Positions 1-64,000 of a stretch of DNA of 64,000 nucleotides are shown here, in pieces. The stretch is taken from contig NZ_CP031320.1 in the NCBI RefSeq assembly GCF_003355155.1, positions 7,593,383-7,657,382 on the forward strand, in the 5' to 3' direction. Both the position numbers and the translations under genes were made by a program. The notes under the pieces are model-generated. The model was given only the letters and a program-made list of their open reading frames with translations. It did not search any database and was not told the origin of the DNA. Source of the DNA: Streptomyces armeniacus. Lineage in GTDB: Bacteria; Actinomycetota; Actinomycetes; Streptomycetales; Streptomycetaceae. Numbering within the stretch: the stretch's first letter is position 1; the number at the start of each line of letters is the position of its first letter.

Positions 1-19
1 AGATGTGTATAAAGGGCAG
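1..19 (+). other. Nextera mosaic-end-like adapter remnant at window start
   Basis: The first 19 bases match the Nextera transposase end AGATGTGTATAAGAGACAG at 16 of 19 positions. The first twelve bases are identical and the mismatches fall near the 3' side. Together with better matches at 52826-52858 and 62991-63008 this points to library adapter left at a contig edge rather than genomic DNA. On its own the match would be weak. Confidence 0.6.
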
Positions 20-114
20 CCGTTACGGCCGCGCCCGCCCGCGCCCGTAGGACCGCACACACGCGCCGCCCGTACGACCGCGCCCGCACGCGCCGCGCCC
101 GTACGGACCCCCGG

Positions 115-351
115 TCAGTCCGTCGACTCGTACGGCTCGGGCCTGTCCGGGTGCTCGTACTCCGTCTGCGGGGTGCCGCGCGGGCCCGACCCCGTCTCGT
201 CGGTGTCCGGCAGCTCCGCGTCCTCCTCCTCGCCGCCCGGGACGAGTTCCTCGTCCGGCGTCTCGCCGGCGGCTCCCGCCTGCTGGTCCGGCGGGTCACG
301 CGGGATTCGGGCCCCGCGGCCGTCCGGTTCCTCCGCTGGTTCAGTGCTCAT
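115..351 (-). CDS. small acidic hypothetical protein
   Basis: This encodes 78 residues, very rich in Glu, Asp and Pro, with no hydrophobic segment and no recognised domain. It is predicted soluble and probably disordered. The ATG at 351 is chosen because a GGAGG ribosome site sits about five bases upstream; in-frame codons further upstream have no such site. It is divergent from the secreted amidase at 683. Function is unknown. The strong ribosome site and Streptomyces-like acidic composition support a real gene. Confidence 0.55.
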   Translation of the reverse strand: MSTEPAEEPDGRGARIPRDPPDQQAGAAGETPDEELVPGGEEEDAELPDTDETGSGPRGTPQTEYEHPDRPEPYESTD

Positions 352-682
352 CCCTCCATCCTGGCCCCTGCGGCCCGCCCGTGCCGTGTCGGTCCCGGTC
401 CCGACCGCGTCACTGGGAAATTGTCCTGTTGTCAGGTACCAGATCTTGTCGCGTACATGGCTCGGCTGCTTTCCTTGCCGGGCTTGACGCGGACGGAGGA
501 CCAGCCGCCGGCCCCCACCGAAGGAGTACGGATGTCCCGCACCCCGGCCGGCCCCCCGTATCCGCCGCCGCGCTGAACCACCCCTGGCGGCAGGCCCGTT
601 CCGGCGCACCGGCCGACGCCAGGGGTGGAGCGGCGGCCCGCACGACTCCCCCCACACGCGCCGGACACCAGAAGGGAAAGCG
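352..682. other. divergent intergenic region without a gene
   Basis: About 330 bases separate the small acidic gene from the amidase. Open frames here look like shadows or upstream extensions. It must hold the two divergent promoters. TTGACG at 483-488 resembles a -35 box, but I found no convincing paired -10. A GAAGGGA ribosome site lies just before 683. Confidence 0.5.
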
Positions 683-1789
683 ATGAAGTCAGGAGCCAGG
701 AAGCGCACATGGCGACGCGGCATGGCGGTGCTCTGCGGCACCGCGGCCGCCGCAGCGATCACCCTCACCGTCCAGCCCGCGACCGCCACGAACGCCCCCG
801 AAGGGGACTCGATGGCCGACGCGTTCACGGACGCCGCCGAGGAGTACGACGTCCCGCGCGATCTCCTCGTCGCCGTCGGATACGGCGAGACCCACCTCGA
901 CGGCCACAACGGCGAGCCGAGCCAGGACAACGGCTTCGGCGTCATGCACCTGGTGAGCAACCCCGACCGGGACTCCCTCGGACGCGCCTCGAAGATCACC
1001 GGTGAGTCGGAGACCGACCTGAAGCGCGAGACACGCGCGAACATCCTCGGCGGCGCCGCCGTCCTCCGCGCACACGCCGACGCCCTGGGCCTCGACGCCG
1101 CCGAACGGGACGAACTCGGCAAGTGGTACCCGGCCGTGGCCCGCTACGGCGGCGCCGAGAACAAGCAGCTCGCCAAGTTCTACGCGGATAGCGCGTACGA
1201 GATCCTCGCCGACGGCGTACGCGGTGGCACGGACGGCGGCGACCGCGTACGCACCCGGGCCCGCGACGTCGCACCGGACCGCGGCGGCTACGCCGACGTG
1301 CCCGACCTCGGCACGCGGAGCCCCGACTACCCGCCCGCGCTGTGGGTGCCCGCCCACGAGGCCAACTACGCGGCGGGCCGCTCCGCCGCCATCAGCCAGG
1401 TCGTCGTCCACGTCACACAGGGGTCGTACGCCGGCAGCATCAGCTGGTTCCAGAACCCCGAGGCCGAGGTCAGCGCCCACTACGTGATCCGTTCCGCCGA
1501 CGGCGAGATCACCCAGATGGTCCGCGACGGCGACACCGCCTGGCACGCGCGGGACGCGAACTCCTCCGCGCTGGGCATCGAGCACGAGGGCTTCATCGAC
1601 GACCCGTCGTGGTTCACGGACGCCATGTACCGCTCGTCCGCGGCCCTGACCAAGCACCTGTGCGACACCCACGGCATCCCCAAGGACCGCGAGCACATCG
1701 TCGGCCACAGCGAGGTGCCCGGAAACGACCACACCGACCCCGGCCCGAACTGGAACTGGGACACGTACATGGGCTACGTCAACGGCTGA
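683..1789 (+). CDS. secreted N-acetylmuramoyl-L-alanine amidase (Amidase_2/PGRP fold)
   Basis: This 368-residue protein should cleave the amide between muramic acid and the peptide stem of peptidoglycan outside the cell. Residues 1-36 form a Sec-type signal (KR-rich start, Ala-rich core, cleavage near ATATNA). Residues about 40-200 resemble a goose-lysozyme/transglycosylase-like module, with YGETHLDG near the start. Residues about 225-365 are the Amidase_2 domain. Zinc ligands read as H243 (VVVHVTQG), H342 and D352 (GHSEVPGNDHTDPGPNW), with the ten-residue spacing seen in AmpD. The ATG follows a GAAGGGA ribosome site. A strong hairpin terminator follows the gene. Confidence 0.9.
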   Translation: MKSGARKRTWRRGMAVLCGTAAAAAITLTVQPATATNAPEGDSMADAFTDAAEEYDVPRDLLVAVGYGETHLDGHNGEPSQDNGFGVMHLVSNPDRDSLGRASKITGESETDLKRETRANILGGAAVLRAHADALGLDAAERDELGKWYPAVARYGGAENKQLAKFYADSAYEILADGVRGGTDGGDRVRTRARDVAPDRGGYADVPDLGTRSPDYPPALWVPAHEANYAAGRSAAISQVVVHVTQGSYAGSISWFQNPEAEVSAHYVIRSADGEITQMVRDGDTAWHARDANSSALGIEHEGFIDDPSWFTDAMYRSSAALTKHLCDTHGIPKDREHIVGHSEVPGNDHTDPGPNWNWDTYMGYVNG

Positions 1790-1820
1790 GGCACACCCCC
1801 GAGGCACCGCCCCGGGCCCA

Positions 1821-1857
1821 GCGGCCGCCGCCGGAGGAACCGTCCGGCGGCGGCCGC
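1821..1857 (+). terminator. intrinsic hairpin terminator
   Basis: A perfect 15-base-pair stem (1821-1835 with 1843-1857) closes a seven-base loop 31 bases after the amidase stop. There is no U-tract, which is usual for actinobacterial terminators. It separates the amidase from the HIT gene. Confidence 0.7.
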
Positions 1858-1881
1858 CACCCCTCCCCGTACCGTGGAGTG

Positions 1882-2295
1882 GTGAACTGCACCTTCTGCG
1901 CCATCGTGGCCGGTGAGACGCCCAGCCACCGCGTGTACGAGGACGAGCGGGCCGTCGCCTTCCTCGACACCCGGCCGCTGTTCCCCGGCCACGTGCTCGT
2001 GGTCCCGCGGCGGCACGCCGAGACCCTCACCGACCTGCCCGACAGCGACGTGGGCCCCTTCTTCGGGCGCGTCCAGCGGATCACGGGCGCCGTGGAGCGG
2101 GCCATGGAGGCGGCGGGCTCGTTCGTGGCGGCCAACAACCGGGTCAGCCAGTCCGTGCCGCACTTCCACGTGCACGTCGTCCCGCGCAACCGCAAGGACG
2201 GCCTCCGCGGCTTCTTCTGGCCCCGCGGCCGCTACACCGACGACGCCCACGCCGAGGACGTCGCAGCCCGCCTGCGCGCCGCCCTCGAGGACTGA
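1882..2295 (+). CDS. HIT-family nucleotide hydrolase/transferase
   Basis: This encodes 137 residues. The histidine triad H94-F-H96-V-H98-V-V is intact; in this superfamily it forms the nucleophile and phosphate-binding site acting on nucleoside phosphates such as AMP-lysine-type substrates. An early CTFC pair is typical of HIT proteins. Start choice is uncertain: two consecutive GTG codons at 1879 and 1882 follow a GGAG; the second gives a protein beginning with the usual family N-terminus. It is predicted cytoplasmic. PolX follows after 34 bases, so co-transcription is possible. Confidence 0.85.
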   Translation: MNCTFCAIVAGETPSHRVYEDERAVAFLDTRPLFPGHVLVVPRRHAETLTDLPDSDVGPFFGRVQRITGAVERAMEAAGSFVAANNRVSQSVPHFHVHVVPRNRKDGLRGFFWPRGRYTDDAHAEDVAARLRAALED

Positions 2296-2329
2296 CCACG
2301 GCAGGCCGGACAGCGCCCGGCGCACTAAA

Positions 2330-4075
2330 ATGGGCAGCGTGGCCCGGCCCAACGAGGACGTGCGGGCGCTCCTCCAGGAGTACGCCGAGCTCCTCCTCAT
2401 CACCGGCAAGGACGCGTACAAGGCCCGCGCATACGAAAAGGCCGCACGCGCCATCGGCGGCTGCCACGCCGACGTCTCCACCCTCGACGCCAAGGGCCTG
2501 CGCGAGATCCCCGGCGTCGGGAAGTCCATCGCCGACAAGGTCGTCGAGTACCTGCGCACCGGCAGCATGCCCGCCGTCGAGGAGGAGCGCGCCCGCATCC
2601 CGGCCGGCGTACGCCGCCTCATGGAGATCCCCGCCCTCGGCCCCAAGAAGGCCCTCACCCTCTACGAGGAGCTCGGCGTCTCCTCCGTCGGCGAACTCCG
2701 CGAAGCCGTCGAACAGGAGCGGCTCCGCGACCTCAAGGGCTTCGGGCCGCGCAGCGAGGAGAACATCCTCCACGGCATCGGACTCCTCGAAGCCTCCGGC
2801 GAACGCATCCCCGTACACGCCGCGACGGAGCTGGCCGAGGAGATCGTGGCGGCGCTCTCGGCCGTCCCCGGCTGCGTGGACTGCGCCTGGGCCGGCTCGC
2901 TGCGGCGCATGCGGGAGACCGTCGGGGACGTCGACGTACTGGTGGCGGCGCGCCGTTCCGAACCCTTCATGGAGGCGTTCACGGCGCTGCCGTTCGTCGC
3001 CGAGGTGATCGCGCGGGGCGAGAAGAAGACCTCCGTACGCACCGCCAAGGGAACGCAGGTCGACCTGCGGGTCGTGCCGCCCGACTCGTGGGGCGCCGCC
3101 CTGCTGTACTTCACCGGCTCGAAGGCGCACAACATCCGGATCCGCGAGATGGCCGTACGCGGCAAACTGAAGCTGTCCGAGTACGGCCTCTTCCACACCG
3201 AGAGCGGCCGCAAGATCGTCTCCCGCACCGAGGAGAAGGTGTACTCCCGGCTCGGCCTGCCCTGGATCCCGCCGCCGCTGCGCGAGGACCGCGGCGAGAT
3301 CGCCGCCGGCCTGCGCGACGAACTGCCGCAGCTGATCACCGAGCGCGACATCCGCGGCGACCTGCACACCCACACCGACCTCACCGACGGGCTGGCACCC
3401 CTGGAGGACATGGTCGCGGCCGCCGCCGAACGCGGCCTGCGCTACTACGCGGTCACCGACCACGCCCCGGATCTGCACATGCAGCGCATGACGCGGGACA
3501 AGATGCTCGCGCAGCGCGAACGCGTGCGGGCGCTCGACCGCACCCACCGCGGGCTGCGACTGCTGCACGGCACGGAACTGAACATCGGCCCCGACGGCGA
3601 GGTGGACTGGCCGCCGGAGTTCCTCGCGGACTTCGACGTCTGCGTCGCCTCGGTCCACTCACACTTCGGGCTGGACCGGGACGCGCAGACGCGGCGGCTG
3701 CTCGCTGCCTGCGAGCACCCGTACGTCCACGTCATCGGCCACCCCACCACCCGTATCCTCGGCAAACGGCAGAGCATGGACGCGGACTGGGACGCCGTGT
3801 TCGCCGCGTGCGCCCGTACGGGCACCGCCCTGGAGGTGAACGCCCACCCGAACCGGCTCGACCTCACCGACGAACTCGTCCTGCGCGCCCGGGACCATGG
3901 AGTGAAGTTCGCGGTCGACACGGACGCCCACTCGGTGCCCGACCTCGGATACCTGCGCTACGGCGTGGGCGTCGCGCAGCGCGGCTGGCTGACCCCGGAG
4001 GACGTCATCACCACCTGGCCGCTGACGCGGCTGCGGCACTTCCTGCGGAAGAGGGCGGGGACGAGGGCCCGTTAG
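2330..4075 (+). CDS. polX: family X DNA polymerase with PHP domain (PolX)
   Basis: This 581-residue protein has the bacterial PolX architecture used in gap-filling base-excision repair. Helix-hairpin-helix motifs lie near residue 60 (IPGVGKSIADKV) and 115. The Pol-beta-like palm has two catalytic aspartates in GDVDVLV near residue 200. A C-terminal PHP phosphoesterase domain starts near residue 344 (GDLHTHTDLTDG) and ends with VDTDAHS near 530; in this family it gives 3'-5' exonuclease or 3'-end processing. ATG 2330 is used; GTG 2339 is an alternative. Neither has a clear ribosome site. Confidence 0.92.
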   Translation: MGSVARPNEDVRALLQEYAELLLITGKDAYKARAYEKAARAIGGCHADVSTLDAKGLREIPGVGKSIADKVVEYLRTGSMPAVEEERARIPAGVRRLMEIPALGPKKALTLYEELGVSSVGELREAVEQERLRDLKGFGPRSEENILHGIGLLEASGERIPVHAATELAEEIVAALSAVPGCVDCAWAGSLRRMRETVGDVDVLVAARRSEPFMEAFTALPFVAEVIARGEKKTSVRTAKGTQVDLRVVPPDSWGAALLYFTGSKAHNIRIREMAVRGKLKLSEYGLFHTESGRKIVSRTEEKVYSRLGLPWIPPPLREDRGEIAAGLRDELPQLITERDIRGDLHTHTDLTDGLAPLEDMVAAAAERGLRYYAVTDHAPDLHMQRMTRDKMLAQRERVRALDRTHRGLRLLHGTELNIGPDGEVDWPPEFLADFDVCVASVHSHFGLDRDAQTRRLLAACEHPYVHVIGHPTTRILGKRQSMDADWDAVFAACARTGTALEVNAHPNRLDLTDELVLRARDHGVKFAVDTDAHSVPDLGYLRYGVGVAQRGWLTPEDVITTWPLTRLRHFLRKRAGTRAR

Positions 4076-4128
4076 GCGTCACCCGCGCGGGTGACGCGCC
4101 GGCGCGCGGCTCCCACCGCCGCGCCGGC
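4076..4128. terminator. tandem hairpins between convergent genes
   Basis: Directly after the polX stop there is a perfect 22-base palindrome (11-base arms at 4076-4086 and 4087-4097), followed by a hairpin with nine-base arms at 4098-4106 and 4120-4128. They lie between polX and the convergent small gene at 4172 and probably end transcription in both directions. Confidence 0.65.
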
Positions 4129-4171
4129 CGTACGTCCCGTACCGGCGTCCCCGCGCGGGGACCCCGACGGC

Positions 4172-4315
4172 TCAGCGCTTGCGGAGCTTGCCGAGGAGCT
4201 TCCGCGCCTGGGCCTGCTTCTTGGGGTCGCGGGCTGCCTGCCGTGCCGAGTTGATCGCCTTCTGCCCCTGCGGGCTGCGGGTGAACTCCTTGATCCGTGC
4301 GATCAGTCCGGGCAT
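4172..4315 (-). CDS. small basic conserved-type protein (47 residues)
   Basis: This 47-residue protein is Lys/Arg/Gln-rich and helical, starting MPGLIARIKEFTRSPQGQ and ending in LGKLRKR. A GAAGGAG ribosome site precedes the ATG at the normal distance. The sequence resembles short basic proteins I recall from many Streptomyces genomes that have no assigned role. No membrane segment or known motif is present. It is convergent with polX. Nucleic-acid binding would fit the charge but is a guess. Confidence 0.6.
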   Translation of the reverse strand: MPGLIARIKEFTRSPQGQKAINSARQAARDPKKQAQARKLLGKLRKR

Positions 4316-4453
4316 GTCTTCTCCTTCGGGGACCTGCGGTGCCTCGGGACGCCTCGTTCCGGCGTCGGCCGTGCTGCCATCGTGACACGCCCACCGCCCC
4401 AGGCGCCCGCGGCTGCGGCCGCCGGGGGCACCGCCGCGCGCCGGGTCACGCGG

Positions 4454-5833
4454 TCAGTCCGGCCGGGGCGAGTCCGTGCCGGGGCGCGGGGTGCGCCAGT
4501 GGCCGCGGGTGAAGTCGGGGAAGTCCTGCGGGGCACCGTGGGCCCGGATCGACGCGTGGCTCAGCGGGACCGGCGCGGTCCACGTGGCGGCGTCGTACAC
4601 GTCGAAGTCGGGGGTGAGACCGAGACGCATGCACTGCACGAGCCGGTAGAGCATGAGGTAGTCCATGCCGTCGTGGCCGCCCGGCGGGTCGGGGTGCTCC
4701 TTCCACAGCCAGTGGTCCCAGGACGCGTAGTCCTCGAAGTCGCCCCACTCGTGGTCGTCCCGGTCCGGCTCGAGGTAGATGCGCGGGGGATAGTCCTCGA
4801 ACACCCCGCGCGTGCCGCCCAGCGTGTTGATCCGGCTGTACGGGCGCGGGTTGGACACGTCGTGTTCCAGGCGTATGACGCGGCCCTTCGCGGTCTGGAC
4901 GAGACTGACGGACAGGTCCGCCGAGACGTAGCTCTCCTTCCAGCTCTCGTCTCCCGGCGGCATGTGCTCCTTCCGGTACGCCGCCAGCCCGAGCGCGGGT
5001 GAACCGACGCTGCTGATGCGTACGGCACGGTCGCCCCGGTTGAGGTCCATGTAGTTCGCCACCGGTCCGAAACCGTGGTTCGGGTACAGGTCCCCCTTCA
5101 GCCGGGTGTGCCACTTCCGCCGCCAGGGGCCCTCGTAGTACTCGGGGTCGAACATCAGCTCCCGGAGATCGTGCAGATACGCCCCGGCGCCATGCAGGAG
5201 ATCACCGAACAGGCCCGCGTGGGCCATGCGCAGGACGCGCATCTCGTTCCGCCCGTAGGCGCAGTTCTCCAGCTGCATGCAGTGCCGCCGGCTGCGCTCG
5301 CTCAGATCGACCAGCTCCCACAGCTGCTCCAGCGTCATCGCCAGAGGGCACTCCACCCCCGTGTGCTTGCCGTTGGAGAGCGCGGACTTGGCCATGGGAT
5401 GGTGCCACTCCCAGGGGGTGGCGATGTAGACGAGGTCGATGTCGCCGCGGCGGCAGAGGTTCTCGTAATCGCGTTCGCCCTTGGTGTACAGGGCGGGAGC
5501 GGGCTGCCCCGCCTTCGTGACCTTCTCCGCCGCGGCGGCGGCCTTGTCCCGTACGGAATCGCACAGGGCGACCACCCGTACGCCCTTCAGCGTGAGGAAC
5601 AGCTCCAGCATGCCGGCGCCGCGGTTGCCCAGCCCGACCAGTGCGACGCGTACGGCCGAGCGCGGCTCGAAGGGCACGCCGACCATGGTGGGCGCGCTGC
5701 GCGGGGGCGCGTCCGTGCCGGTCGCGGCGGCGGCCTCGGCGGACGTGGTGCCCAGTGCGCCGATGCCGAGCGCGGCGCCTGCGGCGCCGGTGGTGTGCAG
5801 GACGGAACGGCGGCTGATTCCCTGATCGTTCAT
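4454..5833 (-). CDS. Tat-exported Gfo/Idh/MocA oxidoreductase, GH109-like
   Basis: This encodes 459 residues. A twin-arginine signal ([18 protein letters not shown]) occupies residues 1-35, so a pre-folded, cofactor-loaded enzyme is exported. The Rossmann motif [13 protein letters not shown] follows near residue 65, then [15 protein letters not shown] and GVECP, typical of the NAD-dependent family that includes GH109 alpha-N-acetylgalactosaminidases. In that family tightly bound NAD supports redox-assisted glycoside cleavage. ATG 5833 follows GGGAG; an upstream TTG is less likely. It lies downstream of the M24 gene on the same strand, 136 bases away. Substrate is not predictable. Confidence 0.82.
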
Positions 5834-5969
5834 CAACTCTCCCGGTGTCGCGGGGTGGTGCCGGGTGCGCCGGTACGATCAGGACCCTTCCGCCGCGGCG
5901 GCCGCGGCGCAAGAAGGCGGGCATGGACTCTCGGCGCGGGCCTCTTGGACTTTTCCGCCCGCCGCGGAC

Positions 5970-7241
5970 TCACGGCCGGGGCGTTCCGGCCGCCTGCAGG
6001 ATCCGTGCCGTGTACGGGTTGAGCTCGACGGGTTCGTCCTCGCCGACGATGACCGTGCCGCCGAGGTAGGCGAGGTGGCGCCCGCAGACGAAGTTGGGTT
6101 CGAGGGCGAAGGTCATCCCGGGCGCGAGTTCCATGTCGCCGCAGAGGGTGGGGTGGCGGGCCTCGGGCGGATAGGCCCCGGCACCGGGCAGATGCTCGGC
6201 GGCGTACGAGGGGAAGCCGCTCAGCGCGATCATCGGGTTGAGGGCGTGTATCGCCGGGCCGAACTCCCAGCCGTCGGCGGCCTCCAGGGGCTCGCGCATG
6301 GCGTCGACGGCCTCGCCGAACGTACGGCCGGGACGCAGCGCCCGCAGGCACGCGTCGTAGACCGCGCGGGCGACGCCGGCGGCGCGCCGCAGGTCCGGGT
6401 GCGGCTCGCCGATGCTGATGGTGACCTGGTGCTGGGTGTGGCGTCCGGCGACGTTGCTGAAGACCTCGGCGGAGATGACATCGCCGTCCCGCAGGGTACG
6501 AGGGGCCTGCGGGCGGTAGGACCACGGCGGCAGACCGCTGGCGAGCGGATCGGGCCCCGACCAGAAGTGCATGGCCGCGGGGGTCGTCCCGCGCGCGTAT
6601 CCGGCGGCCATCCCCGCCGCGTACACCTCGCTCTCCGGCACCCCGGCAGCGGCGGCGCCCACCATGGCCCGCGCCATGGCGTCGCCGATGCGCGCCGAGC
6701 GGCGTACGACGGCGGTCTCCTCGTCGCTGAGCGGCATCATGAGCCGGGCCAGCGCCATGCCGACAGGCCTGAACTCCGTACCGGGGAACCTCTCCAGAAC
6801 GCTGCTCCACAGGCCGTACGGAACGATCCCCTCGGGGTGCCACGGGGGAGCGGGCTCCAGCCCGACGACGCCGACGGTCCCGCCGGCCAGGCCGAGTTCG
6901 CCCAGCGTGGCGGCGATCGCGCGGGAGTCGCGGGAGGCCCGTACGTGCCGGGGCGGAAACCACACGGCGTCGCCCCTGCGGGCCGTTTCGAGATGATCCT
7001 TCGCGAACATCTCCATGGGGAACAGCGAGACCGGGTGCCCGTCACGGGGGAAGACGACCGTCGTGCCGGCCCTGCCGTTGGTGAACCAGGTGTCGTAGGC
7101 GAACGGAGCGGGGCCGGCGTCTTCGTGCTCGCCGAAGACGAGGAGCGCGTCGAGGCCTTCGCGAGCCATGAAGGTGCGCGCGAGGTTCCAGCGGCGGTCG
7201 CGTTCGGCGGTGGAGTATGCGGGTACTTCCGGGTCGGTCAT
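5970..7241 (-). CDS. M24 (pita-bread fold) protein, creatinase/Xaa-Pro aminopeptidase-like
   Basis: This 423-residue protein has an N-terminal creatinase domain (about 1-165) and a C-terminal pita-bread catalytic domain. The five metal ligands of M24 aminopeptidases are not all present. The first Asp position is E259 (VISAEVFS) and the second falls in HTQHQ around 269-272. H332, E381 and acidic residues near E401 remain. It may therefore act metal-independently, like creatinase, or be a divergent enzyme. A GGAGG eight bases before ATG 7241 supports the start. It is divergent from the Tap-like gene and precedes the GH109-like gene. Confidence 0.8.
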   Translation of the reverse strand: MTDPEVPAYSTAERDRRWNLARTFMAREGLDALLVFGEHEDAGPAPFAYDTWFTNGRAGTTVVFPRDGHPVSLFPMEMFAKDHLETARRGDAVWFPPRHVRASRDSRAIAATLGELGLAGGTVGVVGLEPAPPWHPEGIVPYGLWSSVLERFPGTEFRPVGMALARLMMPLSDEETAVVRRSARIGDAMARAMVGAAAAGVPESEVYAAGMAAGYARGTTPAAMHFWSGPDPLASGLPPWSYRPQAPRTLRDGDVISAEVFSNVAGRHTQHQVTISIGEPHPDLRRAAGVARAVYDACLRALRPGRTFGEAVDAMREPLEAADGWEFGPAIHALNPMIALSGFPSYAAEHLPGAGAYPPEARHPTLCGDMELAPGMTFALEPNFVCGRHLAYLGGTVIVGEDEPVELNPYTARILQAAGTPRP

Positions 7242-7439
7242 GGCGTTGTCCTCCGGGTCCTTCGGAATGCGTTACCTGCCTCGACTGTGGTCGGTGCCGG
7301 GGGAGCTATCCAGGCAGGCCCCAGGCTGGGAGCGCCCGTCCCAGGCTGTCCGGCGGCGTGCTCGGGGCGGGTGCCCCGACTGCCAACGCACCGCTGCTTT
7401 CCGTCAGTTTTCCGTCCAGAGCCCGTGTAGTTTGGTGCC

Positions 7440-8858
7440 ATGCACGGTGAACGCGGTGAGGACGGGGTCGCTGCTCTGCTGGCGGAGGCAAGGCTGGCGG
7501 CGGCCTTCAGCGATCCGGGGGAGCGTGCCCGGCTGCGGAAGGCCGCGGGGTTCTCGCTGGAGCAGTTCGCCAGGGCTGTCGCCGAGCCCGACGGCAGCAA
7601 GGGCGTCGGCCGGCAGACGATCGCGAACTGGGAGAGCGGCGGCACGTCGTCGTCCCCGGCGTTCGGCAGGTATCTGCGGCTGCTGGAGGGCCTCGCGCAG
7701 ATCCACCCCGCCCCACGGGCCGAAGCCGAAGGCGAAGCCGCGCCCGCACCGGCCCAAGCAGCCGCGCCCGCACCGGCCCAAGCCGGGCGCGGCGAAAGCG
7801 AGTCCGCGGAGAGCCCGGCCGCGCGGGAGGCCCGCGCGGGGCACGCCCGGCACCGGGCACAGCGCCGTACGGGCTCCGCGGACGACGTCCGCGCACAGCT
7901 GCGGGAGACGATCGCCGCCGCCGTGGACCAGGAGCTGGAGAAGGCCGGCGGGGACGCGGACGCGGCATCCGCTGCGTTGACCAAGCGGGCGATCCCGGAC
8001 GTGATGGCGCTGTTCACCCGTACCAGGGCCGGTGCCCGGTACGAATACACCGCCTACCCCGCCCTCCCCGACATCCTGCGCAAGCCCAGCAAGACCGACC
8101 CTGACCTGATCTGGGAGGGCCGCCCCTCCTGGCGCCACCCCGGCTACCGCCGCCACCCCGACGGCGGCCTCGGGGTGACCGCGCTGGACGTGAACGCGGC
8201 CTACCTCTCCGCGCTCAAGACGTGGTTGCCGATCGGGAAGCTGGAGCACTCCCGTGGCGGCGAGCACGACCGGAAACGCGCCGGAGTACACCTGATCACC
8301 CCCACGCCCTGGGAACACCCGCACCTGCCCAGCCCGTTGGGAGACCGCGAAGAGGAGGGGCCGCTGTGGATCACCGAGCCCACCCTGCGCCTCCTGCTGC
8401 GGCTGTCGGGGCCGAAGCACAGCCTCCTCGCGCCGCCCGTCATCCACGAGTCCTGGACCAGTTCGGCGACGGAGACGTTCCTCGACAGCCTCCGCCAACT
8501 GCTCGCCTCCGCCCGCGCCGACGCCCTCGCCGCCGGCGACGATGTCACCGCGGGCTACGTGAAGGCCATGTACTCCAAGTTCGTCTCGACGATGGGGGAG
8601 TCGTCCCACAACCGGGAGATGGTCCGCCCGGACTGGATGCACCTGATCCGCTCCCAGGCATTCGGCAACCTGTGGAACCGCGCCTTCAAGGCGTATCAGG
8701 CGGGTCTCACCGTCATCTCCGCACTCGGCACCGACGAACTCCACGTCGCGGGCGAGTGGCGGCAGGTGTGGGACGAAGGCCGCGGCCTGGCCGAGATGAA
8801 GATCAAGACCGACCGTAACGGGGCGCCGGTCCGCTACACCGTCACCGAGGCCGGCTGA
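7440..8858 (+). CDS. Tap-like protein: XRE HTH plus B-family polymerase-palm-like domain
   Basis: This encodes 472 residues. Residues about 28-80 form an XRE-type helix-turn-helix (RLRKAAGFSLEQFARAV, then TIANWESG and YLRLLEGLA), which resembles the N-terminus of the telomere-associated protein Tap. An Ala/Pro linker follows. The C-terminal half has LDVNAAYLSA with D250, YVKAMYSKFVSTMGE with K375, and GTDELHVAG with D432. By eye these match motif A (DxNSLYPA), motif B (KLMLNSLYGKF) and motif C (DTDSIHLTG) of protein-primed B-family polymerases, with similar spacing. The two metal-binding aspartates are kept; the first motif-C Asp is Gly. ATG 7440 has no clear ribosome site, so leaderless expression is possible. 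It overlaps the next gene by one base. Confidence 0.65.
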   Translation: MHGERGEDGVAALLAEARLAAAFSDPGERARLRKAAGFSLEQFARAVAEPDGSKGVGRQTIANWESGGTSSSPAFGRYLRLLEGLAQIHPAPRAEAEGEAAPAPAQAAAPAPAQAGRGESESAESPAAREARAGHARHRAQRRTGSADDVRAQLRETIAAAVDQELEKAGGDADAASAALTKRAIPDVMALFTRTRAGARYEYTAYPALPDILRKPSKTDPDLIWEGRPSWRHPGYRRHPDGGLGVTALDVNAAYLSALKTWLPIGKLEHSRGGEHDRKRAGVHLITPTPWEHPHLPSPLGDREEEGPLWITEPTLRLLLRLSGPKHSLLAPPVIHESWTSSATETFLDSLRQLLASARADALAAGDDVTAGYVKAMYSKFVSTMGESSHNREMVRPDWMHLIRSQAFGNLWNRAFKAYQAGLTVISALGTDELHVAGEWRQVWDEGRGLAEMKIKTDRNGAPVRYTVTEAG

Positions 8859-9433
8859 TGGCCGGCCGCTGGGCCGACTTCGGCCAGTACAACGCCCGCG
8901 GCGTCCCGGGCGCCCAGGCCCTCGGCAACGGCATCGAGCGCATGGTCACCGGGCTCGCCTCCTCACCGGACTCCGGCCGGGGCATCGCCGCCCGCCTGCG
9001 CTACGTGACCGCCTCCGACGCCGGGTACGCGGCGATGGACCGCGCCGGGATCAGCGTGACCCCCCGCACCCTGTACGCGTGGCTGGCCGAGGAACGCCGG
9101 CCCAGCGCCGTGAACCGGGCCCGGCTGGACGACGCTTACTGGGACCTGCGCCGCCACAACGTCGCCGCCGACCTCAAACGCCGCCTGACCGCCCGGGGCG
9201 GCACCCGTATCGAGATCGACCCGGTGGACCAGACCGCGGTCGCCCCGGCCCACCGCCGGACCCTGCCCGTACGCCGCATGACCGTACGCCCCCGCCACTG
9301 GTCGGCGGCCGTCGACGCGTGGCTGGCGGACGACGAGACGGCGATGGACGGGATCTGGGACGACCTCATCGTCGAACTGGGCAGCGAGTACGACTCCTAC
9401 GCCTACGTCTCCTCCATCGGCTGGGCCGCCTGA
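8858..9433 (+). CDS. Tpg-like small DNA-binding protein (putative terminal-protein relative)
   Basis: This encodes 191 residues and its start overlaps the upstream stop (TGATG), so the two are translationally coupled. The middle region has a helix-turn-helix-like stretch (ISVTPRTLYAWLAEERRPS) followed by a basic helix. The C-terminus is acidic and Tyr-rich (ELGSEYDSYAYVSS). This order and the tap-then-tpg gene order resemble terminal protein Tpg, which caps linear Streptomyces telomeres and primes end patching through a hydroxyl residue. Similarity is at the architecture level only; an HTH regulator is the alternative. A 12-base-pair hairpin follows. Confidence 0.5.
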   Translation: MAGRWADFGQYNARGVPGAQALGNGIERMVTGLASSPDSGRGIAARLRYVTASDAGYAAMDRAGISVTPRTLYAWLAEERRPSAVNRARLDDAYWDLRRHNVAADLKRRLTARGGTRIEIDPVDQTAVAPAHRRTLPVRRMTVRPRHWSAAVDAWLADDETAMDGIWDDLIVELGSEYDSYAYVSSIGWAA

Positions 9434-9479
9434 CCACCCGACGGGGCACGCCTCCCTGCGTCTTCCCGCCTCAGTCCTC

Positions 9480-9510
9480 CGCCCTCGGTCCTTACGCGGG
9501 ACCGGGGGCG
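9480..9510 (+). terminator. hairpin terminator after the Tap/Tpg-like pair
   Basis: A 12-base-pair stem (9480-9491 with 9499-9510, one G-T pair) closes a seven-base loop, 46 bases after the 8858-9433 stop. It probably ends the two-gene transcript. Confidence 0.65.
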
Positions 9511-9668
9511 GCGGCGTTTGGAAGTGACGGCCTCGGTCAGAGGCACCGCTGCCGTACGCGAGTGCTGGCGGGCCCTTTCCCGCTTCCCCATGCGTGAGTA
9601 GTTCCGCTTGGGCGGATGAGTACGCGCCCTGATGCTCCGCAAGGGCCGACGCTGCTGGAGTGGATGAC

Positions 9669-9977
9669 ATGACCCACAACGACGTGCTCAAGCCCGGTGC
9701 TACTCACCGGCGTTGGTGGACGGCGCCGCTGGCGTTGTCTATCCCCGGTGTGCCGATCCTGCTGTGGGAGTACAGCCTTTTTGGGGGCGACGACTTCACG
9801 GCTCCGGTCGAGTACATGATCTGGCTGGGGGTGGGCTCGTTCGCGCTCGCCTGGGCCCCGCCGTGGCGTCCGTCTACGCAGTGGCTGCGCCTGTCGGCCG
9901 CCACGATCGGCTTCGGGTGCGCGGTTCTCCCGCTGCTGCTCATGGTGGTGCTGACGGCGGCGATGGCCTCGGGCTGA
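9669..9977 (+). CDS. small membrane protein
   Basis: This encodes 102 residues with about three hydrophobic segments (LALSIPGVPILLW, YMIWLGVGSFALAWA, GCAVLPLLLMVVLTAA). No family is recognised. ATG 9669 is chosen because GGAG lies eight bases upstream; an in-frame GTG at 9660 overlaps that site. It follows the Tap/Tpg-like cassette but is separated from it by a terminator, so it is probably its own transcription unit. Confidence 0.5.
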   Translation: MTHNDVLKPGATHRRWWTAPLALSIPGVPILLWEYSLFGGDDFTAPVEYMIWLGVGSFALAWAPPWRPSTQWLRLSAATIGFGCAVLPLLLMVVLTAAMASG

Positions 9978-10089
9978 CGCCCGCTCTGGGGCCGAAACCG
10001 TCCGCGACCGGGGGCTCGTCGCTGATCCGGGGGCAGCCGATCCGCTTCGCAGGAGCATGGGCCGCCAGTGAAAGCACATCCAAGTTAGT

Positions 10090-10134
10090 CGGCGGATAAC
10101 CGCCGTGGGGAGGACGGTATACCGTCCTCCCCAC
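10090..10134. repeat. two adjacent palindromes
   Basis: CGGCGG-ATAA-CCGCCG (10090-10105) is directly followed, sharing one base, by a perfect 30-base palindrome at 10105-10134 whose 15-base arms meet without a loop (centre GGTATACC). A loop-less palindrome this long fits a dimeric repressor operator or a cruciform better than a terminator. It lies 29 bases before the next start codon at 10163. Confidence 0.75.
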
Positions 10135-10162
10135 CAACATAACCAATCACAAAGGGTGATTC

Positions 10163-10366
10163 GTGAACCGATACGGGTGGTCCGCCGATCAGGAAGTAGC
10201 CATACGGAGGCTTTTATTCTTCGGCAAGGTGTTGTCGGTTCTCGGGGTCATCCTTGCCGTCGGGTTCATCGTCTCCGGGGACGCCGGTGGTTGGGGCATC
10301 CTGGGATTGCTCGCCGCGATATGGGGTGTCACCTACGTTTGCTTCCGGTATATGCGCACCGACTAG
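10163..10366 (+). CDS. small two-helix membrane protein
   Basis: This encodes 67 residues starting at GTG behind AAAGGGTG. Two transmembrane helices are evident (LSVLGVILAVGFIVSG and ILGLLAAIWGVTYVCF). No family is recognised. The perfect palindrome 29 bases upstream is well placed to control it. Local GC is lower than in neighbouring genes, which fits an acquired segment next to the IS481 remnant. Confidence 0.5.
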   Translation: MNRYGWSADQEVAIRRLLFFGKVLSVLGVILAVGFIVSGDAGGWGILGLLAAIWGVTYVCFRYMRTD

Positions 10367-10788
10367 CGTCCCGGGCGAGCCAAACCGGCTCGAACTGTGC
10401 TCGTCTTCAGCGAATCGCCAAGCGGGCAGCCGGACGAACGGCCCGACGATTCCGCGGGCGTGGGCGTCGATCAGGTCGTCTCCCTCCGGCGGCCGCTAGG
10501 TGTATTGATCATGAGCGTTGTTGACACTGGTCGGTCTTGATCACGGCGAAGACCTCCGGTGTGGTGGAGGTGTCTAGGCTTCACCGCACACGGAGGTCTT
10601 CGTGTCCCACCGTAATGCCCGGCTGACCGTTCACGGCAGGAGGATCCTGGTCGAACGCCCCCCCGCCCCCCCCCCCACCCCTGCTCGCCCCCACGCCGCC
10701 CCGACGCCCCGCCCCACGACCTCCGGCCCCAAGACCACCCCGCCGCCGCCCCCCAGGGCCCCCGGCACGGAAACCCCAGGGAGTGAAG
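10367..10788. other. gene-poor region holding the IS481 remnant
   Basis: Apart from the IS481 remnant at 10516-10658, this region has a C-run-rich stretch at 10660-10760 just before the Hsp70 operon and no credible gene. Frames that run through it into 12863 are shadows of the Hsp70 gene. Confidence 0.5.
10516..10658 (+). mobile_element. truncated IS481-family insertion sequence (left end and start of transposase)
   Basis: The stretch from TGTTGACACTGGTCGGTC resembles an IS481-family terminal end. At 10602 a GTG behind GGAGG opens a frame beginning [18 protein letters not shown], which matches the N-terminus of IS481-type transposases. After about 19 codons it gives way to C-rich low-complexity DNA with no catalytic DDE region. 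The rest of the element is gone, so this is a dead remnant. The right-hand limit is approximate. Confidence 0.7.
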
Positions 10789-12924
10789 ATGAAGGCAATC
10801 GGGATCGACCTCGGCACCACCAACTGCGCCGTCACCCGCTACGACGAGGCCCGTGCCACCGCCGCCGTGCTGGCCAACGGCGAGGGCGAGACGCTCACCC
10901 CCTCCGTGGTGGCACTCCGCCGGCGCGACGGCGACGAGTCGCTGCTCGTCGGCCGTACGGCGGTGAACTTCGCGCCCCGCCAGCCGCAGGACACCATCCT
11001 GTCCGTGAAGCGCCTGATGGGCCGGGACTTCGCCGACCAGGTCGTCGCGCAGGCACGAAGCAGGCTCAACTACGAGATCGTGGCGGGCTCCGACGACGAC
11101 CCGCGCGCGCACGTGGTGATGGGCGGCCGTACGCACTCGCCCGCCGAGATCTCCAGCATGATCCTGAAGAAGCTGAAGAAGGACGCGTCCCGTTCGCTCA
11201 GCGAGGAGGTCACGCACGCGGTGATCACCGTGCCCGCGTACTTCCACGACTCGCAGCGCGCGGCCACCCGGGACGCGGGCACGCAGGCCAACCTCGTCGT
11301 GAAGAAGATCATCGACGAACCGACCGCCGCCGCCGTCGCGTTCGGCCTGGAGCTGGACCAGCAGGACCGCCGCCGCGTCCTCGTCTACGACCTCGGCGGC
11401 GGCACGTTCGACATCTCCATCCTGCACACGGCGAAGGACAAGGAGGGGAACGCCCACTTCCAGGTCCTCGACTACACGGGCGACAGCTGGCTCGGCGGCG
11501 ACGACTTCGACAACACCATCGTCGGCCGCGTCATCGAGGACATCAAGGAGAAGTGCGGCGTGGATCCGGCCGCCGACAAGAAGTTCCTCTTCCTCGCCAA
11601 GAACCACGCCGAAGCGGCCAAGCGCCAGCTCAGCCAGCTGCCGGAGGCGGACATCCTGATCCCCGCGGCGTTCCGCCCGGACACCGGCGGGCCGCTGGTC
11701 GACGTGGAGATGACGGTCACGCGGGAGGAGTACGACGCGATGATCGAGCCGTACGTCGACCGCACCATGGCCCTCGTACAGGAGGCGCTGAGCCGCCAGA
11801 ACCTGTCCGCCGAGGACATCTCCGACGTCCTCCTCGTCGGCGGCTCCACCCTCACCCCCAAGGTCTACGAGACCGTCGAGCGGTTCTTCGGCAAGGCCAA
11901 GGTCCGCCGCAACATCAACCCCATGGAGTGCGTCGCGCTCGGCGCCGGCATCCTCGCCGGGACCATGCAGGGCGTCGAGTGCCCGAGCCCCAAGTGCCGC
12001 AAGTCCAACGAGGAGGACGCCACCGCCTGCGCCGCCTGCGGCGAGGGCCTGGCCTCGGCCCGCCCGCTGGACGCGCCCGTGATCTACGAGGTGACGGGCA
12101 TGGCGCTGGGCATCGCGGCGGTGAAGGGCACGCAGCAGGACACGTTCGTGCCGATCATCCCGCGCGGCACCCCGTACCCGCTGCCGGAGCCGATGCGCCG
12201 GTCCTTCCACACGACGGACGGGCGGTTCATCCGCGTCCCCGTGTACGAGGGGGACAGCGCGGTGGCCAGCCAGAACAACGAACAGGGCGTCGTCGAGTAC
12301 GAGTTGCCCAAGCAGGTCGACGTGAACAGCCGCGTCGACGTCACGTTCAACTACGACGCCGACCGGATCGTCATGGTCCGCATCAGCGTGCCGGGCACCG
12401 ACATGGTGAAGGAGTCGACGCTGCGCACCGACACCCACCGCACGCCGCCGCCCGAGCCGGAGACCACCGCGGACGACGAGGCGGGCTGGCGCGAGGAGCT
12501 CGTGCGGACGGAGGCCGAGACGCGGCGCTTCCTGCAGACGCACGAGCAGTTCATCGAGCCCGCGCAGGCCATGAAGATCCGCCGGGACCTGGATCAGGCG
12601 CAGCAGGCGCTGAACTTCTCCGACAACGCCGAGTGCCGCCGTATGACCAACGTGCTCAGCTCGGACCTCTTCGGCTCCGGCATCGCCTCGCAGTTCCTGC
12701 TGGCCGAACGGGCCGCCGACGGCGCGCCGCCCGAGGAGGCCCGGAAGATCAACGAGGCGGTCGGCAACGTACGCCGCTCCTACCTCAGCGGTCAGCGCGA
12801 GGCCGCCAGCGAGCAGGCCCGCATCCTGAAGATGCTGATCGCCCGCGCGTTCCAGGCGCGTGACGTGGCGGAGGTGCCGGACGAAGAGGCACACGGCGGT
12901 CTGCTCCGGCTGCTCGACGAATGA
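10789..12924 (+). CDS. Hsp70-family chaperone with inserted zinc ribbon
   Basis: This 711-residue protein has a complete Hsp70 ATPase: phosphate-1 [11 protein letters not shown], phosphate-2 [10 protein letters not shown] near residue 200, and adenosine motif [10 protein letters not shown] near 350. Just after it, where DnaK enters the linker, C398, C403, C414 and C417 form a CX4CX10CX2C zinc ribbon. A beta-rich substrate-binding-like region and a helical tail follow. Housekeeping DnaK has no such insert and is about 100 residues shorter. ATG 10789 follows GGGAG; GTG 10783 is an alternative. It overlaps the next gene by four bases. Clients are unknown. Confidence 0.9.
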
Positions 12925-14852
12925 GTTCCATGGCGGAGGAGGAGACGCTGAGCCTGGGCATCGACCTGGGCAGCACCGGGCTGCGCGCGGCGTACGCGGC
13001 ACCGGGCGGTGGCGGCGGCACCGACGGTGCGGTCGGCAGGGCGCCGCGTACGGTCGAGGTGCCGGAAGGGCCGTGGCCGTGGCCGCTGTGGGAGGGCCGG
13101 GGGCCCGGCGCGGGCACACGGACACGGGCCGGTGCCCGTTCCCGTTCCCAATCCCGTTCCCACTCTCCTGAACTGCCCGTCGCCTTCGGCAGCTTGAAGA
13201 ACATGCTCGGCGACACCCGTACGGTGACCGTCGGCGGCGAATCCGTCACCCCACAGGAGGCGGTGACCCGCGCGCTGCGCACCGTACGGGAGCGTGCGGA
13301 GGCGGAGGCGTCCCGTACGGTCGGGCAGACGGTGATCAGCGTCCCCGCGCGCTACGAGTCCGCCCGCCGCATCGCCCTGCGCGACGCCGCGGCCGCCGCC
13401 GGGCTGGAACAGGTCCGACTCGTCACCGACTCCGTCGCCGCCGTCGTCGGCCACACCGAGAAGAACAGCAGCAGTACGGTGCTCGTTTTCGGCATGGGCT
13501 ACGGCGGCTTCGAACTCGGCCTCGTCCGCAGCGCCCGCGGCCACTTCCGCGCCCTCGGGTACGAGAGCGGTGCCGCCCCCGCCGCGCCCTGCGGCGCCGC
13601 CTTCGACCGGGAGATCCTGGCCGCCGCCCTCCACCTCGCCCGCGTACACCCCGAACTGGCCGACACCACACGCTGGGACGAGACCGACTGGCAGCGGCTC
13701 CGCACCCGCGCGGAACGCGCCAAGGAGGAACTCGCGGCCGCCCCCGGGCCCGCCTCCCGCGCCGCCGTCGCCCTGACCCTCGACTCCGGCGCCCGTATGC
13801 GCATGGAGATCAGACGCGCCGACTTCGCCGCGTACCTCGGGCCCCAACTGGCCCCCGTACGGCGCAGCGCCACCGCGCTGCTCGACCAGACGGGGCTGAC
13901 CGTGGCCGACGTGGAGACGGTGTTGCTGGTCGGCGGCAGCACGGCCATGCCCGCCGTACGCGCCCTCGCCGAGCCGCTCGGCGACACGTGCGTGGCGGCA
14001 CGGCCGGAACTGCTGGCGTACGGGGCGGCACTGCACGCGGAGTTCCTGAGCCGTACGCCGGTCGCGGCACCGGACGACCGCGGCGTACCGGTCGTCACCG
14101 ACGACGCGCTGGGCGCGGACACGGACGGGCCACCGCTGGTGGCGACGGTGCGGGCGGGGACGGCGGCCAAGCCGTCCGAGCGCACTGAACCGCCGGGGCG
14201 GCCCGAACCGCCGGATGGGCCCGAGCCGCCCGAGCCGTCACTGGCGGAGGCGCGGCGGCTGCTGGCGGAGGGCCGTACGGAGGACGCCTCGGCGCAGCTG
14301 CACCAACTGGTCGCCGAGGCACGCACGTTGCTGGAGGAGATCGACGGCGCGAAGACGCAAGCGCCGTGGCCGTCGCCGCCGGACCCGCTCCCGGAACCCG
14401 CCCTCCCGGACGCCGCCACCGCTGCCCGCAACGGCACGGAACGCGACCGCCCGTCGCCTCTCGCCCCGGCCCACGCGCTGCTGGAGAAGCGCCAGTACGA
14501 GCAGGCCGTACGCGCCTCCCACGCCGCGTGGGCGGAGGAGCCCACGCACCCCGACGTGTTCGAGGGCATGATCGAGGTCCACTGCGCCGCGGCCATGGCG
14601 GAGGACGGCGGCGGCGCGCGCTTCGAGGACGCCGAACGCTGGCTCCGCTGCGCCTACGGCCACGACGCCACGAACACCCGCATCCGCGACCTGCTCGCCG
14701 AGCGCACGTACGCCCACGCCGTCGAACTCCACCGGCAGGGCGAACACCGCGAGGCGGTCGAGGCGCTGAAGAAGTCCCTGTCCTGGGGCCCGGAACACCG
14801 CGCGTCCCGCGACCTCCTCACCCGCCTCACGCGCCGCCCGGGCCGGGCGTGA
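12921..14852 (+). CDS. divergent Hsp70-like ATPase with TPR-like C-terminus
   Basis: This encodes 643 residues, coupled to the zinc-ribbon Hsp70 through an ATGA overlap. The N-terminal half keeps Hsp70 motifs ([15 protein letters not shown] and [10 protein letters not shown]), but the phosphate-2 loop is [12 protein letters not shown], lacking the usual DxGGGTxD, so ATP hydrolysis may be weak. A Pro/Glu-rich linker at about 400-440 is followed by helical repeats, including [17 protein letters not shown] and [18 protein letters not shown], which look like TPR units. It probably works with its upstream partner as a co-chaperone or adaptor; that is inference. Confidence 0.8.
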
Positions 14853-14873
14853 CGGCGGTGACGGCCGGGACCG

Positions 14874-15428
14874 TCAGTACGTGTCGACCTTCTGCCCCTC
14901 GGGCACCTCGTAGCAGGCGGACACGACGTTCACGAGGAGCAGCGCGCGATTTTTGTCCCCGCCACTGTTCTTCTCCCAGAATTCCACGTTGACGCCGAAC
15001 TTGCGCTTGTCGTCGTCGGCGGTCAGCTCCAGGCTCTTTGCCCGGCTGTTGTTCCGCCCGTAGTGCTTGATCTTCCAGCCCTTCTTGGGCAGTTCGTCCC
15101 GCAGCCGCTCCATCGCCTTGCCGAGCTCTGCTTCCGAGGGCCCGGTGATGCTCCACGGGTGCAGCATTTTGTACGTGGTGTCCGAATCCGCAGGACAGCG
15201 GTTGACGCGCGGGCCGGGCTTCGACACCTCGCCCTTCAGAGCGATGATTTCGAGGAGCTCGCTGGAGATCTTCTTGGTGGCGGAGGTCGATGCGTCAACG
15301 GACCTTACGCCAACGGGTTCGCCCCCGCTGCTGTCCTTGCTGCCTGAGTCGTCTGAGTCATTCATTCCGCAACCTGAGAGTGCTGTGAGTGCTGCTGCGA
15401 GCAGGAGAGCTGGGATCCTAATCTTCAA
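14874..15428 (-). CDS. lipoprotein of the DUF1023/WXG operon
   Basis: This encodes 184 residues with a lipoprotein signal: KIRIP, a hydrophobic core and lipobox LSGC near residue 20, then a Ser/Asp/Gly-rich tether. The mature part has two cysteines (NRCPAD and SACYEV) that may pair. TTG 15428 is chosen because GGGAAGG lies just upstream; it overlaps the end of the DUF1023 gene by 11 bases, implying coupling. A TTG at 15455 is possible but would place extra residues before the signal. It is probably a surface partner of the hydrolase. Confidence 0.7.
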   Translation of the reverse strand: MKIRIPALLLAAALTALSGCGMNDSDDSGSKDSSGGEPVGVRSVDASTSATKKISSELLEIIALKGEVSKPGPRVNRCPADSDTTYKMLHPWSITGPSEAELGKAMERLRDELPKKGWKIKHYGRNNSRAKSLELTADDDKRKFGVNVEFWEKNSGGDKNRALLLVNVVSACYEVPEGQKVDTY

Positions 15429-17253
15429 GAGTCGCCTTCCCGTACTGGCCTGCAACGACGGCCGCCTGGTTCTTCAGACTCTCGGTCCCCTCGTCCCAGT
15501 ACGCGCTGTGGCCTTCCGTATCCGTGCTCATCTGGTTCGCTCCGAACAAGTCGTCGCTCGGGATGATGGCGACACCGCCACCGAGTCTCCACTGTTCACC
15601 GCCGTGGCCCCAGCGGCCGATGTCCGGCACCTTGTCGCCGTCGGCCTCCTCGTTCCAGACGTGCCCTTTCGGCACGTCCAGCTCCGAGGCCTCGCCGACC
15701 TGCACGCCGGGGCTTCCGGCGAACACTATGTCGTCCGCGTTGAGGTCGCCCTGCCGGGCCGCCGAACCGATGAGCGTCGTGCCGTACGAGTGGCCGACGG
15801 CTGTGTGGTGGCCGCCGCCCTCCGTGGTGTTCGTCGCGTTCAGGCCGTCCATGAACGAGTTGAAGGCCGGGGCGCCGTCGTCGGCGTAATGGCTGAACGG
15901 AGCGTCCTTGACGATGCTCTGCGGGGCGTCGTAACCGAGCCAGGTGACCGTGGAGACCTGCTGTCCCGGAACCATGGCGCTGGATTCCTGCCACAGCGTC
16001 GTCATGCGGTCGATATCGCCGCCCACCTTGCCGAGATTCGACGTCGTACCGGGGACATAGACAGCGGTGTGATCGGCCGTGTCGGGATTTCCGTTGGCGA
16101 CGATCGCGCGCCCGTTTCCTTCCGCGTTGAATCCCAGGAGGTACGCCTCCGGGAGCCCTTCGACGCCGGTCTTGTCGAAGCGGTCCTCGATGGCCTTCAT
16201 CCCGTTCAGGGATTTGTCGAGCTGGTCCCGGCGGTCGCCGTACTTCTCGTTCCACTGCTTCCAGGCCGCCGACTCGACCGCCGCCGGATAAGAGCCGGTC
16301 GGGTTCGCGATGTAGCGCTTCGGTTCGGGCGGAATGGCCGCCCTGTCCAGCTCGTACTTGCCGCGCGCCTCCGCCAGCACCGTGCGGTTCGCCTCGTCGC
16401 GGACTTCCGACGGAACGCCGTCCAGCGCGCCGACGCTCGACGGGTTGAGCGTCACGTACGCGTCGCGCTCCTCCGCGGACAGGCCCTTCCACCACTCCGC
16501 GTTCTCCTTCGGAGTGCCGTCCTTCGGCGGGGGCTTGATGTCGGCGAGGTAGTCCGCCGCGCTCTTCTTCACGCCGCCCATGTCCCGGCCCGCGTCGGCC
16601 CAGTCCGAGTGGGAGACGGTCAGGTCGTCGTCCGCTTTCAGTTCGCGGAGCTTCGGCGCCCACTTCTCGTCCGCCTCCGTGGCCTCCTGGACGGCGGTGG
16701 CGATGCGGTTGGCGTACTCGAGGGCGGCGCCGTAGTTCGGGTTGGGGTGTGCGTTCCTGGCCTGCCGTTCCAGCGCGTCCGACAGGTCGTTCGCGGTGCC
16801 GGAGGGGTCGATCGGGAGCGTGGTGCCGCCGCCCTTGCCGTTCGGCGAGCCCGTGACGGTGCTGCCCTCGGGGACCTTGCCGTCCACCTTGTCGCCTGCG
16901 GGCGGGTAGCTCACCGAGCCGTCGGGGTTCACGGTGAACTTCTGTGCGCGCGCGTCCGCGACAGCCCCGTCGAGCTTCGCCTTCGCCGCGCGCAGGTCGG
17001 CGGCGAGGGCGTTCAGCGCCGTGCTCACCAGGCCGCATTCCACTTGCGCGTAGTGGAAGTTCTTGGACAGCTCCTTGAGCTGGCCGAGGGCGGCGTCCCG
17101 GGCCTGCCCCGTGAGCTCTGCCCGCATCCGGACGCTGATCTGGTTGTTGATGCCGTCCTTGGCCTGGCTCGCCATGTCGCTGGCGCTGCGGTAACCGCCC
17201 GCCGCGTCCTCGAACTCCGAGGGCTTCAGGGCGTCGAGAGTCTTGTAGTCCAC
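15418..17253 (-). CDS. DUF1023 alpha/beta hydrolase with WXG-like N-terminal helices
   Basis: This 611-residue protein has an all-helical first third, like the WXG100/LXG secretion-partner modules. The C-terminal part is an alpha/beta hydrolase of the DUF1023 type with nucleophile S489 in GHSYGTTLIG, a GSPGVQVGE segment after it, and a likely catalytic His in TEGHSAYW. Such proteins are common in actinobacteria near WXG-type genes and may be secreted enzymes or toxin-like effectors. The GTG start lies nine bases after the preceding gene. The substrate is not known. Confidence 0.8.
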   Translation of the reverse strand: MDYKTLDALKPSEFEDAAGGYRSASDMASQAKDGINNQISVRMRAELTGQARDAALGQLKELSKNFHYAQVECGLVSTALNALAADLRAAKAKLDGAVADARAQKFTVNPDGSVSYPPAGDKVDGKVPEGSTVTGSPNGKGGGTTLPIDPSGTANDLSDALERQARNAHPNPNYGAALEYANRIATAVQEATEADEKWAPKLRELKADDDLTVSHSDWADAGRDMGGVKKSAADYLADIKPPPKDGTPKENAEWWKGLSAEERDAYVTLNPSSVGALDGVPSEVRDEANRTVLAEARGKYELDRAAIPPEPKRYIANPTGSYPAAVESAAWKQWNEKYGDRRDQLDKSLNGMKAIEDRFDKTGVEGLPEAYLLGFNAEGNGRAIVANGNPDTADHTAVYVPGTTSNLGKVGGDIDRMTTLWQESSAMVPGQQVSTVTWLGYDAPQSIVKDAPFSHYADDGAPAFNSFMDGLNATNTTEGGGHHTAVGHSYGTTLIGSAARQGDLNADDIVFAGSPGVQVGEASELDVPKGHVWNEEADGDKVPDIGRWGHGGEQWRLGGGVAIIPSDDLFGANQMSTDTEGHSAYWDEGTESLKNQAAVVAGQYGKATLED

Positions 17254-17262
17254 TGCGCGGGC

Positions 17263-17790
17263 TCACCCACCCTGCTTCTGGTCGCCCCCGCCGCCGACCG
17301 CGGGCGTGTCCTCGTACCGGCCCTTGAGCTGGTCGAACGCGCCCTTGGTGGCGGTCTCGTTGGCGTAGTGGTCGGTCCCGGCCTTGTTCAGCCGGTCCTG
17401 GAGGGTGTCGCACCGGGCGCTCACGTCGCCGAGGTAGCGCTTCCAGGAGGCGTACACGTCGCGCTGCGCGGCCGCGCTCTGGATGCTGCCGGTCCCGGGG
17501 CCGGCGCCGAGCCCGGCCTGGTCCTTCTCGAGGCCGGTGAGCGCGGTCTTGATGTTGCCGCGCATGGCGTCGACGTCGCCGGCCGCCCGGGTCCAGGCGT
17601 TCTTCGACGTCTTCAGATCGCCGTCGCCGCCCTCGCCGCCGCCGGGGCCACTGCCGTTTCCACCGTTGCCGTTGGCGCCACCGCCGCCCGGCCCGCCTTC
17701 GGCGTTGGCGAGCGACATACGGACGTCACCGCCCCCGGCGCCCGGCTGCTCGACCAGCCCCCAGATCGCGGAACCCCGCTCCTCCCCCAT
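17263..17790 (-). CDS. WXG100-like helical protein
   Basis: This encodes 175 residues: a Gly-rich, low-complexity N-terminal segment (about 25-50), then two helices (AWTRAAGDVDAMRGNI to LEKD, and YASWKRYLGDVSARCDTL) typical of WXG100-superfamily proteins, with W in a turn-like position. ATG 17790 follows AGAGGA; GTG 17811 is an alternative. It is the first gene of a three-gene operon with the DUF1023 hydrolase and the lipoprotein. A role as export partner is inferred from the arrangement. Confidence 0.65.
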   Translation of the reverse strand: MGEERGSAIWGLVEQPGAGGGDVRMSLANAEGGPGGGGANGNGGNGSGPGGGEGGDGDLKTSKNAWTRAAGDVDAMRGNIKTALTGLEKDQAGLGAGPGTGSIQSAAAQRDVYASWKRYLGDVSARCDTLQDRLNKAGTDHYANETATKGAFDQLKGRYEDTPAVGGGGDQKQGG

Positions 17791-17894
17791 GCCCGGTCCT
17801 CTCGTGGTCACCGTCGGGACGCTCCACGCGGTCGGGTCGCCCCGGACCGCCGCCGTTCCGGTTGAGCATTATCCACGCCGGGCCCACGCCCCGT

Positions 17895-18449
17895 TCAGTC
17901 CTCGTCGGACTCGTCCCACCACTCCTCCCAGAACGGCGGGACGAACGCGCCGTCGCGGCACGCCACTACACCCCCGTCGCGGAGGCTGAGCAGCTCCGGC
18001 TGGTCGTCCTCGTACCACCGCTGGTAGCCGAAGAAGGACTCGTCCTCGTGCAGCCGGGCGGCCAGCCAGTCGATCAGCTCGGCCAGTTCCCCGTGCCCGT
18101 CGGGGTGGACCTCCCAACGGCAGGTCAGCGCCCAGCGTTCGCCATAGTGGCCGTCCCCGCGTACGAGGGTCGAGAAGCCGGTGCCGGGCATCTTCGAGGC
18201 GGCGTACGGGCTCCCGTTGTTCCAGGCCGGCTCCGGGAACTCCTTGATCACCCAGTCGCCGTCCTCGTTCAGCTCCCGCTCCTGCTCTTCGTCCAGCAGG
18301 TCGAGCACGTCATTGACGACGATCGTCTTCTCGGTGACGTGTCCGGGCCGCTCTGCCAGACCCAGGTGCCAGCGCAGCCCGGCGAGTTCGGTCCCGGACA
18401 GGTCGCCGCGCAGATTCATCGCCAGCATGACCTCGTGTATGTCAGCCAT
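17895..18449 (-). CDS. hypothetical protein, acidic and Trp-rich
   Basis: This encodes 184 residues, strongly acidic, ending FWEEWWDESDED. It has no signal or membrane helix. I recognise no family; the composition and WxxxLxxRL pattern are like small Streptomyces proteins that follow WXG/DUF1023 loci, where immunity-type proteins are sometimes found. An immunity role is speculation. ATG 18449 has only a weak ribosome site. Confidence 0.6.
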   Translation of the reverse strand: MADIHEVMLAMNLRGDLSGTELAGLRWHLGLAERPGHVTEKTIVVNDVLDLLDEEQERELNEDGDWVIKEFPEPAWNNGSPYAASKMPGTGFSTLVRGDGHYGERWALTCRWEVHPDGHGELAELIDWLAARLHEDESFFGYQRWYEDDQPELLSLRDGGVVACRDGAFVPPFWEEWWDESDED

Positions 18450-18511
18450 GACCGCACGTTATCGGCGGGCACCGACACCGGCCGCACGTGCGGCAGGCCC
18501 CACTCCGCTGT

Positions 18512-19051
18512 CTACCCCGCCGCCTCCCGGGCCGCGGAGAGGGCCAGGTGCCACGGGTAGTCCTCCGGGCGGGACTCGCCCGGCTCGTTCGGTACGAAGC
18601 CGCCGGGGCCGAACAGCACGTGCACGCCCGCGCCGCGCAGGGTGGCGATGCTGGCGCCGAACTGGGGGTGCGTCGCGTACGCCGAGTTCACGCACGGCAT
18701 CACCACCAGCGGCCACCGCTTCCCGATCGCCTCCGCCACCACGGCCGTCACGAAGTTCGGGGTCAGCCCGAGTGCGGCGGCGTTGACCGAGTTCAGGGTG
18801 GCCGGGGCGACGACCAGGACGTGGGCCGGGGGCCAGACGTCGGTGTCGTCGGGGCGGCGGGGAGCGCTGCGGACGGGGCGCCCGGTGAGTTCCTCCAGTT
18901 CGGGCAGCCGTCCGTCGAACCAGTCACGGGCGGTGGGGGTCAGTCCGACGCACACCTCCCAGCCCTGTGCCTGGGCGTCGCGTACGACGCGGCCAATGTC
19001 GAGTACGGGCGGGGCAGCGGTGCCGAAAAGGTACAGAACGCGGGATTCCAT
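18512..19051 (-). CDS. flavoprotein of the HFCD (CoaC/EpiD-like) family
   Basis: This encodes 179 residues. The Rossmann-like fold starts RVLYLFGTAAPPVLD. APATLNSVNAAALG corresponds to the FMN-binding APATANT segment of HFCD flavoproteins, and MPCVNSAYATHP to the conserved PXMNXXMW loop in altered form. The family includes phosphopantothenoylcysteine decarboxylase and peptide-cysteine decarboxylases; this short stand-alone form in Streptomyces has no established substrate. Its start lies inside the end of the LmeA-like frame, a 112-base overlap that is unusually long. Confidence 0.75.
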   Translation of the reverse strand: MESRVLYLFGTAAPPVLDIGRVVRDAQAQGWEVCVGLTPTARDWFDGRLPELEELTGRPVRSAPRRPDDTDVWPPAHVLVVAPATLNSVNAAALGLTPNFVTAVVAEAIGKRWPLVVMPCVNSAYATHPQFGASIATLRGAGVHVLFGPGGFVPNEPGESRPEDYPWHLALSAAREAAG

Positions 19052-20170
19052 GGCGGGCAGTCCACCACAGGCGCCGGTCGGCGCGCGTCCCGTCGGCCGC
19101 GCCCGGGGGGCGGCGCCGGGGGCTCGGCCGCCTTGCCGAAGGGCACGTCGGTGCCGGTGAGGCGGGCACGGACGCCGTCCTTCGACACCGACACGTCCCG
19201 CAGCCGTACGTCGCCGGGCACGTCCGGCAGCTTCATCGCGAGGGACAGCTTCTCGGCCAGCTCCGGCTGGTCAATCCGCTTCAGTCCCTCCAGCAGCGCC
19301 GGTTCGATGCCGATCTGCTGGAGCAGCCAGGGGTGTTCGACGAGGACGTCGAGCATGTTGACCTTCATCATCCGGTCGGTGAAGTCCGTGCCGCCGGTCA
19401 CGCGGTCCAGCTCGGACTCGCTCTCCCGGACCCGCTCGGCGCGGCCGGGACACAGGCCGAAGCGCTCGGCGACCTCGGCGACGCCGAACAGCGCCTTGGC
19501 CACACGTGCGTTGTCCCTGATCCGTTCGGCCACGGGGCGCGCGAGGCGGAGGCCGCCGCGGTCGCCCGGCGTGTACGAGAAGAGGTCCGGCACGACGAGC
19601 CGCATCCGGTCCACGGTCGTGCCCACGCCGTGCTCCCCCGCCCGCGCGAGCTGAGCCCGCGCCCGTACCTTCACCTTCTCACCCGCCACCGACAGCTGGC
19701 CTGCCGCCAGCACGGTGTGCGGTCCGCCCGCCGTGAACTTCACCTGCGGCGTGCCCAACTCCCGGTCCAGGTCGTCGAAGTCGAGCAGCACGTCCCCGTT
19801 CATCCGGCCCAGCACGGCGCCGTCGACGGAGCCGGGCGCATCGCCCAGCAGACGTACGCCGTTGACCTGGCCCTTCACCTGCGCCACGGACACGCGCCCG
19901 GCAGGCATGTCGGGGATCGTGACATCGACGCGGTCCACGCGGTTGTCGGCGAGCTGCGTGAGGAACGGGAAACCCCGGATGTGCACTTCGGGTTCCGCAT
20001 GCAGCTTCAGCGCGCGCTGCTCCTTCTCGGCGGCGGCGTTCTCGGCGTACAGCGCGGCCCAGCGGTCGCCGACGGCGAGGAACGAGCAGCACACCGCACG
20101 CGATGCCCAGCTTCACCGCTCTGCGGACGCGGGAGCGGCGGCGGCTGCGGACGGCCCGCAGATACGGCAT
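18940..20170 (-). pseudogene. LmeA-like DUF2993 lipid-binding protein, frameshifted at the N-terminus
   Basis: The main frame (18940-20094) reads as a DUF2993/LmeA-family envelope protein: IRGFPFLTQLADNRVDRVDV, then VPGDVRLRDVSVSKDGV and LTGTDVPFGK near the usual C-terminus. It lacks the expected membrane anchor. The missing basic start and hydrophobic stretch (MPYLRAVRSRRRSRVRRAVK, then LGIACGVLLV) lie in another frame from ATG 20170, so one base has been lost or gained near 20095-20110. Beyond the normal family end it runs 112 bases into the flavoprotein gene. A real mutation and a base-call error cannot be distinguished here. Confidence 0.65.
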
Positions 20171-20232
20171 GGATTCCTCGTACGGGTGCGGGGGCCGCGG
20201 CTCGTACGGCTCGTACGGCTCGTACCGCGCGC

Positions 20233-20364
20233 CTACCGCGCCCCGACGTCGCGCGTCACACCCCCGTCGACGGCCCGCAGCTTGTCCGGGTTGGCCACGT
20301 TGTGGACGGCCGTGATGCGCCCGTCGGCGTCGCGTCACGCGAGCGCGTCGTCCGCCGCCGCGCG
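20233..20364 (-). pseudogene. C-terminal remnant of an ECF41-type sigma factor
   Basis: Read on the minus strand, this gives ADDALA, a TGA, then RDADGRITAVHNVANPDKLR and a short tail to TAG at 20233-20235. ADDALAW-RD.DGRI.AV.NV.NPDKL is the end of the SnoaL-like domain of ECF41 (SigJ-type) sigma factors; the Trp codon has become TGA. Everything upstream is replaced by the TetR gene, whose stop is at 20365-20367. Only about 43 codons survive. Confidence 0.6.
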
Positions 20365-21003
20365 TCAGCCCGGGGCGTCCTGCTGTACGCCGTCCCGCGG
20401 CGCCTCCTCGAACAGCTGGTCCAGGTGCGCGCGCAGTACGTCCCGCGCCGCGTCCGCCGTACGTTGCCCCACCAGCACGCTGGTGCCCAGCCCGTGGCTG
20501 AGGCTCAGCAGCCGTGCGGCCTCGGTCGCGGCGTCCCGCCGCGGACCCAGGGCACCGTCGCGCCGGGCCCGCCGCAGCACGTCGGTCAACTGCCGTTCCA
20601 GCCGGTCGGGGCCCTCGACGAAGGGCTGCGCGGCCAGTTCGGGATCGGTCATGGCCAGCACCGCGTACGAGATCCACACCAGGTGGAACGCCCGGCTCTC
20701 CGCGTCCGTCGGCAGCGCCTCCGCCAGGAACGCCTCGATGAACTCCTGCGCCGACGGCGCACTCGGCAGCGCGTCCAGCCGGGCCTCCCAGCGCTGGTGG
20801 CTCTGCTGCTCCAGCCGCTCGAGGGCGGCGTGCAGGAGCCGGGCCTTGGTGGCGAAGTAGTACTGCACGAGGTTCAGCGACATGCCCGCCTCGGCGGCGA
20901 CGCCGCGCATGGTCACCGCGTGCAGCCCTTCGCGGGCGGCCACGCGCACCAGGGCGTCGGTGATGTGCGCGCGGCGCTGGGTGTGGTCGACGCGCTTCGG
21001 CAC
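20365..21003 (-). CDS. TetR-family transcriptional regulator
   Basis: This encodes 212 residues with an N-terminal TetR DNA-binding domain (residues about 8-55: ITDALVRVAAREGLHAVTMRGVAAEAG, with the helix-turn-helix ending SLNLVQYYF) and a helical ligand-binding domain similar to BetI/PfmR-type regulators. The ATG follows GGGAGGAG. Targets are not evident; it is separated from the kdp genes by the MITE-like element and is not divergent from a clear partner. Confidence 0.9.
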   Translation of the reverse strand: MPKRVDHTQRRAHITDALVRVAAREGLHAVTMRGVAAEAGMSLNLVQYYFATKARLLHAALERLEQQSHQRWEARLDALPSAPSAQEFIEAFLAEALPTDAESRAFHLVWISYAVLAMTDPELAAQPFVEGPDRLERQLTDVLRRARRDGALGPRRDAATEAARLLSLSHGLGTSVLVGQRTADAARDVLRAHLDQLFEEAPRDGVQQDAPG

Positions 21004-21395
21004 CTTTGCTCCTCCCGGGCGGCGGCGCGCCGCCCGTTTTCACCGTACCGCCGTACGACGACCCCGTCCGCCCACCCAAGCCCGTCCGGCGATTGAGGAC
21101 GACCCCCGGCCACGACGGACCCGCCGGTGGCCACACCGCCACACGACCACCCACTCCCGAGCGGCCGCTCCCGTCCGTCCTCAACCGCCGGACGGGCTTG
21201 GGTGGGTGGCTGGACGGGCTTGGGCAAGTGGCAGGGCCAGGTGGGTGGTTGGACGGGGTGCTCAGGAGGGCTCGGCTGACCAGCCGCGCAGTGCCGTGTC
21301 CGCGAGCACCTCGGCCAGCGCGCCGTGCACGCGGGCGGGGGGTCGTTTCGGCTGTTTCCTGGGCGGGTCAGAACAACCGATCCCAGGGAGTACAG
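21004..21395. other. intergenic region with MITE-like element and kdp leader
   Basis: The 390 bases hold the hairpin element at 21071-21207 and then the leader of the kdp operon. A minus-strand frame at 21262-21330 reads like a protein C-terminus (HGALAEVLADTALRGWSAEP) and may be a gene remnant. No promoter is obvious; a GGGAG ribosome site precedes 21396. Confidence 0.5.
21071..21207. repeat. MITE-like dispersed hairpin element, copy 1
   Basis: Arms of about 30 bases (21071-21101 and 21176-21207) are inverted repeats containing CAAGCCCGTCCGGCGATTGA and its complement, with one mismatch. The about 75-base interior is also shared, in opposite orientation, with the copy at 60143-60274. The arms are found widely in Streptomyces intergenic DNA. 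No open frame lies inside. Confidence 0.75.
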
Positions 21396-21479
21396 ATGGC
21401 CGACCTGGCCTTTGTCGCGGTCACCGTCGCGGTGTTCGCGCTCGTGGCGCTCGTCGCCAGAGGGGTGGGCCGGCTGTGA
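21396..21479 (+). CDS. 27-residue membrane peptide at the head of the kdp operon
   Basis: This encodes 27 residues, one hydrophobic helix (LAFVAVTVAVFALVALVA) ending RGVGRL, behind GGGAG. Its stop overlaps the kdpF start (GTGA). Similar tiny proteins precede kdpF in other actinomycetes as I recall them. It probably associates with the Kdp complex or membrane but has no established role. Confidence 0.6.
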   Translation: MADLAFVAVTVAVFALVALVARGVGRL

Positions 21480-21574
21480 GCGCCGGGACCGCCGAGAACG
21501 TCGTCGGGCTCGTGGTGGCCGGCGCGCTGCTGGTGTACCTCGTCGTCGCGCTCCTCTTCGCCGAGAGGTTCTAG
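21476..21574 (+). CDS. kdpF: KdpF subunit of the Kdp K+-ATPase
   Basis: This 32-residue single-helix protein (NVVGLVVAGALLVYLVVALL, ending FAERF) matches KdpF, which stabilises the KdpABC complex. GTG 21476 overlaps the preceding stop, and kdpA starts seven bases after its stop. Length and position agree with KdpF of other bacteria (about 29 residues). Confidence 0.85.
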   Translation: MSAGTAENVVGLVVAGALLVYLVVALLFAERF

Positions 21575-21580
21575 CGCGCG

Positions 21581-23242
21581 ATGAACCAGACCACCGCCGA
21601 CGTGCTCCAGATGTCCGCGCTGATCACCGCGCTCGCCCTGGTGCACCGCCCGTTCGGCGACTACATGGCCGCCGTCTACACCTCCCCCAGGCACCTGCGT
21701 GCCGAGCGCTGGATCTACCGCTGCGTCGGCGTCGATCCCGACGCCGAGCTGCGCTGGCCCGCGTATCTGCGCGGGGTGCTCGCCTTCTCCGCCGTGAGCC
21801 TGCTGTTCCTGTACGGGCTGCAGCGCGTGCAGGACCGGCTGCCGCTGTCGCTGGGCTTCGCGGCGATCTCGCCGGACCAGGCGTTCAACACGGCCGCCTC
21901 GTTCGTGTCCAACACCAACTGGCAGTCGTACGCCGGTGAGTCGGCCATGGGCCATCTCGTCCAGACCGGCGGGCTGGCCGTGCAGAACTTCCTGTCCGCC
22001 GCCGTCGGCATGGCCGTCGCCGTCGCGCTCGTACGGGGCTTCGCCCGCTCCCGTACCGGCGAACTGGGCAACTTCTGGGCGGACCTGGTGCGCGGCACCG
22101 TACGGATCCTGCTGCCTGTCGCCGCTGTGGCCGCCGTCGTACTGGTCGCGACGGGCGCCGTCCAGAACTTCGCGTCGCCGCAGGAGATCCAGACCGTCTC
22201 CGGCGGGAGTACGCACGTCAGCGGCGGCGCCGTGGCGTCGCAGGAGGCGATCAAGGACCTGGGCACGAACGGCGGCGGGTTCTTCAACGCCAACTCCTCG
22301 CACCCCTTCGAGAACCCCGGCGGCGTCTCGAACCTGCTGGAGATCTTCCTGCTGCTGGTCATCCCGTTCTCGCTGCCGCGCACCTTCGGCAGGCTGGTGG
22401 GGAGCGCGCGCCAGGGGTACGCGATCGTGGCCGCGATGGGCGTGATCTGGTTCGCGGGCGTCGTCGCGGTCACGGTCACGGAGTACGCGCACCCGGGCAC
22501 CGCCGCGCAGTTGGCGGGCGGTGCGATGGAGGGCAAGGAGCAGCGCTTCGGGGAGGGCGGGTCGTCGCTGTTCGCGGTGTCCACGACGATGACGTCGACC
22601 GGCTCCGTCAACTCCTTCCACGACTCGTTCAGCGGCCTCTCCGGCGGCGTACTGCTGCTGGGCATGATGCTCGGCGAGATCGCGCCGGGCGGTGTCGGCT
22701 CCGGGCTGTACGGGATGCTGGTGCTGGCCGTGATCGCGGTGTTCGTCGCGGGACTGATGGTGGGCCGTACGCCCGAGTACCTGGGCAAGAAGATCGGCAC
22801 CCGCGAGATCAAGCTCGCCGCGTGCTACCTGCTCATCACCCCGGCCCTGGCCCTCGGGGGTACGGCGCTCGCGATGGCGCTGCCCGACGGCGAGCGGGCG
22901 ATGACCAACACGGGGGCGCACGGCTTCTCCGAGGTGCTCTACGCGTACACCTCCGGCTCCAACAACAACGGCAGCGCCTTCGCCGGCTTCGGCGCGGACA
23001 CCCCGTTCTTCAACACCACGATCGGCCTGTGCATGCTGCTCGGCCGCTTCCTGCCGATGGTGTTCGTCCTGGCGCTGGCCGGGTCGCTGGCCCGGCAGTC
23101 GCCCGTACCGGAGACGGCCGGCACCCTGCGCACCGGGAAGCCCCTGTTCACGGGGCTGCTGGTGGGGGCCGCGCTGATCATCTCCGGTCTCACGTTCTTC
23201 CCGGCGCTCGCGCTGGGGCCGCTCGCGGAAGGTCTCGCCTGA
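21581..23242 (+). CDS. kdpA: KdpA, K+-translocating subunit of the Kdp ATPase
   Basis: This 553-residue, about ten-helix membrane protein forms the selectivity filter and K+ pore of the high-affinity Kdp pump. Signature segments are present: [38 protein letters not shown] and [14 protein letters not shown], each a filter loop of the pseudo-fourfold pore. Length matches the family. Its stop overlaps the kdpB start by one base. Expression in this family usually responds to K+ limitation, though kdpDE is not next to it here. Confidence 0.97.
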
Positions 23243-25356
23243 TGTCCACCACCACCCCCGTACGGCCGGAGCCGGAGCGTACGCGTCCGGGCGGCGCCCG
23301 TACGGCCGAGGGCGACGGCCGGGTCGCCGGCGGCCTGTTCGACCCGCGGCTGCTGCTGCGGTCGGTGCCGGACGCCTTCCGGAAGCTCGATCCGCGGCTG
23401 CTGGTGCGGTCGCCCGTGATGTTCGTGGTCGAGGCCGGTTCGGTGGTCACGACGGTGCTGGCCGTACGCGACCCCGGCGACTGGTTCGGCTGGGCCATCG
23501 CGGGCTGGCTCTGGCTGACGGTCCTGTTCGCGAACCTGGCGGAGGCCGTCGCGGAGGGCCGGGGCCGTGCGCAGGCCGACACGCTGCGGCAGGCCCGTAC
23601 GGAGGCGGTCGCACGGCGGCTCACTGACGGCGCCGGCGAGGAGCGCGTGCCCGGCACGGAACTGCGGGTCGGGGACCGGGTCGTGTGCGAGGCGGGCGAC
23701 GTCATACCGGGCGACGGGGATGTGGTGGAGGGCGTCGCCGCCGTCGACGAGTCGGCCATCACGGGCGAATCGGCCCCGGTGATACGGGAGTCGGGCGGCG
23801 ACCGTTCGGCGGTGACCGGCGGCACGAAGGTGCTCTCGGACCGGATCACCGTACGGGTGACGGCGCGGCCCGGCGAGACGTTCCTCGACCGGATGATCGC
23901 GCTCGTGGAGGGCGCTGCCCGGCAGAAGACGCCGAACGAGATCGCCCTGAACATCCTGCTGGCCTCTCTCACCGTCATCTTCCTGCTGGCCGTGGTGACG
24001 CTGCAGCCCTTCGCGGTGTACGCGGGCGCCGGGCAGTCCCTCGTCGTGCTGTGCGCGCTGTTGGTGTGCCTCATACCGACGACGATCGGGGCGCTGCTGG
24101 CCGCCATCGGCATCGCGGGCATGGACCGGCTCGTGCAGCGCAACGTCCTGGCCACGTCCGGGCGGGCCGTCGAGGCGGCGGGCGACGTGTCGACGCTGCT
24201 GCTCGACAAGACCGGCACGATCACCCTCGGGGACCGGCAGGCCACCGAGTTCGTCCCGGCCGACGGCGTCACGGCGGCCGAACTGGCGGACGCCGCGCAG
24301 CTGTCGTCGCTCGCCGACGAGACGCCCGAGGGGCGTTCGGTGGTGGTGCTGGCGAAGGAGCGGTACGGGCTGCGGGAGCGGCACGAGGGCGAACTGGCGC
24401 ACGCGGAGTGGGTGCCGTTTACCGCCGGTACGCGCATGTCCGGGGTCGACGTGGACGGCGTACGGGTGCGCAAGGGCGCGGCCGCCGCGGTCACCGCGTG
24501 GGCGGAGGAGCGGGGCGCGCGTACGGGCGAGGAGGTGCGCGCCGCGTGCGACCGGATCTCGGCGGCGGGTGGCACGCCGCTGGTGGTCGCGCGCGCGGAG
24601 GGGGAGGCGGGCGCGCGGGTGCTGGGCGCCGTCCACCTCAAGGACGTCGTGAAGGACGGCATGCGTGAACGCTTCGCCGAGCTGCGCCGCATGGGCATCC
24701 GCACCGTGATGATCACCGGCGACAACCCGCTGACGGCGCGGGCCATCGCGGCCGAGGCGGGCGTCGACGACTTCCTCGCCGAGGCCACGCCCGAGGACAA
24801 GCTGGCGCTCATACGGCGCGAGCAGGCGGGCGGCAAGCTCGTGGCGATGACCGGCGACGGCACGAACGACGCGCCCGCCCTCGCGCAGGCGGACGTCGGG
24901 GTCGCCATGAACACCGGCACCTCCGCCGCCAAGGAGGCCGGGAACATGGTCGACCTCGACTTGGACCCGACGAAGCTCATCGACATCGTCGAGATCGGCA
25001 AGCAACTCCTCATCACCCGGGGCGCGTTGACGACGTTCTCGATCGCGAACGACGTCGCGAAGTACTTCGCGATCATCCCGGCGATGTTCGCTGCGGCCCA
25101 TCCCGGCCTGGACAGGCTGAACGTCATGGGCCTCGCGAGCCCCGAGTCGGCGATCCTCTCCGCGGTCGTCTTCAACGCGCTGGTCATTGTGGCGCTCGTG
25201 CCGCTCGCCCTGCGCGGCGTGCGCTACCGCGCCCTCTCCGCCGACCGGCTGCTGCGGCGCAACCTGGCCGTCTTCGGACTCGGCGGCCTCGTCGCCCCGT
25301 TCCTCGGCATCAAGCTCATCGACCTGCTCGTCTCGCTCATCCCGGGGATCGGGTGA
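23242..25356 (+). CDS. kdpB: KdpB, catalytic P-type ATPase subunit
   Basis: This 704-residue P1A-type ATPase powers K+ uptake with KdpA and KdpC. Diagnostic motifs are intact: TGES in the actuator domain, the phosphorylation site [10 protein letters not shown], and [19 protein letters not shown] in the hinge. TMs occur in the usual 3 + 4 pattern. The ATG overlaps the kdpA stop and its own stop overlaps the kdpC start, so subunits are made in fixed ratio. Confidence 0.97.
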
Positions 25357-25970
25357 CCACCATGCACACGTCCGTACGCACCTCAGGCCGGCTGCTGTGG
25401 GCGGCGCTCCGCGCGCTGCTCGTCCTCACCGCCGTCACCGGCGTCCTCTACCCGCTGGCCGTCACCGGCATCGCGCAGACCGCGTTCCACGACAGGGCCA
25501 ACGGCTCGATCGTCACGGACGGCGGCCGGGAGGCCGGGTCGTCGCTCATCGGGCAGAGCTGGAACGGCAGGGACGGCGAGCCCGACCCGCGCTGGTTCCA
25601 GGGCCGCCCGTCGAACAGCGCGTACGACGCCCTGAGCACCGGTTCCAGCCAACTCGGTGCGAGCGACCGGCGGCTGGTGGCGGCCGTACGCGAAGCGCGG
25701 GCGAAGGTCGCCGCGTTCAACGGGGTACGGGCCTCCGACGTGCCGGCGGACGCCGTCACCGGCTCGTCCTCGGCGATCGACCCGCACATCTCGCCGGAGT
25801 ACGCGCGCCTCCAGGCCGACCGGGTGGCGCGGGCCAACGGGCTGGCCGCGGCGGACGTACGGAAGCTTGTCGCGGAGCACACCGAGGGCCGCGCGGCCGG
25901 ATTCCTGGGGCAGCCGCACGTCAACGTGCTGGAGCTGAACCTGGCGGTGCGCGGAATCGCCGGGCGCTGA
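25353..25970 (+). CDS. kdpC: KdpC subunit of the Kdp K+-ATPase
   Basis: This 205-residue protein has one N-terminal membrane helix ([20 protein letters not shown]) and an extracytoplasmic domain with [15 protein letters not shown] and [15 protein letters not shown], the KdpC hallmarks. GTG 25353 overlaps the kdpB stop. It completes the kdpFABC operon. No sensor kinase or response regulator follows; the next gene is an HTH/TPR-type regulator on the same strand. Confidence 0.96.
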
Positions 25971-26115
25971 CCGCCGCCCGCCAAACGTCACTTGAAGAGG
26001 TGACCTGGCGACTCCCTACCAGGCACGACGGGCATACCGGTGGCGAAGAGTGAAGGAAGGAAGACTCAACGCGTTCGGGGGACCCTCTCTCCTCCGCGTT
26101 CGCAGGAGGCGAAGA

Positions 26116-27660
26116 GTGCCTGAACACCGTGCGGAGAACGACTCTTTGCGCAGGCTGATCTCGGCCGCCGACTGGACGTACGAGGCGCTGGCCAGGGCCG
26201 TCAACGCCCTGGGCGCGGAGAACGGCGTCGAACTGCGTTACGACCGCACGTCGGTGGCGCACTGGCTCGCGGGTTCGCTGCCGCGCGCCCCGGCGCGCGC
26301 CATCCTGTCCGAGGCGTTCTCGCGGCGGCTGGGCCGCCCCGTGTCCCTTGCGGACCTCGGGATGGGCCCCGCGGCGCCCGGCGGCGGCGAGGGCGCGGCG
26401 CAGGTGCCGCCGGGCGAGGCTGCGCCGGGCGACGCCGAGCAGGTGGTGACGCGGCTGGCCGCCCTGTGCGGCATGGACGCGGACCCGCCGCGCCGGGAGC
26501 TGCTGCGGGCGTCGCTGTTCAGCGTCGCCGGGCTGGACGTGTCGGCGTGGCAGGAACGTATCGACCAGCAGCGGGCGGCGGCCCGCCAGGGCCACCGGCA
26601 GGACCACCGGCAGGGCCCCCGCGAGGACGCTCCGGCTGCGGACGCCGCACCGGAGGGCGCGGGGGACGGCGTACGGGACGGCGTACGGGACGGCGCGGCG
26701 GACGGCGAGCGCGCCCGCGAGGCCGAACGGATGCGCGCCGCCACGGAGTTCTTCCACCGGGCGGGCGACCTGGGCGGGCGCTACGGCCGCAGCGCCCTCG
26801 TCACACACCTCAGGGACGACGTCGTGCCGCGGCTGCACAACGGCGCACGCGGCAGCGTCCGGCAGGAGCTGCTGGGGGAGGCCGCGCACCTGGTGCACGT
26901 GCTCGCGCTCAAGTACGCCGACGACCTCCAGCACGGCGTCGCGCAGCACTACTTCCGCACCGCCCTCCAGCTCGCCGCCGAGGGCGGCGACCCCACCGCG
27001 TACGCCATCGTGCTGCGCGGGATGAGCGCGCACGCGCTCGAGGTGGGGCACGGGGGCGCGGCGCTGCGCATAGCTGTGGACGCGGCGCGCACGGCGCCGG
27101 ACGGGGCGCCCGGACACGTACGGGCGCTGCTGCACGTCCAGTTGGCGCTGGCGCAGGCCGCGGCCGGCGACCCGCGGGAGGCCGCGGACTCGCTCAGCAC
27201 CGCCGAGCGGCACCACGAGAGCGTGCCGGAGGAGCCGGAGGAGCCGGAGAAGTCGGAGGAGTCGGAAAAGGGAGCCGCGGAGCGGCGGGGGCTGTGCGGC
27301 GCGTACGTCGTCTCGTCGTTCCACTTCCACCGCGGGCGTACGCTCGCCGCGCTGGGCGACCGTACGGGCGCACTCGCCGCGCTGCGCCGCGCCTGGGGGA
27401 CCTGCCCGGCGACCTCGTACTGCGCGCGGGCGCTGACGCAGGCGGAGATCGCGCGGCTGTCGCTGCGGCAGGGCGCGCTGGAGGCGGCGTGCACCGCGTG
27501 GCACCGCTTCCTCGACGACTACCTCCACCTCGACTCCGGGCGCGCCGACCGCGCCCTGGCGCAGCTGCGCGGCGAACTGCGGACGCACCGGGCGCACCGC
27601 TCCGTGCGCCGGCTCCTGCACCGGGCGGACGCGGCGGCGCGCCGGGAGCGGCGCGCGTGA
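26116..27660 (+). CDS. HTH regulator with TPR-like C-terminal domain
   Basis: This encodes 514 residues. The N-terminal segment (LRRLISAADWTYEALARAVN ... YDRTSVAHWLAG) is a helix-turn-helix of the type found in Streptomyces regulatory proteins with helical sensor domains; residues about 230-510 are TPR-like helices (HYFRTALQLAAEGGD, LLHVQLALAQAAAGD, AGALAALRRAW-like repeats). A Glu-rich linker and a GDGVRDGVRDG repeat interrupt it. GTG 26116 is chosen for the GGAGG six bases upstream. It may govern sporulation or local genes; no target is evident. It lies 145 bases after kdpC. Confidence 0.75.
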   Translation: MPEHRAENDSLRRLISAADWTYEALARAVNALGAENGVELRYDRTSVAHWLAGSLPRAPARAILSEAFSRRLGRPVSLADLGMGPAAPGGGEGAAQVPPGEAAPGDAEQVVTRLAALCGMDADPPRRELLRASLFSVAGLDVSAWQERIDQQRAAARQGHRQDHRQGPREDAPAADAAPEGAGDGVRDGVRDGAADGERAREAERMRAATEFFHRAGDLGGRYGRSALVTHLRDDVVPRLHNGARGSVRQELLGEAAHLVHVLALKYADDLQHGVAQHYFRTALQLAAEGGDPTAYAIVLRGMSAHALEVGHGGAALRIAVDAARTAPDGAPGHVRALLHVQLALAQAAAGDPREAADSLSTAERHHESVPEEPEEPEKSEESEKGAAERRGLCGAYVVSSFHFHRGRTLAALGDRTGALAALRRAWGTCPATSYCARALTQAEIARLSLRQGALEAACTAWHRFLDDYLHLDSGRADRALAQLRGELRTHRAHRSVRRLLHRADAAARRERRA

Positions 27661-27803
27661 ACGGGCGCCGCGCACAACACGTTCAACACCCGCGCCACGC
27701 GCCGCGCGCATGAAGGCGCGCCCCGCTGCCGACGTACTCAAGTGACAGACCGGCATTCGGAACCGCCGCGCAGGCGGGGCCACACACTCAGGAGAGTGCG
27801 CGC

Positions 27804-28190
27804 ATGGGCAGGAACCGCCGTACCGGAGTCACCAGGTATCTGAGCAGGATCGTCGACGCCACCGAGGACCTGGTCGACGACGTGCTCGACCGGGCCAACG
27901 ACGTCGAGTACGACGTACGCCAGACCCTCAGTGACGCCCTGGACGTGGACGACCCGGACGGAGACGACGACGAGGACGGCCGTGACCGCCGCCCCGGCGC
28001 CAAGGCCGACGGCGCGGGCGGCGGCACCGCTCGGGGGAGCGGACGGGGGAGTGGCCGGCGCGGCGACGCGGCGCCGGCCACGCGCAAGCGCGCCGCCGCG
28101 GCCGAGCCGCGGCCGCGTGAACTGGAGGAGCTGCGGGCCGAACTGGAGGAACTGGCCGACAAGGTCGCCCGGCTGACCGCCTCCCGGTAG
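27804..28190 (+). CDS. highly charged hypothetical protein upstream of UbiB-like kinase
   Basis: This encodes 128 residues: a helical N-terminus (TRYLSRIVDATEDLVDDVLD), a low-complexity Asp/Gly/Arg middle and a C-terminal leucine-heptad coiled coil (LEELRAELEELADKVARL). ATG 27804 follows GGAGAG. It lies nine bases before the UbiB-like gene and is probably co-translated with it, suggesting a scaffold or adaptor. I recognise no family. Confidence 0.65.
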   Translation: MGRNRRTGVTRYLSRIVDATEDLVDDVLDRANDVEYDVRQTLSDALDVDDPDGDDDEDGRDRRPGAKADGAGGGTARGSGRGSGRRGDAAPATRKRAAAAEPRPRELEELRAELEELADKVARLTASR

Positions 28191-28199
28191 GGGCGGCGC

Positions 28200-29717
28200 A
28201 TGGCCAACGGCAGAGCCCGCCTGGTGGCCCGTACGTTCGGCGGCCTGCTGCGGACCGAGGCGGCGGACGTCGCCCGCCTGCACGGCCGCCGCGCGGGCGA
28301 CGGACGGGACCGGGCCGAGGAACGGCGCGCCCGGCACGTACGGGAGGCGCTGGAGCGGCTCGGCCCGTTCTACATCAAGATCGGGCAGATCCTCGCCACC
28401 CGCCCGGACTTCGTGCCGCAGGTGATGATCGACGAGCTGGAGAAGTTGCACGACCAGGCGTCCACCCTCCCGTTCGGCGCGCTCGAACCGGTGCTGGCGG
28501 AGGACCTGGGCCGGGACTGGCGGCACCGGTTCCGCGAGATCGACACCGAACGGCCGCTGGGCACCGCCTCGCTGGCGCAGGTCTACCGCGCGGAGCTGTA
28601 CGACGGGCGGCAGGTCGCGGTCAAGATCCAGCGCCCCGGCATCCGGGCCGACGTGGCGGAGGACATGCGGCTGCTGCGGAGGGCGGCGCGGTTCGGCGCC
28701 CGGCGCGCGCCCCGCTTCAACCAGGTGGTGGATGTGGAGGCGATGCTCGGGGTCATCTTCGACGCGATGCGCCCCGAGCTCGACTTCGTACTGGAGGCGC
28801 GCAACATGAGACAGGCACGGAAAGCGGCCCGGGAGTTCGAGCACCTGACCGTGCCGCGGGTGATCCTCGCGACCCCGCGGGTGCTCGTACAGAGCCTGGC
28901 GCCGGGGCGCTCGATCCGCGAGGCGGACCGGGACGCGTTCACCGTACGGGAGCGCGAGGCGATCGGGCGCGACCTGCTGGCGTTCATGTACCGCGGCTAT
29001 TTCCTGGACCGGACTTTCCACGCCGATCCGCATCCGGGAAACGTGTTCGTGGCCCCCGGCAGAAAGGCCACGCTCATCGACTGGGGGATGGTCGGCAGAA
29101 TCGACAGGCCCATGAGCAACAGCATTCTGCTGCTGCTCCTCAATCTGGCGATGAACGACGGCGCGGGCGCGGCGCGCGCCTGGATCGACATGGGCAGCAC
29201 CACGGAGTGGTCGGAAGTCCCGGCATTCGCCGGCGACATGGCCTCACTCGTGCCGCAGGTGGCCACCGCCTCGCTGGAGGAACTCAATTTCGGCGTCACC
29301 CTGACCGCGGTGCTGCAGTATTCGACCCGGCGCGGCATCAGGACCAGTCCGATGGTCTCGGTGCTGGGAAAGTCGTTCGCCAATATCGAGGGCTCCATCC
29401 GGCATCTGTGCCCCGAACTCTCCCTCGTCGAGGTGTTCTCCGGGGAGCTGTCCGCGATCGTCACCGACCTCGTACGGGAGGCCTGCTCCAAGGAGCAGGC
29501 CGTACGCACCGCGCTGGAGGTCATCGCGGGCGGCGCCGTCCTGTCGCAGCAGCTCCGCGGCACCGCGCGGGACCTGGCGCACCGCGAACTCGCCTTCCGC
29601 GTCGCGGTGAACGGACAGGGCGCGCCCTCCGGCCGTACGCGGCGGCTGCGCGGTGCGGAGGCCGTACTGGCGCTCGGCGCGCTCGCGCTCTGGCAGCGGG
29701 AGAGACGCCGGAAATAG
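28200..29717 (+). CDS. UbiB/ABC1-family atypical kinase
   Basis: This 505-residue protein carries the ABC1 signatures: KxGQ motif (YIKIGQILATRPDFVP, near residue 57), Ala-rich nucleotide loop (PLGTASLAQVYRA), catalytic ADPHPGN near 281 and metal-binding IDWGMVG near 300. A C-terminal hydrophobic stretch (AEAVLALGALALW) may anchor it to the membrane. UbiB proteins act as ATPases in isoprenoid-lipid or quinone metabolism. The following dxs- and ispG-like genes fit an isoprenoid connection. Confidence 0.92.
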   Translation: MANGRARLVARTFGGLLRTEAADVARLHGRRAGDGRDRAEERRARHVREALERLGPFYIKIGQILATRPDFVPQVMIDELEKLHDQASTLPFGALEPVLAEDLGRDWRHRFREIDTERPLGTASLAQVYRAELYDGRQVAVKIQRPGIRADVAEDMRLLRRAARFGARRAPRFNQVVDVEAMLGVIFDAMRPELDFVLEARNMRQARKAAREFEHLTVPRVILATPRVLVQSLAPGRSIREADRDAFTVREREAIGRDLLAFMYRGYFLDRTFHADPHPGNVFVAPGRKATLIDWGMVGRIDRPMSNSILLLLLNLAMNDGAGAARAWIDMGSTTEWSEVPAFAGDMASLVPQVATASLEELNFGVTLTAVLQYSTRRGIRTSPMVSVLGKSFANIEGSIRHLCPELSLVEVFSGELSAIVTDLVREACSKEQAVRTALEVIAGGAVLSQQLRGTARDLAHRELAFRVAVNGQGAPSGRTRRLRGAEAVLALGALALWQRERRRK

Positions 29718-29826
29718 CCGCGGCGGTGCGCAACCCGTTCAACGGCACCGTTGGCGGTACTTCACGGCCAACTGCCCGCGCCCGTTGAATGGATGGGAAA
29801 TGTTCCCGAGGGGAAGCGCGTCCGAC

Positions 29827-31668
29827 ATGGCTGTCACATCCGTTACCACCGTCACCCCCGAATTCCCGCCCAGCCGCCGGCTCCGTGACCGCAGCAGTGC
29901 CGAGACCGCGCGGCTGGCCGAGGAGATCCGGACATTCCTCATCGAGCGGGTGACGCGGACGGGCGGCCATCTCGGCCCGAATCTCGGAATGGTCGAACTC
30001 ACTCTCGCGCTGCACCGGGTATTCGACTCGCCGCGCGACTCCCTCCTTTTCGACACGGGGCACCAGACCTACGTACACAAGATCCTCACCGGCCGCCAGA
30101 ACGGATTCCGCGGATTACGGACGCGCGGCGGGCTGTCCGGATACGCCAGTCGCGCCGAGTCCGCGCACGACCACATCGAGAACTCGCACGCCTCCGCCGC
30201 CCTCGCGTACGCCGACGGGCTGGCCAAGGCCCGCGCCCTGCACGGCGAGACCGACCGCCGCGTCGTCGCTGTCGTCGGCGACGGGGCGCCGCCCGGCGGG
30301 GACACGCGCGGCGCGGACACGCGCGGCGGCCACACGCACGGGAACGTCTTCGAGGCGCTCGGCTTCTTCTACCTCGGCCCTGTCGACGGCCACGACCTGC
30401 CGGCGCTCGAGGCCGCCCTGCGGCGCGCGCGGGACGCCGGGCGCCCCGTCGTGGTGCACGCCGTCACGGTGAAGGGGAAGGGGTACGAGCCCGCGGAGAC
30501 CGAACCGGACGACCGCATGCACACGGTGGGGCCCGCCGCCGCGCCTTCCCGTACGCCCGCGCCTTCCCGTACGCCCGCGCCTTCCCGTACTCCCGCTCCT
30601 GCCCGTACGCCCGCGCCTTCCCGTACGCCCGACCGCGCCTCCGCGCACACGCCGGACCGCCCCGGCTGGACCGAGGTGTTCAGCGCCGAACTGCGCACGC
30701 TCGCCCGCGAACGCCCCGACCTGGTGGCCATCACCGCCGCCATGCCGGGCCCCACCGGCCTCGCCCGGCTCGCCGCCGACGACCCCGGCCGCTGCTTCGA
30801 CGTGGGCATCGCCGAGCAGCACGCGGTCGCCTCCGCCGCCGGACTGGCCATGGGCGGCTGCCATCCGGTGGTCGCGGTGTACGCCACGTTCCTCAACCGC
30901 GCCTTCGACCAGGTGCTGATGGACGTGGCCCTGCACGGGCTGCCGGTCACCTTCGTACTGGACCGGGCCGGCATCACCGGGCCCGACGGGCCCAGCCACC
31001 ACGGCATGTGGGACCTGTCCGTGCTGGCGACGGTGCCCTGCCTGCGCGTCGCCGTACCGCGCGACGCGCAGACGCTGCGCGCGCAGCTCCGCGAGGCGGT
31101 GGAGCACAGCGACGGCCCCACCGCCGTACGTTTCCCCAAGGGCACCGTGGCGGCCGATACGCCCGCCGCCGAACGGTTCGGCACGCTCGACGTGCTGACC
31201 AGCGCGCCCGTACGGGACGTGCTGATCGTCTCCGCGGGCCCGTTCGCGCGTTCCGCGGTGGCGGCGGCCGGCCGGCTCACCGGGCAGGGCGTCCCCACCA
31301 CCGTGGTGGATCCGCGCTGGGCACTGCCGGTGCCGCCGGACCTCGTACGGCTCGCCGCGAAGTACCGGCTCGTGGTGACGGTGGAGGACAACACCCGTAC
31401 GGGCGGCGCCGGTACGGCTGTCGCCCAGGCCTGCCGCGACGCCGGGGTGGACACCCCGGTCGCGGTGTGCGGGCTGCCGCACGCGTTCGTACCGCACGGC
31501 ACACGCGCCGAACTCCTGCGCTCCGCCGGGCTGGACACCGACGGGCTCGTGCAGTCCGTACTGCGCGCCCGCGCCGGCTACTCGCTCGGCGGCACCCCCT
31601 CGTCCCTCACCGCGGCCCGGCAGACCGCGCCGGCCCACACGCCTTCGACCCCGGGGAGCGCCCGATGA
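29827..31668 (+). CDS. dxs: Dxs-like 1-deoxyxylulose-5-phosphate synthase, internally degenerate
   Basis: This encodes 613 residues (normal about 640). Ends and core match Dxs: [36 protein letters not shown], catalytic-Glu segment [15 protein letters not shown], and [13 protein letters not shown]. After GDGA near residue 150, however, the GALTGGMAWEALNN...NDN region that binds the thiamine-diphosphate/Mg2+ group is replaced by about 15 residues of Gly/Thr/Asp repeat before reappearing at [10 protein letters not shown] tandem SRTPAP repeat follows near 238-265. The missing Asn ligand argues against normal catalysis. It is coupled by ATGA to the IspG fragment. Confidence 0.8.
30537..30627 (+). 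repeat. tandem 18-base repeat inside dxs
   Basis: About five imperfect copies of an 18-base unit (GCGCCTTCCCGTACGCCC) encode repeated PAPSRT residues in the linker between the two Dxs halves. Low-complexity slippage in a coding linker is the likely cause. Confidence 0.75.
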
Positions 31669-31952
31669 CGACCATCAACCTCGGCACGCCCGCAGGCCCT
31701 CCCACCGCCCGCCGCCGCGTGAGCCGGAAGATCCAGGTGGGGCCGGTGGCCGTGGGTGGTGACGCGCCGGTGTCCGTGCAGTCGATGACGACGACGCAGA
31801 CCGCGGATGTGGGTGCGACGTTGCAGCAGATCGCGGAGTTGACGGCGTCGGACGTGTTCAAGACGCTCGGCATCCCCGAGACGCCGCTCCCGCCCGCCGT
31901 ACGTGGTTTCGCCCCCGCGCGAAACAGTAACGCCCGCCGCGCCCGCCGCTGA
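31665..31952 (+). pseudogene. ispG: IspG (GcpE) N-terminal fragment
   Basis: This encodes 95 residues; full IspG is about 385. Residues 18-64 match the enzyme closely ([20 protein letters not shown], then [20 protein letters not shown] and ELTAS), after which the sequence turns into an unrelated basic tail ([16 protein letters not shown]). The Cys residues that hold the 4Fe-4S cluster and the rest of the barrel are missing, so it cannot make HMBDP. Its ATG overlaps the dxs stop (ATGA) behind GGGGAG, preserving the ancestral operon join. Confidence 0.8.
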
Positions 31953-31963
31953 GACTCCTCGCC

Positions 31964-33217
31964 ATGCGTACCTACCGCGAACTCTTCCGCACCCCGGAGT
32001 TCACCCCGCTCTTCCTCGCCTCCGCCGGGCACGTCGCGGGCCAGACCGTGAGCGGCCTGGCCCTGGGCACGCTCGTGTACGAGTCGACCGACTCGCCGCT
32101 GCTGTCCGCCCTCGCCGTCTTCGGCCCGTCCCTCGCGCAGGTGCTCGGTGCGACGACGCTGCTCTCGGCCGCCGACCGGCTGCCGCCACGCGCCGCGCTG
32201 ACCGGGGCCGCGCTGTTCTTCGCGCTGTGCACCGCCGTACAGGCCGTACCGGGGCTGCCCGTGTGGGCCGCGTTCGCGCTCCTGCTCGTCTTCGGCTTCG
32301 TCTCCGCGCTCGCCGGAGGAGTGCGCTACGGGCTGCTCAACGAGATCCTCACGAAGGACGGTTACCTGCTGGGCCGCTCCGTACTGAACATGTCCGCGGG
32401 CACCATGCAGATCTGCGGCTACGCGCTCGGCGGCGTCCTCGTCGCCACACTCTCGGCCCGCGGCGCGCTCCTGGCGGGCGCCGCCCTGTACGCGCTGGGG
32501 GCCGCGGCTGCCCGGACCGGCCTCAGCCACCGGTCACCGCGCGCCACGGGGCGCCCGTCGGTCCGCGAGACGTGGCGGAACAATGCGCTGCTGTGGTCCT
32601 CCGTACCCCGCCGCCACGTCTACCTCGCCCTCTGGGTGCCCAACGGCCTGATCGTCGGCTGCGAATCCCTCTACGTCTCGTACGCGCCGGAGCACGCCGG
32701 CCTGCTCTTCGCCGCCACGGCGCTGGGGATGCTCGCGGGGGACACGCTGACGGGCCGCTTCGTACCGAGGCGCTGGCGGCTGCGGCTGGGCGCACCGCTG
32801 CGGCTGCTGCTCGCCGTACCCTTCCTGATCTTCACGCTGCACCCGCCGCTGCCCCTGGCGCTGGCGGCCGTCACGGTCGCGGCGGTCGGCTTCGCGGCGA
32901 GCCTGCTGCTCCAGGAGCGGCTGATGGAGCTGACCCCGGACGAACTGAGCGGCCACGCGCTCGGCTTGCACTCGTCGGGCATGCTCACGATGCAGGGCGC
33001 GGGCGCGGCCCTCGCGGGCACGGCTGCCCAGCTCACGTCCCCGGCCACGGCGATGACCCTGATGGCGGCGGCCTCGGTCGTGGTGACCCTGACGCTGGCC
33101 CGGGGGCTGCGGGCGGTGGAACGGGCGGCGGCGGAGGCGGCGGGCGCAGCGGGAGAGGGCGCCGACTCCCGCGGACGGCGGCCCGCTTCGGCGGCGGAGG
33201 CGAACGCGGACGCGTAG
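31964..33217 (+). CDS. MFS-family transporter
   Basis: This 417-residue, about twelve-helix membrane protein is similar to MFS exporters. Helix 1 begins PLFLASAGHVAGQTVSGLAL; the cytoplasmic half-point loop lies near residue 190-210 (SHRSPRATGRPSV). The C-terminal tail is a charged disordered stretch. It starts 11 bases after the IspG fragment. Substrate cannot be read; the neighbouring streptogramin lyase makes drug export plausible but unproven. Confidence 0.85.
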   Translation: MRTYRELFRTPEFTPLFLASAGHVAGQTVSGLALGTLVYESTDSPLLSALAVFGPSLAQVLGATTLLSAADRLPPRAALTGAALFFALCTAVQAVPGLPVWAAFALLLVFGFVSALAGGVRYGLLNEILTKDGYLLGRSVLNMSAGTMQICGYALGGVLVATLSARGALLAGAALYALGAAAARTGLSHRSPRATGRPSVRETWRNNALLWSSVPRRHVYLALWVPNGLIVGCESLYVSYAPEHAGLLFAATALGMLAGDTLTGRFVPRRWRLRLGAPLRLLLAVPFLIFTLHPPLPLALAAVTVAAVGFAASLLLQERLMELTPDELSGHALGLHSSGMLTMQGAGAALAGTAAQLTSPATAMTLMAAASVVVTLTLARGLRAVERAAAEAAGAAGEGADSRGRRPASAAEANADA

Positions 33218-33370
33218 GCGACCGTACGGGCCTGCGGGGGCGTACGGGGCCCGTGCGCCGCGGTGGCCGCCGTGGCCGTGGCGCACGGAAATCCCGGAGC
33301 GTGCGCGCGACGGCCCCGTATAGCATCGGCAGCCGCTCCGCACCGTCCCACCAGGCGAGGAACCCGGCCC

Positions 33371-34279
33371 ATGCCGCATCATCAGACCGTCTCCGTCGCG
33401 GAGTTCGCCGTCTCCGGCCCCGAGGCCGGGCCGTACGGGATCACCGCCGGGCCGGACGGCGCCCTCTGGTTCACGATGGTTCACCACGGGCGGATCGGAC
33501 GGATTACGACCGGCGGCGACAGCACCTCGTACGTGCTGGCGTCGGACTCCGGCGGGCCGACGGTCATCACGGCGGGGCCCGACGGCGCGTTGTGGTTCAC
33601 CGAGTTCCGCGGGCATCGGATCGGCCGCATCAGTACGGGCGGTGAGATCGCCTCGTACGCGCTGCCGACGGCGGAGGCCGGGCCGTTCGGGATCGCGGCC
33701 GGGCCCGACGGGGCGCTGTGGTTCACCGAGGCCAGCGCCGGGCGGATCGGACGGATCACGACTGAGGGGCAGGTCACCGAGTTCCCGCTGCCGCTCCCGG
33801 GCGCCTTCCCGTCGGCCATCGCCGCCGGTCCGGACGACCGGATGTGGTTCACGATGAACCAGGCGAACGCCATCGGCGCGATCGGGCACGCGGGCGACGT
33901 GACCGTGTACCCGCTGCCGACGCCCGACGGCGCGCCTGTCGGCATCGCACGCGGCGCCGACGGCGCCATGTGGTTCGTCGAGATCGGCGCCGGTCAGGTC
34001 GGGCGGATCACGCCGGACGGCGGGATCGACGAGTTCCCCCTGCCCGACCGCGCGGCGCGCCCGCACGCCATCGCCGCCGACGGCTCCGATGCGGGAGGGG
34101 CCTGCTGGTTCACCGAGTGGGGCGCCAACCGCATCGGACGGATCACGGCCGACGGCCGTATCGACGAACACGGCCTGCCCAGCCCCGACTCGGAGCCCCA
34201 CGGCATCGCCTTGGGCCCGGACGGTGCCATGTGGACCGCGCTGGAGATCGGAACGATCGCGCGCCTGGCCGCTCCCTGA
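33371..34279 (+). CDS. vgb: virginiamycin B lyase (streptogramin B lyase)
   Basis: This 302-residue seven-bladed beta-propeller has repeated GPDGALWFT blades. Vgb opens the cyclic depsipeptide of type B streptogramins by elimination at the ester, without hydrolysis. The conserved C-terminal signature is present (RPHAIAADG, CWFTEWGANRIGRI, SEPHGIALGPDGAMW), holding the histidines and glutamates of the active site. Length is normal. ATG 33371 follows a GCGAGGA site. Such genes occur in producers and non-producers; activity should not be assumed. Confidence 0.88.
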   Translation: MPHHQTVSVAEFAVSGPEAGPYGITAGPDGALWFTMVHHGRIGRITTGGDSTSYVLASDSGGPTVITAGPDGALWFTEFRGHRIGRISTGGEIASYALPTAEAGPFGIAAGPDGALWFTEASAGRIGRITTEGQVTEFPLPLPGAFPSAIAAGPDDRMWFTMNQANAIGAIGHAGDVTVYPLPTPDGAPVGIARGADGAMWFVEIGAGQVGRITPDGGIDEFPLPDRAARPHAIAADGSDAGGACWFTEWGANRIGRITADGRIDEHGLPSPDSEPHGIALGPDGAMWTALEIGTIARLAAP

Positions 34280-34334
34280 GTTCCCGAGAGCCGGGCCGCC
34301 GTGCCGAACGTACCCAGCCCGGTGTTTCACCGTC

Positions 34335-35699
34335 CTACGCGGATCGGCAGGCAGGCCGGTTCGTGACGACGGACTGTGTCATGGTCCGGGCGCTGCCGAG
34401 GTAGGCGGAGGGGTCGCTCAGTTCCCGGATTCGGTGTTCGCCGAGGCTCGCGGTGATGTCCGGGGTCTTGAGCAGCTGGGCGGTCAGATCGGTGCCCGTT
34501 TCGATGGCACGGGTGCACGCGGCGTAGACGAGGTGGTGGGCTCGCTGGCGGCCGGTTCGGGGCGCGAGGGCCATCATGACGGCTTCGGCGAGGACCAGTC
34601 CGCCTGTCAGGCCGAGGTTGTCGCGCATGCGGGTGGTGTCGATCCGGAGGTTCGCCAGCGTGTGGGTCGCCTGGCCGAGGGAGGAGGACAGGAGGAGGAA
34701 GGTCTCCGGGATGACGGCCCATTCGACGTGCCACGGTCCGGTGGCGCGCTCGAAGTCCTGTACCGAGGCATCCAGCATGGCCGAGGCCTTGTCCCTGAGG
34801 AGTTTCGCGCACGCGATCACGAGTTCGCTGGAGATCGGGTTGCGTTTCTGCGGCATGGTGGAGCTTGCGCCGCGGCCCTCGGCGTAGGGCTCGGCGAGTT
34901 CCCCGAATTCGGTGGAGCACATCAGGGCGAGGTCGGTGCCGATCTTGCCGAGGGAGGCTCCGACGGCGGCGAGGAGCTGGACGATCGCGGTGAGGCCGTC
35001 CCGTGCCACGTGCCAGGTGATCTCCGGGTCCCGCAGGCCGAGTTCCGCGGCGAGTCCGGCGCGTACCTTCAGGGCCTCGGGGCCGGGCCCCAGGGAGGCC
35101 AGGGTGCCGGCGGCTCCGCCGAACTGGACCATCAGGTCCCGTCGCCGTACTTCGTGGAGCCGTTCGGCGTGGCGGTCCAGCGCGGAGAGCCAGACCGCGA
35201 CGCGGTATCCGAAGGTGATGGGCAGAGCGTGCTGGAGGTGGGTGCGGCCGGCGGTGACCGTGTCGGTGTGCTCGGCCGCCAAGTGCCGCAGGCGTTCGCG
35301 CAGCCGGTCGAGGCCGTACGTGATCAGGTCCAGGCCGTGGGCGCACTGCAGGACCGTCGTGGTGTCCATGATGTCCTGGGTGGTGGCGCCCCAGTGCAGG
35401 TAGCCGCCCGCGTCGCCGCACTGCTCGGCGAGCTGGGTGACGACGGGGAGAACGGGATATCCGACGTTGTCGGTGTCACGGCGCAGCCGTTCCCGGTCGA
35501 GTCGTGCGGGGTCGCACCGGGCGGCGATCGCCGCGGCGGCGTCCTGCGGGATGATGCCGACGCCTGCCTGGGCCCGTGCCAGTGCTGTTTCGACGCGGAC
35601 GATCGTCTCCAGGTAGGTGTCGTCGCTGAAGACGGCCCGCATGTGGGGCGTTCCGTACATGTTGCGGAACAGCGCCGAGTCGAAGACCGTGCTGCTCAT
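34335..35699 (-). CDS. fumarase/aspartase-superfamily lyase, PcaB-like
   Basis: This 454-residue protein has superfamily signatures: TTQDIMDT, HLQHALPITFGY and the mobile-loop motif SSTMPQKRNPIS near residue 280. Closest by eye are 3-carboxy-cis,cis-muconate cycloisomerase and argininosuccinate/adenylosuccinate lyases. The start overlaps the aldehyde dehydrogenase stop (ATGA). No other protocatechuate genes are present, so a different succinate- or fumarate-forming elimination linked to the upstream dehydrogenase is possible. Confidence 0.82.
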   Translation of the reverse strand: MSSTVFDSALFRNMYGTPHMRAVFSDDTYLETIVRVETALARAQAGVGIIPQDAAAAIAARCDPARLDRERLRRDTDNVGYPVLPVVTQLAEQCGDAGGYLHWGATTQDIMDTTTVLQCAHGLDLITYGLDRLRERLRHLAAEHTDTVTAGRTHLQHALPITFGYRVAVWLSALDRHAERLHEVRRRDLMVQFGGAAGTLASLGPGPEALKVRAGLAAELGLRDPEITWHVARDGLTAIVQLLAAVGASLGKIGTDLALMCSTEFGELAEPYAEGRGASSTMPQKRNPISSELVIACAKLLRDKASAMLDASVQDFERATGPWHVEWAVIPETFLLLSSSLGQATHTLANLRIDTTRMRDNLGLTGGLVLAEAVMMALAPRTGRQRAHHLVYAACTRAIETGTDLTAQLLKTPDITASLGEHRIRELSDPSAYLGSARTMTQSVVTNRPACRSA

Positions 35700-37219
35700 C
35701 GGCCGCTCTCCGGCGTCCCGGGGCGCGCTGCGGCGCTGTCACGGGCGGGGGCCGCCATGTCGATGGCGAGGTACTTCTGCTCCAGGTATTCGTCGATGCC
35801 GGTGTTGCCGCCTTCGCGGCCGACACCGGACTGCTTCATACCGCCGAAGGGAGCGCTGGGGTCGGAGACGTACCCGCGGTTGAGGCCGACCATGCCGGTC
35901 TCCAGCCGCTCGCTCACGCGCAGCGCCCGGTTCAGGTCCCGGGTGTAGACGTAGCCGACGAGGCCGAACTCGGTGTCGTTGGCGGCGTGCAGGGCTTCGT
36001 CTTCGGTGGTGAACGTCTGGATCGCGGCGACCGGGCCGAAGATCTCCTCGCGGGTGATCCGCGCGCCCGCGGGGATGCCGGTGAGGACGGTCGGGGGATA
36101 GAAGTACCCGGGGCCGTCGGGCAGTCGGCCGCCCGCGCGGATCGTGGCGCCGGCTGCGACCGCTTCGTCGACGAGGCCGGCCACCCGGCGCCGCTGGCGT
36201 TCGTCGATCAGCGGACCGAGGGCGGCCGTGGGGTCGGTGCCCGCGCCGAGGGCGACGCTGCTCATACGGGTGACCAGCTTGTCGGTGAACGCGTCGACGA
36301 CACCGGCGTGGACGTGGAAACGGTTGGCGGCGATGCACGCCTCGCCGATGTTGCGGAGCTTGGCGGTCATCGCACCGTCGACCGCGGCGTCGAGGTCGGC
36401 GTCCTCGAACACGATGAACGGGGCGTTGCCGCCGAGTTCCATGGAGGTCCGCAGGACGCCGCCGGCGGCCTGCGAGAGCAGCAGCCGTCCGACGGGGGTG
36501 GAACCGGTGAAGGACAGCTTGCGCAGCCTGCCGTCCCGTAGGAGCGGCTCGGTGACGGCCGCGGCCTGAGTGGTCGGAATGACGTTGAGTACGCCGTCGG
36601 GCAGCCCGGCCTCGGACAGCAGCGCGGCGAGGGCGGCGGTGGTCAGCGGGGTCTGCGGCGCGGGTTTGACGATCATGGTGCAGCCGGCGGCCACGGCCGG
36701 CCCGATCTTGCGCGCGGGCATGGCCAGCGGGGCGTTCCACGGTGTGATCAGCAGGCAGGGGCCGACCGGCTGGTGGGTGACCAGGACGCGGGCGGTGCCG
36801 TCCTCACTGACCTTCCAGGTGCCGTCGATACGGACGGCCTCCTCGCCGAACCAGCGCAGGTAGTTCGCGCCGTAGAGAACCTCAGCCCGGGACTCGGTCA
36901 GCGACTTGCCCATCTCCAGCGTGATGAGTGCCGCGAACTCCGCTGTGCGTTCGATCAGCAGGTCGTGCGCCCGGCGCAGGATCCTCGCGCGCCGCACCGG
37001 CGGGACAGCGGCCCACCCGGCTTGCGCCGCGCCGGCGGTGTCAAGGGCGGCCCGAGCGTCCGCCGCCGTGGCGTCGGCCACCTCGCACAGCGCCCGGCCG
37101 GAGGCCGGGTCCTCCACCGGGAAGGTCGCGCCCCCCTCGGCCGGCCGCCACTGGCCGCCCGTCAGCACCCCCTTCTCCACCCGAGCGATGACGTCCAGCC
37201 TGGGCATGGTCGTGTCCAT
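35696..37219 (-). CDS. NAD(P)-dependent succinate-semialdehyde dehydrogenase-like ALDH
   Basis: This 507-residue protein belongs to the aldehyde dehydrogenase superfamily: ITPWNAPLAMPARKIGPAVA, general-base segment SMELGGNAPFIVFEDADLD, nucleophile Cys in GEACIAANRF, and EIFGPVAAI. GabD-type succinate-semialdehyde oxidation is the best match. ATG 37219 follows AAGGAAGAG. It is the first gene of a two-gene operon with the PcaB-like lyase. Its upstream region contains tandem repeats. Confidence 0.88.
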   Translation of the reverse strand: MDTTMPRLDVIARVEKGVLTGGQWRPAEGGATFPVEDPASGRALCEVADATAADARAALDTAGAAQAGWAAVPPVRRARILRRAHDLLIERTAEFAALITLEMGKSLTESRAEVLYGANYLRWFGEEAVRIDGTWKVSEDGTARVLVTHQPVGPCLLITPWNAPLAMPARKIGPAVAAGCTMIVKPAPQTPLTTAALAALLSEAGLPDGVLNVIPTTQAAAVTEPLLRDGRLRKLSFTGSTPVGRLLLSQAAGGVLRTSMELGGNAPFIVFEDADLDAAVDGAMTAKLRNIGEACIAANRFHVHAGVVDAFTDKLVTRMSSVALGAGTDPTAALGPLIDERQRRRVAGLVDEAVAAGATIRAGGRLPDGPGYFYPPTVLTGIPAGARITREEIFGPVAAIQTFTTEDEALHAANDTEFGLVGYVYTRDLNRALRVSERLETGMVGLNRGYVSDPSAPFGGMKQSGVGREGGNTGIDEYLEQKYLAIDMAAPARDSAAARPGTPESGR

Positions 37220-37337
37220 GAGAACTCTTCCTTCTTCCTGCGGCGATCACGATCGTGGTGGGGGAGGAGCGAGGGGCGGGATGCCGCCGTCCCCGGAGCG
37301 CCTTGCGCGAGATCCGGGGACGGCAGCGCACCGGGGT

Positions 37338-37448
37338 GTGACGGCGCGCGGCACGCGGCTCGCGGCGTACGGCACATGGCATGCGGCTCGCGGCTCGCGG
37401 CGTACGGCGCACGGCATGCGGCTCGCGGCGTACGGCACGCGGCCCGCG
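37338..37448. repeat. tandem imperfect repeats in the intergenic region
   Basis: Three to four imperfect copies of a 25-35-base unit based on GGCATGCGGCTCGCGGCGTA occupy this stretch between the dehydrogenase and the DJ-1-type gene. They carry no credible frame. Confidence 0.7.
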
Positions 37449-37464
37449 TGACCGGCGGGGCCGC

Positions 37465-38157
37465 TCAGTCGAGGGCGGTGACCATGTCCTCGGCCATGCG
37501 GGCGCTGGAGGCCGGGTTCTGCCCGGTGAACAGGTTGCGGTCACGCACGTTGAACTGCTGGTAGGCCGGCCCGCCCCTGTGTACGGCGCCCATCTCCCGG
37601 AGCCGGGCGGCGAGCAGCCACGGTGCGCCCTCCGCCGTACCGAACAGCTCCTCCTCCTCATCGGTGAACGCGGCCATCTCACGGTCGGCGAACAGCCACT
37701 TGCCTTCCGCGTCCACGGCGCTGAGCAGGGCGGCCGGGCCGTGGCAGACGGCTCCGATGAGCTTCCCGGCCGCGTCCGCGGCGGTCAGCAGCCGGCCGAG
37801 ATCGGCGTCCTGGTGGAGGTCCACGACCGGACCGTGGCCACCCGGGAGCACGACCGCGGCGTAGCCGTCGATGTCGACCTCGCTCAGCTTCAGCAGGGGG
37901 CCGAACTCCCGTAGCGCCTTCTCCGCGTGTGCTACGTGGCGGGCGCAGTCCGCACCGGCGACCTCCGGGTCGGCGCTGTGCTGGTCGAGCGGCTGCAGTA
38001 CGCCGCCGGGGGAGGCGAAGTCGACCGTGTGGCCGGCCTCGACGAACTTCTCGTGCGGGGCGGCCAGTTCCTCGGCCCAGTAGCCGGTCGGGTAGGCCGA
38101 GCCGTCAGTGCGCTCCCAGATGCCGGCGGCGGACATGACGATCAGGATCTTGCTCAT
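37465..38157 (-). CDS. DJ-1/PfpI (Hsp31-type) family protein
   Basis: This encodes 230 residues. The nucleophile-elbow cysteine lies in GAVCHGPAALLSA, preceded by VVLPGGHGPVVDL, the hallmark of the Hsp31/glyoxalase-III branch. Such proteins detoxify methylglyoxal or act as deglycase/chaperone. ATG 38157 follows GAGAGGA. It is divergent from the MmyB-like regulator, which is a likely controller. Confidence 0.88.
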   Translation of the reverse strand: MSKILIVMSAAGIWERTDGSAYPTGYWAEELAAPHEKFVEAGHTVDFASPGGVLQPLDQHSADPEVAGADCARHVAHAEKALREFGPLLKLSEVDIDGYAAVVLPGGHGPVVDLHQDADLGRLLTAADAAGKLIGAVCHGPAALLSAVDAEGKWLFADREMAAFTDEEEELFGTAEGAPWLLAARLREMGAVHRGGPAYQQFNVRDRNLFTGQNPASSARMAEDMVTALD

Positions 38158-38404
38158 GGGGATGCGGTTCCTCTCGATGGCGGGGCCGATGGCCGGGGTC
38201 AGCCCGCGGCGGGCGGCGCGGCCGGTGTGGTGGCATCGGCGTTGCCGTGCACGGCGAGTGAGCCGGCGGTCGGCGGCATGCATCCACCTTGGGCCGCGAT
38301 CAGCGCCGGTGGGGGCGCATATCACGCCCTGTGGAACCGCGGACCGGCGAACCTGGGACGCACAGGGCCAGCCGTAATCCGTCGCCGTCCGTGACACTGG
38401 AGGT
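38158..38404. other. divergent promoter region
   Basis: The 247 bases between the DJ-1-type and MmyB-like genes must hold both promoters. A GGAGGT lies directly in front of GTG 38405, unusually close. I see no clear palindromic operator. Confidence 0.4.
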
Positions 38405-39268
38405 GTGGCCGACAAGAATCACGAACTCGCCGATTTCCTGAAACGGGCGCGCGGGCAGGGCGACCCGGCCAGGTCCGGCCTGCCGTCAGACGGCCGTGTA
38501 CGCCGCGTTCCGGGCCTGCGCCGAGAAGAGGTGGCACGCCTGGCCGGAGTGTCGACCGACTACTACACCCGCCTCGAACAGGGCAGGAACATCATGCCCT
38601 CGCCCGCCGTGATCGAGGCGGTCGGCCGTGCCCTGGCACTGGACGAGGCGGGCAGGGCCCACCTGCGCGACCTCATCGGCGTGACCGCTGCCCCGGCCCG
38701 CAGGCACCCCGGCAGCGTCCAGCGCGTACGCCCCGGCCTCTACCAGTTGCTCGACGCCCTCGACGGCGAGCCCGCCCTCGTCCTCGGCCGCCGTACCGAG
38801 ATCCTCGCCGCCAACCGTATGGCGCGCGCCCTGTTCGCCGACTTCGAGCAGCTGCCGCCCCGCGAGCGCAATTACGCGCGCTGGATGTTCCTCGACGACG
38901 ACGCCCGCGCGCTGTTCAGGGACTGGGAGGACCAGGCACGCGCCGCCGTCGAGAGCCTGCGCCTCGACGCCGGCCGCGACCCGGACGACCAGGCCACCGC
39001 CGCCCTCATCGCCGACCTGCGGGAACACAGTCACGCGTTCGACGAATGGTGGGAGCAGCATCGCGTCCATCAGCGCACCCACGGCTCCAAGCGCCTCCGC
39101 CACCCACTCGTCGGTGAACTCACCGTCGAGTACGAGACCCTGACGCTCCCCGGAGACCCCGGCACGACCCTGTACGTCTACACAGCCGAGCCCGACTCCG
39201 CCTCGAAGCGCGCCCTCGATCTCCTCGCGAGCTGGACTCTCACCAGGTCCGCCGGACTTCAGTCCTGA
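38405..39268 (+). CDS. MmyB-like XRE-family transcriptional regulator
   Basis: This encodes 287 residues. The N-terminal HTH (VRRVPGLRREEVARLAGVST then DYYTRLEQGR) and C-terminal MmyB-like ligand domain (residues about 110-280, with RNYARWMFLDDDARALF) define a large Streptomyces family that generally represses a divergent oxidoreductase or similar gene. The DJ-1-type gene is divergent. Its last 29 bases overlap the end of the convergent VanZ-RDD gene. Confidence 0.92.
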   Translation: MADKNHELADFLKRARGQGDPARSGLPSDGRVRRVPGLRREEVARLAGVSTDYYTRLEQGRNIMPSPAVIEAVGRALALDEAGRAHLRDLIGVTAAPARRHPGSVQRVRPGLYQLLDALDGEPALVLGRRTEILAANRMARALFADFEQLPPRERNYARWMFLDDDARALFRDWEDQARAAVESLRLDAGRDPDDQATAALIADLREHSHAFDEWWEQHRVHQRTHGSKRLRHPLVGELTVEYETLTLPGDPGTTLYVYTAEPDSASKRALDLLASWTLTRSAGLQS

Positions 39269-40655
39269 CGGAGCCCGCCGCCGCGTGCGGTCCGGGGTCG
39301 GTGCGTGGCCGCTCCGGGGCGGCGGTCTCCGGCCCGTGAGCGGCCTCCGGCCTGCGAGCGGTCTCCGGCCTGCGAGCGGCCTCCGGCCCGCGAGGGGTCC
39401 CCGGCCCGCGAGGGGTCGGCGTGCCGCCGCGGGCACGCGTGTGCGGCAGGGCCACGTTCCGTACGCCCGACAGGATGTCGTGCAGGGCAAGCCCCTGCGA
39501 GTGCCGGTGTACGGCCCACGCGTACGCCGCCACGAGCGCGGGACCGGCGGCCAGGGCGAGGAGCAGCAGGAGGCCGCCGACCGGGTCGTCCGCCAGGGTG
39601 TAGGTGAGGCCCTCGTAGCCGATGCGGCTCGCGCCCTCGACCGCCTGGCCCGTGTCGCCCTCGACGGCGACCTCTACCGCGCCCGCCGCCCCCTCGGGGA
39701 AGAACGTCAGGAACAGCACGGCCGCGAACCAGATGACCAGCTGCGGCAGTCCGAGCACGGCCGCCCGCAGCGTGAGCCCGGCGAGGCGCGGCCGTCCGCC
39801 GTCCGCCGTCGTGACCAGGCGGAGCAGCAGGGCGTGCTTGCCCGGGGTCGCCCCCGTACGCCAGGGCACGAGCACGTACCAGAACGCGAACGCCGCCGGC
39901 GGAGCCCACACCACCCCCTCCGTGCCGAGCACGAAGGGAGCCATGACCGCGAGCACGGCGGTCAGCAGCGCCACCCCCGTCATGTCCAGCAGCAGCGCGA
40001 TCAGCCGCCGCCCGAAGGGGACCTTGCCGGGTACGAGCGCGCGGTCGTCGAGTGTCTCCAGATCGGGCAGCGCCCGCGCCAACGGCCCCGCGGCGGCCCA
40101 GCCGAGGGCGGCGCCCGCCGTGTTGACGAGGAGGTCGTCCACGGCGAAGAGGCGGTACGGGCACGTGTACAGGCCCCACAGCCCGGTGTACTGGGTCAGC
40201 TCGAAGAAGAGGGAGCACGCGGCCCCGGCCGCGACGGCGGCGGGCAGGCTCCGGCGGAAGTAGAACCGTACGAAGACACCGAGCGGCAGCAGCAGGACGA
40301 GGTTGAACGCGGTCTGCCACACGGCGGAGTTGTGCAGCACGAGCGCGTCGAGGGTGACGCGGTGACCGGCCTCCTTCCAGACGTCGGCGACGGCCACACC
40401 CGGCGTCAACTGCGGCTCGGCGAACGTCGGGTACTTCGCGCACACGTCCACGGCGCGGGACGGCAGCGGCACGACCGTCATGCAGAAGGCGGACAGCGCG
40501 TAGTACGCGCCGCCGTACAGCGACAGCACCCGCCAGCGGGTCATGATGCCGTGCCGCCGGTAGAGGGCGATTGCCGTCGGTACGAAGGTCAGCAGCGCGA
40601 GCACCGGGAAGAGGACCGCCGCCGTACGCATCGACAGCAGATACGTCTCGGTCAT
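39240..40655 (-). CDS. VanZ-RDD fusion membrane protein
   Basis: This encodes 471 residues. Residues about 1-190 form a VanZ-like membrane domain (NLVLLLPLGVFVRFYF, ELTQYTGLWGLY, VDDLLVNTAGAALGW); residues about 215-400 form an RDD domain (FGRRLIALLLDMTG, WRTGATPGKHALLL). The tail is a repeat-rich disordered region (RRPETARRPEA). VanZ proteins can lower glycopeptide binding; the fusion's role is unknown. The ATG lies 11 bases beyond the palindromic operator, with a TATAGT -10-like box in it. Confidence 0.82.
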   Translation of the reverse strand: MTETYLLSMRTAAVLFPVLALLTFVPTAIALYRRHGIMTRWRVLSLYGGAYYALSAFCMTVVPLPSRAVDVCAKYPTFAEPQLTPGVAVADVWKEAGHRVTLDALVLHNSAVWQTAFNLVLLLPLGVFVRFYFRRSLPAAVAAGAACSLFFELTQYTGLWGLYTCPYRLFAVDDLLVNTAGAALGWAAAGPLARALPDLETLDDRALVPGKVPFGRRLIALLLDMTGVALLTAVLAVMAPFVLGTEGVVWAPPAAFAFWYVLVPWRTGATPGKHALLLRLVTTADGGRPRLAGLTLRAAVLGLPQLVIWFAAVLFLTFFPEGAAGAVEVAVEGDTGQAVEGASRIGYEGLTYTLADDPVGGLLLLLALAAGPALVAAYAWAVHRHSQGLALHDILSGVRNVALPHTRARGGTPTPRGPGTPRGPEAARRPETARRPEAAHGPETAAPERPRTDPGPHAAAGSVRTEVRRTW

Positions 40656-40665
40656 GCGGCGTCAC

Positions 40666-40695
40666 TATACACGGCGTGTATACAGGGGGTGTATA
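40666..40695 (-). promoter_or_regulatory. palindromic operator TATACAC-N3-GTGTATA with a third half-site
   Basis: TATACAC (40666-40672), GGC, GTGTATA (40676-40682) form a perfect palindrome; another GTGTATA sits at 40689-40695, 13 bases away. On the minus strand the palindrome contains TATAGT 11-20 bases before ATG 40655, so a repressor bound here would block the VanZ-RDD promoter. The pattern suits a GntR- or similar dimer regulator, which is not identifiable in the window. Confidence 0.65.
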
Positions 40696-40909
40696 GAACG
40701 CGCTGCGCTGACGGGCGCGCGTACCCGGATCGCTGCGACGCCAGCCGCCCCGGGGTGAGCCTCGGTCGGGCGCCCGCGGCCGAACTGGCGCTGTTCGCGC
40801 AGTCGTACGACCGCCTGCTGGGGGCCGGAGACCGCTGCGGCGGTACGGGACGCACGGCCGCCCGTCAACGCGCACCTCGGCCACGGCTCGGCTGGTGCGT
40901 GCCGTACGT

Positions 40910-41473
40910 CTAGCGCGCCACGCGGTGGCGGAGGTAGACGAACCTCGAGCTGAAGGTGCGGGTCTCGACGAGTTCGAGGTCCACCCGGCGCTCGTGTCGG
41001 GGGAAGAACGGAATGCCGCCGCCGACCAGCACCGGGTAGACCATGGCCCGGTACTCGTCGATCAGTCCCGACGCGGCCGCCTCGGCGGCGAGCGTCGCGC
41101 CGCCGATCGCGATTTCGCCGTCGCCCGGCTCGGCTCGCAGCCGTTCGATCTCCTCGGCCAGGCTCCCGGCGGCCAGGCGGGCGTTGCCCTGCACCTCCGA
41201 CAGCGTGGTGGAGAACACCACCTTGGGAAGCGGATTCCAGAGCGCGGCGAACTCGAGCTCCGCGTCGCCGAGCGAGGGGTCCTGGTCGGCGGTCTCCCAG
41301 TACAGCATCGTCTCGTACAGCCGTCGGCCCAGCAGGTGGACGCCGAGCTGCCGGGTGTCCTCGATCCAGAAGCGGAAGACGTCCTCGTCGGGTGCCGACC
41401 AGTCGAAGCTGCCGTCCGGTCCGACGATGTAGCCGTCCAGTGAGACGTTCATCGAATAGGTCACGCTGCGCAT
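40910..41473 (-). CDS. dihydrofolate-reductase-like (RibD C-terminal domain) protein
   Basis: This encodes 187 residues. MNVSLDGYIVGPDGSFDW, LLGRRLYETMLYW, EIAIGGATLAAE and MVYPVLVGGGIPFF are the landmarks of the RibD_C/DHFR-like family, NADPH-dependent reductases of unknown substrate. The ATG follows a GGAGGA site. It is isolated from neighbours by about 250 and 340 bases of non-coding DNA. Confidence 0.9.
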   Translation of the reverse strand: MRSVTYSMNVSLDGYIVGPDGSFDWSAPDEDVFRFWIEDTRQLGVHLLGRRLYETMLYWETADQDPSLGDAELEFAALWNPLPKVVFSTTLSEVQGNARLAAGSLAEEIERLRAEPGDGEIAIGGATLAAEAAASGLIDEYRAMVYPVLVGGGIPFFPRHERRVDLELVETRTFSSRFVYLRHRVAR

Positions 41474-41816
41474 GAGAAGTCCTCCTCGGCTCCTCGGTGA
41501 CGGGTTCGACAGTACGACTGCCGGACGCCGCAGGACTCATCGCTCCGCGGTCTGCCGATCCAGTGCCGTGCGCACGGCGGCGTCAGGGTGACGAACACGT
41601 TCCGCGGCTCGGTGCCCGCGTACTCCTGGGCGAGCTCCGCGATCCGCCGGTGCAGGGCCCGCCCCGACCCTTTTCCGTCACGTTCCGTGACCGTGTGCCG
41701 GGGCGTCGGGAGTGCTCTGCTGATCGAACGGATATTCGAGTTCTGGTCTATGGTGAGAGGAGGAAGACGGACGGACCGGAACGGTCAGGGGGTGGCCGAG
41801 TGGCGAGGAGCAGCGG
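41474..41816. other. intergenic region with LexA-type box and a possible gene remnant
   Basis: A minus-strand frame near 41583-41663 reads RALHRRIAELAQEYAGTEPR and may be part of an old gene; I cannot assign it. The LexA-type box lies at 41724-41739. No complete gene is present. Confidence 0.4.
41724..41739 (+). promoter_or_regulatory. LexA/SOS-type box upstream of the dnaE2-like fragment
   Basis: TCGAAC-GGAT-ATTCGA matches the actinobacterial SOS box TCGAAC-N4-GTTCGA at 11 of 12 positions. It ends 77 bases before ATG 41817. In mycobacteria dnaE2 is under LexA control, so position and target agree. Confidence 0.55.
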
Positions 41817-42521
41817 ATGGGTGGCTTTACACATCTGCACGTCACCTCCGGGTTTTCGATGCGCTACGGCGCTTCGCCCCCTGATCTGCTGGCGCAGCGG
41901 GCGGCCGAGCGCGGGATGGACGCGGTCGCGCTGACCGACCGGGACACCCTCGCCGGAGCGGTGCGGTTCGCGAAGGCGACCGCGCGGGCCGGTGTGCGCC
42001 CTCTGTACGGAGTGGAGTTGGCCGTGGGGGAGCGGGCGGAGGCGCGGAGCGCCGTACGGCGCCGCCGTACGCCCGTGAGGGGCGGTGCGTTTGTCGACGA
42101 GTCGGCACAGCGCGCCGTCTTCCTGGCGCGGGACGGCGCCGCCGGGTGGGCGGAGCTGTGCCGCCTGGTGACCGCCGCCCACGCCGACCCGGCGCACGCG
42201 CACCCGGTCCACGCCGACCCGACGCACACGCACCCGGCGCACGCCCACCCGGCCCATGCCGACCCGGCGCACGCCGACCCCGTACGCGCACCCGCCGCCA
42301 CCGGTGCCCCCGCGCCGCACGCCCACCCTGCCCGACGGGACTTGCACCCCGGCCTTCGGCGTGCGCTGGAGCTAGGGAGCAGCGACAGCCCCCGGCCCTC
42401 GCCCGCGGGCCCGCCCGCCGGGCCCCGTCCACCGGGTCCGGCGCGCGGCGCGTGCGCCGCCCGGCACGCCGCGTGCGACGACCGTGCGGGCACGGCGTAC
42501 GCTCGTATGACCCCTGCTTGA
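41817..42521 (+). pseudogene. DnaE2-like DNA polymerase III alpha fragment (PHP domain start only)
   Basis: Residues 1-118 match the N-terminal PHP region of DnaE/DnaE2 polymerases: FTHLHVTSGFSMRYGA, MDAVALTDRDTLAG and AGVRPLYGVELAV. Full DnaE2 is above 1000 residues. From about residue 122 the frame becomes a low-complexity HADPAHAHP repeat and then unrelated Pro/Ala-rich sequence. The palm, thumb and fingers are missing. A good ribosome site (GAGGAG) precedes the ATG. It could still make a stub, but polymerase function is excluded. Confidence 0.7.
42181..42293 (+). repeat. tandem 15-base repeats in the dnaE2-like fragment
   Basis: Imperfect copies of GCGCACGCCGACCCG and close variants encode the HADPAH/HAHPAH repeats. 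They mark the point where the PHP domain is lost, suggesting slippage or a join after disruption. Confidence 0.7.
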
Positions 42522-42824
42522 CCAGCACTTGACCATCCGAGGGCCGGAACTCGGCCTCGTTCGCCGCCTGTTGCCGCCCGGTGTTCCACAATGGGCCACA
42601 ATCGGACGACTCGGTTATCCGTCCTGTACGAGTGCGTGGGGCTTCAGGAGGGAAAAACGGAAGACAAGGGACAAGCGTCGCAAGGAGTTTCCCCCCACAC
42701 GGGTTCGAAGGCCCTGACTTCGTGACAAGATCCAGCCGTTGAGTCGCTGTTTCCTCACCCCTGCCGCCCCGGGGTCAGTAACCTCGGACCCGACCGGCAA
42801 GCCGATGAAAAGCTGGAGACCTTG
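42522..42824. other. non-coding region before the DUF574 methyltransferase
   Basis: No credible gene is present. The direct repeat CCACAATGGG/CCACAATCGG lies at 42586-42606. A GGAG follows at 42816. The region should contain the promoter of the 42825-45814 pair; I cannot place it. Confidence 0.4.
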
Positions 42825-43646
42825 ATGGAACGTCCCGCCTGGGCCCCACAGGGCATAGATCTGACCGTTCCGAGTGTGTCGCGCATCTACGACTACTACC
42901 TCGGCGGGTCGCACAACTTCGAGGTCGACCGCGAGGCCGGACGGAAGGCGATCGAGGGCTGGCCGGGACTCCCCAAGATCATGCAGGCGAACCGTGCCTT
43001 CATGCGGCGCGCCATCGACTACGCGGTGGGTGAGGGCGTCACCCAGTTCCTCGACATCGGCTCCGGCATACCGACGTTCGGCAACGTACACGAGGTCGCG
43101 CTCGCCGCCACCCCGGACGCCCGCGTCGTCTACGTCGACAACGACCCGGTCGCCGTCGCCCACAGCCAGGCCGTCCTGCAGGACTGCGAGCAGGCGGACG
43201 TCGTCTCCGCGGACTTCCGCTCCCCGCAGGACGTGCTGCTGAGCGTTGAGGTCGAACGGCTGCTGGACCTCGAGAAGCCGGTCGCCCTGATGCTGGTCGC
43301 GCTGCTGCACTTCATCGAGGACAAGGACGACCCGTGGAAGACGGTCGGCGAGTTCGTCGACGCACTTGCCCCGGGCAGTCTCGTCGTGCTGACGCACGCC
43401 GGTGAGGGCGAGACCCGCAAGCCCGCGGGCGCGGAGGAGACCGTGAACGTCTACCGCAACATCGGCTCCCCGCTGCTGCTGCGCTCGCGCGACGAGGTGC
43501 TGCGGTTCTTCGACGGCTGCGAACTGGTCGAGCCCGGCCTGGTCTCGATGCCCCGCTGGCGCCCCGACAGTCCGCCCGAGCAGGAGGAGCCGGTGACGTT
43601 CCACGGGTACGCAGGTGTGGGCCGCAAGTCGGGACTCACCGGGTGA
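42825..43646 (+). CDS. DUF574 SAM-dependent methyltransferase
   Basis: This encodes 273 residues. VSRIYDYYLGGSHNFEVDR is the DUF574 N-terminal hallmark; the SAM site reads FLDIGSGIPTFGNVHEVA near residue 75, with acidic loop VVYVDNDPVAVAH. Family members are abundant in Streptomyces and have no settled substrate. ATG 42825 follows GGAG at normal distance. Its stop overlaps the start of the c-di-GMP gene (GTGA), so the two are translationally coupled. Confidence 0.9.
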   Translation: MERPAWAPQGIDLTVPSVSRIYDYYLGGSHNFEVDREAGRKAIEGWPGLPKIMQANRAFMRRAIDYAVGEGVTQFLDIGSGIPTFGNVHEVALAATPDARVVYVDNDPVAVAHSQAVLQDCEQADVVSADFRSPQDVLLSVEVERLLDLEKPVALMLVALLHFIEDKDDPWKTVGEFVDALAPGSLVVLTHAGEGETRKPAGAEETVNVYRNIGSPLLLRSRDEVLRFFDGCELVEPGLVSMPRWRPDSPPEQEEPVTFHGYAGVGRKSGLTG

Positions 43647-45814
43647 ACTCCGCCGCGCAGGACCTGAAGGGAGCCGCAAGAGACGGGCTCCGGCGCTTCG
43701 CGACGATCTGGAGTCGCGCGGTCTATCCGGTGACCGCGACGTCCATGACCCGCGCGGAGTTCGAGGACCACCTCCACCCGCTGGCCGAACTCCTCGGCGA
43801 CGCCCTGCACTCGCACCCCTTCTCGCCCGCGGCCGGACGCGAGGTCGGCGAGGCGCTGGTGGCCGCGCACTGCACCGACCCGGAGGCGCTGCCGCAGATC
43901 CTCGGGGTCGTGGAGTCGTATCTCGTGCTGTACAGCACGGAGTCCGACCCGCTGCCGGTCGACGAGGGCCGCGCCCGCTGCTCACGCCTCCAGCACGCGA
44001 TCGCGGCGGGCTTCTCGCGCGCGCTGCGCGAGCGTACGCGGTCCGAGCAGGAGGCGCTGTCGCGCGCCGCGCTGGCCGCGCAGACCGCCGTGGAGGAGGC
44101 GCTGCACACGAGCGAGACGCGGTTCCGCGCCGTGTTCAAGGACGCCACCATCGGCATAGGCATCGCCGACATGGACGGCCGGATACGGGACGTGAACGGC
44201 GCGCTGGCGCGGATGTTCGGCCGCTCCGAGGACGAGCTGCGGCGGCGCAGCGTCAACGACTGGGTGCACCCGGGCGACGCGCCGGAGGTGTGGCGCATGC
44301 ACCGCGAGCTGGTCCGCGGCGAACGCGACCACTTCCGGGTGGAGAAGCCGTACCCGCGCCCCGACGGCACCGTCCTGTGGACGAACCTCACGGTGTCGCT
44401 GCTGCGTGGCGCGGAGGGCGAACCGCGTTACCAGCTGGCTCTGATGGAGGACATCACCGAGCGCCGGCTGCTGCATCTGCGGCTGCGCTACGAGGCCACC
44501 CACGACGAACTCACCGGACTGCCCAACCGCACCCTGTTCGCCGAGCGCCTGGAGCGGGTGCTGGCGGCGGGCGAGGGCAGCGGCCGGTTCGGCCTCTGCT
44601 ACCTCGACATCGACGGCTTCAAGGCCGTCAACGACAGTCTCGGGCACGCCGTCGGCGACCAGTTGCTGATCTCGGTGGCCGAACGGCTCCAGTCCTGCGC
44701 CACCTCCCCCGACCATCTCGTGGCGCGCATAGGCGGCGACGAGTTCGTGGCGCTGATCACCGACCCGTCGGGCCGTGACGAGGTCACCGAGCTGGCCCGG
44801 CAGGCGCTCGCCGCGCTGGCGACGCCCATCACGATCGACGGCCGCGAGCTGTCCGTACGGGCGAGCATCGGCATCGTCGAGGGCCCCAGCGGCGAGCTGG
44901 GCCCGGCGGAGGTGATGCGCAGCGCGGACATCACCATGTACCGGGCGAAGGACGGCGGCGGCAACCGCTACGAGCTGGCCGACCCGGACTCCGACGCCCG
45001 CGCCATAGACCGGCACAGCCTCACCAACCACCTGCCGGGCGCGCTGGAGCGGGACGAGTTCTTCCTCGAGTACCAGCCGCTGATCCGGATGAGCGACGGC
45101 CGCGTGGACGGCGCCGAGGCGCTGGTCCGGTGGCGGCACCCGGTACACGGGCGGCTCGGCCCGGACCGCTTCATCCCGCTCGCCGAGCACACCGGGCTGA
45201 TAGTGCCGCTCGGCCGCTGGGTGCTGGAGCAGGCCGTGGAGCAGGCGCGGCGCTGGCAGCGGGAGCTCAAGGAGGCGGGCATCGAGCGGTCCCTCAAGGA
45301 ACCGCTGCGGGTGAACGTCAACCTGTCCCCGCGCCAGCTGCACCACCCCGACCTCGTACCGGACACGGTCGCCGTCCTGGAGGCCGCGGGCGTCTCGCCC
45401 GACTCGCTGTGCCTGGAAGTGACGGAGAGCGCCCTCATAGGAGCCGACGAGGACGAGCTCAAGCCGCTGCGGCAGCTCGCCGAGCTGGGCGTGGACATCG
45501 CGCTGGACGACTTCGGCACCGGCTACTCGAACCTGGCCAACCTCCGCCGGCTGCCCGCCACGACGCTCAAGCTGGACCGTTCCTTCACCCAGGGGCTGCA
45601 ACGGCACCCGGCCGACCCGGTGGACGTGACGTTCGTCGGCGGGATCATCTCGCTGGCGCACGCGCTCGGGCTGCGCGTGACGGTCGAGGGCGTGGAGACT
45701 GAGGCGCAGGCGCACCAGTTGCGGCAGCTGGACTGCGACACGGCACAGGGCTGGTACTACGCGCGGCCCGCGGCCCCGAAGGACATCCCGGCCTGCTGGG
45801 CGGACTCGGCCTGA
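43643..45814 (+). CDS. PAS-GGDEF-EAL cyclic-di-GMP turnover protein
   Basis: This 723-residue cytoplasmic protein has an N-terminal helical region (1-155), a PAS/PAC module (about 160-275), a GGDEF domain with intact RIGGDEFVAL near residue 373 and an EAL domain with DGAEALVRW near 490, DDFGTGYSNL and EGVET. Both cyclase and phosphodiesterase motifs look complete. The arrangement is like Streptomyces RmdA/CdgA-type regulators that influence development through BldD. GTG 43643 overlaps the methyltransferase stop. Confidence 0.92.
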   Translation: MNSAAQDLKGAARDGLRRFATIWSRAVYPVTATSMTRAEFEDHLHPLAELLGDALHSHPFSPAAGREVGEALVAAHCTDPEALPQILGVVESYLVLYSTESDPLPVDEGRARCSRLQHAIAAGFSRALRERTRSEQEALSRAALAAQTAVEEALHTSETRFRAVFKDATIGIGIADMDGRIRDVNGALARMFGRSEDELRRRSVNDWVHPGDAPEVWRMHRELVRGERDHFRVEKPYPRPDGTVLWTNLTVSLLRGAEGEPRYQLALMEDITERRLLHLRLRYEATHDELTGLPNRTLFAERLERVLAAGEGSGRFGLCYLDIDGFKAVNDSLGHAVGDQLLISVAERLQSCATSPDHLVARIGGDEFVALITDPSGRDEVTELARQALAALATPITIDGRELSVRASIGIVEGPSGELGPAEVMRSADITMYRAKDGGGNRYELADPDSDARAIDRHSLTNHLPGALERDEFFLEYQPLIRMSDGRVDGAEALVRWRHPVHGRLGPDRFIPLAEHTGLIVPLGRWVLEQAVEQARRWQRELKEAGIERSLKEPLRVNVNLSPRQLHHPDLVPDTVAVLEAAGVSPDSLCLEVTESALIGADEDELKPLRQLAELGVDIALDDFGTGYSNLANLRRLPATTLKLDRSFTQGLQRHPADPVDVTFVGGIISLAHALGLRVTVEGVETEAQAHQLRQLDCDTAQGWYYARPAAPKDIPACWADSA

Positions 45815-45817
45815 GCC

Positions 45818-46098
45818 ACCACATCAAGCCCGTCCGGCGCCTCGGCCCGCGACCAGCTGTCGCTGGGGACGGGCCCGCACCACATCAGGGCTGTCCGGCG
45901 CGCCTGGAAGCAAGCCCGCACCACATCAAGCCCGTCCGGCGATTGAGGACGGACCCCCGCCCGTTCCCGGGCCCGCGCCTGCGTACGAAGCAGTGACCCG
46001 CCACCGGCGGCTGCCCCCACGGCCGTGGCTGAGGGCCGTCCTCAATTGCCGGACGGGCTGATTTGCCTGAGGTCTCCCCCAAGCGCCGGACGGGCTGG
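45818..46098. repeat. MITE-like dispersed element, copy 2 (multiple arms)
   Basis: Three forward arms with CACATCAAGCCCGTCCGGCG or close variants (near 45818, 45877 and 45918) face two complementary arms (near 46035 and 46081). The arms match those at 21071-21207 and 60143-60274; the interior is only partly similar. It looks like several partial insertions. Confidence 0.7.
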
Positions 46099-46145
46099 AC
46101 TGTGCGCAGCTCGGGACGGACGCGGCCGGGGCCGGGAAACCGGGC

Positions 46146-46168
46146 TTGACTTGAAGCTCGCTTCAAGT
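46146..46168 (+). promoter_or_regulatory. MerR-type operator and -35 box before the split transketolase
   Basis: TTGACT (46146-46151) overlaps a perfect palindrome ACTTGAAGC-TC-GCTTCAAGT (46149-46168). MerR-family activators bind such palindromes between -35 and -10. No good -10 is visible at 19 bases spacing, and the start codon is close (46183), so the transcript would be short-leadered or leaderless. Confidence 0.6.
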
Positions 46169-46182
46169 TGCACGCTGTCGGC

Positions 46183-46887
46183 ATGACGCAGACACAGACA
46201 GAGACACAGACGTACGGCTACACCGAGCTCCCCGCCCTCATGGCCCGCATGACCGGCGCCGAGAAGCACGGCCCCGCCGCCACCTCCACGCTCGACGCGC
46301 TGTGGGTGCTCTACGACCGGGTGCTGCGCGTCAGCCCCGGGACGGCCGACTCCCCCGACCGCGACCGCTTCCTGCTCTCCAAGGGCCACGGCCCGATGGC
46401 CTACTACGCCATCCTCGCCGCGAAGGGCTTCCTCGACCCCGCGACCCTCGTCGGCTTCGGCTCGTACGACTCGCCGCTCGGTCACCACCCCGACCGCACC
46501 CTCGTGCCCGGCGTGGAGATCGGCAGCGGCTCGCTCGGGCACGGGCTGCCGCTCGCCGTCGGCAGCGCGCTGGGACTGCGGGCGCAGGGGCTGACGGATC
46601 CCGCCGTGTGGGTGCTCGTCGGCGACGCCGAGCTCGACGAGGGCAGCAACCACGAGGCGATCGCCTTCGCGGGCTCGTACGGGCTGGAGCGGCTGCACAC
46701 CCTCGTGATCGACAACTCCTCGTCCACGTACGGGCTTCCGGGCGGCATCGCCGCCCGCTTCAAGGCCGCGGGCTGGTCCACCGTCACCGTCGACGGCCGG
46801 GACCACGACGCGCTCCACGCGGCGTACACGCGGCCGCACCCCGGGCGCCCGCACGCGGTCGTCGCCCGCGTCGAACCGAAGAACTGA
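46183..46887 (+). CDS. transketolase, N-terminal (ThDP-binding) half
   Basis: This 234-residue protein carries the first domain of a split transketolase: LSKGHGPMAYYAILAAKGFL, GSGSLGHGLPLAVG, and the thiamine-diphosphate motif GDAELDEGSNHEA ending in VIDNSSS. The partner half is encoded at 46972. Split transketolases of this kind occur in actinobacteria and in specialised metabolism and serve C2-unit transfer. ATG 46183 is used because TTG 46168 falls inside the palindrome; neither has a ribosome site. Confidence 0.88.
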   Translation: MTQTQTETQTYGYTELPALMARMTGAEKHGPAATSTLDALWVLYDRVLRVSPGTADSPDRDRFLLSKGHGPMAYYAILAAKGFLDPATLVGFGSYDSPLGHHPDRTLVPGVEIGSGSLGHGLPLAVGSALGLRAQGLTDPAVWVLVGDAELDEGSNHEAIAFAGSYGLERLHTLVIDNSSSTYGLPGGIAARFKAAGWSTVTVDGRDHDALHAAYTRPHPGRPHAVVARVEPKN

Positions 46888-46971
46888 CAGCCGCGGCACT
46901 GCCGAACGCTGCCACAACACAGCCGCAGCACACCCACACCACAGCCACAAGAGCACCGGAAGGACACCGTC

Positions 46972-47865
46972 ATGGACACCATGCGCGAGCGCTTCACCGG
47001 CGTCACCACCCGCCTGCTGGACGAGGACCCGCGACTCGCCGTCGTACTGGCCGAGATCGGCGCGGCGGGCTTCGAGGAAGCCCGTACACAACACCCGGAC
47101 AGGGTGGTGAACGTCGGAATCCGGGAGCAGTTGCTGGTCGGTACGGGCGCCGGGCTCGCCCTCACCGGCCTGCGGCCGATCGTGCACACCTTCGCCAGCT
47201 TCCTCGTGGAACGCCCTTTCGAGCAGGTGAAGCTGGACTTCGGGCACCAGGACGTCGGCGGCGTGCTGGTCAGCGCGTACGGCTCGTACGACTGGCCCGC
47301 GGGCGGCTTCACCCACATGTCACCGGGCGACGTCGCCCTGCTGGACACCCTGGACGGCTGGACCGTGCACGTGCCGGGCCACCCGGACGAGGCCGAGACG
47401 CTGCTGCGGCACGCGGCGGCAGCGGACGACGACCGCGTGTACGTACGGCTGTCGGAGCAGTCCAACAGGGCGCCGCAGCCGGTCGACGGGCGGAGCTTCG
47501 GCACCGTACGGCAGGGCGGGCCCGGCGCACCGGCCGTAGTCGCCGTCGGGCCGATGCTGGACGCCGTACTGGCCGCCACGGAGGGGCTCGACGTGACCGT
47601 GCTGTACGCGACGACGCCGCGCCCGTTCGACGCGGCGGGGCTGCGCGCGACAGGCGCCACGGACGTGGTGCTGGTCGAGCCGTATCTGGCGGGCACGTCG
47701 TCGGCGGCGGCCAACGAGGCGCTGGCCGACGTACCGCACCGGGTGCTGGCCCTCGGCACGGGGCGCGCGGAGCTGCGCCGCTACGGCACTCGGGACGAGC
47801 ACCTGAAGGCACACGGGCTGGACGCGGCGTCGCTGCGGGAGCGGATCGCGGCCTTCACCCGGTGA
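46972..47865 (+). CDS. transketolase, C-terminal (pyrimidine-binding) half
   Basis: This 297-residue protein contains the second and third transketolase domains: catalytic Glu in VVNVGIREQLLVGTGAGLAL, SYDWPAGGFTHMSPGD, and a C-terminal domain ending IAAFTR. It needs the upstream N-terminal half for a complete active site. The gap is 84 bases and an AAGGACACC-type ribosome site precedes the ATG. Substrate is not inferable. Confidence 0.88.
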   Translation: MDTMRERFTGVTTRLLDEDPRLAVVLAEIGAAGFEEARTQHPDRVVNVGIREQLLVGTGAGLALTGLRPIVHTFASFLVERPFEQVKLDFGHQDVGGVLVSAYGSYDWPAGGFTHMSPGDVALLDTLDGWTVHVPGHPDEAETLLRHAAAADDDRVYVRLSEQSNRAPQPVDGRSFGTVRQGGPGAPAVVAVGPMLDAVLAATEGLDVTVLYATTPRPFDAAGLRATGATDVVLVEPYLAGTSSAAANEALADVPHRVLALGTGRAELRRYGTRDEHLKAHGLDAASLRERIAAFTR

Positions 47866-47908
47866 GCCGGCAGCACCCGGTGAGCCCGCGTCAGGCGCTG
47901 GCCCCGCG

Positions 47909-48889
47909 TCAGGGTACGGGCGGTGCCGCCCGTACCCGTTCGTCCAGCCAGGCCACCAGGTCGGCCTCGACCTCGTCGCGGTTGGTCTCGTTGAGGATCT
48001 CGTGCCGCGCGTCTTCGTACGCCCGCCAGGTCAGGTCCCGGATGCCCAGGTACCGGAAGTCCTCCAGGAGTTCGTACACCAGCGACATCCCGCTGTGACA
48101 CGGGTCCTGGTCGCCGACGGCGACGTGGACCGGCAGCCCGCGCGGGATGCGGTCCAGCTGCGCCGGGTCGTTGATCTTCCGTACGCCCCGCACCCAGTCC
48201 AGCGAGAGCCCCGCGCTGAACGGGAACCCGCAGCGCTCGTCGGCGACGTAGAGGTCCACCTCGGTCTCGTCGCGGGACAGCCACTCGAAGCCCGTACGGT
48301 GCGGGTACGGGTTGTTGAACGCGCCGAACAGGTCCGGCACGAAGTCCGACAGCGCGTCCCGGCCGCCCTTCTCGATCTCCGTCTCCAGCTGCCGTACGGC
48401 GGTCTCCGGCTCGCAGCCGGGCAGCGAGCGGAAGGTGCCGGAGAGGATCAGCCCGGACAGCTCCGCGCCGTACTCCTGCGCGCAGTCGCGGGCGAGCTGC
48501 GAGCCCATGCTGTGGCCGAGGAGGAAGTGCGGTGTCCCGGCGGGCAGTTCGGCCCGTACGCGGTCGCCCACGGCCTTCAGATCCGCCACGGTCGCCCGCC
48601 AGCCGTCGCCCGCGCCGACGGCGCCGTAGCCGCCGGTGTGCTGCGCGGTGCCGCCGTGGCCGCGGTTGTCGGAGGCGAGGACGGCGTAGCCGCGGGCGGT
48701 GAGGGTGCGGGCGAACCGGTCGTAGCGCTGGGCGTGTTCGGCCGCGCCGTGCGCGATCTGGACCAGCGCTCTCGGTTCCGCGGCCCGCTCCCCCGGCGCC
48801 TCCCCGCCCGTGTCATCGCCCGGCAGCCAGGTGCAGGTGGCCACCGGCGTGCCGGCCGCACCCGTGGTGAAGTCCTTGCGCAGGCCCAC
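47909..48889 (-). CDS. alpha/beta hydrolase, monoacylglycerol lipase-like
   Basis: This 326-residue protein has the fold's landmarks: oxyanion segment VQIAHGAAEHAQRY, DNRGHGGT, nucleophile elbow GHSMGSQLARD near residue 151, and a late VAVGDQDPCHSG acid region and YEDARHEIL His. This matches monoglyceride-lipase/lysophospholipase enzymes. No signal is present. GTG 48889 follows GAGAGGCGG. It is convergent with the transketolase pair. Confidence 0.9.
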   Translation of the reverse strand: MGLRKDFTTGAAGTPVATCTWLPGDDTGGEAPGERAAEPRALVQIAHGAAEHAQRYDRFARTLTARGYAVLASDNRGHGGTAQHTGGYGAVGAGDGWRATVADLKAVGDRVRAELPAGTPHFLLGHSMGSQLARDCAQEYGAELSGLILSGTFRSLPGCEPETAVRQLETEIEKGGRDALSDFVPDLFGAFNNPYPHRTGFEWLSRDETEVDLYVADERCGFPFSAGLSLDWVRGVRKINDPAQLDRIPRGLPVHVAVGDQDPCHSGMSLVYELLEDFRYLGIRDLTWRAYEDARHEILNETNRDEVEADLVAWLDERVRAAPPVP

Positions 48890-49385
48890 TTGTCCGCCTC
48901 TCGTCGTTCCCGTGCCGTTCCCTCGTGGATCAGGCTTCCGCCTCGTGGATCAGGCGTCCGCAGCCGGTAACCGTATAGGCACGCACAGGCGGCGTGAAGG
49001 AGGCAAGAGCGAGCGCGTTCGCTTCGGGCGCAACCTTTCGCACGGCGCGCGCGCCGGGCGGACTGGTGTCCGAATCTCGACCCTCACATCAACTGCCCAA
49101 AGTGCACCGATACTTGACGACTCCGGAAGGTAGTGCGTCTATGCCATTGGGTAATGCTGAGGGGGTACGCCCGTTCACCCCTGACTCGCACAGTGCCAGC
49201 ACCCGCCCCGCACAGCCCGGACGAGATTGCAACGAGAGAATTTGAGTCAACCTAGCGGAACGATCTTGAACTATTTGTATGACCGTAGACGATATTCTCG
49301 TCGGGCACGGTGGGGACGGGACCGCTGCCGAAGCACGACCCCCGCTCGGTGCGCGAGCGGAGGACCCCGCGGAGGAGGGCTCGTC
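48890..49385. other. divergent region with AT-rich patch
   Basis: No credible gene is present in about 496 bases. The patch at 49237-49305 is clearly less GC-rich and holds TTGAAC (49266-49271) followed by TATT-type boxes near 49291-49298, a plausible promoter for the acyl-CoA dehydrogenase. A GGAGGAGGG ribosome site follows at 49371. Confidence 0.5.
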
Positions 49386-50588
49386 ATGGATCGCTACTTC
49401 ACGGACCAGCGGCACAAGCAGCTGCGTCTCGAAGTGCGAGAGTTCGCAGAACGGGAGGTCAGGCCACGGATACCGCAGATGGAGTCGGCTCGCACCGTCT
49501 CCCACGCGCTGTCCCGTCTGATAGCCCGTCAAGGCTGGATCGGAGTGACCGTCCCGCGCGCGTACGGCGGCATGGGCGCAGGTCACCTCGCCAAGACCGT
49601 GATCATCGAGGAACTGTCCCGCGAGAGCGGCGCCATGGGCGCCATGGTGCAGGCGTCCCAGCTGGGCGTCGCCAAAATCGTTCACTTCGGCAACGAGGAG
49701 CAGAAGAAGGCCTGGTTGCCGGCAATTGCCTCCGGTGACTGCCTCCCCACCATCGCCGTGACCGAGCCCGAGTCCGGCGGTCATGTCCTCGGCATGACGA
49801 GCACCGCGGTCCGCGACGGGGACGACTACATCCTCAACGGCAGCAAGGTCTTCGTCGGCAACAGCCACGTCGGCGACCTGCACGGCGTCGTGGTCCGTAC
49901 GGGCCCCGGCTCCAAGGGGCTCTCCGCGTTCCTCGTCGAGTCCGACCGGCCCGGCTTCAGCCTGGGCGAGCAGAAGCCCTCGATGGGGCTGCACGGCTTC
50001 AGCTTCGGCGAGCTGCGGTTCGACAACTGCCGTGTGCCGGCGTCAAATCTGCTCGGCGCCGAGGGCGACGGGCTGTCCGTCGCGTACTCCTCGAGCGTGC
50101 TCTACGGCCGCGCCAACCTCACCGCCGTCTCCCTCGGCATACACCAGGCGGTGCTCGACGAGACCACCGCGTTCTGCGCCGAACGGCACCGCTACGGCGC
50201 GCCGTTGGCCGATCTGGGCGCTGTCAAGCTGAAACTCGGCCAGATGCAGTCACGGCTGATGACCGCCCGGCTGGCGGCGTACCACGCCGTGCACCTCCTC
50301 GACCGGGGCCTGCCGTGCGACGCGGAGCTGATGAACGCCAAGCTCGTCAACGTCGAGTACGCGCTGGACTCCGCCCGTACCGCCATGGAGATCCACGCGG
50401 CGGCCGGACTCTTCACCGACCGTCCCGTGGAGCGCTACCTGCGGGACGCCCACCACATCTTCGCGCCCGCCGGCACCTCCGACATCCAGCGCCTGCGGCT
50501 CGGCGAGGTGGCGATGGGCAGCGCGAAGGGCTCGTGGTCGCACAAGCTCTCCGATCTGGTGCAGATGGAGCCGACCCCCGCGGTCTGA
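49386..50588 (+). CDS. acyl-CoA dehydrogenase family flavoprotein
   Basis: This 400-residue FAD enzyme matches the ACAD fold: FAEREVRPRIPQMES, GVTVPRAYGGMGAG, ITVTEPESGGH (normally EPEAGSD), RYGAPLADLGAVKLKLGQMQ, and ending YLRDAHHIFAPAGTSDIQRLR. The ESGGH variation at the FAD/substrate loop suggests a non-standard substrate, as in secondary-metabolite ACADs. ATG 49386 follows GGAGGAGGG. It stands alone on the + strand. Confidence 0.88.
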   Translation: MDRYFTDQRHKQLRLEVREFAEREVRPRIPQMESARTVSHALSRLIARQGWIGVTVPRAYGGMGAGHLAKTVIIEELSRESGAMGAMVQASQLGVAKIVHFGNEEQKKAWLPAIASGDCLPTIAVTEPESGGHVLGMTSTAVRDGDDYILNGSKVFVGNSHVGDLHGVVVRTGPGSKGLSAFLVESDRPGFSLGEQKPSMGLHGFSFGELRFDNCRVPASNLLGAEGDGLSVAYSSSVLYGRANLTAVSLGIHQAVLDETTAFCAERHRYGAPLADLGAVKLKLGQMQSRLMTARLAAYHAVHLLDRGLPCDAELMNAKLVNVEYALDSARTAMEIHAAAGLFTDRPVERYLRDAHHIFAPAGTSDIQRLRLGEVAMGSAKGSWSHKLSDLVQMEPTPAV

Positions 50589-50815
50589 GGGCGCGTTCGG
50601 CCGACCCCACCGGCTGAGCGCGACCGCGCCACCGGCTGAGCGTCTCGCCGGCCGCGGCACGCGGCCACCCTCGAGGTACGGCTCCCGGCACGCACGTGCC
50701 CCCGCGCACGTGCCCGGAACGTACGGCCTCGGGCGCGAGGCGTACGTGCCGCCGCGGCAGCGCCCACGGACGCCCGCCACGGCACCTGGAAGTGTTCAGT
50801 ACGCGTTCGGGAGCG

Positions 50816-51394
50816 TCAGGAGCGCTCGTGCTCCCGGCGGTGGATCTGGTCCACGAGCTCGGCGGCCAGGGTTTTGATCGTCTCCAGACCCTGGCGTCCC
50901 CACGGCCGAGGCTCCTGGTCCACCACGCAGACGGTGCCCAGCGCCATGCCCGTACGGTCGATGAGCGGGGCGCCCAGATACGAGCGGATGCCGATCTCGT
51001 CCACGACGGGATTGCCGGCGAACCGCGGATAGTCGCACACGTCCTCCAGCACCAGCGCCTTGCGCCGTACGACGACGTGCGGGCAGTAGCCGTGGTCGCG
51101 TGCCATCACCCGGCCCACACCGCTGGACTGGTTTCCCGAGGTGCCGAGTTCGACGGCGTGGTCGGCGCCCGGCGCGTAGAGGCCCGCGAAGTACTGGCGG
51201 TCCTCGTCGATGAAGTTCACCATCGCGTACGGCGCGCCCGTCACGTTCGCGAGCTTCCGCGCGAAGTCGTCGAACTCGGGGACAGGCGCATCCCCGATCC
51301 CCAGCTCGCGCAGCCTGACCACGCGGTTCGGCGCGTCTCCGTCCTCAGGAGTCAGGAGCAGGTGGGAGGTTGGGTCATATGACATCGGTGACAT
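50816..51394 (-). CDS. GAF-domain protein of a conservon
   Basis: This encodes 192 residues, mostly one GAF domain (FARKLANVTGAPYAMVNFID ... YLGAPLIDRTGMALGTVCVVD). It is the last gene of the conservon-like operon and overlaps the GTPase gene by 20 bases (or 11 if ATG 51385 is used). GAF proteins appear as extra members of some Streptomyces conservons and are likely signal-sensing or redox partners. Confidence 0.85.
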   Translation of the reverse strand: MSPMSYDPTSHLLLTPEDGDAPNRVVRLRELGIGDAPVPEFDDFARKLANVTGAPYAMVNFIDEDRQYFAGLYAPGADHAVELGTSGNQSSGVGRVMARDHGYCPHVVVRRKALVLEDVCDYPRFAGNPVVDEIGIRSYLGAPLIDRTGMALGTVCVVDQEPRPWGRQGLETIKTLAAELVDQIHRREHERS

Positions 51395-51965
51395 GCTGAC
51401 TCCTCGAGTCGATCAGATGCTGTACAAGAGCGACCAGGACCTGGGTGCTGGAACTGGCCTGCCGGGCGTCACAGAGCACCACCGGCACCTCTGGCTTGAG
51501 GTCTATGGCGGCGCGCACCTCCTCCGGGTCGTAGTGGAACGAACCGTCGAACTCGTTGACGGCCACGATGAATCCGATGCCGCGCCGCTCGAAGAAGTCC
51601 ACCGCCGCGAAGCAGTCCTCGAGGCGGCGCGTGTCGGCCAGGACCACGGCTCCCAGCGCGCCCGCCGAGAGCTCGTCCCACATGAACCAGAAGCGCTCCT
51701 GCCCCGGCGTGCCGAAGAGGTAGAGCACATGGGCGGCGCTCAGCGAGATGCGGCCGAAGTCCATGGCGACGGTGGTGGTGGTCTTGTCCTCCACCCCCTC
51801 GAGGCTGTCCGTGCCCGCGCTTACCTGCGTCAGCAGCTCCTCGGTACTCAGCGGCTCGATCTCGCTGACCGCGCCGACCAGGGTGGTCTTCCCGACGCCG
51901 AAGCCTCCGGCGATCAGGATCTTCAGCGCGGTCGGAAAAGGATCAGAGTCGTTTACGGAGCCCAT
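51375..51965 (-). CDS. cvnD: conservon small GTPase (CvnD-type)
   Basis: This 196-residue Ras-like GTPase has P-loop GGFGVGKTT near residue 22, switch segment DKTTTTVAMDFGR, G3 motif FGTPGQERFWFMWD and NEFDG in place of NKxD. In conservons it acts downstream of a sensor kinase and Roadblock protein at the membrane. ATG 51965 gives the usual MGSVNDSD start and overlaps cvnC by 23 bases. Confidence 0.92.
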   Translation of the reverse strand: MGSVNDSDPFPTALKILIAGGFGVGKTTLVGAVSEIEPLSTEELLTQVSAGTDSLEGVEDKTTTTVAMDFGRISLSAAHVLYLFGTPGQERFWFMWDELSAGALGAVVLADTRRLEDCFAAVDFFERRGIGFIVAVNEFDGSFHYDPEEVRAAIDLKPEVPVVLCDARQASSSTQVLVALVQHLIDSRSQHVTDVI

Positions 51966-52323
51966 CCAGCACCGCCTCCAGCAGGTCTCGGTCGGTCGCG
52001 TGTTGCCCCAGCGGTGCGCGTTCGGGCGCCCGTGCGGTGATGGCACCGCAGTCCACGAGGTCGGACAGCAGCACCTTGGTCACCACCGCGGGCTGACGTA
52101 TGTGTGCGGCGATCTCGGCCACTGAGAGCGGGCCGCCGCACAGTCCGAGCACATGGGTGTGATCCGGGCCCAGGTAGCTGTGCGGCCGGTTGCCGGTCGC
52201 CATCACCAGGGTGAGTAAGTCGAAGTGTGCCGAGGGTTTGGTGCGCCCGTCGCTCACCGTGTACGGGCGCACCAGTCGTCCCGCGTCACCGTCGAGCCAC
52301 GGGCCCTCCACGGGTTCTGTCAT
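51943..52323 (-). CDS. cvnC: conservon DUF742 winged-helix protein (CvnC-type)
   Basis: This 126-residue DUF742 protein has VRPYTVSDGRTKPSAHFDLL, LSVAEIAAHIRQPAVVTKVLL and a C-terminal GLRKRL, all typical. It is the third component of conservons and resembles a winged-helix module. It starts three bases after the roadblock gene's stop. Confidence 0.92.
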   Translation of the reverse strand: MTEPVEGPWLDGDAGRLVRPYTVSDGRTKPSAHFDLLTLVMATGNRPHSYLGPDHTHVLGLCGGPLSVAEIAAHIRQPAVVTKVLLSDLVDCGAITARAPERAPLGQHATDRDLLEAVLDGLRKRL

Positions 52324-52326
52324 CCC

Positions 52327-52743
52327 TTAGTGCCCTGCCGGCTGCCGCGCGGGGGTGGCCAGATACGGGCGGACGCTCTTGACGAGCATCGCCATCTCGT
52401 AGCCGAGGACGGCGGCGTCCGCCTCGCTTCCGGCGAGCACCGCGAGGCACGCGCCCTGGCCGGCGGTGGAGACGAAGAGCAGCGAGGTGTCCAGTTCGAC
52501 CACCACCTGCCGTACTTCGCCGCCGTCACCGAAGCGGACTCCGGCGCTGCGGGCCAGCGAGTAGAGACCGGAAGCGAGGGCCGCCATGTGGTCAGCGGTG
52601 TCCGGCTCCAGTCCGTGCGCGGCCTTCACCAGGCCGTCGGACGACAGTAGGAGCGCGCTCCGCGAGTGCGGTACGCGCTGGACGAGTCCGGTCAGCAGCC
52701 AGGACAGATCCGGAGTTTGGCCGATGGGCGCTTCGCTCACCAT
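52327..52743 (-). CDS. cvnB: conservon Roadblock/LC7 protein (CvnB-type)
   Basis: This 138-residue Roadblock/LC7 protein starts LSWLLTGLVQRVPHSRSALL, with LSSDGLVKAAHGLEPDTAD and VELDTSLLFVSTAGQGACLA typical of CvnB. In conservons it regulates the GTPase. A complete conservon has the sensor kinase cvnA directly upstream; here only 83 bases remain before the adapter at 52826. Confidence 0.92.
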   Translation of the reverse strand: MVSEAPIGQTPDLSWLLTGLVQRVPHSRSALLLSSDGLVKAAHGLEPDTADHMAALASGLYSLARSAGVRFGDGGEVRQVVVELDTSLLFVSTAGQGACLAVLAGSEADAAVLGYEMAMLVKSVRPYLATPARQPAGH

Positions 52744-52825
52744 GATCGCGTTCTTCTCCTTGAGGGGCGAGGGGCCGCTAGGGGGTGTCCCCGGGGGGCT
52801 ACCCGCGCTGTCTACCCCTCGGCAT
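52744..52825. other. cut-off upstream region of the conservon
   Basis: This short stretch between cvnB and the adapter holds AAGGAG but no complete gene. The cvnA kinase expected here is absent, consistent with an artificial join. Confidence 0.6.
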
Positions 52826-52858
52826 AAGTGGGCAGGGTAATATGAGTATAAGAGACAG
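52826..52858 (+). other. Nextera adapter remnant / chimeric junction
   Basis: The 33 bases match the Nextera read-1 adapter plus mosaic end at 26 of 33 positions, and the last 13 bases (GTATAAGAGACAG) are exact. Downstream coding sequence begins immediately at 52859 in the middle of a gene, and upstream genes are cut. It is almost certainly a library artefact joining unrelated DNA. Confidence 0.9.
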
Positions 52859-54304
52859 CTGGCGCGCGTCGAGGCGCGCCGTCTCCTGCTGCACCCGCTG
52901 GTGCTCCTCGCGCTGCTCGGCTACCTCGCGTTCCTGGTGTGGCCGGGCGGCGGCCCGGAGGACGACTACCCGGTGCTGCAGCAGGCCGACCAGGAGACGC
53001 AGCTCGGCGCGCTGCTGATCGGCCTCGCCGGTCTGCTCGCGGCCAACTACGCGGTCCTGCGCGCCCGCCGGCACGGCACGGAGGCGCACTTCGGGGTGCT
53101 CGTCCTGGCGGAGTGGCGGCGTACGGCGGCGCACGCGCTGTCCGTCGTGCCGCTGGCGCTGCTGGTCGCGGTGGTGGTGGCGGGCCAGTACGCACGGGAG
53201 GCGGCGCGTCCGCACGCGGTGGGGAACGGTTCGTTCTTCGAACTGGCCACCGGGCCGGTGCTGGTGCTGTGCTTCGGCGCGCTCGGGGTGCTGCTGGGGA
53301 AGCTGGTGCGTTCGGCGTACGCGGCGCCGATGGCGGCGATGGTGGTCATCTCGCTGACGTTCGTGATCATGCCGACGTCGGGTGCCGCGCGGTGGCTGAC
53401 GCCGCTCACCGCGGACGAGCGCGAGGCGGGCCCGCTCCCGTCCGATCTGCTGGGCCGCCCGGCGGACTGGCACGTGCTGTATCTGCTGGGCCTGACGCTG
53501 CTCGCCGCGGCCGGCGCGCTGCTGCTGAGCGGCGGCCGTACGGCGGTCGTACGGGCCACCGCCGGTGCGCTGGTGCTCACGGTGGTGGGCGCGGTCGGGC
53601 AGGGCGTGGGCCCCTCGGACGAGTTGACGGCGGAACGCGAGCGGGCGACGCGCGATCCGGCGGCGGCGCAGCAGGAGTGCGTACGGCACGGGGTGACGAC
53701 GTACTGCGCGTTCCCCGAGTTCACGTCCTGGACCGGCGAGTGGCGGAAGGTGGCGGACGGCGTACGGGCGCTGGCGGGCGGCGAGGCCGCGGAGCGGCAC
53801 GTGACCGTACGGCAGCGGGTGTACGCGCTGGACGAGAGCGGTCCGGGCCGCGAACTCCTGCCGGGACCGCCGGGCGAGGTGACGGCGGACACGACGTGGG
53901 GCGGCGAACGCTCCCTGGAGTTCGCGGCGAGCTACGCACGCGGGCTGGTGGCGGACGACGAGTCGGAGCGCGCGGTGTACTGCGACGCGCGGTCGGTCCT
54001 CATCATGTGGCTGGCGGTCAACGGGACACCGGACGGCGAGGACGCGTTCGAGACCACGCAGTCGAACGTGTCCGGCGGCGGCGCGACCATCCTGTCCCCG
54101 GTCAACGCGGTCAAGATGCGGGACCGTGAACACGGCGTCCTGCGGGCGCTGTTGGACAGGCCGCGGGAGGACGTGGCGCAGCGGGTCAAGGACTCCTGGG
54201 CGGAGCTCGTACGCCCCGGCACCTCCACGGAACGCGCCGCAGGACTGCTCGGCGTCAAGGCCCCGGCGGAGACCGCCGCCGACCGCGAGTGGAACTGCGC
54301 GTGA
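52859..54304 (+). CDS. ABC-transporter permease subunit, 5'-truncated
   Basis: The frame is open from the first base after the adapter (LARVEARRLLLHPLVLLALL) and runs 481 codons, with about six membrane helices and a large extracytoplasmic loop. The N-terminus is missing. It resembles type-2 ABC permeases seen in actinobacterial two-permease transport systems. Its ATPase is expected upstream, beyond the junction. It overlaps the second permease by GTGA. Confidence 0.7.
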   Translation: MARVEARRLLLHPLVLLALLGYLAFLVWPGGGPEDDYPVLQQADQETQLGALLIGLAGLLAANYAVLRARRHGTEAHFGVLVLAEWRRTAAHALSVVPLALLVAVVVAGQYAREAARPHAVGNGSFFELATGPVLVLCFGALGVLLGKLVRSAYAAPMAAMVVISLTFVIMPTSGAARWLTPLTADEREAGPLPSDLLGRPADWHVLYLLGLTLLAAAGALLLSGGRTAVVRATAGALVLTVVGAVGQGVGPSDELTAERERATRDPAAAQQECVRHGVTTYCAFPEFTSWTGEWRKVADGVRALAGGEAAERHVTVRQRVYALDESGPGRELLPGPPGEVTADTTWGGERSLEFAASYARGLVADDESERAVYCDARSVLIMWLAVNGTPDGEDAFETTQSNVSGGGATILSPVNAVKMRDREHGVLRALLDRPREDVAQRVKDSWAELVRPGTSTERAAGLLGVKAPAETAADREWNCA

Positions 54305-55071
54305 CGGCGCCCGCGCGCGCGGAGGCGGAAGTGGCGAGAGGCGGCTCCGTAGGGAGGCGGATCGTACGGAGGCGGATCGTGGTCCGCGGCCTGCTGCGGC
54401 CGGAGGCGCGTGCGCTGCCCTGGGGGCCTATGGCGACGGGCGCCGTCCTCGGGCTGCTGCTCGTGTCCGTACCGCTGGTGTTCTCGCTGGACGCCGGGCC
54501 GGGCGTGGGCGTCAACCTGCTGCGGGTGGCGGCGTTGTGCGGCGCGATGGCCGTCTCGTTCGCGCTGGACGACCCGGCCCGGCACACCACGGGTGTGCTG
54601 CCGGTGCCGCGCCCGCTGCGGCAGCAGCTGCGGCTGTGCCTGCTGCTGCCGCCGGCCGCCGCGTGGTGGCTGGCCGTGCTCGGCCTGGCGCGGGCGGGCG
54701 GCATGGCCGGCGGCAGTACGGGCGTACCGCTGGCGGACGTGACGCTGGAGGGCGCCGCGCTGTCCGCGCTCGCGCTCGGACTGGCGGCGGGGGTGGTGCG
54801 GTTCACGGGGGTGACCGCTCCGGGCCCCGCCGTCGTGGGCGCCGTACTGGCGGCCGCGGTGGCGGGCCTCACGCTGCTGCCGGACGGCGTCGCGCTGTTC
54901 GTGCCGCTCGGCGACGAACGCTGGGACCGCGCCCACGCGTTGTGGGCCGCGCTGCTGGTCCTGGCCGCCGCGGCGTGGGCCGCCTGCGGCCCGGAGCCGC
55001 TGCGCGCGGGGGGCGCGCGCCCGTTCGGGCGGCTCGGCCGCGGCCCCCGCGCGCGCCGCTCCGGCGCCTGA
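54301..55071 (+). CDS. second ABC-transporter permease-like membrane protein
   Basis: This 256-residue protein has about six hydrophobic helices (ATGAVLGLLLVSVPLVFSL, LCLLLPPAAAWWLAVLGLA, VVGAVLAAAVAGLTLL). It starts at GTG 54301 overlapping the previous stop. It lacks a binding-protein or ATPase domain and pairs with the truncated permease. The family assignment rests on context. Confidence 0.65.
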   Translation: MTAPARAEAEVARGGSVGRRIVRRRIVVRGLLRPEARALPWGPMATGAVLGLLLVSVPLVFSLDAGPGVGVNLLRVAALCGAMAVSFALDDPARHTTGVLPVPRPLRQQLRLCLLLPPAAAWWLAVLGLARAGGMAGGSTGVPLADVTLEGAALSALALGLAAGVVRFTGVTAPGPAVVGAVLAAAVAGLTLLPDGVALFVPLGDERWDRAHALWAALLVLAAAAWAACGPEPLRAGGARPFGRLGRGPRARRSGA

Positions 55072-55611
55072 ACCGCACGGGAGCCGCGCCTGCGCTGCCG
55101 CTGAGACGCGCCTGAACCGCCGCTGAGCCGCGCGGGAGCCGCAGCTGAACCGCCGCTGAGCCGCGCCGCCGTGGGCCCGGACAGGCCCGGACAGGCCCGT
55201 CCGGGGCCGGAAGAGGGCCCGGAACGAGGCCGGAAACCGCCTCGCCCCGCGCGTACGACGTGCGTACGATCCGGCAGCCCCGTCATGCACATGTCTGCCA
55301 GGTTCGGGCACTGTGCCCCGCGTCACGCCGCTGACACGATGACTCCTGCCGGGCACCCCTGAGCAGGCAGCGGGCACCGGGCCGGAAGCCGTGGGAGAGC
55401 GGCTCGGCCGGGCGCCCTCCGTAAGCCCCTGTGGTGCCCATGCGGTACGACGCCGCGTGCGGCAGGAAGCCGTACGGAGGGCGGGGGCGGAGTCGCAGCC
55501 GACGCGCGCCCGTTCCGCGTACCGCACGCAGAGAACGACGGCACGTACGGTGCGTACGCCGGTCACGGCAGGCACGCACGTACGGCAGAACAGCGGCAAC
55601 AGGGGGATCGT
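55072..55611. other. 540-base non-coding region with short repeats
   Basis: CTGAACCGCCGCTGAGCCGCG occurs at 55112 and again near 55144, within a string of Gly/Ser-poor repeats after the permease stop. No credible gene is present. Several frames in the second half shadow the SPFH gene. A GGGGGA ribosome site precedes 55612. Confidence 0.5.
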
Positions 55612-57384
55612 GTGGCACGTACCCAGGACGTAAGGCGAGCCGCCCGCGCGGTGGCCGGAGGAGCCGACCCGCGGAAGGTGGCCGAGGAGGAAATCCGCCG
55701 CCGTACGGGCGTCGGAGCGGCAGGCAGCGGATCGGGCGGATCGGGCGGATCAGACAGGGGTGGTTCCGCCGGCGACGGCGGCCAGCAACGGGAGCCCCAG
55801 GAGGACGGCATGGACCCGTCCGACTTCCCGGCCGCCAAGGAGCAGGGCGGCGACATCGACACGGTGATGTCGGAGCAGACCGTCCCGCTGGACGAGGCGG
55901 GCGAAACGCTCAACCGCAGCGAACAGCGCCGCGAGGACGGCCAGAAGGTGCACGCCATCTGCCCGATGGTGATCCCGCGCGGACGCTCGTTCCTAAGCAT
56001 GCTGCCGGTGTCGCTGCTGCTCGTGGTCGGCGTCATCGGTACGGCGTCGGTCGCGGCCGTCTCGTCCGGCAGCGCCTTCACCAACCCGCTGTTCGGCTGG
56101 CACTACTGGCTGATGTCGCTGCTCGCGGTCGGCTTCGTGTGGTGGCGGCAGGGCATGGTGATGGTCCCCGACGGCTGCCACGCGCTGATCACCCGCTTCG
56201 GGAAGCTGGAGCAGGTGGTGGGCCCGGGCCGGGTGATCCTGCTGAACCCGTGGAAGCGGGTGTCGTACATCATCAACACCACGCGCGAGTACCCCTTCAA
56301 CGCGCCCGTACGGGAGGCCCCGACGAAGGGCGGCGTGAAGGCGTCGATCGATCTGTTCATCCAGTTCCGGATCAGCGACCCGGTCGAGTTCGTCTACACG
56401 CTGGGCGCCGTGCGCGGCTTCCAGGAGAAGCTCAGCAACGCCGTCAGCGAGACGATCCGCAGCCTCATCTACGAGCAGGAGGCCGCGACGATCTACGACA
56501 TGGTGGGCGAGGACACCGGACGGCTGCTGGAGCAGCTGAACCAGCAGTTCCGGCCCGCCGTCGAGCTGACCAACGCCAACATCACGCACGCCGAGCCCGC
56601 CGACCGCAACTACCGCATGGACCTGGCCGCCCCGGAGATGGTGCGGCTCGCCAAGGAGGCGTACACCCACGAGTACGCGCTCCAGCTGCGCAAGGAGCAG
56701 GACGAGGGCGACCTCAGCAAGGAGCTGGCCACCCGGCAGGAGACCCTGTCGTCGATCCAGGCGGACATCGCCCAGCACCAGGCGCGCATGGACACCGCCG
56801 TGGAGCGCGAGACCAACCGCGCACAGGCGCTCGCCCGCCAGCGCTACGTACAGGCCGAGTCCGAGGCGAAGGCCAACGCGGCGCTGCTGGAGGCCCAGGC
56901 GCTGGACATCCGCGCGGTGACGGCGGCCGAGGCGCCGGAGATCCTCGAGTACCGCTACCAGCAGCAGGTGCTGGACACGCTGGAGGAGATGGCCGGGCAC
57001 CTGCCGCGCGTCGTACGCATCGGCGGAGCCGGCGACGGGAACGCCGCCGTTGCCGGTACGGGTGCCGCTGGTACGGGTGCCGGTGCGGCCGGGGTGGACT
57101 TCCTCGCGCTCGCCCGCGAACTCGTCGGCGAGCACGGCGCGGAGCTGTTCTCGGCGGGCGACATGGCCGCCGTACGGGACCGGCTGCCGGAGGTGTCCGA
57201 CCGGATCGCGGGCCGGGAGGCGGAGATCGCCAGCCTGCTGGAGGCGGCGGACCGGCCGACCGTACCGGACACGACAGCCGGTGGAACCACCGCCGGGGAC
57301 GACGACCGTGACGAGCACACGGCGCACGCCGAGCACACCGAGCACACCGCGCACGCCGAGCAGGACGAGGAGACCGCCGAATGA
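55612..57384 (+). CDS. SPFH-domain membrane protein 1 (flotillin/HflK-like)
   Basis: This encodes 590 residues. A disordered N-terminus (1-120) precedes two membrane helices (SMLPVSLLLVVGVIGTAS, YWLMSLLAVGFVWW). The SPFH/band-7 core spans about 180-330 (MVMVPDGCHALITRFGKLEQ). A long coiled coil rich in Glu/Gln/Ala and a Gly-rich, acidic tail follow. SPFH proteins oligomerise into membrane microdomain scaffolds, sometimes around a protease. ATG 57381 of the next gene overlaps its stop (ATGA), so the two are coupled. Confidence 0.85.
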   Translation: MARTQDVRRAARAVAGGADPRKVAEEEIRRRTGVGAAGSGSGGSGGSDRGGSAGDGGQQREPQEDGMDPSDFPAAKEQGGDIDTVMSEQTVPLDEAGETLNRSEQRREDGQKVHAICPMVIPRGRSFLSMLPVSLLLVVGVIGTASVAAVSSGSAFTNPLFGWHYWLMSLLAVGFVWWRQGMVMVPDGCHALITRFGKLEQVVGPGRVILLNPWKRVSYIINTTREYPFNAPVREAPTKGGVKASIDLFIQFRISDPVEFVYTLGAVRGFQEKLSNAVSETIRSLIYEQEAATIYDMVGEDTGRLLEQLNQQFRPAVELTNANITHAEPADRNYRMDLAAPEMVRLAKEAYTHEYALQLRKEQDEGDLSKELATRQETLSSIQADIAQHQARMDTAVERETNRAQALARQRYVQAESEAKANAALLEAQALDIRAVTAAEAPEILEYRYQQQVLDTLEEMAGHLPRVVRIGGAGDGNAAVAGTGAAGTGAGAAGVDFLALARELVGEHGAELFSAGDMAAVRDRLPEVSDRIAGREAEIASLLEAADRPTVPDTTAGGTTAGDDDRDEHTAHAEHTEHTAHAEQDEETAE

Positions 57385-58682
57385 GCATCGCACGCGCCGG
57401 CCGCCGGTCGGTGATCTCGGAAGAGGTCGCTCCCTGGGGCGACATCCCGCAACTGCTGCGCGGCGGCGAGGCCGGCAAGATCACCCCGGTGATCATCCCG
57501 CGCAACCGCCAGCGGGTGTGGTGGATGGTCCCGATGTGGCTCGGCGTCCTCGCCCTGCTCACCGGCATCATGCTGAACGTCGAAGGGTCCGGCGCCGACG
57601 CCGCGTCCGACCTCGCGTACGGCGCCCTCGCCACGCTCGCCTACGTCGGCGGCGTACTGCTGCTGGTGGGCGGCGGCCTGTGGTGGTGGCGCTCGTCGAT
57701 CGTGAAGATCGAGCAGGGCACCACCGGCATCCTCACCCGCTACGGCGCGATCGCCCGCACGCTGGACCCCGGACGGCACTTCCTGTGGCACCCGTGGTCG
57801 CGGGTGGAGTTCGTGGTGGACACCGCCACGGAGATCCCGTACTCGGCGCCGGTCGTCGCCTGCCCGACGCGGGAGAACGTGCCCCTGCGGTCCATCGAGT
57901 TCTTCCTGAAGTTCCGCATCACGGACGCCGTGCTGTTCGTACGGACCATCGGGGCGGGCAACTTCGACCTCGTGCTGTCCAACGCCGTACAGGACGCCAT
58001 CCGGCAGCGCGGCCGCCAGGTGCGCACGGAGCACGCGTACGACCTGCGCGGCTCGGACGTCGCCGACATGCAGGAACTCCTCAACCGGCAGCTGTCCCGC
58101 TACGGCGTCCGCATCACCGGCAGCAACATCCCGGACGTGCAGCTGCCCGTGCAGTACCAGCAGCACCTGGCCACCCGTGAACGCGTCGCCAAGGAGCGCA
58201 CCGCGTACGAGCAGGAGTGGGGCCTGACCCGGAAGCGCCGTACGGACAGCCTGCAGATGGACATCGAGCGGGCGAAGAAGGTGCGGGACGCGCGCATCGT
58301 CGAGGTGCGGGCGGCGCTCAACAAGGCCCGCGAGGACGTCGCGCAGCTGCTCGAGGAGCGCGAGACGGAGGCGCAGAAGGTGCGCTTCGAGATCGAGACG
58401 CGCGGCCGCAGCGGACTCATCTCAGCCGAGAACGAGGCACGTGCGCAGCGCCGGCTGGCGCAGGCGTACCGGGACAACCGCGCGGTGCTCCAGTACGAAC
58501 TGGCCCGCCGCCGCCTGGAGGTCGGCGCGACGCTGGCGGGCAGCGCGCCACAGCCGCTGGTGGTACGTACGGACGGGGGCGGCGGTGGCGACACCTCGGC
58601 GCTGTCCACGCTGGTCACGGCGCAACTGCTGCCGCGGCTGGCGGCGCTGCCGGACGGCGGAGCGTACGACGAGGAGGAGTAG
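57381..58682 (+). CDS. SPFH-domain membrane protein 2 (HflC-like partner)
   Basis: This 433-residue protein has two N-terminal helices (WWMVPMWLGVLALLTGIML and ATLAYVGGVLLLVGGGLWWW), then an SPFH domain (IVKIEQGTTGILTRYGAIAR, LWHPWSRVEFVVDT) and a coiled coil ending at EEE. It is coupled by ATGA to the first SPFH gene. As in HflK/HflC, the two probably form a hetero-oligomer. No FtsH-type protease is in view. Confidence 0.85.
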   Translation: MSIARAGRRSVISEEVAPWGDIPQLLRGGEAGKITPVIIPRNRQRVWWMVPMWLGVLALLTGIMLNVEGSGADAASDLAYGALATLAYVGGVLLLVGGGLWWWRSSIVKIEQGTTGILTRYGAIARTLDPGRHFLWHPWSRVEFVVDTATEIPYSAPVVACPTRENVPLRSIEFFLKFRITDAVLFVRTIGAGNFDLVLSNAVQDAIRQRGRQVRTEHAYDLRGSDVADMQELLNRQLSRYGVRITGSNIPDVQLPVQYQQHLATRERVAKERTAYEQEWGLTRKRRTDSLQMDIERAKKVRDARIVEVRAALNKAREDVAQLLEERETEAQKVRFEIETRGRSGLISAENEARAQRRLAQAYRDNRAVLQYELARRRLEVGATLAGSAPQPLVVRTDGGGGGDTSALSTLVTAQLLPRLAALPDGGAYDEEE

Positions 58683-58700
58683 GGGCGTTTCGGGGTGTGC

Positions 58701-58743
58701 CGGGCGGTCCGTGGCCTGCGGGGGGCAGGTCACGGACCGCCCG
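58701..58743 (+). terminator. strong hairpin terminator after the SPFH pair
   Basis: An 18-base-pair stem (58701-58718 with 58726-58743, one G-T pair) closes a seven-base G-rich loop, 18 bases after the second SPFH stop. Confidence 0.8.
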
Positions 58744-58828
58744 CCGCCTGGCAGACTCGTAGCCCCTCCCCCCGTAGGGGCGCCCGCTGCCGCGGGGTGC
58801 GAGCCGTCGACCGAGAGAGGTCCAGCCC

Positions 58829-60133
58829 ATGGCGGGAAACCTGACGAACTGGGCCCGGAACGTCGAGTTCCAGGCGGCCGGCGGCCTCCGTACCCCGGCC
58901 TCGCTCGACGAGCTGTGCGCGCTCGTGGCCGAGGGCGGGCGCGTACGGGCGCTGGGCGCCGGGCACTCGTTCAACCGCGCCGCCGACACGACGGGCACCC
59001 TCGTCAGCCTGAGCCGTATGCCCCGGCTCGCGGAGGTGGACACCGGCGCGCGCACCGTACGCGCCGGCGCGGGCATGACCTTCGCCCAACTGTGCGCCGC
59101 ACTCCGCCCGTACGGCCTCGCGCTGCCCAACCTGCCGTCCACACCGCACTTCACGCTCGCGGGCGCGTACGCCACCGGAACGCACGGTTCGGGTGACGCG
59201 CACGGGACGCTCGCCACCGCCGTACGGGCCGTCGAACTGGTCACGGCGGACGGCAAGGTCAGCACGCTGTCCTCTGCTGAAGACGGGGGCGTCGGCGGGG
59301 ACTTCGATGGCGACTTCGGCGGTGACTTCGGGGGTGCCGTGACCTCTCTCGGCGCGCTCGGCATCGCCACCGCCGTCACGCTCGACCTGTGCCCCGCCTT
59401 CGAGGTCGAGCAGCACGTGTACGAGGGCCTGCCGTGGGGCGCGTTCACCGAACACATCGACGCGCTGCCGGCCACCGCGTACAGCGTCAGCGCCTTCACC
59501 GACTGGGGCGGCGACTCCGTACGGCTGTGGCTGAAGCGCCGCGTCGGCGACCCTCTGCCGGACCTCGCCTGGACCGGCGCCCGCCCCGCGACCCGCCCGC
59601 ACCACCCCATCGACGGGATGCCGACGGCCAACGCCACCGAGCAACTGGGCGTCGCCGGGCCGTGGGACGAGCGGCTGCCGCACTTCCGTTCCGGTTTCCT
59701 GCCGAGCGCGGGCGACGAGCTGCAGTCCGAGTACCTGGTGCCGCGCACGGACGCCGCCGCGGCCGTACAGGCGCTCCGCACCCTGCGGCCGTGGCTCGCG
59801 CCCGTACTCCAGGTGTCCGAGATCCGCAGCGTGGCGGCCGACGGGCAGTGGCTCAGCCCGAGCCACGGGCGGGCCAGCGTCGCGTTCCACTTCACGTGGG
59901 TCGCGGACGCGGCGGCCGTCGAGCCCGTGCTCGTACGCCTCGAAGAGGCGCTCGCGCCGTTCGACGCGCGCCCCCACTGGGGGAAGCTCTCCACGACGGC
60001 CCCGGAGGCGCTGCGCCGCTCGTACGCGCGATGGGACGACTTCGCGGCGCTGCTGGCGCGGTGCGACCCGGGTGGCACGTTCCGGAACGCGCCCCTCGAC
60101 CACTACTTTCCGGCGGCCCCTGCGTCGGGCTGA
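58829..60133 (+). CDS. VAO-family alditol/xylitol oxidase-like flavoprotein
   Basis: This 434-residue FAD oxidase resembles AldO of S. coelicolor: LGAGHSFNRAAD (the His that carries FAD covalently), PNLPSTPHFTLAGAYATGTH, AYSVSAFTDWGGDSVRLWLK, and C-terminal HWGKLSTT with NAPLDHYFP. Such enzymes oxidise polyols with O2. A Gly/Asp repeat insertion (GGDFDGDFGGDF) lies near residue 155-170 and is unlike AldO. ATG 58829 follows GAGAGAGG. Confidence 0.85.
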   Translation: MAGNLTNWARNVEFQAAGGLRTPASLDELCALVAEGGRVRALGAGHSFNRAADTTGTLVSLSRMPRLAEVDTGARTVRAGAGMTFAQLCAALRPYGLALPNLPSTPHFTLAGAYATGTHGSGDAHGTLATAVRAVELVTADGKVSTLSSAEDGGVGGDFDGDFGGDFGGAVTSLGALGIATAVTLDLCPAFEVEQHVYEGLPWGAFTEHIDALPATAYSVSAFTDWGGDSVRLWLKRRVGDPLPDLAWTGARPATRPHHPIDGMPTANATEQLGVAGPWDERLPHFRSGFLPSAGDELQSEYLVPRTDAAAAVQALRTLRPWLAPVLQVSEIRSVAADGQWLSPSHGRASVAFHFTWVADAAAVEPVLVRLEEALAPFDARPHWGKLSTTAPEALRRSYARWDDFAALLARCDPGGTFRNAPLDHYFPAAPASG

Positions 60134-60142
60134 CGCGCGCGC

Positions 60143-60274
60143 CACCTCAAGCCCGTCCGGCGTTTGAGGACGGACCGGGGCGGCCACCGGTGGGCGGGTG
60201 GTCGTGTGGCGGCGTGGCCACCGGCAGGTCCGTCGTGGCCGGGGGCCGTCCTCAATCGCCGGACGGCTTGAGTG
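60143..60274. repeat. MITE-like dispersed hairpin element, copy 3
   Basis: Arms (60143-60172 and 60246-60274) carry CAAGCCCGTCCGGCGTTTGA and its complement around a 73-base interior nearly identical to the reverse complement of the copy at 21071-21207. It lies between the oxidase and the surface protein, with no open frame. Confidence 0.75.
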
Positions 60275-60419
60275 CGTGGCAGGCACCGCACCGGGCTTGG
60301 GCTGTCTGAACACGCGTTGAATGAAATCCGAACACTCCGAACCGCCTACAACGTTGTCAGGGCCACCGCCGTCACACATGTACCAACGCATTTCCCTGCT
60401 CACGTCAAGGACCAGGTAC

Positions 60420-61307
60420 ATGAAGCTTCGTCGCATACTGTCGGCCACCGCCCTGACCGCCGCGGTCGCCCCGTTAACTCTCCTGGGCGCGACCGCTGCC
60501 CACGCCACGGACGACGGCCCCTCGCCGTCCCCGTCCCCTTCCGCGCCGTCGGCGTCGCCCGCCCCGTCGGCCACCGAGCCGCCCGCGCCCTGCAACAACG
60601 GGCCTTCCACCATGGTGAGTGTCAGCCTCAAGGGGCTGCCCGACGAGATCAAGGCGGGTGGCGGCTGGCACACGTTCACCCTGGACGTGGCCAACAAGAC
60701 CGGCACCGCGCTCGGCGCGGTCGAAGCGTCCGTCACCGCCAACAACGGTTCCCCCAGCGAGAACGGCGACCTGTTCGAGCACGCCTGGCTGGAGTTCTGG
60801 GACGCCGGTGAGGGCAAGTGGATGAGCCTGGAGGACCAGGGCCGGAACGACGTCCGCGACACCGGCATCATCTTCGGCTTCACCGACCTGGACGCGAAGG
60901 AATCGGCCACGCTGAAGTTCCGGCTGCGGGTCGACGCCGGGGCCACGCCCGGCCCGAGTTACGCGGGCGGCGGTGCCACGTACGTGGACCCGGAGGAGGG
61001 CTGCACCGACGGCACCACCACCCCGTCCGCCAACTTCGACGTGCTGGCCCCCGGCCAGGAGGGCGGCGGCGGTTCCGAGACGTCACCGGCGACCGAGCCC
61101 GGTGCCGCGCCGGACGGCACCAAGCCGCAGGGCGGCGCTTCGAAGCCCGCGGACGGCGGGAGCGGCGAGAGCGGCGAGAAGCTCGCCGAGACGGGTTCCT
61201 CCTCCGCGACGACGGCCGTCGCCGCGGCCGGTGCCCTGGCCGTGGTGGCCGGTGCGGGAACGGTGCTCGTCGTACGGCGCCGCCGGGGCGGTGCCGCCTC
61301 GGCGTGA
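60420..61307 (+). CDS. sortase-E-anchored surface protein (LAETG)
   Basis: This 295-residue protein has an N-terminal signal (KLRRILSATALTAAVAPLTL, cleavage near AHA), a Pro/Ser linker, a beta-sandwich-like domain (MVSVSLKGLPDEIKAGG, HAWLEFWDAGEGKWMSL) with a CNNG/EEGCTDG cysteine pair, and a C-terminal sorting signal: LAETGSS, hydrophobic helix and RRRRGG. LAxTG is read by class E sortases of Streptomyces for peptidoglycan attachment. ATG 60420 follows AAGGACCAGG. Confidence 0.88.
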   Translation: MKLRRILSATALTAAVAPLTLLGATAAHATDDGPSPSPSPSAPSASPAPSATEPPAPCNNGPSTMVSVSLKGLPDEIKAGGGWHTFTLDVANKTGTALGAVEASVTANNGSPSENGDLFEHAWLEFWDAGEGKWMSLEDQGRNDVRDTGIIFGFTDLDAKESATLKFRLRVDAGATPGPSYAGGGATYVDPEEGCTDGTTTPSANFDVLAPGQEGGGGSETSPATEPGAAPDGTKPQGGASKPADGGSGESGEKLAETGSSSATTAVAAAGALAVVAGAGTVLVVRRRRGGAASA

Positions 61308-61386
61308 CGCCTCCGGCTCGTCGGTGCTCCGGCGCGTCCCGCCGGTTCGGGATGCGTCGGGGCCGTACGGGCGCGATCATCGGGGC

Positions 61387-61977
61387 ATGAACACCACCGT
61401 ACGGCTTGCCCAGCAGCCGGAGGCCGACGAACTGCTCAGCCGTGACCCGCTCGCCGCCCTGATCGGCATGCTGCTGGACCAGCAGGTGCCGATGGAATGG
61501 GCGTTCACCGGCCCGTACACCATCGCGCAGCGCATGGGCCGCGAGACGCTCGACGCGGGGGAGATCGCGTCGTACGCGCCCGAGGAGTTCGCGGCGCTGC
61601 TCTCCGCGAAGCCCGCCGTCCACCGTTACCCGGGGTCGATGGCCAAGCGCGTCCAGCAGCTGTGCCGGCACCTGGTCGACGAGTACGGCGGCGACCCGCG
61701 CACCCTCTGGCGCGATGCGGCGACCGGCCGCGAGCTGCTGAACCGCCTCAACGCCCTGCCGGGCTACGGCAAGCAGAAGTCCCAGATCTTCGTGGCGCTG
61801 CTCGGCAAGCAGTACGGCGTACGCCCGGAGGGCTGGCGGGAGGCGGCGGGCGCGTACGGCGAGGAGGGCTCGTACCGTTCCGTCGCGGACATCACCGGTC
61901 CGGACTCCCTGGACCGCGTACGCGCGCACAAGCGTGAGATGAAGCAGGCGGCGAAGGCGGCCGCGAAGAAGCCGTAG
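61387..61977 (+). CDS. HhH-GPD-type DNA glycosylase
   Basis: This 196-residue protein has the helix-hairpin-helix glycosylase layout: LLDQQVPMEWAFTGPYTI, HRYPGSMAKRVQQLCRHL, and hairpin ALPGYGKQKSQIFVALLG. The family removes damaged bases in base-excision repair. A basic tail (EMKQAAKAAAKKP) may help DNA binding. It ends one base before the convergent aldo/keto reductase stop, with no room for a terminator between them. Confidence 0.85.
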   Translation: MNTTVRLAQQPEADELLSRDPLAALIGMLLDQQVPMEWAFTGPYTIAQRMGRETLDAGEIASYAPEEFAALLSAKPAVHRYPGSMAKRVQQLCRHLVDEYGGDPRTLWRDAATGRELLNRLNALPGYGKQKSQIFVALLGKQYGVRPEGWREAAGAYGEEGSYRSVADITGPDSLDRVRAHKREMKQAAKAAAKKP

Positions 61978-62982
61978 TCACGCGGGGTCGAGGCGGTCGA
62001 GCTCGTCGGCCGACAGGCGCAGGGCGCCGGCGGCCACGTTGGCCGTGAGGTGGTCGGGGTTGCCCGTACCGGGAATGGCCAGCACGTGCGGACCCTGCTG
62101 GAGCGTCCACGCCAGCCGTACCTGCGCGGGCGTCGCACCGTGCCCGCGTGCCACGTCGTGCACGGGGTCGGGGTCGTGCACGGTGTCGTCGTCGGCGGCG
62201 GTGTCAGCGTCGGTGGAGCTCACGCCCGCCTCGCGACGGGTGCCGGCGATGGCGAAGAACGGCACGTAGGCGACGCCCCGTTCCCCGCACGCCCGCAGGA
62301 ACGCGCGCTCCTCGGCCGGCGCGGTGCCGATCCCGTACGGGTTCTGCACGCAGACGACCGGCGCGATGGCCTGGGCCTCGGCGAGGTGCGCGGGGGTGGC
62401 GTTGGAGATGCCGAGGTGGCGTACGAGTCCGGCGTCGCGCAGGGCGGCCAGCGCGCCGAAGTGTTCGGCGATGGAGCCGTCGGGGGCGCCCTCTTGGCTC
62501 GCGGCGCTGTTCGCGCCCGGGCTCGCGGCTGCGGTCGCGGCCGCGCTCGCGCGCCTGCGGCTGGGCGGGACGCGGAGGTTGACCACGTCCAGGTGATCGC
62601 GTCCGAGCTGGCGCAGATTCTCCTCGACCTGCCCACGCAACTGCTCCGGCTCCGCCCACCACCAGCCGCCCGACGGGTCGCGGCCGGGCCAGACCTTGGT
62701 GGAGATGACGAGGTCGTCCGGGTACGGGGCGAGCGCGCGGTTGATCAACTCGTTGGCGGAGCGGAGGGAGGAGAAGTAGAACGCGGCGGTGTCGATGTGG
62801 TTGACGCCGAGCTCGACCGCCCGCCGCAGCACGGTGAGCGACCGCTCGCGGTCGCTGGGGGTGCCGTCGTGGAACGCCCCGCTGCCGGTCAGACGCATCG
62901 CGCCGAACCCCATGCGGTGGACGGTGCGGTCACCAAGCGTCCAGCTGCCGGCGGCGTCGGCAGTGACGATCTGTGAGTCCAT
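61978..62982 (-). CDS. aldo/keto reductase
   Basis: This 334-residue (beta/alpha)8 oxidoreductase has MGFGAMRLTG, DTAAFYFSSLRSANELI (catalytic Asp and Tyr), VISTKVWPG (Lys), and HLGISNATPAHLAEA. A His replacing the usual VDL..H position is not clear. An Ala/Ser/Arg-rich insertion near residue 142-168 is unusual. ATG 62982 lies eight bases from the adapter, so its promoter is lost at the junction. Confidence 0.85.
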   Translation of the reverse strand: MDSQIVTADAAGSWTLGDRTVHRMGFGAMRLTGSGAFHDGTPSDRERSLTVLRRAVELGVNHIDTAAFYFSSLRSANELINRALAPYPDDLVISTKVWPGRDPSGGWWWAEPEQLRGQVEENLRQLGRDHLDVVNLRVPPSRRRASAAATAAASPGANSAASQEGAPDGSIAEHFGALAALRDAGLVRHLGISNATPAHLAEAQAIAPVVCVQNPYGIGTAPAEERAFLRACGERGVAYVPFFAIAGTRREAGVSSTDADTAADDDTVHDPDPVHDVARGHGATPAQVRLAWTLQQGPHVLAIPGTGNPDHLTANVAAGALRLSADELDRLDPA

Positions 62983-62990
62983 GTGGAAAG

Positions 62991-63008
62991 CTGTCTCTTA
63001 TACAATCT
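62991..63008 (-). other. Nextera mosaic-end remnant / chimeric junction
   Basis: CTGTCTCTTATACAATCT equals the 19-base mosaic end CTGTCTCTTATACACATCT with one base missing. A run of ten A follows (63009-63018), then about 40 bases of low-GC sequence unlike the genome. This is a library artefact, and sequence on either side is not contiguous in the organism. Confidence 0.9.
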
Positions 63009-63057
63009 AAAAAAAAAAGTAATAACCACTATGCACGTCCGCCAGACAAGACACTGA
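63009..63057. other. non-genomic-looking filler after the adapter
   Basis: Ten A residues and about 39 bases of mixed, comparatively AT-rich sequence fill the gap between the mosaic-end remnant and the resumed GC-rich coding frame. I could not match it to a known adapter with confidence. Confidence 0.5.
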
Positions 63058-63335
63058 GTGTGGCTGCGCCTACTGGACAGCGCTTGGGGCGAACTGCTGC
63101 AGATCATCGCCAACGGCTGCTTCCTGATGGACACCTCGGACGGCCGTTCCGAACGGCTGCTGGTCCGCGCCGCGCTCGACGCCCTGCCCGTACGGCCCGG
63201 ACCGCGCCTGCTGCCCGGCGGCCTCCGCGTCGGCTTCTCCCTGGCCGAGGCGGCGCGCGAACCGCGCTGGGGGCGCATCCCGGTGGCCGCGCGCGACGAG
63301 GCCGTGGTGGAATGGCACAGGTCTGGACCACTCCC
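63058..63335 (+). CDS. spermidine-synthase-like fragment
   Basis: The frame starts right after a TGA and reads ELLQIIANGCFLMDTSDGRS, ERLLVRAAL, GGLRVGFSLAEA and EAVVEWHRSGPL. These match the N-terminal and SAM-type binding core of a spermidine-synthase-like aminopropyltransferase/methyltransferase family. The true N-terminus and C-terminus are missing. It continues in frame into the hexosaminidase part. Both 5' and 3' borders are uncertain; whether it belongs to a real gene is doubtful. Confidence 0.5.
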
Positions 63336-64000
63336 CCCGTCCTCCGCCGCAGCCCCCGCCGACTCCCGCCCCGCCCCCGCCGACGCCCCGGTGACCACCG
63401 CCGTCGACCCCGCGCTGCCCGCCCAGGGCTACCGCCTGCGCACCGGCCCGGACGGGGTGAGCATCCGCCACCGCGACCCGGCCGGGCTCCGCTACGCCCT
63501 GCACACCCTCGACCAGCTGCGCGCCTCCCCCGACTTCGGCGGGACGGGCTACGACATCGCGGACCACCCCGACTTCGAGCGCCGCGGCTTCCTGCTCGAC
63601 ATCAGCCGGGACCGCGTGCCCACCCGCCGCACCCTGGCCCGCTGGGTGGAGATCCTCGCCCTGGCCCGCTTCAACCAGTTCGAGCTGTACACCGAGCACA
63701 CCTACGCCTTCCGCGACCACCGGCAGGTCTGGCAGGACGCGTCCCCGCTCACCGCCGACGACCTGCGCTGGCTCGACGCGCGCTGCACCGCGGCCGGCAT
63801 CGATCTGGTCGTCAACCAGAACACGTTCGGGCACATGGAACGCTTCCTCGCCCATCCCCCGTACGCGCACCGCGCCGAGAACCCCGACGGCTTCGAGCGC
63901 GGCGGCGCCCACCGTCCGCCGAGCACCCTCGCGCCCACGGCCGACAACGCCGCGTTCACCCACGGCCTGCTCACGGAGCTCACCGCACACGTACGCGCCA
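63336..64000 (+). CDS. GH20 beta-N-acetylhexosaminidase-like protein, truncated at both ends
   Basis: The frame from about 63336 reads TTAVDPALPAQGYRLRTGPD, YALHTLDQLRASPD and then RGFLLDISRDRVPTRRTLAR with FELYTEHTYAFRDH and VVNQNTFGHMERFLA. That is the GH20b domain followed by the start of a GH20 barrel. The catalytic Asp-Glu pair lies beyond the window. No start codon of its own is visible; the N-terminal part is probably lost at a join around 63325-63340. The gene runs off the window edge. Confidence 0.65.

Follow-up and report, generated by a model that had tools for sequence, protein, structure and literature searches.

The closest described counterparts of the gene pair analysed here are the telomere proteins Tap and Tpg of Streptomyces and the DNA polymerase and terminal protein of phage phi29. 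As far as the accessible portions of the sources go, canonical tap and tpg (NCBIfam NF047542; PMC4513846, PMC3572947) likewise form a two-gene operon, which encodes a protein with an N-terminal helix-turn-helix (HTH) domain and a homologous C-terminal domain with both of the Asp residues discussed below, together with a partner of ~190 aa. Canonical Tap and Tpg make 13 nt of protein-primed DNA with no other polymerase added (PMC4513846, 2015); the available part of that paper also relates that Tap was initially regarded as a tether, that DinB1 or DinB2 had earlier been proposed as the polymerase, and that its authors see no DNA polymerase motif in Tap. In the literature accessible to us, in part as excerpts, we found no report of a polymerase fold in Tap; it is possible that a 2017 Tap paper has described catalytic residues before. 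Two other atypical Streptomyces telomere-protein pairs are GtpB/GtpA of S. griseus and Tac/Tpc of SCP1, which we liken to the present one by their descriptions in the available parts of PMC7205883 and PMC4513846.

A two-gene cassette with a Tap-like first protein

The window is the whole 64,000-nucleotide stretch of Streptomyces armeniacus DNA that was analysed. It contains two open reading frames on the forward strand, 7440-8858 (+) of 472 aa and 8858-9433 (+) of 191 aa, with the following features, of which the domain folds are those of a predicted model:

7440..8858, + strand: tap-like gene, 472 aa; N-terminal HTH, then a C-terminal family-B polymerase core
7452..7703, + strand: N-terminal helical HTH domain, the Tap-like DNA-binding part, residues 5-88
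7983..8852, + strand: polymerase core with phi29-like palm and fingers, residues 182-471
8187..8204, + strand: motif A, D250-V-N-A-A-Y; D250 is the proposed metal ligand and counterpart of phi29 Asp249
8556..8582, + strand: motif B region, Y373-V-K375-A-M-Y-S-K380-F, second fingers helix
8730..8744, + strand: motif C, T431-D432-E-L-H; D432 is the proposed metal ligand and counterpart of phi29 Asp458
8856..8860, + strand: TGATG stop/start overlap that couples both genes (TGA 8856-8858, ATG 8858-8860; one base common)
8858..9433, + strand: tpg-like gene for a 191-aa candidate terminal protein, with size and position as in Tpg
8921..9142, + strand: residues 22-95 of the candidate terminal protein, HTH-like and weakly collinear with Tpg 5-77

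An earlier note on this DNA had described the start of the second gene as fused to the stop of the first, and the one-base TGATG overlap bears this out. Downstream of the pair lies the gene of an HSP70-type protein of 713 aa (window 10783-12924, +; Pfam HSP70 E 2e-117), and upstream are those of a GH109/GFO_IDH-type protein and an M24 metallopeptidase (4454-5836 and 5970-7241, both -), for which a telomere link is not evident.

The same note had called the N-terminus of the 472-aa protein Tap-like, and NCBIfam telomere_Tap (NF047542) agrees, matching residues 9-163 with model positions 5-147 (E 2.9e-16). At 59.3 bits, this match is far below the cut-off of 600 bits for a model of 695 positions, which places the protein outside the canonical-Tap equivalog. 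The Pfam HTH_31 match (E 2e-4) also falls under its family cut-off, and the predicted model has helices within residues 5-88. A scan of genome contigs for the family gave at least 78 loci, 76 of these titled Streptomyces; our alignment (A1) holds the window and 74 of the 78 loci, 75 rows in all, with the fragments at L054, L074, L076 and L080 omitted. NF047542 matches 36 of these 75 rows (best E 2e-30), many rows being trimmed to the C-terminal half. When A1 is compared by hhalign with an alignment of 30 canonical Tap proteins (A3), residues 229-434 fall on Tap 406-644 with 99.6% probability (E 1.9e-23), and D250 is paired with D426 and D432 with D642 (numbering of the L083 Tap). The family differs from canonical Tap in length, 472 aa against 706-755 aa in ten Taps, and is without the central Tap region.

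For the 191-aa protein, the description as Tpg-like stands for size and position, as the Tpg type is ~185 aa and encoded downstream of tap in one operon; the homology is weaker than had been claimed. Searches of Pfam, NCBIfam and PHROGs gave no match up to E 1. We compared 44 rows of the 191-aa family (the window and 43 selected loci) with 27 canonical Tpg sequences drawn from the 30 Tap loci, L088, L128 and L137 having no usable ORF, and hhalign returned a weak collinear match of residues 22-95 to Tpg 5-77 (16% probability, E 0.0016). The priming residue of Tpg, given as Thr114 in the available part of PMC3572947, lies outside the aligned stretch. Candidate hydroxyl residues are present in the family, with Ser or Thr at position 116 in 42/44 rows, at 126 in 37/44 and at 176 in 44/44.

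Predicted polymerase fold and comparison with phi29

The earlier note had expected the C-terminal half of the first protein to resemble a polymerase palm. Structure prediction and Foldseek gave a family-B polymerase core, with phi29 DNA polymerase as the best solved match. The TM-scores are modest (at most 0.40 for the whole model), and the fold families named here are those among the Foldseek matches, so that likeness to folds outside that listing is also conceivable. In the predicted model, palm strand 244-251 has D250 at its end, and the hairpin 424-429/433-437 has D432 in its turn. These are the sites, a strand and a hairpin turn, where phi29 carries Asp249 and Asp458, its catalytic residues according to the available part of PMC4974454. 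The motif B region is on helix 368-383. By eye, phi29 D-V-N-S-L-Y...L-L-P-Y-G can be set beside D-V-N-A-A-Y...W-L-P-I-G, N-S-L-Y-G-K-F beside K-A-M-Y-S-K-F, and D-T-D-S-I-H beside G-T-D-E-L-H.

The three motifs that the earlier note had likened to motifs A, B and C are found at D250, K375 and D432, with spacings of 125 and 57 residues. The likeness holds for the Asp positions of A and C in palm strand and hairpin, and is incomplete elsewhere. Motif C keeps the second Asp and is without the first, reading GTDE vs DTDS in phi29, with G430 in 74/75 rows. When Y378-S-K380-F is aligned by eye with phi29 Y-G-K-F, K375 falls on the phi29 Asn, and on this register we dropped K375 as the exact motif-B lysine, which it probably is not; at position 371, likewise placed by eye against phi29, Leu occupies 60/75 rows and Lys is absent from the five commonest residues.

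Profile comparison of the family with seven phi29-type polymerases was not significant (hhalign, 0.66% probability, E 0.087); the register it gave is nonetheless that of the structural match. The comparison of canonical Tap with phi29-type polymerases was not significant either. Sequence and profile searches of PDB sequences found neither a polymerase nor a terminal protein. For the 472-aa family, the best 25 of 51 Pfam families contain no polymerase, only HTH domains, and Pfam, NCBIfam and PHROGs detect only the HTH and the Tap N-terminus in the 472-aa protein itself.

With the phi29 polymerase and terminal protein, the pair shares the palm/fingers fold, the Asp positions, the pattern DVNxxY...LPxG (by eye) and the adjoining genes for polymerase and protein primer. 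It differs in that the exonuclease domain (phi29 1-189) is absent, with no strand before residue 230 and an added HTH domain instead, and in that the motif-B helix (368-383) is followed by another helix (397) after only ~13-15 residues, which leaves little room for TPR2. The match to phi29 starts at phi29 176-189 and ends at 495-496 in the five phi29 Foldseek rows, before thumb residues 557 and 575. The family would, moreover, serve replicon ends and not whole-genome replication. Because the C-terminal domain is homologous and the Asp residues align, the fold found here is a candidate explanation for the published activity of Tap.

Conservation and apparent mobility of the family

D250, N252, A254, Y255, the run Y373-V-K-A-M-Y-S-K380 and T431-D432-E-L-H are identical in 75/75 A1 rows. 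The two aspartates proposed as metal ligands are thus kept throughout, and the search for homologues without them, which the earlier note would have taken as counter-evidence, found none in these rows. The composite pattern D[VIM]N..[YF], followed after 5-9 residues by LPxG, occurs in 74/79 family ORFs vs 0/2049 other ORFs (at least 150 aa, same loci). A terminal-protein homologue follows close behind the polymerase gene, the junction measuring -7 to +21 nt in 50 of the 63 loci that have both ORFs.

The two genes apparently travel together as a cassette, since the nearest relative is homologous at the DNA level over the pair alone (7433-9433) and none of six loci compared (L004-L008, L011) has flanks in common with the window. 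No family match was found by tblastn in phages. Public plasmid records call many family members acyltransferase, (HTH/transcriptional) regulator or hypothetical protein (e.g., L098 719-2742 and L102 1431-3661). Four linear plasmids carry, next to the pair or not far from it, a gene annotated as "Helicase associated domain protein" (L092 6958-9639, L096 4934-7447, L097 453-3035 and L093 25846-28530).

Association with replicon ends and one telomere class

Matches to the family were found by tblastn in 186 plasmid records, some of the weakest covering the HTH part only. Among the best 60 of the 186, the gene lies within 20 kb of an end in 27 records, where 12.7 would be expected at random placement, and within 10 kb in 17, where 6.5 would be expected. 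The terminal 140 bp of NZ_CP108608.1, which is among the best records, match 33 records, in each of which the best place is at most 26 nt from the record end. This telomere (L092-type) is present in 22/27 of the best family plasmid records vs 0/33 of the next listed (Fisher p 5.7e-12, the records not being independent) and in none of the best 60 of 342 canonical-Tap records; the other 5/27 were without it in the terminal-sequence search. Eleven of the 33 telomere-bearing records are outside the best 60 of the 186 family records. Six of these were searched with A1: one holds a copy in pieces, two give no match, and in three the match is confined to the N-terminus (in one of them within an open frame of 859 aa), so that a full-length copy is present in 0/6. 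Telomere-bearing records of this kind may be served in trans, as the available text of PMC8743542 suggests for Tap/Tpg.

The 33 telomere-bearing records include pSGZL (NZ_CP003988.1). The same text (PMC8743542) lists pSGZL and pSCAT as Sg2247-type and says that no telomere proteins had been identified for Sg2247-type ends, nor did we find them reported in the other literature available in part. Both plasmids have the family, pSCAT with a full-length member. For S. albus J1074, the available portion of PMC3937824 assumes a yet-unidentified telomere-protein pair and deems non-functional XNR_5804, a Tap-domain gene near the right end and beside a pseudogene; XNR_5804 may belong to the family.

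Hairpins with GTA, GGA or GAA loops were seen at the end taken in 8/12 plasmid records inspected, and no telomere was seen at the end taken in L099, L100, L102 and L103. In L101, GTA sits in a 6-nt loop. Of the canonical-Tap replicon ends, 4/8 had a telomeric appearance; their loops were GCA or CTTG, and GTA was absent. Since both classes have GGA and GAA loops, it is the GTA loop together with the sequence, and not loops generally, that separates them. Folding energy alone is no telomere marker, as the non-telomeric right contig end has a lower energy than its shuffled versions (z -3.4) and the L096 end folds no better than shuffles (z -0.6).

In a comparison of eight selected genomes of the genus, the family is present in 4/4 without a Tap over the cut-off (as partial matches in G080 and G110) and in 0/4 with one. 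Genome G065 has an intact copy ~1.2 kb from both contig ends; its left copy runs through GTDELH to a normal stop and is followed by a terminal-protein homologue, and the telomere there has GTA, GGA and GAA loops. The left end of G015, where the family is also present, shows GGA loops and no GTA, and no telomere was seen at the left ends of G080 and G110.

Because the family lies near the ends of linear replicons above chance and is tied to one telomere class, we read the 472-aa protein as the polymerase of a telomere-maintenance pair. Of the earlier proposal of a polymerase-plus-terminal-protein module that is more than such a pair, the predicted polymerase fold is retained; the use of polymerase motifs as an argument against a telomere role was dropped on the end proximity and the telomere-class link.

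Telomere-like arrays in the S. armeniacus genome

The S. armeniacus genome is one 8.08-Mb contig, in which the pair lies ~480 kb from the right end. It has no canonical Tap over the cut-off, and the pair is the only Tap-like or family match. Inside the contig are three telomere-like palindrome arrays that are 95-100% identical, all face right and fold with GTA, GAA and GGA loops:

8009524-8009690, 8007238-8007393 and 6691690-6691829 of the contig, - strand: telomere-like arrays (loci L112-L114, L124-L126)

The earlier note had seen no telomere near the pair, and this agrees with a whole-genome search in which the arrays are all elsewhere, the nearest ~404 kb to the right. Against the pSGZL end, the arrays show 84-85% identity over ~40 nt (best 85% over 41 nt; E 3.3e-6 at best), and the genome's own array gave no match to plasmids at E 1e-4. 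Between the two right-hand arrays is a helicase-like ORF (L112 1-1152, -), which may be TtrA-like.

A search for a terminal inverted repeat (TIR) between the two outermost 20-kb stretches of the contig (1-20000 and 8063250-8083249; L002 and L003) gave none, and a telomere is not evident there. By eye, the left end seems to begin within a gene, so the contig may lack its true ends. The position of the internal arrays suggests pseudo-telomeres or an assembly join. The genome thus appears to have a telomere of similar type; a pair ~480 kb inside, no TIR, internal arrays and no plasmid-end match at E 1e-4 count against a firm assignment of linearity and of the exact telomere class from this assembly.

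Alternative readings and proposed mechanism

These features of the contig bear on the possibility that the pair is left over from the integration of a linear plasmid or comparable element and is unused by the chromosome of the window. Homology that stops at the pair (7433-9433), the lack of flanks common to the six loci, the distance to the contig end and the missing TIR between the outer 20 kb would all fit a relic, but both genes have uninterrupted reading frames and retain the conserved residues, and the pair is the sole Tap-like or family match in a genome that carries similar telomere arrays; we consider this reading doubtful. It is still less probable, to our judgement, that the polymerase fold was kept while catalysis was lost, such that the protein would only bind telomere DNA and recruit the terminal protein for synthesis by a host polymerase. 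The motif departures leave room for such an inactive form, with the first motif C Asp lost (G430 in 74/75) and the motif-B Lys displaced (by eye), and Tap itself was first seen as a tether, with DinB1/DinB2 proposed as polymerase (available part of PMC4513846). Against this speaks the invariance, over 75 rows, of both carboxylates at the catalytic positions and of the residues around them; canonical Tap, which has the same domain, also polymerises without an added polymerase, according to the same text.

That the genes encode ordinary transcriptional regulators, an Xre-type HTH protein with a small DNA-binding partner, is highly improbable. Plasmid records do annotate homologues as helix-turn-helix or transcriptional regulators, and Pfam detects nothing but HTH domains in the first protein, yet it is the 300-residue C-terminal portion, with the phi29-polymerase fold, that is conserved, and there is an excess near replicon ends with a telomere association. 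We ruled this reading out on the fold and the telomere link.

The explanation we favour, at a probability of about 0.77, is that the two genes form a divergent end-patching system of the Tap/Tpg type, in which a shortened phi29-like polymerase and a protein primer serve Sg2247-type telomeres. Our confidence is slightly lowered by the link of the S. armeniacus arrays to the Sg2247 type, which depends on the short pSGZL match and the loop pattern. We infer polymerase activity of the 472-aa protein from the predicted fold, the conservation and the homology to Tap. In this end-patching system, the 472-aa protein would use its N-terminal HTH to bind a linear replicon's folded 3' overhang. The C-terminal polymerase core, with no proofreading domain and apparently without the full TPR2 and thumb, would attach the first nucleotide to a hydroxyl group on the 191-aa protein and then extend the primed nucleotide for a short stretch, as the fold and the published Tap activity suggest. 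By analogy with the Tap/Tpg literature, the terminal protein would stay on the 5' end while another polymerase fills the remaining gap. The telomeres on which the family acts would be those of the Sg2247 type.

Implications for telomere replication in Streptomyces

A broader reading, for which we see about even chances, is that all Tap proteins form a cellular lineage of protein-primed family-B polymerases without the exonuclease and most of TPR2 and the thumb. Each would be a split polymerase that needs its terminal protein to be complete, with sublineages co-evolved with telomere classes and the present family as the missing Sg2247-type machinery. If true, the split polymerase would explain why synthesis stops after ~13 nt. 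For the activity of Tap, the fold offers a candidate active site in which two aspartates can be named, and it links bacterial chromosome-end repair to phage protein-primed replication. The family is also a concrete candidate for the telomere proteins missing in S. albus J1074 and at Sg2247-type ends, as these are described in the available parts of PMC3937824 and PMC8743542.
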